Assembly (NCBI GenBank): GCA_013289095.1 | Contig: JABDAO010000016.1 | Location: forward strand, 1 to 38,806 | Length of the DNA: 38,806 nt | Reading direction: 5' to 3' | Source of the DNA: Bacteroidota bacterium | GTDB lineage: Bacteria > Bacteroidota > Bacteroidia > Palsa-965 | Shown here: positions 1 through 38,806 of the stretch, piece by piece | How the letters are laid out: each line of letters starts with the position of its first letter | How positions within the stretch are numbered: position 1 is the first letter of the stretch | Translations under genes and position numbers: made by a program | The notes under the pieces: generated by a model | Database searches by the model: none | What the model was told of the DNA's origin: nothing | The model's input: only the letters and a program-made list of their open reading frames with translations

Positions 1-78
1 GAGAGAATCATCATACCCTTGGCGCAGCCTGTATGCTCCGTATGTTTTGTTTCTGTTTTCGAAAATCAGTTCGTTCAT
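1..78 (-). CDS. TonB-like energy transducer, N-terminal fragment
   Basis: An open minus-strand frame starts at an ATG at 78 and runs off the left edge, giving 26 codons. The peptide reads MNELIFENRNKTYGAY and continues RLRQGYDDSL. The pattern ENRNKxYGAYxLRxxYD is what I know from the cytoplasmic N-terminus of Bacteroidota TonB-family proteins, just before the single membrane helix. Such proteins couple the proton motive force to outer-membrane TonB-dependent receptors. Only the N-terminal tail is visible, so the helix, the proline-rich spacer and the C-terminal TonB domain cannot be checked. The assignment rests on this short motif alone. Confidence 0.55.
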   Translation of the reverse strand, partial: MNELIFENRNKTYGAYRLRQGYDDSL

Positions 79-458
79 CGAATTCCCTGAGTGGCCTGTA
101 GTTCCCATGTGTTTGTGTTTTAGGGTTTGATATCTGGATGATTGCCGGGGATGATTTCCATAAAAAGAAGTACGTTATTCAATCTGAATGCAGCAAAGCG
201 GGGATGCGGATGGTAAGCGAAACGGGGATGTAAGTAAAGCCTGAACTAAAACGAAGTATGGCTTTTGATCATGGGGATGGGGTTGATCCTGGAGGTATAA
301 CGGAGGAATTTTCAGGATATTGTGCAAAATAGAAAAAGTCGCAACGGAGGTAAGTCTGATTTTGGTAATTGGATGATATCCTCTTTGTCAATTGAATGGG
401 GATCCCTTACTTCTTCCTTTTTATTTTTCGTTTTATCTTCACGTGCTAGCGAATAATA
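79..458. other. Intergenic stretch with no recognised gene
   Basis: This stretch lies between the start of the TonB-like gene and the terminator of the next gene. I see no open frame with recognisable protein character on either strand and no RNA gene. It should contain the promoter of the minus-strand TonB-like gene, but no convincing promoter box was found. Confidence 0.4.
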
Positions 459-492
459 GAAAAAGAGGTGGTCGCATTTTGCGGCCACCTCT
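459..492 (-). terminator. Intrinsic terminator after the DUF2306-like gene
   Basis: Positions 464-475 and 481-492 form a 12-bp stem with one G-U pair (arm agaggtgg/ccacctct at its base) around a 5-nt loop. Read on the minus strand the stem is followed by a T-rich run (ttttt) at 463-459. It lies about 125 bases beyond the stop codon at 616. Confidence 0.7.
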
Positions 493-615
493 AAAAACCT
501 GAATGAGATGAAAAAAGGTAAACATCAACTGGTCATCCCTGACGAAGTTGTAATAAATAAGGAGAGGGAACGTGGTTTCACAAGGAAGAGCCGGACTGGC
601 AGTATTTGTAGGCGT

Positions 616-1287
616 TTATTTTGGCTGCCTTATGCTGTAGCGCCTCACCCAAAAGAACACAAACGGCAGACAGAGTATATAGGCAATGATCCAAAAAATC
701 CATTTCAAATCCCTGGCGGCGAAAAAATCTAAATCGCCTATGCCCCGTAAAATGACTCCGGTAAGGAGGGCAATAAAAGAAATCAGCATCTTTTCTATGT
801 GACGGGGAAGCCAGAGCCTCTTCCGGTCTGTTTTTTGAATGAAATACCGCATGTCGGAAATGAGGGTATAGGCAATCAGGAATATATAAAAGAAACGGAC
901 ACAGACCCACCCAAAATCTGATCCGAACAAGCCGTTATAGATCCGAAGTCCGTCGGAGAGCAGCAATACTCCACTGCCTCCTAAAACAACCAGCATCAGC
1001 CAGTCAACCCATCCGGGCGGCGCACCTTTGTACCTCACGGCCTTGAAACCCGTGATGCAGAGGTACAGGTTAACGATCGTAACCCCAAGCAACAAGGCTT
1101 TGTATTTCAGAAAAAGCATGAAGAACCCCGTCAGGCCGGCAGCCAGGAACGTAACAAAATAGAGCATCCCGGCTTTGCGATGTGTCTTGTTTCCCTTAGG
1201 CTGGGTAACAAGGGCGATACTTCCTGCCGCAAAAGCAATCAGAGTGAGCGCTACATGTATGTATACTGAAAGTTTATAGGGCTCCAT
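616..1287 (-). CDS. DUF2306-like multi-pass membrane protein
   Basis: A 223-residue protein with about seven hydrophobic segments. The first helix carries a histidine (YIHVALT), and a HRKAGMLYF segment follows at about residue 36. This helix plus HRxxGxxY arrangement is typical of DUF2306-type membrane proteins, whose function is unknown. Later segments include VDWLMLVVLGGSGVLLL and WIFWIIAYILCLPFVFFW, and the C-terminus is basic. The ATG start at 1287 gives a complete first helix. The gene stands alone, with a terminator downstream at 459-492. No catalytic role can be read from the sequence. Confidence 0.6.
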   Translation of the reverse strand: MEPYKLSVYIHVALTLIAFAAGSIALVTQPKGNKTHRKAGMLYFVTFLAAGLTGFFMLFLKYKALLLGVTIVNLYLCITGFKAVRYKGAPPGWVDWLMLVVLGGSGVLLLSDGLRIYNGLFGSDFGWVCVRFFYIFLIAYTLISDMRYFIQKTDRKRLWLPRHIEKMLISFIALLTGVILRGIGDLDFFAARDLKWIFWIIAYILCLPFVFFWVRRYSIRQPK

Positions 1288-1374
1288 AAGCCTCGAAATT
1301 AGGAAGTCCGTATGTTCAAGATCCGGCTCCGGATTTTTTTAGGTTCTTTCGCTGCATGGTTGAGGTTTTATTCC

Positions 1375-1971
1375 TCATCCCTTTCTGCGGATCACATAAT
1401 TGAAAAGCGGGGTTTCCATGTCAACATGGTCTACTGAACCGTGGGAGTAATGAAAGGTGTTTTTGTTTTTTTCTACTTCCAGACAGTAGGTTGATGGCTT
1501 GAGGATACGGATCGGGCAGATAAGCCCGTAGTTTTCAGCAAAAATTTTTTCCTTTCCTGTGGGTTCTTCAAAATACATTTTCACCACACTAAAATCAAGG
1601 CTTTCGGCCAGGATCCCCGCTTTGTGGTACTTGTAGGTGGAGCAATCAAAATCATAATGATCTTTGTTCCACATCACCGTGGAGTTATAGATTTCTTTGT
1701 TGATCACCGAATGGATATCGGCTTTAACGAGTTTCTCCCCCTTATAGATACAGGTAATCAGGTGCGAGATATGCACCCTTACAAGCATCCAGGCATCCAC
1801 CTCGCTGCGGAAAATATAGATAGTGAGACTGTCTTTCACCACTTTTTCGACCACCATATTGCCGACTTTTACATTGGCAATATCAATATCGAACACCCTT
1901 GTTTCAGCCTGTAGAAAAGCAGCAGAAAAAAGAAAACAAAGGAGGATTAAACCGGTACGGGTTACGGACAT
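1375..1971 (-). CDS. Exported DUF6134-like protein
   Basis: A 198-residue protein beginning with a clear signal peptide (hydrophobic core LILLCFLFSAAFLQA, cleavage likely after QAE). The mature part is rich in beta-strand patterns, starting FDIDIANVKVGNM, with a YKYHKAGIL segment in the middle and a basic C-terminus. This fits DUF6134, a periplasmic or outer-membrane family of unknown function common in Bacteroidota. No lipobox cysteine is present. The ATG at 1971 is directly before the signal sequence. It is separated by 269 bases from mscS upstream on the same strand, so it probably has its own transcript. Confidence 0.55.
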   Translation of the reverse strand: MSVTRTGLILLCFLFSAAFLQAETRVFDIDIANVKVGNMVVEKVVKDSLTIYIFRSEVDAWMLVRVHISHLITCIYKGEKLVKADIHSVINKEIYNSTVMWNKDHYDFDCSTYKYHKAGILAESLDFSVVKMYFEEPTGKEKIFAENYGLICPIRILKPSTYCLEVEKNKNTFHYSHGSVDHVDMETPLFNYVIRRKG

Positions 1972-2240
1972 AGCAAGTGGGTACTAGAATTTATAACAGT
2001 GATGTACTATGGATAGGAAGTGTCTGAGGGTTCGATAAATTAAAGATAGGAAGAAAGATCTGTTGTTCCTAGCAATGTGGGAATTATACTTGATGGAGGG
2101 CTTGCTGAATGGGTTCGAAGCTCCGGAAGATACAGTCAAGTCAAGACCTCTGATCTCTGACGGTCGCACCGTGAGCTTGGGTGCAGGCTGTAAGCTGTTT
2201 TGGAAGAGAAGAAGAGGAGGATGGTATTCTGATGGCAATC

Positions 2241-3335
2241 TCAGATTGCTGCTAACGACGAAAACCGCGTTCCGTTGGCCTGAACAACATCCATGATGCC
2301 AAAATTAATTTCTTCGAGGATACGCAGATGCGTATCGTAGTTGGGGGTATCTACATAATACTGAACCAGGATATTGATCGAGCCTGAACCGAATTCAAAG
2401 AGCCTTACTTCCTGGCTTGTTTGCAAAATAGCGATGTCGCGCGAGAGCAAGGCGCTGATGCCTTTCAGGATGCTTTTGATCTGGTCGGGGGTGGTTGAAT
2501 AAACGAGCCCGATGTTGAATTTGACCCTGCGCTGATGACGCTGGCTGAGGTTATCCAGCTCGGCATCGACCATTTTTTTATTGGGGATGGTGACCAGCGA
2601 GTTTTCGAACGTACGGATACGCGTGCTCCTGAAACCGATGCTTTCAATGGTACCTTCCACAGGCCCTGCTTTTACAATATCGTTCACCAGGAATGGTTTG
2701 TCGAGAAAAATCGTGAATGATCCCAGCAGGTTCTCAATGCTTTCTTTGGCTGCCAGCGCAACAGCCAATCCACCAATTCCAAGACCTGCTATGAGCGACG
2801 CCACATTGATGTGGAACACCGAGCCCAGGATTGTAAAAATGCTCAGGACCAGGATCACTACTTTGAGACATTCTTTAAAAAAGGGGATCAGCTGATCGTC
2901 GGATTTTGCATCCGTCTGTTTGGTGCGGTGACGAAGCACCAAACCAAAATAGTCAACCATACGAAGCAGGACGAAGGTGCCCGCGGCGGTACACAAACCC
3001 GTGAAGCCCCGGCTGAAGATCATCCTGAGCCCGAACTTATCATCTGGAGCCAGGTGCCATTCGGTGGGGAATGTGAGCCTGTCGAACCCAAAATAAATGG
3101 CGGTCAGTATGATGATATAGCCCACCGGCTTTTTTAGGAGCAGAAAGAGTTTGGAGTAACCAATGCTCTCGCCAGCGTGTCTTTTCAAAAAACGAAAGAG
3201 TAGGTGTACGCATGCCTTGGTAAGCAGACGTCGGAACAGAATGCCGGTGAGCATGATGCCCACGCACCAGCAAAGCTCTGCTATGGTATCCTGTCCATAA
3301 TCGCCATAGAGTGGGTGCTGAAAAAAATCCTTCAT
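2241..3335 (-). CDS. MscS-family small-conductance mechanosensitive channel
   Basis: A 364-residue inner-membrane channel that would open under membrane tension to release solutes during hypo-osmotic shock. Four to five hydrophobic segments precede the pore-lining helix, which is the glycine/alanine-rich stretch SLIAGLGIGGLAVALAAKES followed by IENLLGSFTIFLDKPF. A beta domain (VNDIVKAGPVEGTIESIGFR, STRIRTFENSLVTIPN) and a mixed alpha/beta cytosolic domain follow. The length fits medium-size MscS proteins. The ATG at 3335 lies only three bases past the stop of the dehydrogenase gene, so the two are almost certainly cotranscribed. No functional link between them is obvious. Confidence 0.9.
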   Translation of the reverse strand: MKDFFQHPLYGDYGQDTIAELCWCVGIMLTGILFRRLLTKACVHLLFRFLKRHAGESIGYSKLFLLLKKPVGYIIILTAIYFGFDRLTFPTEWHLAPDDKFGLRMIFSRGFTGLCTAAGTFVLLRMVDYFGLVLRHRTKQTDAKSDDQLIPFFKECLKVVILVLSIFTILGSVFHINVASLIAGLGIGGLAVALAAKESIENLLGSFTIFLDKPFLVNDIVKAGPVEGTIESIGFRSTRIRTFENSLVTIPNKKMVDAELDNLSQRHQRRVKFNIGLVYSTTPDQIKSILKGISALLSRDIAILQTSQEVRLFEFGSGSINILVQYYVDTPNYDTHLRILEEINFGIMDVVQANGTRFSSLAAI

Positions 3336-3338
3336 GGA

Positions 3339-4565
3339 TCAGATCAATTGATTGAGCGCAATTTCAAAGCCGGTCTTGGCAAGGTTCTTCCCGGTTTTGT
3401 TGAGTGCATGGGTCTTAACCTGGGCATTGAAGATGGTGGTTGATACATCACCAAAAATGCCTTTGTCGGAAAAATCGATATTGTCCTGCATCAGATAGGC
3501 AAAGACACGGGCCATGCCACAGTTTGAGATAAAGTCGGGGATCACACTAAGACCTGCATCGGCCATTTCGCCGGTAGGCCCGAAAAATATTTCGGGATCT
3601 GCAAAAGGTACATTGGCCCCGCAGGCGATGACTTCGCATCCGGCTGACAAGAGTCTTTTGATCTGGGCCGCGGTTACCAATCGGGAAGATGCTGCCGGTA
3701 TGAAAATCTCGGCAGGCACATCCCAGATCTGTTCGTTGATTTCAGAAAAAGAAAGAAGATCAGGAGCGATGAGTTGGTTTGCCTTTCTGTTCAGAAAGAG
3801 AGCCCTGACCTCCTCGAACGAATATCCCTGGGTATTGATTACTCCGCCGTTGCGGTCGATGACACCAACGAGCTTTACACCCATCTGGGCAAGATAATAA
3901 CCAGCTGCCGCTGCCACATTGCCCCAGCCTTGTATGATGGCCCGTTTACCGGCATACGCTTTTCCGTAAAGCGTGTAATGGTGTTTCACCGATTCAGCAA
4001 CGCCGTATCCTGTTATCATGTCGGCGACTAGATAATTTATACCGGGAGCAGGGGAGAAGGCCGGATCCTCCACGATCTTTGACACCCCTTTTTGGAGTTG
4101 TTCTATCTTTTTTAATTTATCATCCTTCCCGGGGTTGAAATGACCGGTCAGGACACCTTCCTGGGGATGGAGTATCCCAAATGATTTGGTGATTGGTATC
4201 ACCTCGTGTATTTCGTCGATATTCAGATCTCCGCCTGTTCCATAATAATGCTTGATAAGAGGAGAAACAGCACGAAACCAGCGTTTCAGTACGCCTTCTT
4301 TACGCGGATCGGAAGGATCGAAATTGATGCCCGATTTTGCGCCTCCGATAGGCGGCCCCGAAACCGTAAACTTTACTTCCATTGTCTTGGCAAGCGACTC
4401 CACTTCTCGCTTATCCAATCCTTTCCGCATCCGTGTACCGCCTCCTGCAGCGCCCCCACGCAAGGAATTAATGACAACCCAGCCCCGGGCATCCGTTTCG
4501 GTGTCTGTCCATTCGAACACGATTTCGGGAGCCTTGTTCTCGTACTTTTCTATCAGTTCCTTCAT
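3339..4565 (-). CDS. Glu/Leu/Phe/Val-type amino acid dehydrogenase
   Basis: A 408-residue enzyme of the family that oxidatively deaminates an amino acid with NAD(P)+. The N-terminal substrate domain has RGGAAGGGTRMRKG (residues 37-49), a substrate-binding-type lysine in MEVKFTVSG (about residue 65) and the catalytic-type lysine in GGAKSGI (about residue 77), then TGGDLNID. The Rossmann domain has QGWGNVAAAAG. Substrate specificity (glutamate versus branched-chain) cannot be decided. The frame opens further upstream at 4601, but the ATG at 4565 (MKELIEKYENKAPEIV) fits the family N-terminus better. The gene is first in a two-gene operon with mscS. Confidence 0.88.
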   Translation of the reverse strand: MKELIEKYENKAPEIVFEWTDTETDARGWVVINSLRGGAAGGGTRMRKGLDKREVESLAKTMEVKFTVSGPPIGGAKSGINFDPSDPRKEGVLKRWFRAVSPLIKHYYGTGGDLNIDEIHEVIPITKSFGILHPQEGVLTGHFNPGKDDKLKKIEQLQKGVSKIVEDPAFSPAPGINYLVADMITGYGVAESVKHHYTLYGKAYAGKRAIIQGWGNVAAAAGYYLAQMGVKLVGVIDRNGGVINTQGYSFEEVRALFLNRKANQLIAPDLLSFSEINEQIWDVPAEIFIPAASSRLVTAAQIKRLLSAGCEVIACGANVPFADPEIFFGPTGEMADAGLSVIPDFISNCGMARVFAYLMQDNIDFSDKGIFGDVSTTIFNAQVKTHALNKTGKNLAKTGFEIALNQLI

Positions 4566-4706
4566 GCTAAAAGCAAGATTTTGACAAAAGTAAGAAAACA
4601 ATGTTCCGTCTGCCGGGAAAGAGAAGGTTTATCCGATTGCATTTTTTTTACAAAAAAGTTGTATAATTGTGGAATCAAATGAGCAATAATCAACAAAAGC
4701 TTTTTA

Positions 4707-4714
4707 TACCTTTG
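4707..4714 (+). promoter_or_regulatory. Candidate Bacteroidota -7 box before the charged protein gene
   Basis: TACCTTTG matches the Bacteroidota -7 consensus TAnnTTTG and lies 23 bases before the ATG at 4738. No clear -33 TTTG box is present at the usual distance. Confidence 0.4.
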
Positions 4715-4737
4715 TATAAACCTAGAAGTTTATAGCA

Positions 4738-5067
4738 ATGAAAAAAACTGCTAAGACACCTAAGAAGGAAGTTAAGATCAAGAAGCCCAAAGCTTCTGAT
4801 GACGAGTTGAACAAAAAAAAGTCGAGTCTGAAACCCCTCAAGGCAAAAGAGAAAAAGGCCTGGAAGAGTGAGCTCGATGAAGAGGACCTGGAGGAAGGGG
4901 AAGAGGGGGAAGAAGGGGATGAAGCAGAGGTGGAAGAAGAAAAACCCGAAGTAGAAGAGTTTGGAGAATTCGAGGAAAAAGAACCGTCCAAATTCGATGA
5001 CTTCAGTCTCGGGTTGAACAACGATGACGATGATGAAGAAGAAGAATACTACGAAGATAATTTTTAA
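4738..5067 (+). CDS. Small low-complexity polyampholyte protein
   Basis: A 109-residue protein of unknown function with no predicted signal peptide or membrane segment. The first 40 residues are lysine-rich (MKKTAKTPKKEVKIKKPK) and the rest is very acidic, with runs such as EEDLEEGEEGEEGDE and a C-terminal NNDDDDEEEEYYEDNF. It looks intrinsically disordered and sharply split in charge. The gene seems real: it has a TAnnTTTG box 23 bases upstream, its own ATG and a strong terminator 27 bases after the stop. It may bind nucleic acid or basic proteins, but that is inference from charge only. Confidence 0.65.
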   Translation: MKKTAKTPKKEVKIKKPKASDDELNKKKSSLKPLKAKEKKAWKSELDEEDLEEGEEGEEGDEAEVEEEKPEVEEFGEFEEKEPSKFDDFSLGLNNDDDDEEEEYYEDNF

Positions 5068-5093
5068 GTAGGACAATGCAGTTCCTCTTGTTG

Positions 5094-5126
5094 ATCCCCG
5101 TGTACTGCACGGGGATTTTTATTTTC
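5094..5126 (+). terminator. Intrinsic terminator between convergent genes
   Basis: A 9-bp perfect stem (atccccgtg at 5094-5102 with cacggggat at 5108-5116) encloses a 5-nt loop and is followed by tttttatttt. It terminates the plus-strand charged-protein gene. Its T-run overlaps the anmK stop codon at 5119-5121. Confidence 0.85.
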
Positions 5127-6192
5127 GGGATGCGTTCATTCCAAGATAGATGCTTCCACCAACCGAATCGCGACAGGCCCCTGTTACCGACATCAGACAA
5201 TTCACCTCTGCCCGTAAACGTCGTAAGCCCAGAAAAGCAAAGATCAGCGCTTCTTTAAACTGTATGAGCATATCATCGGGAACTATAAATTCGGCATTGC
5301 TGTTTTCTTTTATTTTCTCGAGCAGGAAACAATTGTAAACCCCGCCTCCGGTGATCAATACCCTTGAAGAGGGGGTTTGAATACAGGACCCGATCTGCAT
5401 CGAAATGTGTGCAACATAGGTGTTCAGTTTATCAATCACAGGCAATGTGCTTTTTGAAAGTATCGGTAAGACATTCTTTTCTACCCATTCTTTTCCGAGC
5501 GATTTGGGCCCCGGCTGATGAAAAAACGGTACAGCATTCAGCTTTTTAAGAAGCGCCTGATCTGTTTTTCCGGCACTTGACAGACTTCCATTGCGGTCGT
5601 ATGGCTTGTTCACTTCCTGACTGAGTGCATTCAGTACGATATTTGCGGGACAGATATCAAAGGCCTGCCTGATACCCTGTTGGTTGAATGAAAGATTTGC
5701 AAACCCTCCGAGGTTCAGACAATAATCGTATTCTCCGAACAAGAGTTCATCGCCAATCGGTACCAGGGGGGCTCCTTGCCCTCCGAGGGCAACATCCATG
5801 CTTCTGAAATCGCAAACAGTGGTTATGCCGGTGGCTGCTGCAATAGCCGCCCCGGATCCGATCTGAAGGGTGAATCCTTTGGAGGGTTGATGAAAAACGG
5901 TATGCCCATGCGAAGAAATCAGATCTGGGTTTAGACGGTGTTTTTTGATAAAGCGGCATATCTGTGTACCGCTCCAGCGCCCATACCAGGTATCAAGTGC
6001 GGTGAGCTCCAGGGCAGTCAGTTCACCGGACGTTTCCAGACGTTTGACGAGCGACCTGGTATACCCAATCGTTTCGGCAGCAACGATCTGGTAACTCCAG
6101 CGCTTGCGGGTGAGTATAAACTCAATACAAGCCATGTCTAACCCATCCAGGGATGTACCCGACATGAGACCGATAATCGTACACTTTTTCAT
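5119..6192 (-). CDS. anmK: Anhydro-N-acetylmuramic acid kinase
   Basis: A 357-residue cytoplasmic kinase of cell-wall recycling that opens and phosphorylates 1,6-anhydro-MurNAc to MurNAc-6-phosphate. Diagnostic segments are the N-terminal GLMSGTSLDGLDMA, SSHGHTVFHQP, the CDFRSMDVALGGQGAPLVP region, LNLGGFANLSF and ITGGGVYN near the C-terminus, which match the sugar-kinase/ASKHA fold. Length is close to the family norm. A GTG at 6204 would add four residues, but the ATG at 6192 (MKKCTIIGLMSG) places the first strand as in known AnmK proteins. It is convergent with the charged-protein gene and stands alone. Confidence 0.93.
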   Translation of the reverse strand: MKKCTIIGLMSGTSLDGLDMACIEFILTRKRWSYQIVAAETIGYTRSLVKRLETSGELTALELTALDTWYGRWSGTQICRFIKKHRLNPDLISSHGHTVFHQPSKGFTLQIGSGAAIAAATGITTVCDFRSMDVALGGQGAPLVPIGDELLFGEYDYCLNLGGFANLSFNQQGIRQAFDICPANIVLNALSQEVNKPYDRNGSLSSAGKTDQALLKKLNAVPFFHQPGPKSLGKEWVEKNVLPILSKSTLPVIDKLNTYVAHISMQIGSCIQTPSSRVLITGGGVYNCFLLEKIKENSNAEFIVPDDMLIQFKEALIFAFLGLRRLRAEVNCLMSVTGACRDSVGGSIYLGMNASRK

Positions 6193-6342
6193 CTCTCGAC
6201 TCACTTTGTTAATGCAAGATTAAACAATTGTATTCTCACGAACTAACCTCATCCTAACAGATGCTCCCGGCTTTTTATCAACAAGGGATTAGACATTGGC
6301 TTTTCGGGTGAAAATCAGCTTTTCAGCACGTGTTTTAAACTG

Positions 6343-6350
6343 TATATTTG
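6343..6350 (+). promoter_or_regulatory. Candidate -7 box before the acyl-CoA dehydrogenase gene
   Basis: TATATTTG fits TAnnTTTG and lies 27 bases before the chosen ATG at 6378. A TTTTC stretch at 6320-6324 could act as a weak -33 element. Its position also argues against the upstream TTG at 6348 as the translation start, because that codon overlaps the box. Confidence 0.45.
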
Positions 6351-6377
6351 CCCAAGATAAACCTAGACCTACCTCGC

Positions 6378-7517
6378 ATGGAATTCAAATTGACCGAAGA
6401 GCACCTGATGATCCAAAAAGCAGCCAGGGATTTTGCACAGGAAGTATTGAAACCCGGTGTCATCGAACGCGATGAACACCAGACATTCCCAAAAGAAGAA
6501 ATAAAGAAACTTGGAGAACTCGGTTTCCTGGGTATGATGGTTGACCCTAAATACGGAGGAGGAGGAATGGATGCCATTTCCTATGTACTTGCAATGGAAG
6601 AAATTTCGAAAGTAGATTCATCGGTATCTGTCTGTATGTCGGTCAATAATTCGCTGGTCTGCTGGGGGCTGGAGGAATTCGGTACCGAAGAACAAAAACA
6701 AAAATACCTCATACCCCTTGCCAAAGGCGAAATCATCGGAGCGTTCTGTCTCTCAGAACCCGAAGCGGGGTCGGACGCCACCTCCCAACGAACTACCGCC
6801 ATTGATCAAGGCGATCATTACCTGGTAAACGGAACAAAGAACTGGATCACCAACGGAAACAGCGCCACTGTTTACCTGGTTATTTGTCAGACACATGTAG
6901 AGAAAGGTCACAAAGGCATCAATGCCCTGATCCTTGAAAAAGGGATGCCTGGTTTTATTGTCGGAAAAAAAGAAAACAAATTGGGCATACGCGGGTCGGA
7001 TACACATTCGCTTATGTTTACCGATGTAAAAGTTCCCAAGGCCAACCGTATTGGCGACGATGGTTTTGGTTTCAAGTTTGCGATGAAGACCCTGAGCGGG
7101 GGCCGTATCGGCATCGCTTCACAGGCATTGGGTATTGCCTCAGGGGCTTATGAACTGGCCCTCGCCTATTCAAAAGAACGTAAAGCATTCGGCAAACCGA
7201 TCTGTCAGCACCAGGCCATTCAGTTTAAACTGGCCGACATGGCCACACAAATTGATGCTGCACGTTTACTTTGTCTCAAAGCAGCCTGGATGAAGGATCA
7301 GCACCTGGATTATACCGAATCGGGAGCCATGGCAAAAGTATTTGCCTCGAAGGTGGCCATGGATACTACCATCGAAGCCGTTCAGATACATGGAGGATAT
7401 GGTTATGTAAAAGAATATCACGTTGAACGCTTGATGCGGGATGCAAAAATTACCCAGATCTACGAAGGAACCACCGAGGTGCAGAAGATTGTTATTTCCC
7501 GGAGTATCCTTTCCTAA
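6378..7517 (+). CDS. Acyl-CoA dehydrogenase, short-chain type
   Basis: A 379-residue FAD flavoprotein that introduces the alpha-beta double bond into acyl-CoA. It has the family N-terminal helix region (FKLTEEHLMIQKAARDFA), the FAD/substrate segment CLSEPEAGSDA, then TKNWITNG, and the C-terminal IQIHGGYGY-like motif (VQIHGGYGYVKEY). The probable catalytic glutamate is E363 in QIYEGTTEVQ, the position used by butyryl-CoA dehydrogenases. Residues 205-330 form the usual helical C-terminal domain (LGIRGSDTHS, GFKFAMKTLSGGRIGIASQA). The electron acceptor would be an electron-transfer flavoprotein, not encoded nearby. Short-chain preference is inferred from the glutamate position. Confidence 0.92.
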   Translation: MEFKLTEEHLMIQKAARDFAQEVLKPGVIERDEHQTFPKEEIKKLGELGFLGMMVDPKYGGGGMDAISYVLAMEEISKVDSSVSVCMSVNNSLVCWGLEEFGTEEQKQKYLIPLAKGEIIGAFCLSEPEAGSDATSQRTTAIDQGDHYLVNGTKNWITNGNSATVYLVICQTHVEKGHKGINALILEKGMPGFIVGKKENKLGIRGSDTHSLMFTDVKVPKANRIGDDGFGFKFAMKTLSGGRIGIASQALGIASGAYELALAYSKERKAFGKPICQHQAIQFKLADMATQIDAARLLCLKAAWMKDQHLDYTESGAMAKVFASKVAMDTTIEAVQIHGGYGYVKEYHVERLMRDAKITQIYEGTTEVQKIVISRSILS

Positions 7518-7574
7518 CCAACATACATTCCCGATGACCTCGTCAGGTGATAACCTGTTGAGGGAGGGAAAAAG

Positions 7575-7616
7575 AATGACCGTCGCTGTAAACTAGTTGA
7601 CGGTCATTTTGCTTTT
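7575..7616 (+). terminator. Intrinsic terminator of the acyl-CoA dehydrogenase gene
   Basis: A 10-bp perfect stem (aatgaccgtc at 7575-7584 with gacggtcatt at 7599-7608) has a 14-nt loop and is followed by ttgctttt. It sits between the convergent acyl-CoA dehydrogenase and murF genes. Confidence 0.75.
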
Positions 7617-7631
7617 GGGGTCGTACCTGTA

Positions 7632-8930
7632 TTAAAGGGCTCCTGCCAATCGTTCCAGTTTGATTCCTCTCGAGCCCTTGATCAATACGGTAGCCCCCCG
7701 GATCGGATTTTCTTGAATCCATTTTATTGCTTCTTCTGAATCGTTCACGAAAACGCCTTTAAATTCAGCGCTCAGTTTTCCAAACTCAGCTCCGACCAGG
7801 ATCACCAGTTTGTATTTCTTCTTAGCAATCAGGTATAGGATGGCACGGTGTTCTTCGGTGCTTTCGGGGCCCAGCTCCAGCATATCGCCCAGAATGGCCA
7901 CTTTGTTATCTGCTTTCAGGAGTGAAAAATTTTCGATGGCTGCTGTGAGGCTAGAGGGATTGGCATTGTATGCATCGAGGATGAGCGAGTTGTGTGTGGT
8001 CTTTACAAATTGCGAACGGTTGTTGGTCGGGATATAGCTTTCGATGGCTGCGTTAATGTCGGCGGTCGTGACTTTAAAATAAAGACCCACGCAGATTGCA
8101 GCCAGGATATTATCGAAATTGTATTGTCCGATAAGCTGTGTGTTGAGCGTTTGTTTTTTACCCGTTTCGCCTTTTTGCCAATTGATCGAAAGAAAAGGGC
8201 TTAGTGCGGTTACTTTACCGGTTACTTCCGAACCTGGTTTATTGCCATACAGGATCCGCTCGGCCCCGGAGGAGAGACCGAAGAGCAAATCATTTTCGGC
8301 CGCCACAAAAAATTTTCCTTTGTGAGCACGTATATGGTCATACAATTCGGTCTTTGCCTTGATCACCCCTTCGAAACTCCCAAAGCCTTCGAGATGGGCC
8401 TTTCCGATACTCGTAATTAAACCATAATCGGGGAGGGCCAGGGAAGAAAGGTGCTTGATCTCTCCCGGATGATTGGCGCCCATCTCAATGATGGCAATTT
8501 CATCGGCAGGTGTAATGGATAACAGTGTGAGCGGAACACCGATATGGTTATTGAGATTGCCCAGGGTTGCAAGTGTTTTATATTTACGGCTCAGCACCGC
8601 ATGCATGAGCTCCTTGGTAGTGGTCTTGCCGTTGCTACCGGTGATGCCTATGACCGGTATCTTCAGCTGTGTCCGGTGATGCAGGGCCAGTTGCTGCAGG
8701 GTTTTAAGCACATCTTTGGTAAGCAGGCAGCGCTCATCCGATTTGTAGACTGGCTCATCAATTACGGCAAAGGCCGCTCCCTGCTCCAGTGCTTTGGCGG
8801 CAAGCGCATTGGCGTTGAAGTTGGGCCCCTTCAAGGCAAAGAAAATTGAGCCCTTTGGGATGTTGCGGGTATCGGTGGTTACAAGGGGGTGCTTTAAAAA
8901 TAGTGCGTACAGCGCTTCTGTGGTGACCAT
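7632..8930 (-). CDS. murF: UDP-N-acetylmuramoyl-tripeptide-D-alanyl-D-alanine ligase
   Basis: A 432-residue cytoplasmic Mur ligase that adds D-Ala-D-Ala to the UDP-MurNAc tripeptide using ATP. The N-terminal domain holds TDTRNIPKGSIFFALKG. The central ATPase domain has the P-loop GITGSNGKTTTKE (about residues 95-107), then NNHIGVPLTLL, EMGANHPGEI and ITSIGKAHLEGFGS. The C-terminal domain has DAYNANPSS and ILGDMLELG, both typical of MurF. It follows gldJ on the same strand at 67 bases, with a hairpin between them; gldJ-murF adjacency is familiar in Bacteroidota. Confidence 0.96.
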   Translation of the reverse strand: MVTTEALYALFLKHPLVTTDTRNIPKGSIFFALKGPNFNANALAAKALEQGAAFAVIDEPVYKSDERCLLTKDVLKTLQQLALHHRTQLKIPVIGITGSNGKTTTKELMHAVLSRKYKTLATLGNLNNHIGVPLTLLSITPADEIAIIEMGANHPGEIKHLSSLALPDYGLITSIGKAHLEGFGSFEGVIKAKTELYDHIRAHKGKFFVAAENDLLFGLSSGAERILYGNKPGSEVTGKVTALSPFLSINWQKGETGKKQTLNTQLIGQYNFDNILAAICVGLYFKVTTADINAAIESYIPTNNRSQFVKTTHNSLILDAYNANPSSLTAAIENFSLLKADNKVAILGDMLELGPESTEEHRAILYLIAKKKYKLVILVGAEFGKLSAEFKGVFVNDSEEAIKWIQENPIRGATVLIKGSRGIKLERLAGAL

Positions 8931-8941
8931 ACTACAAATTT

Positions 8942-8975
8942 AAAAGCCCCTGTTCAGTGAGAAACAGGGGCTTTT
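8942..8975 (-). terminator. Hairpin terminator between gldJ and murF
   Basis: A 13-bp perfect stem (8942-8954 with 8963-8975) encloses an 8-nt loop and is flanked by A/T-rich runs on both sides. On the minus strand it follows the gldJ stop codon by 22 bases and ends 11 bases before the murF start. It probably terminates or attenuates porP-gldJ transcripts, leaving murF to partial read-through or its own promoter. Confidence 0.75.
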
Positions 8976-8997
8976 AAAAGTTATGAAGATGCGAGTG

Positions 8998-10557
8998 TTA
9001 CTTGGAACCAAGTCCTACAGGACTTCCGACACGGGTCATGGCGCAACGGAAACCGATATAATCTGCAGCCTGTTTCTGATCCAGGAAACGACGGGTGCCG
9101 GGAACCATCCAATACGCACGGTCTTTCCACGAACCACCCTTGTAAACACGGGCCTTGTCATTGATGAGCGATGTTACATTCCACTCATACATGATCTTAT
9201 CGGGTGTGGCAGCAGTCGGATCTGAGTAGTAAAGACTGGATTCAGTATCGCCATCCAGGTATGAAATATTGTCGGCCTGTTTGTAGTTGCGGTGTTTATC
9301 GAGGTTGTCTTCTTTGTGTTTAAGATCAACCTCACGCGTACGGATCTGACCGGGTATGTTGGTGATGGTACTGTCGGTCTTCAAACCAGTCTTGATATCA
9401 TAAATATACTCGTGTTTGATCGAGTCGTTGATAACGGTAAGGTTTGGATCCGTAGTATCCTTCAAAGCTGTCTTGAATACGTTTCCGCGGAAAGGACGGA
9501 AGTCATCCTTGTCTTCGGGCGAAAGCGGACGGTAGACATCCATCACCCATTCACTAACGTTACCAGCCATGTTATACAGACCGTAATCATTTGGCCAGTA
9601 TGAGTAAACCGGGGTTGTGATATCACCGGCATCATTCAGCATACCTGCAGTACCCATGTTATCACCATTGCTGCGTTTGTAGTTGGCAAGCATCTGACCA
9701 ATGTATTTCTCATCCGGGTTACGAACACCATGGCCATTCCAAGGATAGAGCCTGCGATCGGTGATCCGTTCGCCGATTGTATTCCCAATCAAACCATAAG
9801 CAGCATACTCCCATTCAGCCTCTGTAGGCAGGCGGTATTTCGGTAACAGGATACCGTCTTCCATACGCACTTTACGGGTCTGACGGTCGGGATCCAGCGA
9901 TGGGATATCCTGTACAACGGCTCCTTCGTAAGGAGTGGTGGCTTTACTTCCGGCCAGGTACCAGTCGGTGTTAAAAGTAGTACCGTCACGCTGATCGGGA
10001 GCAAATTCGAGTATGCCTTCGCGGATGAGTATAAACTCATTGACGCGGTCTGTACGCCAGGAGCAATAGTCGCTTGCCTGGAGCCAGTTTACTCCTACTA
10101 CCGGGTAGTCGCGGTATGCAGGGTGACGCAGGTAATACTCCACATAAGGATCGTTGTAGGCCAGTTTGCTTCTCCAAACGAGGGTGTCGGGAAGCGCTTT
10201 CTTCAGGATTTCGGGATAGTTGGCTCCGAATACACGTCCTGTCCAGTGAAGATATTCAAGATAGTCGAGGTTACGAACTTCGGTTTCGTCCATATAGAAC
10301 GAAGAAACGCTGACGCGTCGGGGAATATTGTTCCAGTCGTAGAGTACATCCTGTTCGCTACGTCCCATGGTGAAGGTACCGCCTTCAACAAGAACCAGTC
10401 CTGGGCCGGTTTCCTGCTCTTCGTAAGGAACCACCTCAAAACCTCCATTTTTCGGGTCGTTGTAGTTCCAGCCGGTTGTGTTCGAACGGTCTTTCGCACA
10501 AGAGGCGAGCAGCGTAATTCCGGCGAGTACAATCAACGGTTTTTTGATCCTGTTCAT
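8998..10557 (-). CDS. gldJ: Gliding motility/T9SS lipoprotein GldJ
   Basis: A 519-residue lipoprotein with a formylglycine-generating-enzyme-like (sulfatase-modifying factor) fold, required in known systems for T9SS function and gliding. The signal peptide ends in the lipobox LLASC with C20. Domain landmarks are GLVLVEGGTFTMG, SSFYMDETEV, PVVGVNWLQASDYC, YRLPTEAEWEYAA, YNMAGNVSEWVMD and VYKGGSWKDRAYW. The ending YIGFRCAMT is also typical. The long insertion between the last landmarks separates GldJ/GldK from true enzymes. Assignment to GldJ rather than GldK rests on its murF and porUV neighbours and the absence of gldLMN. The ATG at 10557 begins the signal peptide; the 5' extension to 10602 is ignored. 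Confidence 0.9.
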   Translation of the reverse strand: MNRIKKPLIVLAGITLLASCAKDRSNTTGWNYNDPKNGGFEVVPYEEQETGPGLVLVEGGTFTMGRSEQDVLYDWNNIPRRVSVSSFYMDETEVRNLDYLEYLHWTGRVFGANYPEILKKALPDTLVWRSKLAYNDPYVEYYLRHPAYRDYPVVGVNWLQASDYCSWRTDRVNEFILIREGILEFAPDQRDGTTFNTDWYLAGSKATTPYEGAVVQDIPSLDPDRQTRKVRMEDGILLPKYRLPTEAEWEYAAYGLIGNTIGERITDRRLYPWNGHGVRNPDEKYIGQMLANYKRSNGDNMGTAGMLNDAGDITTPVYSYWPNDYGLYNMAGNVSEWVMDVYRPLSPEDKDDFRPFRGNVFKTALKDTTDPNLTVINDSIKHEYIYDIKTGLKTDSTITNIPGQIRTREVDLKHKEDNLDKHRNYKQADNISYLDGDTESSLYYSDPTAATPDKIMYEWNVTSLINDKARVYKGGSWKDRAYWMVPGTRRFLDQKQAADYIGFRCAMTRVGSPVGLGSK

Positions 10558-10599
10558 GTGTTTGTGTATAGGGTTGTACTGAATATTATCTAATAACGG

Positions 10600-10607
10600 C
10601 AAAATTA
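10600..10607 (-). promoter_or_regulatory. Candidate internal -7 box before gldJ
   Basis: Read on the minus strand this is TAATTTTG, matching TAnnTTTG, and it lies 43 bases before the gldJ ATG. It sits just past the end of the preceding porP-like gene, so gldJ could have its own promoter besides read-through. No -33 element was found. Confidence 0.3.
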
Positions 10608-10621
10608 ACAGTTTTATTGTC

Positions 10622-11581
10622 TTAGAACGAAGGACAGCTCACCGTCCTGAACTTCTTTTTCTTTGGCTTACATTCAAATTGAACCTGGAATGAAAGTTCA
10701 TGCGAACCGGCTGTCGTGTTGGTAAGCCTTGAAACGGTTACGTCGTAACTGTAACCAATCTTGATATGATCTTTCTGAAGACCGATCAGGAGGATAAAGG
10801 AGTCGCGGTTACGGTACCACAGACCACCCACAATAGGGCCTTTGACCAGGTAAAGACCCAGATTAAGTTGTTGGAAATCCTGTTGTTTCTGATAGAGAAT
10901 GTTCGGAGAGATATAGACCAACGGGTTACGTTCTCCATCCAGTGGGATAATGGCGCCTGCGTGACCGGTAAATTTCATTGGCAGTTTACTGGGCCCCAGA
11001 AAACCTTCGTCGGGCTCTGTCAGGTGGTTTACTGCGGCTCCAAAGAAATAGCGTTTGCTAAAACCAAGGATCCCGGCAGAGAAGTCAACGTTGTCTTTTT
11101 GAGCGGCCCCGGGTGTCTCCTGGGTCTGGAATACAAAGCCCCGGCGGGGATCAATCATATCGCCGAAGTTCAGTTTGCTCCAGTCTACACTTTTCTGCAT
11201 GAAAGTAGCTTCTGCAGCCAGTTTCACCGAAAATTCGCGGGTAATATTTAACTGATAGGCATAAATGCCGCTGATATTCGTAGTGTTGATAGTACCCTGT
11301 CCGGCTTGGTCGTTTGTGACAAGCAGACCAAGACCTCCGTAAATGGCATCAATATGCTGATCGTAAGACGCGCTGTAAGTAACATAGGTGCCCGAAATAC
11401 CCGGCCACTCATTTCGGTAATTCAGGCAAAAACGTGGACAACGTGCTGTCCCGGCAAATGCGGGGTTGAGGTAAAGCGGATTGGCGTAAAACTGAGTAAA
11501 TTCAGGATCTTGAGCGAAGGCGGAGTCGCTTAGGAAAAATAATATTCCCGAAGTGAAAGCAATCAGGTAGCGCTTTACCAT
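10622..11581 (-). CDS. PorP/SprF-family T9SS outer-membrane protein
   Basis: A 319-residue outer-membrane beta-barrel protein of the PorP/SprF family. It has a signal peptide (FTSGILFFLSDSAFA) followed by the hallmark QDPEFTQFYANPLYLNPAFAGT and then CPRFCLNYRNEWPGI. Later strands include FGAAVNHLTEPDEGFLG and IKIGYSYDVTVS. The C-terminus is unusual in being basic and cysteine-containing (CKPKKKKFRTVSCPSF). It is first in the minus-strand series porP-gldJ-murF, 64 bases before gldJ. Members either belong to the core T9SS or help secrete and anchor a specific large adhesin; location beside gldJ hints at the former. Confidence 0.9.
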   Translation of the reverse strand: MVKRYLIAFTSGILFFLSDSAFAQDPEFTQFYANPLYLNPAFAGTARCPRFCLNYRNEWPGISGTYVTYSASYDQHIDAIYGGLGLLVTNDQAGQGTINTTNISGIYAYQLNITREFSVKLAAEATFMQKSVDWSKLNFGDMIDPRRGFVFQTQETPGAAQKDNVDFSAGILGFSKRYFFGAAVNHLTEPDEGFLGPSKLPMKFTGHAGAIIPLDGERNPLVYISPNILYQKQQDFQQLNLGLYLVKGPIVGGLWYRNRDSFILLIGLQKDHIKIGYSYDVTVSRLTNTTAGSHELSFQVQFECKPKKKKFRTVSCPSF

Positions 11582-11606
11582 GGTGTCTTGGATTAAGAAT
11601 AGACTA

Positions 11607-11640
11607 CAATACTACGAATTGTTTTCGAAATTTGTTACAA
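11607..11640 (-). promoter_or_regulatory. Candidate promoter of the porP-gldJ-murF series
   Basis: On the minus strand TAGTATTG (11614-11607) differs by one base from TAnnTTTG, and a TTG (11640-11638) lies 23 bases further upstream. The box is 26 bases before the porP-like ATG. Support is by position and resemblance only. Confidence 0.3.
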
Positions 11641-11831
11641 AATGCTGATATTTCAGATGTTAAAACCTTAATAAGACAATAAATGAGTGATTGTTTCGTT
11701 CTAAATTCAGCGTATTGAGGCTTGTTTTCTACTAAATTCAGATGTTGATGTCGGAAGGCAGGCAAAAAGGTGCTTGGTAAATGTAATAAGAAATTAGGAG
11801 AATGACAACAAAGCATCTGATTTTTATTGCT

Positions 11832-11839
11832 TATTTTTG
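11832..11839 (+). promoter_or_regulatory. Candidate -7 box before porU
   Basis: TATTTTTG matches TAnnTTTG and lies 18 bases before the porU ATG at 11858, implying a very short leader. It overlaps the in-frame TTG at 11837, which argues against that codon as the start. Confidence 0.4.
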
Positions 11840-11857
11840 AAATCCATCGCAGAAAAC

Positions 11858-14800
11858 ATGTCCGGAACCCGATCTATTTTGTTTTTTCTGTTGATCTTTT
11901 CCGGGAAAATGTTGTTTTCTCAAACTCCGGGCCTTCCCCCGAAACCCATTCCGCCAACTCTTCCGAAACCCCAGGTCAAAAACGAACCCCATACCAAACC
12001 CACAGAACCCGAATCGGGTAATACTCCCGTTGTTCCGGTCGCAGTCAAGGCTAAAGCAGGGGTGATCAGCTGGACAAAGCCTGCTGAACTAGGTTTGCCC
12101 CATGGAGAATCGCACAAAGTGCTCAGTTTTGCAGGCGCTCAATATACCAAAGACTTCCTGCCCCTTTATTTGGAACGCATCAAGTTGCCAAGCCAGGATA
12201 ACGAGGCAAGCGTTACCCTGGTAAACCCGGTATACGAAGCCCTGGATGCGGTTTCTGAAGCGCTTGTCAATAAAAAAAAAATTTCTCCGTTGGTTAGCCC
12301 CAAAGTGGTGATTACGTATGAGCGGAAGATGCCCACAGCAGAGGTGACCTTTGTTCCGCTTCGTCTAAACCCGGTAAACGGACGTGCCGAGCGGCTGAAA
12401 TCGTTCAGTCTGAAGCTTGTTTCGGGCGAGAATCAAGCGCTGAAAGCTCTGGTTTCCAAAAAGCATATCCCGGCTGCGTCCTCTGTGTTGGCTTCCGGAA
12501 CCTGGTACAGACTAGGGGTTTCTGCATCGGGTGTTTATAAAATAAGCTATGGGTATCTTAAATCGCTGGGCATAGATCTCTCGAAAGTGAATCTGCAACA
12601 GATTCAGATTTACGGAAACGGGGGGGCCATGCTGCCTTTTCAGAATTCGGCATTCAGACCGGATGACCTCTTGCAGGATGCCATCTTTGTAACAGGGGGA
12701 AGCGCTAAAACCCGGGTTGACTCGTCCGACTACATCCTCTTTTACGGGCAATCGCCGAATATCTGGACATATACACCTGGGGCTCCGGCAGGGACCGACA
12801 AATTTGTGCATACGGTAAACCAGTACAGTGATACGACCTTTTATTTCCTCACAACCGATGCCACCGTTCCATCCAAACGCATTGCTGCACAGGCGTCGGT
12901 ATCTCAAACGGCTTCGGCAGTGGTGAGCAGTTTTGATGACTACGCCTATATAGAACATGATTCGCAAAATCTGATTCAATCGGGGCGGCAATGGTATGGT
13001 GAGCAGTTTGAGTATAACACCTCTTATTCTTACCCGTTTTTTTTTCCTAACCTCGATACATCGGTGGTAACCGTAAATGCCGATCTGGTGGCCAGGGCCG
13101 ATGGAGACAGTACCTACTATCAGCTCAAATGCCAGAATACTTCGTCGGTTTTTTATACCATGCCGGTGAGTTTTGCTACCTATTGGGCTGATTATGCTGA
13201 ACCAGGTATCGGTTCCATTCTTGTTCACCCGGGTTCCCCTTCATTCTCTGTTTCGGTGACCCAGCAAAGCCAGAACCCTAATCTAGGCTGGATGAACTTT
13301 GTAGAAGTAAACGTCCGCCGAAAGTTGCAGATGACGGCCAGCCAGATGAGTTTCAGGGATGGGAACACCGCTATTGCCGGGGCGATCAGTCAATTTGTGA
13401 TCGGCAGCGCCACAAAATACCTGGCTGTATGGGATGTCACAAATGGCGCTCAGCCCGCTGCACAAGTTGCTTCCTTCGACACCCTGGCCAATAACCTGGT
13501 ATTCACACAGCATACCGACTCCCTGCGGGAATTTATGGTCTTCGACTCTACCGCCTCGGGCCTCTTTAGCGCTCCTGTTTCATTTGGCCCTGTGCAAAAC
13601 CAGGACCTGCACGCTACTCCACAGGTTGATTATGTGATTGTCTCAAACCCCCTGTTCCTGGATCAGGCCCAACGTTTGGCAGGCATACATGCCACACACG
13701 ACCATCTGAGCAGTGTGGTGGTTACACCCCAGCAGATCTACAATGAATTTTCATCCGGACGGCAAGATGTGACAGCGATCCGTGATTTTGTGCGTATGCT
13801 CTACAACCGTGCAACTGGCCCTGCAACGATGCCCAAATACCTGCTCCTTTTTGGGGATGGTTCCTACGACCCGAAACACCGGCTGCCTGCAAACACCAAC
13901 TTTATAGTTGCCTTCGAGAACTCGGATGCGCTGAATTACAGCGATTCGTATGTGTCTGACGAATTTTTCTGTTTGCTCGATGATACCGAAGGCGGTTGGG
14001 ACAGCGGTTCGGATATAGGCTCTCCCGACATTGGCGTGGGGCGGTTTCCGGTAAGAAACGAGGAAAGTGCAAAAACGGTGGTCGATAAGATTGAGAAATA
14101 CATCAGTCTGGGCAGCCCTCCTCCGATCTCGAACTGCAACAACCAGACCTGTTCGGTCATGCGCGACTGGAGAAATGTGGTTTGTTTTGTGGCCGATGAC
14201 GGCGATGGGGATACACACCTCTACCAGGCCGAACAATTGGCTGCCATGGTCGACACGGCTTACCACAGTTACAATATCGACAAGATTTACCTCGATGCCT
14301 ATCAGGAAGATGTGTCGCAATACGGGTCAACCTATCCGGGAGTCGTGGATGCCATTAACCAGCGCATCGCCGATGGGGCGCTGATCTTTAATTATACGGG
14401 TCATGGAAGTACATCTACCCTCTCACACGAAACAGTGGTTCAGGATGCCCAGATCAGCGCCTGGACAAACCTGTGCAATCTGCCCTTCTTTGTAACAGCT
14501 ACCTGCGAATTTGCCCAATATGATAATCCAGGCTTTGTTTCGGCCGGAGAGCTGATCCTTTTAAACCCGAATGGGGCAGGCATTGGTTTGTTGACTACGG
14601 TACGTCTCGTTTTTTCGACCCCCAATTTCGTGCTCAACCAGAATTTTTACCGCTGTGCCTTCCAGCCCGTAGACGGACAGATGCCGCGTCTGGGCGATTT
14701 GTTCAGGATTACACAAACCCTTTCGGGCAGCCTGGTCAACAACCGTAATTTTTCGTTGCTGGGCGACCCGGCCCTGAGACTTGCCTATCCCGATCAGAAA

Positions 14801-15883
14801 ACAGTTACCTCGGTTGTTAATAACAAGCCTGTCACAACACTTACTACAGATACCGTTTTGGGGTTAAGCCATGTCAGCGTTTCGGGTTTTGTGACCGACA
14901 CTTCGGGCAACCTGCTCACGAATTTTAACGGTACGGTTTATCCAACGGTGTACGACAAAGCATCGATGCTCACCACCCTTTCAAATGCCGGTACAACGGC
15001 AAGCCCTCCGGCCACCTTTAGTCTTCGTAAAAATATCATCTACCGGGGCAAGGCTTCGATCATCAACGGCAAGTTTCAATTTTCATTTGTTGTGCCCAAA
15101 GACATTGGCTCCCAGTTTGGAACCGGTAAAATCAGTTATTATTTCGAAAATGGATTGGACGACGGAGCTGGTTTCTTCAGCCAGTTTCAGGTGGGGGGTA
15201 TGGTTGCGAACCCTGCGGTGGATAAAACAGGCCCCAGAATCAAACTGTTCCTCAACGACAGCACGTTTCTTCCCGATGGCATAACAAATTCAGCCCCCCG
15301 GATCTATGCATCGGTGTTCGATAGCAGCGGAATAAACACCGTAGGCAATGGTGTAGGGCATAACCTGGCGGCTGTGCTTGATAACAATGTGCCGGGAACA
15401 ATAGTACTGAACGATTATTATACCGCCGATCTGAATACCTACCGCAGCGGAAAGGTGGTTTACCCCTTGTCGGGCCTGGCTGAAGGACAGCATACACTCA
15501 GCCTCAAGGCCTGGGATGTTTACGATAACCCTTCTCAGGCTTATACCGATTTTCTTGTTTCTTCCTCGGCCCAGCTGGCCCTGCAACATGTGCTGAACTG
15601 GCCCAATCCGTTTACCACCCATACCCAATTCTTTTTCGAGGATAACGAGTGCTGCCAGACCCTGGTGGTGGAAATAGAGATCTATACCATTACCGGTAAG
15701 CTGGTAAAGACTATTCAAACCACCCTGTTTGTGGATGGACATCGCTCACCTCCAATAGATTGGAACGGGCGCGACGATTTTGGCGATAAAATTGGCCGTG
15801 GCGTATACGTTTATAGGCTTTCCGTACGTTCTCCCTCCGGCGGGACTTCCGAAAAGGTGGAAAAGCTCGTAATCTTAAACTAA
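11858..15883 (+). CDS. porU: T9SS C-terminal signal peptidase/sortase PorU
   Basis: A 1341-residue gingipain-family (C25) cysteine protease that in known systems removes the sorting domain of T9SS cargo at the cell surface and joins the cargo to a lipopolysaccharide anchor. After a signal peptide (SILFFLLIFSGKMLFSQ) comes an unusual proline-rich linker (about residues 22-62). The catalytic domain contains LLFGDGSYDPK, VGRFPVRNEESA, NYTGHGS with probable catalytic H849, and TATCEFAQYDNPG with probable catalytic C883; the 34-residue spacing suits gingipains. The C-terminus resembles a T9SS sorting domain (LNWPNPFTTHTQFFFE, GRGVYVYRLSV, EKLVILN). The ATG at 11858 is preferred to a TTG at 11837. 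It is followed by porV at 53 bases. Confidence 0.95.
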   Translation: MSGTRSILFFLLIFSGKMLFSQTPGLPPKPIPPTLPKPQVKNEPHTKPTEPESGNTPVVPVAVKAKAGVISWTKPAELGLPHGESHKVLSFAGAQYTKDFLPLYLERIKLPSQDNEASVTLVNPVYEALDAVSEALVNKKKISPLVSPKVVITYERKMPTAEVTFVPLRLNPVNGRAERLKSFSLKLVSGENQALKALVSKKHIPAASSVLASGTWYRLGVSASGVYKISYGYLKSLGIDLSKVNLQQIQIYGNGGAMLPFQNSAFRPDDLLQDAIFVTGGSAKTRVDSSDYILFYGQSPNIWTYTPGAPAGTDKFVHTVNQYSDTTFYFLTTDATVPSKRIAAQASVSQTASAVVSSFDDYAYIEHDSQNLIQSGRQWYGEQFEYNTSYSYPFFFPNLDTSVVTVNADLVARADGDSTYYQLKCQNTSSVFYTMPVSFATYWADYAEPGIGSILVHPGSPSFSVSVTQQSQNPNLGWMNFVEVNVRRKLQMTASQMSFRDGNTAIAGAISQFVIGSATKYLAVWDVTNGAQPAAQVASFDTLANNLVFTQHTDSLREFMVFDSTASGLFSAPVSFGPVQNQDLHATPQVDYVIVSNPLFLDQAQRLAGIHATHDHLSSVVVTPQQIYNEFSSGRQDVTAIRDFVRMLYNRATGPATMPKYLLLFGDGSYDPKHRLPANTNFIVAFENSDALNYSDSYVSDEFFCLLDDTEGGWDSGSDIGSPDIGVGRFPVRNEESAKTVVDKIEKYISLGSPPPISNCNNQTCSVMRDWRNVVCFVADDGDGDTHLYQAEQLAAMVDTAYHSYNIDKIYLDAYQEDVSQYGSTYPGVVDAINQRIADGALIFNYTGHGSTSTLSHETVVQDAQISAWTNLCNLPFFVTATCEFAQYDNPGFVSAGELILLNPNGAGIGLLTTVRLVFSTPNFVLNQNFYRCAFQPVDGQMPRLGDLFRITQTLSGSLVNNRNFSLLGDPALRLAYPDQKTVTSVVNNKPVTTLTTDTVLGLSHVSVSGFVTDTSGNLLTNFNGTVYPTVYDKASMLTTLSNAGTTASPPATFSLRKNIIYRGKASIINGKFQFSFVVPKDIGSQFGTGKISYYFENGLDDGAGFFSQFQVGGMVANPAVDKTGPRIKLFLNDSTFLPDGITNSAPRIYASVFDSSGINTVGNGVGHNLAAVLDNNVPGTIVLNDYYTADLNTYRSGKVVYPLSGLAEGQHTLSLKAWDVYDNPSQAYTDFLVSSSAQLALQHVLNWPNPFTTHTQFFFEDNECCQTLVVEIEIYTITGKLVKTIQTTLFVDGHRSPPIDWNGRDDFGDKIGRGVYVYRLSVRSPSGGTSEKVEKLVILN

Positions 15884-15936
15884 TTTAATACCTTAGCACT
15901 CCCAAAAAAGGGGCGTGCTTAACGAAACGAAAAGCG

Positions 15937-17163
15937 ATGTTCAGAAAAGTAGTTATCCTATCAGGAATTTGTCTCGGTCTTGGCCAATCTGGGTATACAC
16001 AACAACTTACAACGAGTCAGTTGCTTGGGCAGGTAAATACCGTTACCACAGCAGTTCCATTCCTCATGATTTCGCCCGATTCACGTGCCGGTGGAATGGG
16101 CGATGCCGGTGTAGCTTCGAGCCCCGATGCCAATTCTATACACTGGAACCCAGCCAAACTTGCGTTCCTCGATAAAAAGATGGGGCTCAGCATCTCCTAT
16201 ACCCCTTGGTTGCGTGCATTGGTGCCTGATATTAACCTGGCCTATATTTCCTTTTACTACAAACCGGGAAGCAAAAAATCAGACCAAACCATTGCAGCCT
16301 CCATGCGTTATTTTTCGCTGGGCAATATTACGTTTACCGACATCAATGGCAACACCATTGGTCAGTATAAACCCTATGAAGTAGCTTTCGATCTGGCTTA
16401 TTCCAGGAAATTAGGAAAACATTTATCCGCAGGGCTTGTAGGACGCTACATCAGCTCAAACCTTACCAACGGAGTTGACGTAGGTGGCGCTAGCACGCAT
16501 ACTGCACGCTCGTTTGCGGTAGACCTAGCTCTGTTTTACACGAATAACAAGATTACCATCAGCGATAAAAAGGCCACCTTCAATTTCGGGTTTGATCTTT
16601 CGAATATGGGTGCAAAGGTTGCCTATACCAATACTTCCCAGAAAGATTTTATACCAACCAATCTGCGCTTCGGCCCGGGTTTGATTATCGATCTCGACAA
16701 ATACAACAGTCTGGCTTTTATTATGGACATCAGCAAATTGCTGGTCCCCACCCCGCCTGAGTATGGAACGAATGCTCAAGGTGTGTCTGTTATCACAGCA
16801 GGACAAACTACTGATGTGGGTGTAGTTCAGGGTATGCTTGACGGGTTATCGCCCAGAGACCCTCCGGCCGGACCTCGGGAATGGTTACGTGAATTTGATG
16901 TCAGTGGAGGAATGGAATACTGGTACGACAAATTGTTTGCCGTACGTGCCGGGTATTTCTACGAAAGCCCAACAAAAGGCGATCGTATCTATTTCACCCT
17001 GGGAGCCGGTATTAAGTACACAATTTTTACCCTCGACTTTGCCTATCTCATCCCTACCGATCAGCGCAACCCGTTGCAGAACACCCTGCGTTTTACCATG
17101 ATGTTTGATCTGGATGCTTTGAAAGATCAAGCCAAAGCTTCGAGCGGCACTTCTACCGAATAA
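15937..17163 (+). CDS. porV: T9SS outer-membrane protein PorV (LptO)
   Basis: A 408-residue FadL-like outer-membrane barrel that in known systems carries T9SS substrates from the translocon to PorU for processing. After the signal peptide the family signature follows (FLMISPDSRAGGMGDAGVAS and then SPDANSIHWNPAKLAF). Strand-rich repeats continue to the end, including GVVQGMLDGLSPRDPPAGPRE and the final LRFTMMFDLDALK. The length matches PorV. It lies 53 bases after porU and is followed by a terminator and ispF, an order (porU-porV-ispF) I associate with other Bacteroidota such as Porphyromonas. Confidence 0.95.
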   Translation: MFRKVVILSGICLGLGQSGYTQQLTTSQLLGQVNTVTTAVPFLMISPDSRAGGMGDAGVASSPDANSIHWNPAKLAFLDKKMGLSISYTPWLRALVPDINLAYISFYYKPGSKKSDQTIAASMRYFSLGNITFTDINGNTIGQYKPYEVAFDLAYSRKLGKHLSAGLVGRYISSNLTNGVDVGGASTHTARSFAVDLALFYTNNKITISDKKATFNFGFDLSNMGAKVAYTNTSQKDFIPTNLRFGPGLIIDLDKYNSLAFIMDISKLLVPTPPEYGTNAQGVSVITAGQTTDVGVVQGMLDGLSPRDPPAGPREWLREFDVSGGMEYWYDKLFAVRAGYFYESPTKGDRIYFTLGAGIKYTIFTLDFAYLIPTDQRNPLQNTLRFTMMFDLDALKDQAKASSGTSTE

Positions 17164-17189
17164 ATTTTTGTCTGAATGCCTGGTTTTCA

Positions 17190-17224
17190 CCCTCTTTGTA
17201 GTCATACAAGGAGGGATTTTTTTT
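17190..17224 (+). terminator. Intrinsic terminator after porV
   Basis: An 11-bp stem with one G-U pair (ccctctttgta at 17190-17200 with tacaaggaggg at 17205-17215) has a 4-nt loop and is followed by eight T residues at 17217-17224. It would end the porU-porV transcript before ispF. Confidence 0.85.
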
Positions 17225-17276
17225 GTTCATCTCCACATCGTTTTCTTGTACTAATTTAGGCCCTCAATTCAAGAAC

Positions 17277-17762
17277 ATGGCAAAGATCAGAATAGGATTT
17301 GGGTTTGATGTACACCGTCTGGAACCCGGGCGGGCATTCTGGCTGGGTGGTATACAGCTGGAACATCATCAGGGCAGTTTGGGGCATAGTGATGCCGATG
17401 TGCTGATACATGCCATCTGCGATGCATTGCTCGGGGCCGCCAACCTGAGGGATATTGGTTTTCATTTTCCAAATACCGACGAAGCCTATAAGGGCATTGA
17501 CAGCAAGGTGCTGTTAAAAAAGGTTGGTGAGTTGCTGAGCAACGCAGGCTATTCGATCGGGAATATAGATGCTACCCTGTGTCTGGAACAACCAAAGATC
17601 AATCCCCATATTCCAGCTATGCAAAGCGTGATGTCAGCCGTGTTGGGTATCCCTGCCGATGATATTTCCATAAAAGCCACCACCAACGAAGGTCTTGGTT
17701 ATGTAGGCAGCGAACAAGGTGTGAATGCGTATGCTGTTGCATTAATTGAGAAAAATACCTAG
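17277..17762 (+). CDS. ispF: 2-C-methyl-D-erythritol 2,4-cyclodiphosphate synthase
   Basis: A 161-residue enzyme of the non-mevalonate isoprenoid pathway that cyclises CDP-methylerythritol 2-phosphate and releases CMP. Zinc ligands D11 and H13 (GFGFDVHRL) and H45 (SDADVLIHAICDALLGAA) are in place. Further family motifs are DIGFHFPNTDEAYKGIDS, and near the C-terminus the segment ISIKATTNEGLGYVGSEQG. The length fits the homotrimeric enzyme. The upstream in-frame start at 17223 overlaps the porV terminator, so the ATG at 17277 is preferred. It sits in the porU-porV-ispF order but is separated from porV by a terminator. Confidence 0.96.
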   Translation: MAKIRIGFGFDVHRLEPGRAFWLGGIQLEHHQGSLGHSDADVLIHAICDALLGAANLRDIGFHFPNTDEAYKGIDSKVLLKKVGELLSNAGYSIGNIDATLCLEQPKINPHIPAMQSVMSAVLGIPADDISIKATTNEGLGYVGSEQGVNAYAVALIEKNT

Positions 17763-17765
17763 AGC

Positions 17766-17776
17766 TCACTCAAATT
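17766..17776 (-). repeat. Partial copy of the TTTGAGTGAACCCTA motif
   Basis: On the minus strand this reads AATTTGAGTGA, identical to the 11 bases at 19302-19312 on the plus strand. It begins three bases after the ispF stop codon and is inverted relative to the copy at 19304-19318. Confidence 0.5.
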
Positions 17777-17934
17777 AACCAATCGTCACACAATCATTCA
17801 CATTCATTTGTTTATTGTAAAACCGGTACAGGCAAAAGTATTGATTTAGTTTAAAACGCTTGCGGCCAATATGTTTCAGACAGTCATTGTGTTCAATGAG
17901 TTTTGCAACTGAGTGCCTCGAAATAAGTAACCCC

Positions 17935-17946
17935 GCGCTAAAGCGC
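17935..17946. repeat. Short palindrome of a REP-like family
   Basis: GCGCT and AGCGC flank a 2-nt loop, preceded by AACCCC. The same AACCCC plus CGCT/AGCG layout recurs at 30967-30984, and a related AACCCC palindrome occurs at 19484-19503. Confidence 0.45.
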
Positions 17947-18064
17947 AATGTCATTTAGTTAAGGAAAATAGATTTGTAAGAATGGGCAGATCTGGGTTTA
18001 ATTCAGTTTAGCTCGTCTGGTTAAAAAGCCTGGAATCATCCCGGAACGGATACTATCTGAGGAA

Positions 18065-18243
18065 TGTGCGACCCCTTCGGGGTCGAAAGTTGTTTTGTTT
18101 TACCTTTCTACAAACGTGTGATGCCTTCGGCATCATCCCAAATCCGGTTCATGTAGCTCTTCCCGGAAAGGAAACCCCGAAGGAGTTTAACGTTTGTAGC
18201 ACGCGTCATCACCAAAACCTTCCGACCCCGAAGGGGTCGCACA
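18065..18243. repeat. MITE-like element of nested palindromes
   Basis: The ends are 21-bp perfect inverted repeats (18065-18085 and 18223-18243), and each is largely its own hairpin, built on CGACCCC-TTC-GGGGTCG. A second inverted pair lies inside (ctacaaacgt at 18108-18117 with acgtttgtag at 18190-18199), along with a GATGCC-TTC-GGCATC hairpin near 18120-18134. There is no coding capacity, so any mobility would depend on an enzyme encoded elsewhere. Confidence 0.6.
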
Positions 18244-18267
18244 AATGAAAGCCTGTAGGGAATTAAC

Positions 18268-18282
18268 TAGGGTTCACTCAAA
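18268..18282 (-). repeat. TTTGAGTGAACCCTA motif, left inverted copy
   Basis: On the minus strand it is an exact copy of the 15-bp motif. It forms a perfect inverted pair with 18594-18608, bounding a 341-bp unit. Confidence 0.7.
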
Positions 18283-18417
18283 CACCTACAACCATCACCC
18301 AATCAACACCTAATGTCTCATTTTTATCATTGAGATGCAAGATTAAATGTCGATTCCAATCAAAACCCTTGCACCAAGCAGTACGTTGACGAACTTTGTG
18401 TTCAAAGGAATTTTTTA

Positions 18418-18544
18418 GTTACTTTTTGCTCGTCCAAAAAGTAACGCAAAAAAGACGCCACGCGGACCAACTTCAAGATGGCTTTTCAGCACAGGCCATC
18501 GCTTCTCGCCAGCCATCTTGAAGTTCGTCCCGCCCTTCGGCGGG
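18418..18544. repeat. Cluster of three strong hairpins
   Basis: The first hairpin has an 11-bp perfect stem (gttactttttg at 18418-18428 with 18435-18445). The second pairs 18464-18483 with 18511-18530, 19 of 20 positions matched, around a 27-nt loop. The third is CCCGCC-CTTC-GGCGGG at 18529-18544. Similar AGTTACTTTTTG...CAAAAAGTAAC sequences are familiar as dispersed intergenic repeats in Bacteroidota genomes. The cluster lies inside the 341-bp unit 18268-18608. Confidence 0.6.
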
Positions 18545-18593
18545 AGACTCCCCAGCGCACAGGGCGATTCGTCCTCCACCAGATTGCCGGCTT

Positions 18594-18608
18594 TTTGAGT
18601 GAACCCTA
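18594..18608 (+). repeat. TTTGAGTGAACCCTA motif, right copy
   Basis: An exact 15-bp copy in plus orientation. It is the inverted partner of 18268-18282 and a direct repeat of 19304-19318. Confidence 0.7.
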
Positions 18609-18740
18609 ACTATTCAGCGCGTTTTTGGGTTTTAAACAACCATTCCAGAGGGGGTGGCAACATACACGAATACAAATTCCGGGTAAGGGGATAAGGCTTC
18701 TTAACTAAAAAATGACCGTGCTTTCAGCGGGTTACACTCC

Positions 18741-19201
18741 CTCGTACATACATTCTTCTACATCGTCATTACACGTTTTCCTTTCGTACATACATTCTTC
18801 TCTTTCATAACTACACCTTTCTCCTTCATAAATACATGCTTCTTCGTCGTCAATACACCCTTCTCCTTCATAAATACATGCTTCTTCTTCGTCAATACAG
18901 CCTTCTCCTTCATAAATACATGCTTCTCCTTCGTCAATACAGCCTTCTCCTTCATAAATACATGCTTCTCCTTCATAAATACACCCTTCTCCTTCATAAA
19001 TACATGCTTCTTCTTCGTCAATACACCCTTCTCCTTCATAAATACATGCTTCTCCTTCATAAATACACCCTTCTCCTTCATAAATACATGCTTCTCCTTC
19101 ATAAATACATGCTTCTTCTTCGTCAATACATCCTTCTCCTTCATAAATACATGGTTCGCCTCCGTCAATACCGCTTTCCTTTCGTAAATACGCCTTTCTC
19201 C
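18741..19201. repeat. 21-bp tandem repeat (minisatellite), about 22 units
   Basis: About 22 head-to-tail units of 21 bases lie here. Two unit classes alternate: TTCATAAATACATGCTTCTYC, and TTCGTCAATAC(AG/AC)CCTTCTCC with its variants. The central units from about 18825 to 19160 are nearly identical, while the outer units are diverged; one right-hand unit (19161-19180) has only 20 bases. Because the period is a multiple of three and the units lack stops in some frames, long frames are open on both strands (minus strand period EKHVFMK). A one-base deletion breaks the repeat register, and there is no start context or domain, so I treat it as non-coding. Confidence 0.8.
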
Positions 19202-19303
19202 TTTATACATGCAGCTTTCACTGTGTAAATACACGCGGTTGCCATGCAGTAGCACCCGACACGTCGACTGCAAGAACTGAGTTTCCACAAAATCCGTTCG
19301 TAA

Positions 19304-19318
19304 TTTGAGTGAACCCTA
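19304..19318 (+). repeat. TTTGAGTGAACCCTA motif at the edge of a gene remnant
   Basis: An exact 15-bp copy ending seven bases before the open frame of the T9SS sorting-domain remnant. Together with the inverted partial copy at 17766-17776 it brackets the repeat-rich part of the region. Confidence 0.7.
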
Positions 19319-19325
19319 TTTATGA

Positions 19326-19481
19326 TTGTACTGCCCGGTTGTGAAACAAACCGAGATGGATGGAAACACAGAAAGCATGTTAGATATTACTTCTCTCCCC
19401 CCAGGTTTGTATGTGGTGCATCTCGCCTCTGAAGATGGGACTATTTTTCTTGTTAAAAGCGTGGTGATAGCCAGACAGTGA
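19326..19481 (+). pseudogene. C-terminal remnant of a T9SS cargo gene (sorting domain)
   Basis: A stop at 19323-19325 is followed by 51 open codons ending at TGA 19479-19481. The peptide contains VVKQTEMDGNTESMLD, then ITSLPPGLYVVHLASEDG and TIFLVKSVVIARQ. This is the classic end of a type A T9SS sorting domain: a polar turn, then the LPPGLYxVxL strand, then a hydrophobic-basic last strand. Such domains occur only at the end of large secreted proteins. Nothing upstream encodes the rest; the frame is cut just after the 15-bp repeat motif. It is best read as the 3' end of a deleted or disrupted gene. Confidence 0.75.
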
Positions 19482-19483
19482 TA

Positions 19484-19503
19484 GAACCCCGCTTCAGGGG
19501 TTC
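19484..19503. repeat. Short palindrome after the sorting-domain remnant
   Basis: GAACCCC (19484-19490) pairs with GGGGTTC (19497-19503) around a 6-nt loop, gcttca, two bases beyond the stop codon of the remnant. No T-run follows, so it is a weak terminator candidate. It resembles the REP-like palindromes at 17935 and 30967. Confidence 0.45.
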
Positions 19504-19574
19504 CCTCAAACAAGGGGATCGTATATTCAGGGTTTAGAAAACATGCTATTCAGCTTATTCAAAGGATTAAAAAA

Positions 19575-19651
19575 CGGGAAAGAGGACAAAGAATGGGGCA
19601 ATTTGTGACCATTCTTCGTCCTCTTTTCGTTTCTATACGGCCTCTTTCCCG
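19575..19651 (+). promoter_or_regulatory. Alternative hairpins upstream of pdhA
   Basis: 19580-19596 can pair with 19609-19625 (16 of 17 positions, arm aagaggac...aagaatgg). The overlapping 19575-19585 (cgggaaagagg) can instead pair perfectly with 19641-19651. The two stems share bases and exclude each other, the geometry of an attenuator or switch. It lies about 220 bases before pdhA, so the function is uncertain. Confidence 0.35.
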
Positions 19652-19673
19652 GTCTAAATTCACGATTCTGCCA

Positions 19674-19730
19674 GGATTACGAGTAGGTAATCCCAGATTG
19701 TGCATTAGATGGCTAGTGCGCTAATGCACA
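19674..19730. repeat. Two perfect hairpins upstream of pdhA
   Basis: ggattac (19674-19680) pairs with gtaatcc (19687-19693), and tgtgcattag (19699-19708) pairs with ctaatgcaca (19721-19730). A further ctaatgca occurs at 19811-19818. These could be operator sites or transcript hairpins for pdhA; I cannot distinguish these. Confidence 0.4.
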
Positions 19731-19836
19731 GTGTGTTAGAATTTGTGTGTCGTATCTGGGTTATCCCGCTGGTTGGGTGTGCTGTTGGTCTTTTGAGTGG
19801 GAATGCACTTCTAATGCAGAATGCGGGATAATTGAT

Positions 19837-19844
19837 TAAATTTG
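19837..19844 (+). promoter_or_regulatory. Candidate -7 box before pdhA
   Basis: TAAATTTG fits TAnnTTTG and lies 29 bases before the chosen ATG at 19874. No -33 element is clear. Confidence 0.4.
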
Positions 19845-19873
19845 GGTCTTCTAAAAACAACCCCCAGCACAAC

Positions 19874-20905
19874 ATGGAAAAGGTAGTCTCGAACAAAAAA
19901 GAACCTGTATCGAAAAAGACAGATTTTACCAAGGAAACCTATCTTGAATGGTACAAAAGCATGTTGCTCATGCGTAAATTCGAGGAACGTACCGGTCAGC
20001 TTTACATTCAGCAAAAGATACGCGGGTTTTGTCATCTCTATATTGGTCAGGAGGCCCTGGTTGCAGGGGCTGAGTCGGCTATCCGCAAGGATGACCGGAT
20101 GATCACCGCCTACCGCGACCATGCCCACCCCATTGGCCGGGGCATGCACCCCAAATACATCATGGCCGAACTTTATGCCAAAGCAACCGGTTGTTCGAAA
20201 GGCAAGGGTGGATCGATGCACATGTTTTCGAAAGAATTTAATTTCTTTGGAGGCCACGGCATTGTGGGCGGTCAGATCCCCCTTGGGGCCGGAATTGCGT
20301 TTGCCGATAAATACAACGGAAACGACAGGGTAACCCTTTGCTATATGGGAGATGGGGCCGTACGTCAGGGGGCCCTGCACGAGGCCTTCAACATGGCCAT
20401 GCTCTGGAAATTGCCGGTTATCTTTATCATCGAAAATAATAATTATGCCATGGGTACGTCGGTAGAACGGACTTCGAACGTACACGACTTATACAAAATC
20501 GGTCTCGCCTATAACATGCCTTCCCAACAGGTTGACGGCATGAAATGCGAAACTGTTCACGATGCCATTGCCGAAGCTGCTGTCCGTGCCCGCAAAGGGG
20601 ATGGGCCCACGCTGCTCGAAATGAAAACCTATCGGTACAAGGGCCATTCTATGTCAGACCCCGCCACCTATCGTTCAAAAGAAGAGGTGGAAGAATACAA
20701 AGCCAAAGATCCCATCGAAGAAGTGCTTGCCGTGCTGCGTAAAAACAAATGGATCACCGATGCAGAGATCGAAACCGAAGAAGAAAAGGTGAAAGCGCTG
20801 GTGGATGAGTGTGTTAAATTTGCAGACGAATCTCCTTATCCTACGGCCGATGAGCTGTATAAGGATGTTTATGCCCAGGAGGATTATCCCTATATTATGG
20901 ATTAA
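19874..20905 (+). CDS. pdhA: Pyruvate dehydrogenase E1 component, alpha subunit
   Basis: A 343-residue thiamine-diphosphate enzyme subunit that decarboxylates pyruvate in the complex making acetyl-CoA. The thiamine motif is G159-D160-G161 through to the NNN at 188-190 (GDGAVRQGALHEAF...IIENNNYAMGT). Other landmarks are GFCHLYIGQEA, ITAYRDHAHPIGRGM, GKGGSMHMF, and the loop KGHSMSDPATYRSKEE that contacts the cofactor. Pyruvate rather than branched-chain specificity is the best guess because it sits directly before an E2 gene of PDH type. No beta subunit gene is present here; it must be elsewhere. The ATG at 19874 is preferred over an upstream TTG at 19832, which precedes the -7 box. Confidence 0.93.
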   Translation: MEKVVSNKKEPVSKKTDFTKETYLEWYKSMLLMRKFEERTGQLYIQQKIRGFCHLYIGQEALVAGAESAIRKDDRMITAYRDHAHPIGRGMHPKYIMAELYAKATGCSKGKGGSMHMFSKEFNFFGGHGIVGGQIPLGAGIAFADKYNGNDRVTLCYMGDGAVRQGALHEAFNMAMLWKLPVIFIIENNNYAMGTSVERTSNVHDLYKIGLAYNMPSQQVDGMKCETVHDAIAEAAVRARKGDGPTLLEMKTYRYKGHSMSDPATYRSKEEVEEYKAKDPIEEVLAVLRKNKWITDAEIETEEEKVKALVDECVKFADESPYPTADELYKDVYAQEDYPYIMD

Positions 20906-20974
20906 CCGGGTTGAAGAACTTTTTCGTGAACGCTTTTGATTTATACCAAACAATGCCCGTACAAAACCTATCCT

Positions 20975-22258
20975 ATGGCCGAAATAGTTAAAATGCCCAA
21001 GTTAAGCGATACCATGACCGAAGGGGTTGTGGCCAAATGGCATAAAAAAGTGGGTGAGAAAGTAAAAAACGGCGAACTGCTGGCCGATATCGAAACCGAC
21101 AAGGCTACCATGGAATTTGAGTCTTTCCAGGATGGGGTACTGCTCTATCAGGGGGTAGCCGAAGGCAAGGGAGCCCCGGTGGATGCTATTCTAGCCATCC
21201 TCGGCAAAGAAGGCGAAGACATTTCTGCCCTGCTGGCAGAAGCAAAGAATGCGGCAGCAAAACCGGCCGAAACTTCTCCTGAGGTGAAAGCGCTGGCGGC
21301 GCCAGAAAAAATCATAGAAAAGAAAGCCGAACCTCTCCCCGAACCTGTGCTGCAGAAAGCGACTGTAAGCCAGCCGGTAGCGGCTGCATCCAATGGTCAT
21401 TCGGATTCACGGATGAAGGCATCTCCGCTTGCCAAAAAACTGGCTGTTGAAAAGGGCATCAATATTCTCACCGTGAAAGGAAGCGGTGATTATGGCAGGA
21501 TCATCAAACGCGATGTGGAAAATTACACGGGATCGGCCTTGCAGATGAAAACCTTTGTAGGCGTAGAAAGTTTTAGGGAAGAAGCCGTTTCGCAGATGCG
21601 TAAGACCATTGCCCGTCGTCTGGCCGAAAGCAAGTTTTCGGCTCCGCATTTTTATCTCACCATGGAGATTGAGATGGATGAAATGATAAAGGCCCGTGAA
21701 TCTATCAATACCGTGAGCCCGGTAAAAATATCCTACAACGATTTGGTCATCAAAGCCGTTGCTTCCTCACTCCGTTCAAACCCCAAGGTAAATTCATCCT
21801 GGCTTGGCGATCGGATCCGCTACAACGAGCATATCCACATCGGTATGGCCGTAGCCGTTGATGACGGTTTGCTGGTTCCTGTCATCCGTTTTGCCGATGG
21901 AAAGACCCTGAGCCAAATTTCGGCCGAAGCAAGGGAATTTGCGAAAAAGGCCAAGGAGAAAAAGCTTCAACCTTCAGATTGGGAAGGAAACACCTTTACC
22001 ATCTCCAACCTGGGGATGTTCGGCATCGATCAGTTCACTGCCATTATAAACCCACCAGATGCCTGTATCCTGGCAATCGGAGGCATCAAACAAGCGCCCA
22101 TTGTTAAAAACGGTCAGCTTGTAGCCGGTAACCTCATGAAAGTAACCCTTTCCTGCGATCACCGGGTGGTTGACGGGGCAACCGGTTCTGCATTCCTCCA
22201 AACATTTAAACATCTGCTCGAAAACCCGGTGTTGTTGCTCGGTGCGGCTTCGATCTAA
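20975..22258 (+). CDS. Pyruvate dehydrogenase E2, dihydrolipoamide acetyltransferase
   Basis: A 427-residue core protein that transfers acetyl groups from lipoate to CoA. The N-terminal lipoyl domain (MPKLSDTMTEGVVAKW) carries the lipoylated lysine K43 in ETDKATMEFES. An alanine/proline-rich linker (about 85-140) leads to the E1/E3-binding domain (KASPLAKKLAVEKG...GSGDYGRIIKRDVENY). The catalytic domain ends with the active-site motif SCDHRVVDG, H396 and D400. One lipoyl domain is present. It lies 69 bases after pdhA and is closed by a terminator, forming a two-gene operon. The ATG at 20975 starts the lipoyl domain directly; the longer frame from 20936 adds nothing recognisable. Confidence 0.94.
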   Translation: MAEIVKMPKLSDTMTEGVVAKWHKKVGEKVKNGELLADIETDKATMEFESFQDGVLLYQGVAEGKGAPVDAILAILGKEGEDISALLAEAKNAAAKPAETSPEVKALAAPEKIIEKKAEPLPEPVLQKATVSQPVAAASNGHSDSRMKASPLAKKLAVEKGINILTVKGSGDYGRIIKRDVENYTGSALQMKTFVGVESFREEAVSQMRKTIARRLAESKFSAPHFYLTMEIEMDEMIKARESINTVSPVKISYNDLVIKAVASSLRSNPKVNSSWLGDRIRYNEHIHIGMAVAVDDGLLVPVIRFADGKTLSQISAEAREFAKKAKEKKLQPSDWEGNTFTISNLGMFGIDQFTAIINPPDACILAIGGIKQAPIVKNGQLVAGNLMKVTLSCDHRVVDGATGSAFLQTFKHLLENPVLLLGAASI

Positions 22259-22290
22259 GCTTTTTCCGACGCTCCGTATATTCCCTCTCC

Positions 22291-22325
22291 TCGCAATTGA
22301 TTGATAACCAATTGCGATTTTTTTT
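22291..22325 (+). terminator. Intrinsic terminator of the pdhA-E2 operon
   Basis: A 9-bp perfect stem (tcgcaattg at 22291-22299 with caattgcga at 22309-22317) is followed directly by eight T residues at 22318-22325, 33 bases past the E2 stop. Confidence 0.9.
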
Positions 22326-22587
22326 GTCCATCATAATCTGCATACACTTAAGGGACACGCACAAGGCTTAACGCACTTTTGCATTAGCCTGTTACACGGC
22401 TACTGCAAAATCCGGTTTATCCTTCTTCACCAAATACCAGGTCACTGTCACTGCCTCTGCCTCCCAACGCTCGTAATCGTAATTTTCGGGAATCCAGACG
22501 CGATTGCCCTGTTAGATCCTGTTCATCCAGTGTAAATTGAGCGAAAAATGTTGCCTGATCTGTTGATTGTGTGATTGTTGGGGTCGG

Positions 22588-22604
22588 TTGAGTGAACTCC
22601 TATT
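22588..22604 (+). repeat. Variant copy of the TTTGAGTGAACCCTA motif
   Basis: TTGAGTGAACTCCTATT equals the 19305-19320 copy plus one inserted T. No inverted partner was found nearby. Confidence 0.5.
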
Positions 22605-22825
22605 CGAGTCTTAACTTCCCGAAATGGTGCTTGCTCCAACATAGACTATTCGTTGTCTGAAATGGGTAAACCCCAGAAAATGAAGTAAACTCAAAATGCT
22701 GTTTCTGCACAAACCCGTGAGCTGGAAGACCGGATGCTTTGGAGGACAGACAATTGTCGCACCGGCCCTTATTTCTCTGCAAAACAATAATTCGCAGTAT
22801 TTCGCCCCAGCTGCGTCAATATTCC

Positions 22826-22833
22826 TACTTTTG
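22826..22833 (+). promoter_or_regulatory. Candidate -7 box before kup
   Basis: TACTTTTG matches TAnnTTTG. It lies 69 bases before the ATG at 22903 and 21 bases before an in-frame GTG at 22855, so it does not decide between the two starts. Confidence 0.4.
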
Positions 22834-22902
22834 TGCGCTTAATTTTCCCGGCCAGTGTCCAAAGACCATCCACGTTCCATCAAGGAATCCCATCACCACC
22901 AT

Positions 22903-24852
22903 ATGAGTAAGGTTACTGCGGCCGGTCTGCTGGTAACGCTTGGAATTATCTTTGGCGATATTGGTACTTCTCCCTTGTATGTATTGAGTGAAGTAATTGG
23001 TACAGGACCCATTCATGGCGATATTATCCTGGGCGTTGTTTCCTGTATCTTCTGGACACTCACGCTTCAAACTACCTTAAAATATGTAATCCTTACCTTA
23101 AGGGCAGATAACAAAGGCGAAGGCGGGATCTTTTCGCTGTATGCCCTGGTCAGAAGAACCAAAAAGAAATGGTTGCTGTTTCCTGCCATCATCGGTGGAA
23201 GCACCTTGCTTGCTGACGGCATCATCACTCCCCCTATTTCTGTGGCATCGGCCATTGAAGGCTTGAGAAACCTGAACCCGCATATCCCTACCATCAGCAT
23301 CACCATTGGCATACTGGTGGGTTTGTTTTTTATCCAGCAGTTTGGCACTTCGGCAATCGGCAAATTGTTCGGGCCAATCATGCTCGTCTGGTTTTCGATG
23401 ATCGGGGTGCTCGGGGCGATCCAGGTTTTTGGCGACATGAGCGTGCTCAAAGCCCTGAACCCCTACTATGCATACGATCTGCTGGCCAATCACCCCGGAG
23501 GTTTTTTACTCCTGGGCGCTGTGTTCCTGTGTACCACCGGGGCAGAAGCCTTGTATTCCGATCTGGGTCATTGCGGGAAAAGCAATATACGTGTAAGCTG
23601 GATCTTTGTAAAAGTCTGCCTGGTCTTGAATTACCTCGGTCAGGCTGCCTGGCTGATAGCACACGAAGGGAAACAGTTGCACGACATGACCCCGTTTTTT
23701 GCCATCATCGACTCCAGCATCCTGCCAGTTGCCATTGTTATTGCCACCAGCGCCGCCATCGTTGCCAGTCAGGCGCTTATCAGCGGGTCGTTTACGCTGA
23801 TCAACGAAGCCATCCGTCTGAATTTCTGGCCCAAGGTGAAGATTGTGTACCCTACAAACATCAAGGGGCAGCTTTATATCCCTTCCGTCAACTGGCTGCT
23901 CTGTGCCGGTTGTGTGGCTATTGTACTCTACTTCAAAGAATCGAGCCGTATGGCCGCAGCTTACGGTCTGGCCATTGTACTGACCATGTTGATGACCACT
24001 TCGTTGCTGACCTATTTCATGATCATCAAACGCTATTCGAAAGTATTTATCTTCTCCTGTCTGGCCGTGTATGTTACCATCGAAACATCCTTCCTTATTG
24101 CCAATATGCATAAGTTCAAGGATGGGGGGTGGGTCACGCTCATGATCGCAACAGGCCTGGTTACGGTGATGTGGGTTTGGTACGAGGCCCGCAGGATCAA
24201 GAACCGTTATGTTGAATTTGTAGAACTGAAAGATTACCTCAAACTCATCAACGACCTGAGCAAGGATATGGCCGTGCCCAAATACGCCACTCACCTGGTG
24301 TACCTTACCAGCGCAGATAATAAGGATGAGATCGAATCAAAGGTCATTTATTCCATTCTTCAGAAGCAACCCAAACGGGCCGATATCTATTGGCTGGTTC
24401 ACGTAGATGTGGTGGATGAACCTTACCGCATGGAATATGTGGTCACCGAAATTATCCAGAACGATGTGATCCGCGTTGATTTTCGTTTGGGTTTCAGGGT
24501 GGCGCCCCGTATCAATTTGCTGTTCCGCAAAGTGGTTCAGGACATGGTGTCCAACAAAGAAATGGATATCACCAGCAGGTACGAATCGCTTAACAAAAGC
24601 AATGTCATCGGCGACTTTATGTTTGTGGTGATGGAAAAATTCCTGAGCAGCGACAACGACCTGCCCATTTACGAAAAGATGATCCTCAAAGGATATTTTA
24701 TCCTGAAAGAATTCAGTATCTCTGAAGAAAAAGCCTTTGGTCTTGACACCAGCTCGGTAAAGGTAGAGAAGGTGCCGCTGGTCATATCCCCTCCCCGGGA
24801 GATCAATCTGAAACGGGTGTTTCCGAGCAGGAACACGAAGGTGCACGAGTGA
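22903..24852 (+). CDS. kup: Kup-type low-affinity potassium transporter
   Basis: A 649-residue inner-membrane K+ uptake protein, probably a proton symporter. The hallmark GIIFGDIGTSPLYVLSE begins the first helix. ALVRRTKKKW, GGSTLLADGIITPPISV, and GAVFLCTTGAEALYSDLGHCG are further conserved segments. About 12 helices span residues 1-430, followed by a hydrophilic cytoplasmic domain of about 220 residues. The frame also opens at a GTG at 22855, adding 16 residues with a HHHH run; the ATG at 22903 puts the first helix at the usual distance from the start, though the GTG cannot be excluded. It stands alone. Confidence 0.93.
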   Translation: MSKVTAAGLLVTLGIIFGDIGTSPLYVLSEVIGTGPIHGDIILGVVSCIFWTLTLQTTLKYVILTLRADNKGEGGIFSLYALVRRTKKKWLLFPAIIGGSTLLADGIITPPISVASAIEGLRNLNPHIPTISITIGILVGLFFIQQFGTSAIGKLFGPIMLVWFSMIGVLGAIQVFGDMSVLKALNPYYAYDLLANHPGGFLLLGAVFLCTTGAEALYSDLGHCGKSNIRVSWIFVKVCLVLNYLGQAAWLIAHEGKQLHDMTPFFAIIDSSILPVAIVIATSAAIVASQALISGSFTLINEAIRLNFWPKVKIVYPTNIKGQLYIPSVNWLLCAGCVAIVLYFKESSRMAAAYGLAIVLTMLMTTSLLTYFMIIKRYSKVFIFSCLAVYVTIETSFLIANMHKFKDGGWVTLMIATGLVTVMWVWYEARRIKNRYVEFVELKDYLKLINDLSKDMAVPKYATHLVYLTSADNKDEIESKVIYSILQKQPKRADIYWLVHVDVVDEPYRMEYVVTEIIQNDVIRVDFRLGFRVAPRINLLFRKVVQDMVSNKEMDITSRYESLNKSNVIGDFMFVVMEKFLSSDNDLPIYEKMILKGYFILKEFSISEEKAFGLDTSSVKVEKVPLVISPPREINLKRVFPSRNTKVHE

Positions 24853-25198
24853 TCGGAGCACTTGCGCTGTGAACGACCGCATTATTTTACACCGCACCTT
24901 GACATGAAGCGCGATTCAATACGCTTAAATGAGTCTTCTGATCTTGATCCGCCGAACTGAATCTTGCCCGGAAACAATGTTTCTTCGATCTCATGTTGCA
25001 GCCTGAGTGATATCCGCCGATCATTCCTTCCCCGATGGAGGCAGAGCGGGCATGCCAGGAATCAAACATACCGGCAAGTGAGAGATTTCAATAATTTAAT
25101 AGCTATATTTAACTTCTGAAGTCATTGTTTACTTGCGGCTTTAGCGTGAAAGCGGAGCTGCCAGGGAGCTACAGCCATATATATCAAGGAGAAAAAGA
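24853..25198. other. Intergenic region between kup and the ATPase gene
   Basis: A 346-base stretch with no gene, RNA or repeat that I recognise. It ends with the Shine-Dalgarno sequence of the ATPase gene. It marks the left edge of the putative defence cassette. Confidence 0.5.
25186..25191 (+). promoter_or_regulatory. Strong Shine-Dalgarno sequence before the AAA ATPase gene
   Basis: AAGGAG lies seven bases before the ATG at 25199. Most genes of this window have no such site, as is usual in Bacteroidota, so its presence fixes the start and hints at a foreign origin. Confidence 0.6.
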
Positions 25199-26476
25199 AT
25201 GATTACAAGAATAGAAGCGAAAAATTTCAGGTGCTTGAAATATATCGAGCAACCACTTGGAAATTTCCATGTCGTCATTGGCGCAAATGCCAGCGGGAAA
25301 ACGACTTTTCTTGATGTTGTCAGTTTTCTTGCTGACATCGTGAGAGATGGGATTGATAAAGCTATCTATAACCGGGCATCGAACTACACAGATCTCACAT
25401 TTTCCGGCTCCGGAGGCGATATCGAGTTGGCGATTGAAGTAAAATTGCCGGAGCGTATTGTTGCACGTCTGACACATTCAACCTTTGATATCATTCGGTA
25501 TGAAATCTCAATCGGGTTGACGGACGATACCCATGAACATGCGATAAAGCAGGAACGGGCCATCTTATTGAATTCAGGCGTCGTTTACCCGAATTTGAAT
25601 GGATTTGCTCAACAGAGGGTTGGTTTTCCAGAGGCGACAGATGCTCCTCTTACATTGTTGAATAAAAAATACAAATCGACTACCTATAAATCGGTGATTA
25701 AGAAGAATCTCGGTGGCAATGATAATTTTTATCTCGAAACCAATAAGGATGCAGGGAAAGGATTTATGCCCTCATTCAGACTGGGAATAAAAAAGTCGGC
25801 ACTGGGAAATCTGCCTGCTGATGATACTAAATTTCCGGCATCCACCTGGCTTAAGAATTTTTTGCAGGAAGGAGTACAGCTCTTCGTGCTGGATAGTTTA
25901 ACTATGCGTGATCCCAGTCCCCCGGGTCAGTCGGTTCATTTCAAAACAGACGGCTCCAACCTGCCTTTTGTGATTGAAGATTTAAGAAAAGACAAAAATA
26001 AATTTACGCAATGGATTGAACACATTCAAACCGCATTGCCAGATATTGAGGACATTTCAACAGTTGAGCGGGAAGAAGATAAGAAGAGATATATAAAAAT
26101 TAAGTATAACACAGGGATCGAAGTGCCTAGCTGGCTGATTTCGGATGGAACACTGCGGTTAATGGCCCTTACCATTCCCGCTTATCTGCGTGCACTGAGC
26201 GGAGTTTTTTTGATCGAAGAGCCCGAGAACGGCATACATCCCAAAGCAATTGAAACCGTATTTTCATCCCTATCCTCTGTATATAATGCACAGATCCTGA
26301 TTGCTTCCCATTCGCCTATCGTTTTAGGCATGGTCAAACCGGAAGAGCTGCTATGCCTTGCGAAAACACCTGAGGGAATGACTGACATCGTCCTGGGAAT
26401 AAATCATCCCAGGTTGAGAGATTGGAAAGGCAATCCCAATTTATCTTTACTTTTTGCAAGCGGTATATTGTCATGA
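25199..26476 (+). CDS. AAA (OLD/RecF-like) ATPase of a two-gene cassette
   Basis: A 425-residue SMC/ABC-type ATPase. The start MITRIEAKNFRCLKYIEQPL is typical of OLD, RecF and AAA_21 proteins. Walker A is GANASGKTT at residues 28-36. Near the C-terminus are a signature-like LISDGTLRLMALTIPAYL, Walker B GVFLIEEPENGIHP and the switch histidine in ILIASHSPIVL. The middle (about 100-290) is a variable insertion where substrate or target sensing would occur. Its stop overlaps the next gene's start by four bases (ATGA), so the two are translationally coupled. ATPases of this type paired with a small nuclease-like protein are common in anti-phage systems. Defence is inference; the ATPase fold is clear. 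Confidence 0.9.
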   Translation: MITRIEAKNFRCLKYIEQPLGNFHVVIGANASGKTTFLDVVSFLADIVRDGIDKAIYNRASNYTDLTFSGSGGDIELAIEVKLPERIVARLTHSTFDIIRYEISIGLTDDTHEHAIKQERAILLNSGVVYPNLNGFAQQRVGFPEATDAPLTLLNKKYKSTTYKSVIKKNLGGNDNFYLETNKDAGKGFMPSFRLGIKKSALGNLPADDTKFPASTWLKNFLQEGVQLFVLDSLTMRDPSPPGQSVHFKTDGSNLPFVIEDLRKDKNKFTQWIEHIQTALPDIEDISTVEREEDKKRYIKIKYNTGIEVPSWLISDGTLRLMALTIPAYLRALSGVFLIEEPENGIHPKAIETVFSSLSSVYNAQILIASHSPIVLGMVKPEELLCLAKTPEGMTDIVLGINHPRLRDWKGNPNLSLLFASGILS

Positions 26477-27090
26477 AAGATCTGATTATTGCGGTGGCCG
26501 ATGGATATCAGGAAAAAGTGATGGAAGCATTGCTCCCAAGGGTTCCGTTGAGTTCCGGAACCAGGCCTTTTAGCTATGATATTATCAAGAATCCTCTTCA
26601 TGATCCGGGGAGTTATAGTGATAGTCAGGAGCTGCTTCGTTCCTCAATCAAACAATATCGATATGCTCTGATAATTTTCGATTTTGAAGGAACTGGCGTT
26701 GAAGAACTTTCAAATCATCAGATTACCTCCGCTGTGAGTGGGTTGTTGAATTCGAACGGGTGGATGGATCGAAATGCGGTAATCGTTATTGAGCCGGAGC
26801 TTGAAAACTGGATGTGGATTGATAATCGGAATGTAGAGTTGGCCATTGGTTGGACAAGACCTGAATCACTCTATGATTGGGCAAGAGTGAAAGGATATTT
26901 GGAGGGAACCGCCACAAAACCTGTCAGACCGAAGGAGGTTTTGGAAGAGGCACTGAAAATATCGGAGACATCGAAATCGGCATCGATCTACAAGAAAATT
27001 GCATCCAGTGTTTCCTACAATAAATGTGAGGATCCAGCTTTGAAGAAGTTGATAAATCAATTGATAGAATGGTTTCCCCCTGACACGTAA
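26473..27090 (+). CDS. Putative TOPRIM-like partner of the AAA ATPase
   Basis: A 205-residue protein of no certain family. It starts with a beta strand (LIIAVADGYQEKVMEALL), has HDPGSYSDSQELLRS at 43-57, then a buried strand ending in acidic residues (YALIIFDFEG, D70 and E72). A further strand, AVIVIEPELENWMW, carries E109 and E111. Alternating strands ending in acidic pairs, and ELENWMW resembling the FExWLL segment of RloB, suggest a TOPRIM-like metal-dependent nuclease fold. The C-terminal half is helical and lysine/glutamate-rich. The ATG at 26473 overlaps the ATPase stop. I recall similar proteins beside AAA ATPases in other genomes but cannot name the family with confidence. Confidence 0.7.
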   Translation: MKDLIIAVADGYQEKVMEALLPRVPLSSGTRPFSYDIIKNPLHDPGSYSDSQELLRSSIKQYRYALIIFDFEGTGVEELSNHQITSAVSGLLNSNGWMDRNAVIVIEPELENWMWIDNRNVELAIGWTRPESLYDWARVKGYLEGTATKPVRPKEVLEEALKISETSKSASIYKKIASSVSYNKCEDPALKKLINQLIEWFPPDT

Positions 27091-27195
27091 CAGTTTTGTC
27101 ACGCTTTAGAGAATTTCACCCGTTTAGCCGTAAAAGTCATTCTTCTGGATCAACTTTCTTGAATATCAGTAACTTCGTCCAGAGACACGCTTAAG

Positions 27196-29301
27196 ATGCC
27201 GAATGCATTCCTCCAGACTCCCGTTGAATACCTGAAAGGGGTAGGCCCGTTACGCGCCGAACTCCTGAAAAAGGAGATGGGCATTTTTACCTATGGCGAC
27301 CTGCTCACTTTGTATCCATTCAGGTACGTTGATCGTACTAAATTTCATGCAATCAAAGACATTTCACCCGACCTGCCTTATGTACAGCTTCGTGGGCGGT
27401 TTGTGCGTGTGAAGACAATCGGCGAAAAACGCGCCAAGCGTCTTTCGGCCAGCTTTGTCGATTCATCAGGCGAGATCGAGCTGGTATGGTTTCAAGGCAT
27501 CAAATGGATTGCAGATAAATTTAAAGGAGATAAGGAATACATCGTCTTCGGGAAACCCCAGCTCTATAACAACAAATGGAATATTGCCCACCCCGAAGTG
27601 GAAGAGGTGAGCGAAGAGAATACACGGTTGGCCAACGCCCTCCAACCTGTTTATCCAAGCACGGATAAAATGAAGGAAAAGGCTCTCGACACCAAAGGCA
27701 TCGCCCGGTTGATGAAGCCCCTGGTTGCATTGCTGGACGGAAAAATAGAAGAGATCATACCCCCTGCGGTGATGAGCCAGATGAAACTGATGGACCGCGA
27801 AGAGGCAATGCGTCAGATACACCTGCCCTCCGCTCCCGAACGGCTGCAAAAGGCCGAATTCAGATTAAAATTCGAAGAACTGTTCTTCCTCCAGCTAAAG
27901 CTGCTGAAGGTGAAAGCGCAGCACCATGTGGAATATAAGGGCTATGTATTCCCTACAGTGGGCGAGAAATTCAATGAGTTCTATAAAGAACATTTGCCCT
28001 TCCCCCTGACCAATGCACAAAAACGCGTGATCAAGGAAATACGGCATGACATGGGTTCGGGAAAGCACATGAACCGGCTCCTGCAGGGTGATGTAGGAAG
28101 CGGTAAAACACTCGTGGCGCTGATGAGTATGCTGATTGCGATCGACAACGGTTTTCAGGCAGGCATCATGGCCCCTACCGAGATCCTTGCACACCAGCAT
28201 TACGAGACCATCTCGGAGTTTGTAAAGAATATGGATGTAAAGGTGGGACTCTTCACCGGTTCTACGAAGAATGCACAACGCCGTGAACTCCATACCCTGC
28301 TGGAAAACGGCGAACTGGATATACTCATCGGCACACATGCCCTGATCGAAGACGGGGTCAAGTTTAAAAACATCGGGCTCATGGTGATTGATGAGCAGCA
28401 CCGTTTTGGTGTGGAACAACGCTCAAGATTGTGGCAGAAAAACATACAACCCCCGCATATCCTGGTGATGACGGCCACGCCCATACCCCGCACCCTGGCC
28501 ATGACCCTCTACAGCGATCTGGATGTATCTGTCATCGATGAGCTGCCTCCGGGGCGCAAACCGGTAAAGACCTTGCACCGCTACGATTCGCACCGCCTCG
28601 AGGTATTCGGTTTTATCCGCGATCAGATTAAACTTGGGCGTCAGGTCTATGTAGTCTATCCCCTGATCAAGGAATCGGAGACGATGGATTACAAAGACCT
28701 GCAGGATGGGTACGAAAGCATTTCCCGCGCTTTTCCCCTTCCTGAATACAAAGTGAGCATTCTGCACGGGCAAATGAAAGCCGAAGACAAGGATTTCGAA
28801 ATGCGGAGATTCGTGAAAGGCGAAACGCAAATTATGGTTGCCACAACGGTCATCGAGGTGGGAGTCAATGTGCCCAATGCCAGTATCATGATTGTAGAAA
28901 GCGCCGAGCGTTTTGGTCTTTCACAATTGCACCAGCTCCGGGGCAGAGTTGGGCGTGGCGCTGAACAGAGTTATTGTGTCTTGATGAGCTCGCACAAACT
29001 CAGCAGCGATGCCAAACTGCGCCTACAAACCATGGTGAGGACCAGCGATGGTTTTGAGATTGCCGATGTCGATCTGCGTCTGCGCGGCCCCGGCGATATT
29101 ACCGGAACCCAACAAAGCGGGATCCTGAACCTCAAAATAGCCGATATAACACAAGATGCGCAAATCCTGACCTATGCCCGGAATGCGGCCTCTTCCTTGT
29201 TGAAAGACGACCCGGATCTCCAAAAAACCGAGAACGTACCCGCAAGGACCCATCAGACCGAACTTCAGAAAGACAGGGCTACCTGGAGCAGGATCAGTTA
29301 A
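27196..29301 (+). CDS. recG: ATP-dependent DNA helicase RecG
   Basis: A 701-residue double-stranded DNA translocase that remodels stalled forks and Holliday junctions. The N-terminal wedge domain starts with LQTPVEYLKGVGPLRAELL and includes the OB-fold region (VQLRGRFVRVKTIGEKR). Helicase motifs are Q/I LTNAQKRVIKEI and Walker A GDVGSGKT (residues 298-305), MAPTEILAHQHYE, II VIDEQHRFGVEQR, III MTATPIPRTLA. The second domain has VVYPLIKESE, LHGQMKAEDKD and VATTVIEVGVNVPNA, then QLHQLRGRVGRG. The C-terminal RecG motif (LRGPGDITGTQQSG) is intact. It starts 105 bases after the putative defence cassette and is likely chromosomal core. Confidence 0.97.
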   Translation: MPNAFLQTPVEYLKGVGPLRAELLKKEMGIFTYGDLLTLYPFRYVDRTKFHAIKDISPDLPYVQLRGRFVRVKTIGEKRAKRLSASFVDSSGEIELVWFQGIKWIADKFKGDKEYIVFGKPQLYNNKWNIAHPEVEEVSEENTRLANALQPVYPSTDKMKEKALDTKGIARLMKPLVALLDGKIEEIIPPAVMSQMKLMDREEAMRQIHLPSAPERLQKAEFRLKFEELFFLQLKLLKVKAQHHVEYKGYVFPTVGEKFNEFYKEHLPFPLTNAQKRVIKEIRHDMGSGKHMNRLLQGDVGSGKTLVALMSMLIAIDNGFQAGIMAPTEILAHQHYETISEFVKNMDVKVGLFTGSTKNAQRRELHTLLENGELDILIGTHALIEDGVKFKNIGLMVIDEQHRFGVEQRSRLWQKNIQPPHILVMTATPIPRTLAMTLYSDLDVSVIDELPPGRKPVKTLHRYDSHRLEVFGFIRDQIKLGRQVYVVYPLIKESETMDYKDLQDGYESISRAFPLPEYKVSILHGQMKAEDKDFEMRRFVKGETQIMVATTVIEVGVNVPNASIMIVESAERFGLSQLHQLRGRVGRGAEQSYCVLMSSHKLSSDAKLRLQTMVRTSDGFEIADVDLRLRGPGDITGTQQSGILNLKIADITQDAQILTYARNAASSLLKDDPDLQKTENVPARTHQTELQKDRATWSRIS

Positions 29302-29420
29302 TATACCGGTGTTTGGTGTACAGACTAATCAGGAAATGAAGACGGCTCGGCATTAATTGATAATTTTATTCCCGAATGAACGGGTAATTACTTTTCCAAC
29401 ACCTTAAATCTAAAATCAAG

Positions 29421-30698
29421 ATGGGTTTTTCAGACGAACTAAAATGGAGGGGAATGCTCCATGATATTATGCCCGGTACCGAAGCGTTGCTAAACAGCGG
29501 TATGGTAAATGGTTATATAGGCTTTGACCCTACCGCCGATTCGCTGGGGGTAGGCAATCTGGTCCAGATCATGACCTTGCTTCATTTTCAACGTGCCGGA
29601 CACAAACCATTCGCACTCATCGGGGGGGCCACCGGCATGGTAGGCGATCCTTCGGGCAAATCACAGGAACGGAATTTACTGAATGAGGAGGCCTTGAATC
29701 ATAATCTCAGTTGTCAGAAAAAGCAACTCGAGAAATTCCTGGATTTTGGTTGCGGGCCATGTTCCGCAGAGATCGTCAATAACTACGATTGGTTTAAGGA
29801 TTTCAGCTTTCTGGATTTTATACGCGATGTGGGCAAACACATCTCGGTAAACTATATGCTTGCCAAAGATTCGGTAAAGAGCAGGCTCGAAAACGGGATG
29901 TCGTTTACTGAATTTAGTTACCAGCTCGTGCAGGGCTATGATTTTTATTATCTCTGGAAGAATAGGGGCATTAAGCTTCAGATGGGCGGTTCTGATCAGT
30001 GGGGGAATATAGTAACAGGCACAGAACTCATTCGACGCAAAGACGGAGGCGAAGCCTTTGCCCTGACTACGCCCCTGATCAAGAAAGCCGATGGAACCAA
30101 ATTCGGAAAATCTGAAGGAGGGAATGTATGGCTCGACCCGAAAAAGACTTCTCCGTATCAGTTCTATCAGTTCTGGCTTAATTCGAGCGATGAGGATGTG
30201 AAAAAGTATATCCGCATCTTTACTGTTCGCAGCAAGGAAGAAATAGAAACGCTGGAAGCGGAACATCTGCTTGCACCCCATAACCGGATTTTACAGAAAG
30301 AGCTGGCGCATGATATTACAATCAGGGTTCATTCAGAAGAAGAATACAACGCTGCCGTAGAAGCGTCGGAATTGTTGTTTGGCAAAGGCACCACCGATAG
30401 CCTGAAGAAATTGAGCGAAGAGATGTTGCTCTCGGTATTCGATGGGGTTCCACAGTTTGATGTGAGCCGTACCGAACTCGAAGCAGGGATACCCATTGTT
30501 GATCTCCTGGCTGAAAAAACAAAAGTATTCCCGTCTAAAGGAGAGGCGCGAAAAATGCTGCAGGGGGGAGGAGTTTTTATCAACAAAGAAAAGATAGAAA
30601 GCCCCGAACTGGTCATCAATACAGCCAATTTGCTCAACAACCGCTACATCCTGGCTCAGAAGGGCAAGAAGAATTATTTTCTGTTGAAGGTTGTCTGA
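29421..30698 (+). CDS. tyrS: Tyrosyl-tRNA synthetase
   Basis: A 425-residue class I synthetase that charges tRNA-Tyr. It has [17 protein letters not shown] at the HIGH position, [13 protein letters not shown], the tyrosine-binding QLVQGYDF and [11 protein letters not shown], the KMSKS-type loop KFGKS (227-231), and a C-terminal S4 domain ([24 protein letters not shown]). Odd point: the HIGH motif reads G43-V-G-N46; related Bacteroidota sequences I remember read HIGN here, so the first histidine is replaced by glycine. All other parts look intact, so the gene is presumably functional. It is monocistronic, after recG. Confidence 0.96.
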
Positions 30699-31236
30699 CT
30701 ATGTACCCGCAATTAATACCACAGATAGGCATCCGCATTACTTGGGATATTTTAAGAGAGGTGATGAAGCAGGCATTCCTTCATCCAAATAATTACATCC
30801 AAGTTTAAAGCAAAGTTTAATTTCCTCAACTGCTCTTAGAATTGAAAGCCATTCTTGGCTTTTCTGGATCTTTTCAAACAGTAAATAATTTTGCTGCAGC
30901 AGCGCTCCTTTTCTGTAGAAAGTGAAAACGCTAATTTAGGCGTGATATAATTGAAGCTCTAATAACCCCACGCTTCAGCGTGGGATACAGAAGCTAACCA
31001 GAACTGGGCTTTAGCCCTGATATAAGCAACATGTCTTACGTAAGAGCATAGATACATGCAGCCTGGGGCACAATGAACAGATATCCTTTTCTGGAAGCTG
31101 GACTTAGAACTGATCTAATTGACCACATCCGTGAAAATTCAAAAAAGCAAGCCGATTCATTTGGATCGGATCAACGGGCATCTGGATCACCTTCATTGCC
31201 TAATCGCTTTGAACGCAGATATGAAAATACCCATAA
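30699..31236. other. Intergenic region after tyrS with REP-like palindromes
   Basis: A 538-base stretch without a recognisable gene. It contains the two palindromes listed separately at 30967 and 31006. A 76-codon frame at 31073-31303 has no family character and overlaps the thioredoxin-like gene. Confidence 0.55.
30967..31017. repeat. REP-like palindrome pair
   Basis: CCCACGCT-TC-AGCGTGGG (30967-30984) is an 8-bp perfect stem with 2-nt spacer, preceded by AACCC. GGGCT-TT-AGCCC follows at 31006-31017. The pair resembles palindromes of the RAYT/IS200-associated REP type, and the first shares its AACCCC-CGCT plan with 17935-17946. Confidence 0.5.
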
Positions 31237-31752
31237 CTATTTCAGGTACTTCAAGAGGTCTTCCTTGTTCAACATCCCGTCCTGGAATCGGATAAGCGCA
31301 TGATGTTCATCATAGATATGGATAGAAGGGGTGTAGGATGCCCTGAACCAGGAACGGTAGAGCTGGTCTTTGTCCTGCACCGTTCTGATTTGCGGGTAAT
31401 GCTCAAACTGGCGCAGGCTGTCATATTTTTTTAGGTCTGCCGTTTCTTCGCGAGAAATGAGGATGAATTGATCGTTTGTGAATTCCTGCATTGAGTGTTT
31501 GATGAGTTTGAACTCGGATAAACAAAACTCACAACTCGTCTTGAAATAGATGATGACAATACGGTGGGCATTTTTTTTCAGACTGTCGGGGGTGAATGCT
31601 TTTCCCTGAAGGTTATAGAATTTAAAAGGAGGCATTGTTTTCAGCGAATCGTAATGACTCAGGACTGTCTCTTGCGAATTGCCGGGGGTGGAAAGAAGAA
31701 ACCAAAAGAGAAACAGAAAGAGCAAAGGGACTGTGTTTTTTCTCATAGACAT
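31237..31752 (-). CDS. Exported thioredoxin-like (TlpA/AhpC-type) protein
   Basis: A 171-residue protein with a thioredoxin fold, probably a periplasmic thiol-disulfide oxidoreductase or redoxin. A signal peptide is followed by the redoxin-type opening FKFYNLQGKAFTPDSLK, the strand HRIVIIYFKTSCEFC with the CxxC pair C74 and C77, and a cis-proline-like segment ASYTPSIHIYDEH. ATGs at 31779, 31752 and 31746 are in frame; the one at 31752 gives a typical signal peptide (MSMRKNTVPLLFLFLFWFLL), and 31779 would add nine unlikely residues. It follows the LuxE-like gene on the same strand at 46 bases and is probably cotranscribed. Confidence 0.82.
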   Translation of the reverse strand: MSMRKNTVPLLFLFLFWFLLSTPGNSQETVLSHYDSLKTMPPFKFYNLQGKAFTPDSLKKNAHRIVIIYFKTSCEFCLSEFKLIKHSMQEFTNDQFILISREETADLKKYDSLRQFEHYPQIRTVQDKDQLYRSWFRASYTPSIHIYDEHHALIRFQDGMLNKEDLLKYLK

Positions 31753-31798
31753 GGTCTTGATAGCTTCATTGGGCAGCATGAAGGTATGGAATTTAGGT

Positions 31799-32785
31799 TT
31801 AGCTGATCATCAGATTGCACCCCCTGACGTCGCTGTGATCAAATCTGCCCAAAATCTCGAATGAGCCATCGGGATAAACCCTACCCAGGTCCTGGGTGGC
31901 AATGAAGGAGCAGGAATAAAGGTTTGCCAGGTCAATCACGTTTATCCCCCCGCTTTTGCCAGGTACAGTCAGGCTAAGCGGATCATGGGTGTCGCGGGTC
32001 AGTATCTTCATCCAGGGAGGGCACCTGAAAATTCCGTTGCCTTTTGAGTAAGCTTGTGAGAGCAATTCGGTCATGCCGTATTCAGAATGAATGGAGTCAA
32101 CACCCAGCCTGTTGCTGAGGCAGGCATGCAATTCTTCTTTCACGAGTTCTTTTCGCTGACCTTTCATCCCCCCGGTTTCCATCACAAGCGTATGCTTCAG
32201 ACGCATGGGCTGCCTTTCTGCAAAATCAAGCAAGGCATAACTTACTCCCAGCAATAGTGTTTTTTGCGACAGGGCCTCCTGTTCTATCAAGGCTGCATGA
32301 AGCTCATCGTGGTTGTGCAGATAAAACCCCCCGGATGGGTGCCCAGACCGCTGAATCAGATCCTGTACCATATAAATAAGCGATGAACCTGCTCGTTCCA
32401 GATACGATGGAAGCAATGCAAGGATGCAATATTCACTTGGGGCTCCATAAAAGAGTTGAAAACAACGTCTGAAACTTTCCTCATACAGGGTCCTGTTGGC
32501 CACCGGGTGTTTGCTTTGCCGGGTATTGGTTGTGCCGCTGCTGGTAAACACCGTGTTGGCCGACAAGCCCTCGTTGATTACTTCGTGGGTTTTGAAGAAT
32601 TCAACCGGAAGAAACGGAATCTGGTTTATCTGGGTAATTTTTGAGGGATCAATCTGCAACCCGGCGATAAAATCGCGGTAGATGGGGGTACGCGTACATT
32701 GGTACCTGAATACTTCCAGACAGGTTTCTTCAAATCCCCGGGGGAGGTTGAAGATATCTGAGAGAATGTTTTTTGTAGAAAGCAA
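31799..32785 (-). CDS. LuxE-like acyl-protein synthetase family protein
   Basis: A 328-residue protein of the LuxE/acyl-CoA synthetase-like superfamily. The order of motifs fits: ALEVFRYQ-like (LEVFRYQCTRTPIYRDF), the IPFLPVEFFKTHEV segment, the nucleotide-binding TVFTSSGTTNTRQSKH, LLPSYLERAGSSLIYMV, and VMETGGMKGQRKE. The late segment SEYGMTELLSQAYS and the terminal DLGRVYPDGSFEILGR match adenylate-forming enzymes. LuxC and LuxD partners are absent, so it is not a bioluminescence enzyme; it probably activates an unknown acyl acid. No ATG is present near the N-terminus, so a TTG at 32785 is the likely start. Its downstream neighbour is the thioredoxin-like gene. Confidence 0.82.
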   Translation of the reverse strand: MLSTKNILSDIFNLPRGFEETCLEVFRYQCTRTPIYRDFIAGLQIDPSKITQINQIPFLPVEFFKTHEVINEGLSANTVFTSSGTTNTRQSKHPVANRTLYEESFRRCFQLFYGAPSEYCILALLPSYLERAGSSLIYMVQDLIQRSGHPSGGFYLHNHDELHAALIEQEALSQKTLLLGVSYALLDFAERQPMRLKHTLVMETGGMKGQRKELVKEELHACLSNRLGVDSIHSEYGMTELLSQAYSKGNGIFRCPPWMKILTRDTHDPLSLTVPGKSGGINVIDLANLYSCSFIATQDLGRVYPDGSFEILGRFDHSDVRGCNLMIS

Positions 32786-33208
32786 ATTAAACGTGTCTGG
32801 AAATTAATAAAACAAGGGTGAATTATCGGTAAATTTAGGTAAAAGGTAAAAGCCGGGACATTGTCCTTGACTCCGACACAAATAGTCCCCCGTTGAAGGC
32901 CCCTGGCAGACCAGAATGCCAGTCAGATCTTGTCGGATGCCAGGATCAGGGAAATTCGTCAAGCATGATTGTCTATACTCAGAGCCGGCAATTCTTGACG
33001 GAGGGTAACTGCCGTGCTGTGGAGTGACAGTTTGGACCCCGGGTTAGGCTCGTCGTCTTCATTTCGTGAGTTTGAATACGGGCTTAGTACATGGTTTAGT
33101 AGGTTGATTTTCAGAGTCTCTGTACCATTGGTTTGATTCTATGGGGTTTCTAATCCGGGATATTGTGAAATTCACTACTTTTAAGTATAAAATTTTATCT
33201 ATGCTCCC
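32786..33208. other. Intergenic region between divergent genes
   Basis: No gene, RNA or obvious repeat was recognised in this 423-base stretch. It lies between the starts of the LuxE-like gene and the first lipoprotein gene, so it should carry both promoters; a TACTTTTA at 33176-33183 is the best -7 candidate for the lipoprotein. Confidence 0.45.
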
Positions 33209-33754
33209 GTGAGAAAATTATCAGCTTTGTTTGTTATCCTTTGTGTCGTGTTTGGTTCTTGTAAACGGGAGCAGAATTTTTCGGTTGTACCCTACATCAG
33301 CTTTGTGGATTTTACAAAATATGGGGCAGATTCAGCCATCGTCAGGATAAAATTTACGGATGGCGACGGTGATATTGGTCTTGACCCAACTGATTTATCA
33401 CCACCCTATAACATCGGGTCGCGTTATTACGCTGATTTGTTCCTGGTATATTATTATCTCGATCCGGAGAGTAATACCTGGAAGGTATACAATAACAATA
33501 TCACCAACACCAACTCGACCCAGTTCGACACGATGCAGTATACCTACCGCATCCCGAACCTCACCCAGAGCGGGCAAAATCAAAGCCTACAGGGCGAGAT
33601 TAAGGTGGCAATTCCAGCCCCTTATTGTCTGACCGGGTCTGTATTATTTCCACATTCACCTCCTGCCCCCCAATTTATGTATAAGATCACACTGGTTGAC
33701 CGGGCGCTTCACGTCAGCAATACGGTACAAACCGGGCCTATTTCCTACCCCTGA
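33209..33754 (+). CDS. Lipoprotein of a tandem pair (DGDGD-containing), copy 1
   Basis: A 181-residue lipoprotein of unknown function. A short signal peptide ends in the lipobox VFGSC with C18. Then follow SVVPYISFVDFTKYG, a calcium-loop-like FTDGDGDIGLDPTD, the strand ADLFLVYYYLDPESNTWKVY, and the C-terminal LTQSGQNQSLQGEIKVAIPAP and MYKITLVDRALHVSN. The GTG at 33209 is the only plausible start, because an ATG eight bases upstream is out of frame and closes at once. It shares most motifs with the next gene, from which it is separated by 158 bases. The DGDGDIG segment suits divalent metal binding; this is inference. Confidence 0.75.
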   Translation: MRKLSALFVILCVVFGSCKREQNFSVVPYISFVDFTKYGADSAIVRIKFTDGDGDIGLDPTDLSPPYNIGSRYYADLFLVYYYLDPESNTWKVYNNNITNTNSTQFDTMQYTYRIPNLTQSGQNQSLQGEIKVAIPAPYCLTGSVLFPHSPPAPQFMYKITLVDRALHVSNTVQTGPISYP

Positions 33755-33887
33755 GCGGCAGTATCGGTATCAGAGCAGTAAGCGAAATATGTGGGTACGG
33801 GAGGTTTCCTGATCCTGGCTGGCAGAAAACAGGGGGGCAGAGAACCCGTTTTATTCATCTTCTGATTTTGGTTAAGAGATAATTAAG

Positions 33888-33895
33888 TACTTTTA
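33888..33895 (+). promoter_or_regulatory. Candidate -7 box before lipoprotein copy 2
   Basis: TACTTTTA differs by one base from TAnnTTTG, and a TTTG at 33867-33870 lies 17 bases upstream, giving an acceptable -33/-7 pair. The same TACTTTTA occurs 33 bases before copy 1, suggesting shared control. Confidence 0.35.
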
Positions 33896-33912
33896 TACAT
33901 CAATTTCAGCTC

Positions 33913-34440
33913 ATGAAGCGGTTTTTTGCAAGCATCCTGGTACTTTCGGTGATTTTGACGATTGTTTTTTCTTCCTGCAAGCAGGAACAGAATTTTTCGA
34001 TTGTTCCCGCAATTTCTTTTGTTTCATTCACCAAATACGGTTTCGATTCGGCGGTCTGTAAGATCGATTTTCTGGACGGAGATGGTGACGACGGTCTTGA
34101 TCCGTTTGATACTGTTCCTCCATTCAATCTCAACTCATACGATAACTCCGATCTGTTTTTGGTTTATTATTATCTCGATACCATCTCTAAAAGCTGGAAG
34201 GTCTATAATCTGCACCCCTCAGACACAAGCCGTGCGAATTTCGATACCCTTCAGTTCAGATACCGCCTTCCAAATCTGACCCAGAACGGACAAAAGCAAA
34301 GCCTACAGGGGGAGATCAAGGTTGCCATGCCTGGTCCTTATGCAATCCCAGGCTTGACGGGCAAATATCAGATCACCATGGTCGACCGTGCCCTGCATCG
34401 GAGCAATATGGTCCAAACAGGAAGCTTTACCTTCCCGTAA
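33913..34440 (+). CDS. Lipoprotein of a tandem pair (DGDGD-containing), copy 2
   Basis: A 175-residue paralogue of the preceding gene with lipobox VFSSC at C22. Shared blocks are EQNFSIVPAISFVSFTKYG, FLDGDGDDGLDPFDTVPPFN, LFLVYYYLDTISKSWKVY, LPNLTQNGQKQSLQGEIKVA and ITMVDRALHRSNMVQTG. The start ATG at 33913 and the signal peptide are clear. It differs from copy 1 mainly in the middle (about 95-105) and in a shorter loop before the last strands. The pair most likely arose by tandem duplication. Its role is unknown; it is not similar to any T9SS protein that I know. Confidence 0.75.
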   Translation: MKRFFASILVLSVILTIVFSSCKQEQNFSIVPAISFVSFTKYGFDSAVCKIDFLDGDGDDGLDPFDTVPPFNLNSYDNSDLFLVYYYLDTISKSWKVYNLHPSDTSRANFDTLQFRYRLPNLTQNGQKQSLQGEIKVAMPGPYAIPGLTGKYQITMVDRALHRSNMVQTGSFTFP

Positions 34441-34449
34441 AAAAGAATT

Positions 34450-34563
34450 GGGATTTGGGAATTGCGATTTGGGATTTAATGAGGAATTCTGAATTTATTT
34501 TTGAATTGGTTTAATATTTGGCTTCGAAAAATTTATTTTTTACATATTAAAATCCCAAATCCC
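34450..34563. repeat. GGGATTTGGG-type inverted repeats between convergent genes
   Basis: gggatttggg (34450-34459) is inverted at 34554-34563 as cccaaatccc, and atttgggatttaat (34467-34480) is nearly inverted at 34546-34560. The region lies between lipoprotein copy 2 and nadE and could end both transcripts, but no T-run terminator is clear. Confidence 0.4.
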
Positions 34564-35333
34564 TACCTGGGTATCTTGCACACAGGAATAGGTTCCATCT
34601 TATGTCTATTGGCGGCATTCATCCGTGAATAGATATCCAGTACTATTTCCTGCCGTTCGGTGAGTTTTGTAAAACCCTGTGGGTTTTCAAGAAAACGCAT
34701 AGCCCATTCGAGTTCATCGTACGAAGCCCCGATCTGGTCTTCATCACTACGGCCATCGGCCCAAAGGCCATCCGTTGGTTTGGCAGTAAGAATGCTGGGA
34801 ACGATGCCCAGTTCAGCAGCCAGGGCATAGACTTCTGATTTCATCAGATCGGCTATAGGGCTGAGGTCCACGCCTCCGTCCCCATATTTTGTAAAGAACC
34901 CTACACCAAAATCTTCTACCTTATTGCCAGTGCCGGCTACGAGTAATTTGTGATGACATGCGAAAGAGTAAAGTGTGGTCATCCTCAACCTGGCCCTGGA
35001 ATTTGCCATCGTAAGCCAGTCTTGTATGTCTACAGGGAGCGCCTGTTCAAAACGTTCGAAAACACCGGTGAGTTCTACTTCGGCTGAAAGCACATGGCTA
35101 TACTTGCTCTTAAGCCAGCTGATGTGTTCATTGCCCCTGTTATATTCGGCAGCATGCTGACGTATGGGCATGTTTAAACACAGCGTTGTTTTGCCCGTCA
35201 TGGCACAGAGTGCAGATGTTACCGCCGAGTCTATGCCGCCCGAGATACCTATTACAAAACCGGTGGTATGCGACTGGTCGCTATAGGAATTGAGCCAGTG
35301 AACGATATGGTCGATGGTTGCTTTTTTGTTCAT
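34563..35333 (-). CDS. nadE: NH3-dependent NAD(+) synthetase
   Basis: A 256-residue amidotransferase-type ligase that converts deamido-NAD to NAD with ammonia and ATP. The PP-loop is ISGGIDSA (residues 30-37), with LCLNMPIRQHAAE, GTGNKVEDFGVGFFTKYGDGGVDLSPIADLMK, and PTDGLWADGRSDEDQIGASYDELE as family motifs. No glutaminase domain is fused, so it is the short, ammonia-dependent form. The ATG at 35333 has no competing start. A terminator lies between it and the beta-barrel gene upstream. nadE near gldB is a familiar arrangement in Bacteroidota, though I cannot verify it here. Confidence 0.94.
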   Translation of the reverse strand: MNKKATIDHIVHWLNSYSDQSHTTGFVIGISGGIDSAVTSALCAMTGKTTLCLNMPIRQHAAEYNRGNEHISWLKSKYSHVLSAEVELTGVFERFEQALPVDIQDWLTMANSRARLRMTTLYSFACHHKLLVAGTGNKVEDFGVGFFTKYGDGGVDLSPIADLMKSEVYALAAELGIVPSILTAKPTDGLWADGRSDEDQIGASYDELEWAMRFLENPQGFTKLTERQEIVLDIYSRMNAANRHKMEPIPVCKIPR

Positions 35334-35344
35334 ATTGAGGGAAA

Positions 35345-35377
35345 TAAAAAATCCTCTCCCGGATAGCGGGAGAGGAT
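35345..35377 (-). terminator. Intrinsic terminator after the beta-barrel gene
   Basis: An 11-bp perfect stem (35351-35361 with 35367-35377, arm atcctctcccg) has a 5-nt loop. On the minus strand it is followed by ttttta at 35350-35345. It lies 20 bases past the beta-barrel stop and before the nadE start. Confidence 0.85.
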
Positions 35378-35397
35378 CAAAAATAAGAATAATAGAT

Positions 35398-36279
35398 TTA
35401 AAAAAGGATTCCGATTTTAAGGACTACTGCATCACCATACAGGCTGTGACTCAAAGCGGTGAATCCACCGGAATTGGCACCCGGGGAGAATGATGTTGAT
35501 GGGTTCGTATTATATGTTGGGTTGCCGCTGATCAGGTAATTTGAAGTTGAACTGCTGAGGCTGGTGAATGCGCGAAGGTAGTTGATGCCAAAGGTAATTC
35601 CGGTCGTGCCAGAAAGAGTATACTCAGCTCCTGCGCCCACATTCAGTGATGCCTTGAAAAGATTGCAATCGCTCATCATGTTGACTCCTGAAACGGTCAA
35701 AGCCTGATTTGGTGTTGCAGGGTTTGTATTGATGAGTTGGTCGGTGGCAGTAGCGCTGGCAAGGATTTCAATATTTCCACCAAAAATGCCAAAATATTTC
35801 AATGGCCCGATTGGTTTGGTCATCATCTTGAGTGTAAGCGGAATCGTAATGTAGGTTGTTTTATACACCCTGCTTAGTAGCCGGTAGCTCTGGTGGCCTG
35901 ACCAGTATGGTATCTGTGAAGAAACTGGTTGATTGAGTTCATTGTTAAGGTCGCTGATTTTAACAGGGTTCTGGCTATTGTCCATATAGTAACCAATAGG
36001 AGTTGTGCCAGTGTTATAACTCTCGCCACCACCCGAAAAGGTTCCTCCGATCCCGGTCGAAAACTTTACCACATCGGTTATCTTAAATTCCAGATCCAGG
36101 CCAAAACCGAGTTTTCCGTTAACGCCCTGATGGAGGTAATCTTTTGTATTGCCCGACCGAAGCCAGTCGATCTGAGGCGTGATGTCCATTCCAAAACGAA
36201 CGGTCTTGCTGTCCTGGGCGAAGAACTGAGTTGAGCTAAGAAACACAAAGGCACATACAAGTAATTTTCTTGTTGTCAT
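35398..36279 (-). CDS. Outer-membrane beta-barrel protein (PorT-like fold)
   Basis: A 293-residue protein with a signal peptide (KLLVCAFVFLSSTQFFA) and strand-rich mature part typical of the 8- to 10-stranded outer membrane beta-barrel family of Bacteroidota. Alternating strands such as KLGFGLDLEFKITDVVKFST, TYITIPLTLKMMTKP and FKASLNVGAGAEYTL lead to the C-terminal VVLKIGILF, which ends in phenylalanine as barrel proteins do. It could be a PorT-like accessory factor, but I see no feature that proves it. It is divergent from gldB by 98 bases and ends with a terminator before nadE. Confidence 0.75.
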   Translation of the reverse strand: MTTRKLLVCAFVFLSSTQFFAQDSKTVRFGMDITPQIDWLRSGNTKDYLHQGVNGKLGFGLDLEFKITDVVKFSTGIGGTFSGGGESYNTGTTPIGYYMDNSQNPVKISDLNNELNQPVSSQIPYWSGHQSYRLLSRVYKTTYITIPLTLKMMTKPIGPLKYFGIFGGNIEILASATATDQLINTNPATPNQALTVSGVNMMSDCNLFKASLNVGAGAEYTLSGTTGITFGINYLRAFTSLSSSTSNYLISGNPTYNTNPSTSFSPGANSGGFTALSHSLYGDAVVLKIGILF

Positions 36280-36377
36280 GTAGAACGTGTTTAGTGATGA
36301 GTAATTGATAACTTTGCGGTTCGGGTTTTGGTAAAAAAACCTTCAATCTGAGTACAATATTAAAGATTATTTCGAAT

Positions 36378-37379
36378 ATGAGGAAGTCGTTGCTTTTTTT
36401 CTGTTTCGTCGTTAGCTTGCTCAATTCATCCTGTAACCGGAATCCTTTGGACGTAGATGTTTCGGGAATTAAGATAGAGCCCGTGAAAATAGGGCGCTTT
36501 GAAAAGGATCTATTTCAGAAACCACTGAATATTGCAATGTTGAGATCAAAATATGGCGATTTTTTCAAGGGATTCACCGAAACTATTCTTTGTCCTAACG
36601 GAATGAGTGATCCCGGCTGCACGGGTGGGATACAAAGTTTTGTAAACGATCAGGATGTCCAGAATTGTTTTTCAGATTGTGAGAAGGCTTTCCCGGATAT
36701 GAATGATTTCGAGGCACAGGTTAACGATGTTTTCAGGCATTATCGGTATCATTTTCCATCTCGCAGCTTGCCTCAGGTGAATACCATGATGACTTTTTTT
36801 AATTATTCAATGCTCCGGTTGGATAAGACCATCGGGATCGGTTTGGAAATGTACCTGGGCCCCAATTGTAACTACTATAACCGTCTTCAATATCCGGTCT
36901 ACAAAACAGCCAATATGGGTAAAGCGCATGTCTTGCCGGATTTTGTCCGGGCCTGGATGCTCACTGAATTCGAAGAGAAAAACCCCTTGCCCGATTTCTT
37001 GACGCGGATTGTGGATGAAGGAAAAATCGCATATCTAACGGATGCCCTTCTCCCAAAAATGGATGATACCCTTAAAATGGGATTCTCGCTCCGGCAGTTG
37101 AATTGGTGTAAGGCCAATGAGGCTCACATTTGGTCCTTCTTCCTCAAACGGCGGCTGCTCTATTCAACAGACAGCCAGATCATCACTCAATTCACAAATG
37201 AAGGCCCTTTTACAACAGGCTTCTCGAAAGAGAGCCCAGCCCGTACCGGATCCTGGGTTGGATGGCAGATCGTGAGGGCTTTCATGGCTAAAAACAGCAA
37301 CATAAGCCTTCAGCAGTTGATGGAAATGAAGGATGCTCAAAAAATCCTCGTTGCATCCGGGTACAAACCTAAGCTCTGA
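36378..37379 (+). CDS. gldB: Gliding motility lipoprotein GldB
   Basis: A 333-residue lipoprotein, with lipobox LNSSC at C19, of the GldB family, which in Flavobacterium is required for gliding and T9SS function. Typical features are IEPVKIGRFEKDLF near the N-terminus, YGDFFKGF, a middle MMTFFNYSMLRLDKTIGIGLEMYLG segment followed by conserved tyrosines (NCNYYNRLQYP), and the C-terminal SPARTGSWVGWQIVRAFM. The length agrees with the family. The ATG at 36378 begins the signal peptide. It is followed 52 bases later by gldC, the usual pair. The exact biochemical role is unknown. Confidence 0.92.
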   Translation: MRKSLLFFCFVVSLLNSSCNRNPLDVDVSGIKIEPVKIGRFEKDLFQKPLNIAMLRSKYGDFFKGFTETILCPNGMSDPGCTGGIQSFVNDQDVQNCFSDCEKAFPDMNDFEAQVNDVFRHYRYHFPSRSLPQVNTMMTFFNYSMLRLDKTIGIGLEMYLGPNCNYYNRLQYPVYKTANMGKAHVLPDFVRAWMLTEFEEKNPLPDFLTRIVDEGKIAYLTDALLPKMDDTLKMGFSLRQLNWCKANEAHIWSFFLKRRLLYSTDSQIITQFTNEGPFTTGFSKESPARTGSWVGWQIVRAFMAKNSNISLQQLMEMKDAQKILVASGYKPKL

Positions 37380-37431
37380 AAATTTCTCTTAATAATAAAA
37401 ACGACGATTCCCCTAAAATCACGGATCTAAA

Positions 37432-37770
37432 ATGAAAACCGCAGAAATAAATTTCAAGGTAACACTCGACGAAAATAACTTGCCAGTTAAAATCGATTGG
37501 ACTGCTTCAGATTCCGGTGGAGGAGGTACCAGCAAGGCTATTATGTTAGCGATGTGGGACGGCAAGGAGATGAGCACCCTCCGTTTCGATTTATGGACGA
37601 AAGAAATGGGGATTGATGAGATGAAACAGTTTTTTCATCAGAGCCTGCTTACCATGTCGGATACGTTCAAACGGGCTACCGGAGAAGAAAATATTGCGGA
37701 GGATCTGAAAGATTATTGTGCACATTTCGCTGAAAAGATGGAACTCAAACTGCCTTCTGAAGAGAATTAA
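37432..37770 (+). CDS. gldC: Gliding motility protein GldC
   Basis: A 112-residue cytoplasmic or peripheral protein of the GldC family. The start MKTAEINFKVTLDENNLPVKIDWTASDS, then the SKAIMLAMWDG, LRFDLWTKEMGIDEMKQFF and TMSDTFKRATGEE segments are characteristic. In Flavobacterium GldC is not essential but improves gliding. No signal peptide is present. It shares an operon with gldB and ends 12 bases before the convergent engB stop, so there is no room for a dedicated terminator. Confidence 0.94.
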   Translation: MKTAEINFKVTLDENNLPVKIDWTASDSGGGGTSKAIMLAMWDGKEMSTLRFDLWTKEMGIDEMKQFFHQSLLTMSDTFKRATGEENIAEDLKDYCAHFAEKMELKLPSEEN

Positions 37771-37782
37771 CTCCGCGGATGA

Positions 37783-38388
37783 TCAGGGCTTTACAAAGAG
37801 TTTATTGGTGTCATCTACGTATGCAAGGATCTGGTCTTGTCCTTTTCGTTCATGGGCTGAAGTGACAAAATACTGAGGAAAGCTTTCCCATGTTCCCTGG
37901 AGGTATTTCTTGTACCGTTCAATGCTCTGTGCCAGTTGGTTCTTACTAAGCTTATCGGTTTTGGTGAAGGCCATTACAAAAGGTATATCATCAATTGCCA
38001 GCCACTCCATAAAGTCTACATCAATCACCTGTGGTTCCAGGCGGGCATCAATCAATACGAAGACACACATCAGATTTTTTCGTTCAATGATGTATTCGGT
38101 GATGAATTTTTCCCAAAGTCCTTTTTTATCTTTAGAAACTTTTGCGTAGCCGTAGCCGGGAAGATCGACCAGGTACCAGGAATTGTTAATTGAAAAATGA
38201 TTGATGATTTGAGTCTTACCTGGTTTTGTGGAAATCCTGGCCAGGTTCTTTGTTCCTGAAATTACATTGATCAACGAAGATTTGCCAACGTTTGACCGCC
38301 CGATGAACGCATATTCAGGCCTGTCGGGCTTCGGGCATTTCAGATAACTGTCGCAACTTTGTAGAAATTTCGCAGATTGAATGATCAT
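37783..38388 (-). CDS. engB: Ribosome biogenesis GTPase YihA/EngB
   Basis: A 201-residue GTPase needed for assembly of the large ribosomal subunit. The G1 loop is GRSNVGKSS (about residues 30-38), G2 falls in ISTKPGKTQ, G3 is DLPGYGYA, G4 is TKTDK and the G5 region is YFVTSAHERKG. Length and the WY-rich switch (NNSWYLVDLPGYG) fit YihA/YsxC. The frame opens one codon upstream with TTG, but the ATG at 38388 is the natural start. It overlaps nothing and is convergent with gldC. Its upstream neighbour is the partial acyltransferase-like gene, 43 bases away. Confidence 0.96.
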   Translation of the reverse strand: MIIQSAKFLQSCDSYLKCPKPDRPEYAFIGRSNVGKSSLINVISGTKNLARISTKPGKTQIINHFSINNSWYLVDLPGYGYAKVSKDKKGLWEKFITEYIIERKNLMCVFVLIDARLEPQVIDVDFMEWLAIDDIPFVMAFTKTDKLSKNQLAQSIERYKKYLQGTWESFPQYFVTSAHERKGQDQILAYVDDTNKLFVKP

Positions 38389-38431
38389 CAAGGGGTAGTT
38401 ATAAACACGTGGGTCTGAACTCAGGAAGAAA

Positions 38432-38806
38432 TTATTTGCGCAGCTCTTTTTCTTTCAGATAGGAACGAATATGCCTTTCCTTTTTTGTGTCATAAATGTG
38501 GTCAATACTCACCAGTATTCCCGTTTCCTCCACCTCGCCGAAATGGTCGTTCACTGAAGTCCCGAAATTTTTCATTGTTGAGGAAAGGTTCATGTAGGCA
38601 TTGACCAAAGGCGGGATATGTTCACTCAGGGCACGTACATTACGGGTCAGAATCGTATGATCGTTTTTGTAGTTATCTCCGGTGAACATTTTAGAAAAAG
38701 AATGAATATCTGTTTTGTAATACAGCGGATGAATAGGGCGCACGAGTTCATCCTGGTCGGGGAAATAGAGATTCATGAAGAAATGGATCATGTCGCGCGC
38801 TACCGG
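38432..38806 (-). CDS. C-terminus of a putative GNAT/hemolysin-like acyltransferase (partial)
   Basis: The frame is open to the right edge (PVARDMIHFFMN at the edge side), giving about 124 C-terminal residues. Segments VRPIHPLYYK, NYKNDHTILTRNVRALSEHIPPLVNAYMNLSSTMKNFGTSVNDHFG and EETGILVSIDHIYDTKKERHI recall the C-terminal region of the large Bacteroidota GNAT-type lipid N-acyltransferase (hemolysin-like) proteins, but this is from memory of the ending only. The internal ATG at 38791 is not a true start, since the frame continues upstream. It precedes engB on the same strand. Confidence 0.45.
   Translation of the reverse strand, partial: PVARDMIHFFMNLYFPDQDELVRPIHPLYYKTDIHSFSKMFTGDNYKNDHTILTRNVRALSEHIPPLVNAYMNLSSTMKNFGTSVNDHFGEVEETGILVSIDHIYDTKKERHIRSYLKEKELRK

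Follow-up and report, generated by a model that had tools for sequence, protein, structure and literature searches.

We identified a solitary two-gene module in a Bacteroidota genome that encodes an ABC/OLD-type ATPase of the MAD3 family and a predicted Toprim nuclease of the MAD4 family. The pair lies alone, as an insertion, between kup and recG in the window (the whole stretch of 38,806 nucleotides that was analysed). Dozens of other bacteria carry it in the same solitary state, which suggests that the pair functions in defence on its own. We consider it probable (roughly 0.7) that MAD3 and MAD4 form an autonomous anti-phage module of an ATPase sensor and a Toprim nuclease. Databases record both only as the third and fourth components of MADS, the eight-gene methylation-associated defence system against phage reportedly described by Maestri et al. 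in Cell Host Microbe in 2024.

An earlier note on this DNA had described two open reading frames that overlap by four bases between kup (22855-24852) and recG (27196-29301), preceded by 346 empty bases, and the sequence bears out this layout together with the coordinates of both genes. The two flanks are syntenic chromosome and both genes of the pair are intact; the assembly of the genome is 2.95 Mb and 62% complete. The Shine-Dalgarno site that had been proposed before the ATPase gene is clear, and no match to a Bacteroidota-type promoter was found upstream of the pair. The overlap of the two genes is likely to couple their translation.

25186-25201, plus strand: Shine-Dalgarno-like AAGGAG (25186-25191) and start codon of the ATPase gene (sequence)
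25199-26476, plus strand: MAD3-type ABC/OLD-family ATPase gene, 425 amino acids (NCBIfam, Pfam, AlphaFold/Foldseek)
26473-26476, plus strand: ATGA overlap (4 bases) of the MAD3 and MAD4 genes (sequence)
26473-27090, plus strand: MAD4-type predicted Toprim nuclease gene, 205 amino acids (NCBIfam, AlphaFold/Foldseek)

The ATPase scores 492.8 bits against the MAD3 equivalog of NCBIfam (NF047739, cut-off 420) and its partner scores 185.7 bits against the MAD4 equivalog (NF047734, cut-off 160). Since both genes exceed curated family cut-offs, the pair is far beyond chance. Pfam assigns the ATPase to AAA_21 (1e-30) / AAA_15, and among PADLOC models it matches HEC-01A best (6e-45) and also AriA (8e-33). 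The Walker A motif at residues 28-36, the Walker B EEPEN and the switch histidine that the earlier note had read from the translation are all present, with key residues that are invariant in 57 relatives. The Walker B motif LIEEPEN comprises residues 338-344, and the switch residue His371 and the adjoining S372 are invariant in the same relatives. The protein thus combines the elements expected of an OLD/ABC ATPase: Walker A, a Walker B with the catalytic Glu, a signature, the switch His and the fold. Its AlphaFold model (pLDDT 91.6) was matched by Foldseek to PtuA (Septu, retrons Eco7/Ec78), OLD, Rad50 and GajA (Gabija).

25280-25306, plus strand: Walker A GANASGKTT, residues 28-36 (from the translation; G28, N30, G33 and K34 invariant in 57 sequences)
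26141-26158, plus strand: degenerate ABC signature SDGTLR, residues 315-320 (S315 and G317 invariant in 57 sequences)
26210-26242, plus strand: Walker B / D-loop LIEEPENGIHP, residues 338-348 (E340, E341, P342, E343, H347 and P348 invariant in 57 sequences)

The partner matched the mad4 model of PADLOC at 9e-9. Pfam returned no family for it (neither DUF4276 nor RloB) and a direct sequence search against solved structures returned nothing. An AlphaFold model based on 73 sequences (pLDDT 95.6, pTM 0.90) shows an alpha/beta core that leads into a helical C-terminal part. When this model was compared with the PDB using Foldseek, the top two matches were both chains of the C-terminal Toprim region of Burkholderia OLD (6nk8; prob 1.00 and 0.99, TM about 0.5; E 3.2e-3 and TM 0.53 for the best match), and all other matches were weaker. 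As modelled, MAD4 therefore has a Toprim alpha/beta core, in agreement with the Toprim-like fold at which the earlier note had guessed.

The candidate active site departs from the canonical Toprim motif, a conserved Glu following strand 1 together with a DxD following one of the later strands, in that D10 replaces the Glu in 69 of 73 relatives and E72 varies. Among the acids that had been singled out in the earlier note, D70 is invariant in all 73 relatives and E109/E111 are invariant as well, whereas E72 is not conserved (E in 33, D in 10, H in 14). The invariance of E109/E111 is discounted, because the search pattern demanded PELE[NA]W; PELENW also occurs in four relatives found independently of the pattern (L007-L010). 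The list had further missed D10 (69/73) and D44 (73/73). Overall, D10, D70, E109, E111, K149 and K154 are invariant or nearly so, and E14 and E72 are variable.

26500-26502, plus strand: MAD4 Asp10, just past the first strand (2-8 in the model), at the Toprim Glu position (D in 69/73 relatives)
26680-26682, plus strand: MAD4 Asp70, first acid of the DxD position, at strand 62-70 in the model (invariant in 73)
26794-26811, plus strand: MAD4 PELENW, residues 108-113 with E109 and E111 (invariant, but served as search pattern)
26917-26934, plus strand: MAD4 KPxxPK, residues 149-154, candidate catalytic lysine(s) (K149, P150 and P153 invariant; K154 in 70/73)

The two-metal site of Burkholderia OLD is formed by E400/E404, D455/D457, T506-x-E508 and K562 (PMC6755086). 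Mapped by order, short spacings and fold, D10/E14 of MAD4 would correspond to E400/E404, D70/E72 to D455/D457, E109-x-E111 to T506-x-E508, and K149 or K154 to K562. This fit in order and spacing supports the reading of MAD4 as a Toprim nuclease, against which weigh the modest E value of the Foldseek match, the Asp at the place of the Toprim Glu and the variable second acid of the DxD.

The OLD Toprim match of the partner and the fit of both proteins to defence families agree with the earlier description of a two-gene cassette of an ATPase and a Toprim-like protein. The note had not named the exact relatives, MAD3/MAD4 of MADS and, at a greater distance, HEC-01A/B, a PADLOC candidate consisting of an ATPase and a DUF4276 protein. 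MAD4 proteins of relatives match the HEC-01A/B models at 5e-5 to 9e-4; the HEC-01B model gives E 0.0057 for the window's MAD4 and 5e-5 for the relative at L020, and MAD4 shares a D ... ExE ... P pattern with HEC-01B. By hhalign the similarity of MAD4 to DUF4276 is weak (P 0.011), yet above all 60 shuffles. The window's MAD4 differs from HEC-01B in having neither a Pfam DUF4276 match nor the VEG opening. PARIS (AriA-AriB), which is marked by an AriB-type partner that cuts tRNA and by an Ocr-type trigger, shares the plan of an ABC ATPase with a separate Toprim protein, but AriB is not among the best 50 PDB matches of MAD4, and its Toprim Glu (E26) is an Asp in MAD4. OLD and Gabija GajA resemble the pair in the Toprim region of OLD, the best solved match of MAD4, and in the matches of MAD3 mentioned above; in contrast to them, the window has two proteins instead of one, a replaced Toprim Glu and no helicase partner gene.

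RloA-RloB / AbiL is likewise a two-gene system of an ATPase and a Toprim-like protein. By sequence the partner is not an RloB protein, as MAD4 has no Pfam match to RloB and no detectable profile similarity to it (hhalign P 0.27). A true RloA-RloB pair is located elsewhere in the same genome (C50:15653-16177; L105, 1447-3448, minus strand), where RloB scores 83.8 bits, above the Pfam cut-off, and the ATPase gene overlaps upstream.

The genomic position of the pair was compared among related genomes, which the earlier note had proposed might lack the cassette between kup and recG.

24853-27195, no strand: kup-recG stretch, about 54-304 bases and without the pair in three congeners (insertion)

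The three congeners indeed have kup and recG almost joined (about 105, 304 and 54 bases apart) and no pair, so that the pair is an insertion and the window's genome has gained about 2 kb at this site. With this result and the modelled Toprim fold, two of the refuting conditions that the earlier note had set for itself turned out in its favour. Between the E2 gene and recG of two other genera in the family, no kup match was found. The GC3 of the pair (0.43-0.44) differs from that of neighbour genes (0.52-0.62). No flanking direct repeats of at least 9 bases, tRNA or recombinase gene were found at the insertion site. The distribution is patchy: among 59 genomes, comprising the window's own and its relatives, only the former has the pair, and MAD4 was detected in 4 of the 396 genomes of a phylum sample (the window's own included), each time without other MADS genes nearby.

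A single-sequence scan of genome contigs with MAD4 found nothing, and an alignment-based scan detected 139 relatives, from which 80 loci in at least 15 phyla were kept. This list was ranked by likeness to the window's MAD4 and is biased accordingly, and three of its loci repeat genomes of the phylum sample; the phylum sample and a Pseudomonadota sample were drawn evenly and are less biased. The MAD3 ATPase gene lies directly upstream of MAD4 in 78 of the 80 loci, the other two of which start at contig ends, and 47 of these 78 share the 4-base overlap. Distances among MAD3 proteins covary with those among MAD4 proteins (Mantel rho 0.51, p 0.001), as is expected of a unit, although shared host descent also contributes. 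The flanks of 50 loci are long enough to reveal MAD2 and MAD5, and a single one of these loci (L090, Burkholderiales) is a full MADS; the hits in the Pseudomonadota sample comprise four MADS (one cut by a contig end) and seven pairs without other MADS genes in the fetched flanks. Most solitary copies are surrounded by ordinary genes instead of lying in evident defence islands, which counts against a role in defence; the other scanned neighbours are ordinary genes as well (rpoC and genes for a class I tRNA synthetase, an exchanger and glycosyltransferases). The idea, taken from gene sizes, that Bacteroidota relatives lie within type I restriction operons proved wrong: their neighbours encode an outer-membrane protein, a BamG-like protein, glycosyltransferases and others. 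No relatives were found in phage records and viral contigs.

MADS is an eight-gene operon that includes the methylase MAD2, the specificity protein MAD5, the kinase MAD6, MAD7 and MAD8. As a reference we used an intact MADS on a Piscinibacter plasmid, which matched all eight models and carries MAD3-MAD4 between the methylase MAD2 and a specificity-like MAD5. The window's pair has the same gene order and overlap, with an identity of 38% (MAD3) and 34% (MAD4), but neither MAD1, MAD2 nor MAD5 to MAD8 lies beside it. Its scores above the MADS equivalog cut-offs might mean that it is what is left of a complete MADS after loss of the other six genes. We regard such an origin as very improbable. In a maximum-likelihood tree of 87 MAD3 proteins (a quick search, taken as unrooted and so giving no order of states), the nearest relatives of the pair are Bacteroidota; the window falls in a clade of ten Bacteroidota rows that are all solitary (SH-aLRT 99), whereas five full-MADS copies form a separate clade (SH-aLRT 100). 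By this tree, the window's pair is no recent leftover of a MADS. Within the full-MADS clade, a solitary pair from Thiomargarita (L070:3-8222), with genes for a large nSTAND-HEAT protein and for a protein without assigned role at its flanks, shows that the state does occur there, and is possibly a derived, released MADS pair. Against a remnant also speak the intactness of both genes and the absence of other MADS genes from the window and from 49 of the 50 loci whose flanks are long enough. The MAD6 and MAD7 models, which were positive in two full-MADS genomes (G448, G722), had no match in the 62% complete genome of the window, and MAD6 was also absent from two nearly complete genomes that hold the pair (G354, 97%; G405, 96%).

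The pair might instead depend on a methylase elsewhere in the genome and, as in MADS, serve as a restriction arm from which methylated self DNA is exempt. Some relatives indeed have a methylase beside them or fused to them. In an acidobacterial and a gammaproteobacterial genome (L084:10001-11689, L085:454-4104), MAD4 forms one protein with an HmaB-type DNA-adenine methylase (PADLOC); its neighbours are HmaC/DUF499- or DUF1156-type genes in L064, L079, L087 and L088, type III methylases in L041 and L048, and GmrSD in L051 (assignments for L079, L088 and L048 by clustering with scanned proteins). HEC-01 owes its name to its embedding in Hma loci, so that HEC-01A/B and MAD3-MAD4 seem to be two parallel forms of one idea. 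Most solitary loci, however, have no methylase neighbour, and the large methylase-like frame on contig C11 of the window's genome is a generic match to the MAD2 model (71 bits, cut-off 720), so that we think a methylase-dependent arm improbable. A housekeeping role in DNA repair or cell-cycle control, like that of the archaeal OLD-family ATPase Cran1 (PMC12796447), seems no likelier: the location of many copies among ordinary genes and the Rad50 match of MAD3 would suit it, whereas the very patchy presence, the insertion at a site that is empty in congeners, the odd composition and the kinship to MADS and HEC-01 proteins argue against it. More tentatively, and with the odds slightly against it, the autonomous pair may be an older module that was captured independently by MADS, Hma-like (HmaB fusions), DUF1156/DUF499 and type III methylase loci and that represents the restriction arm of MADS; current models would then mislabel solitary pairs.

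For the autonomous anti-phage module that we favour, PARIS offers a model of action: there AriB, a Toprim nuclease, stays bound to a hexamer of the ABC ATPase and is set free by a phage protein (PMC12409363). By analogy, MAD3 would be the sensor and MAD4 the effector. MAD3 may assemble, bind and restrain MAD4 and sense infection, and a trigger would cause it to release or activate MAD4. As a putative two-metal Toprim nuclease, MAD4 might then cut nucleic acid, with host tRNA as the target in the manner of PARIS or DNA in that of OLD/Gabija, and thereby stop the production of phage at the expense of the cell. Larger methylation-based systems (MADS, Hma-like) would have incorporated related pairs as their likely effector arm.

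The association of an ABC ATPase with a Toprim protein in MADS has been stated before (PMC12409363); new here is the solitary, insertion-type MAD3-MAD4 pair in many phyla. A review lists as unknown the restriction mechanism of MADS, the way in which it stops phage once unmethylated DNA has been recognised (PMC12904381), and a two-gene version without methylation genes provides a small test system for this step. Caution is needed with NF047739 and NF047734, which label solitary Bacteroidota pairs "methylation-associated defense system" with no other MADS gene nearby. Two further features of the window were observed. A tandem array at 18737-19207, with a 42-base period (21-base sub-period) and about 11 copies, lies upstream of a pyruvate dehydrogenase gene and contains, on the minus strand, an open frame of MKEKHVF repeats. 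Two adjacent paralogous lipoprotein-like genes, encoding 181 and 175 amino acids, are located at 33209-34440.
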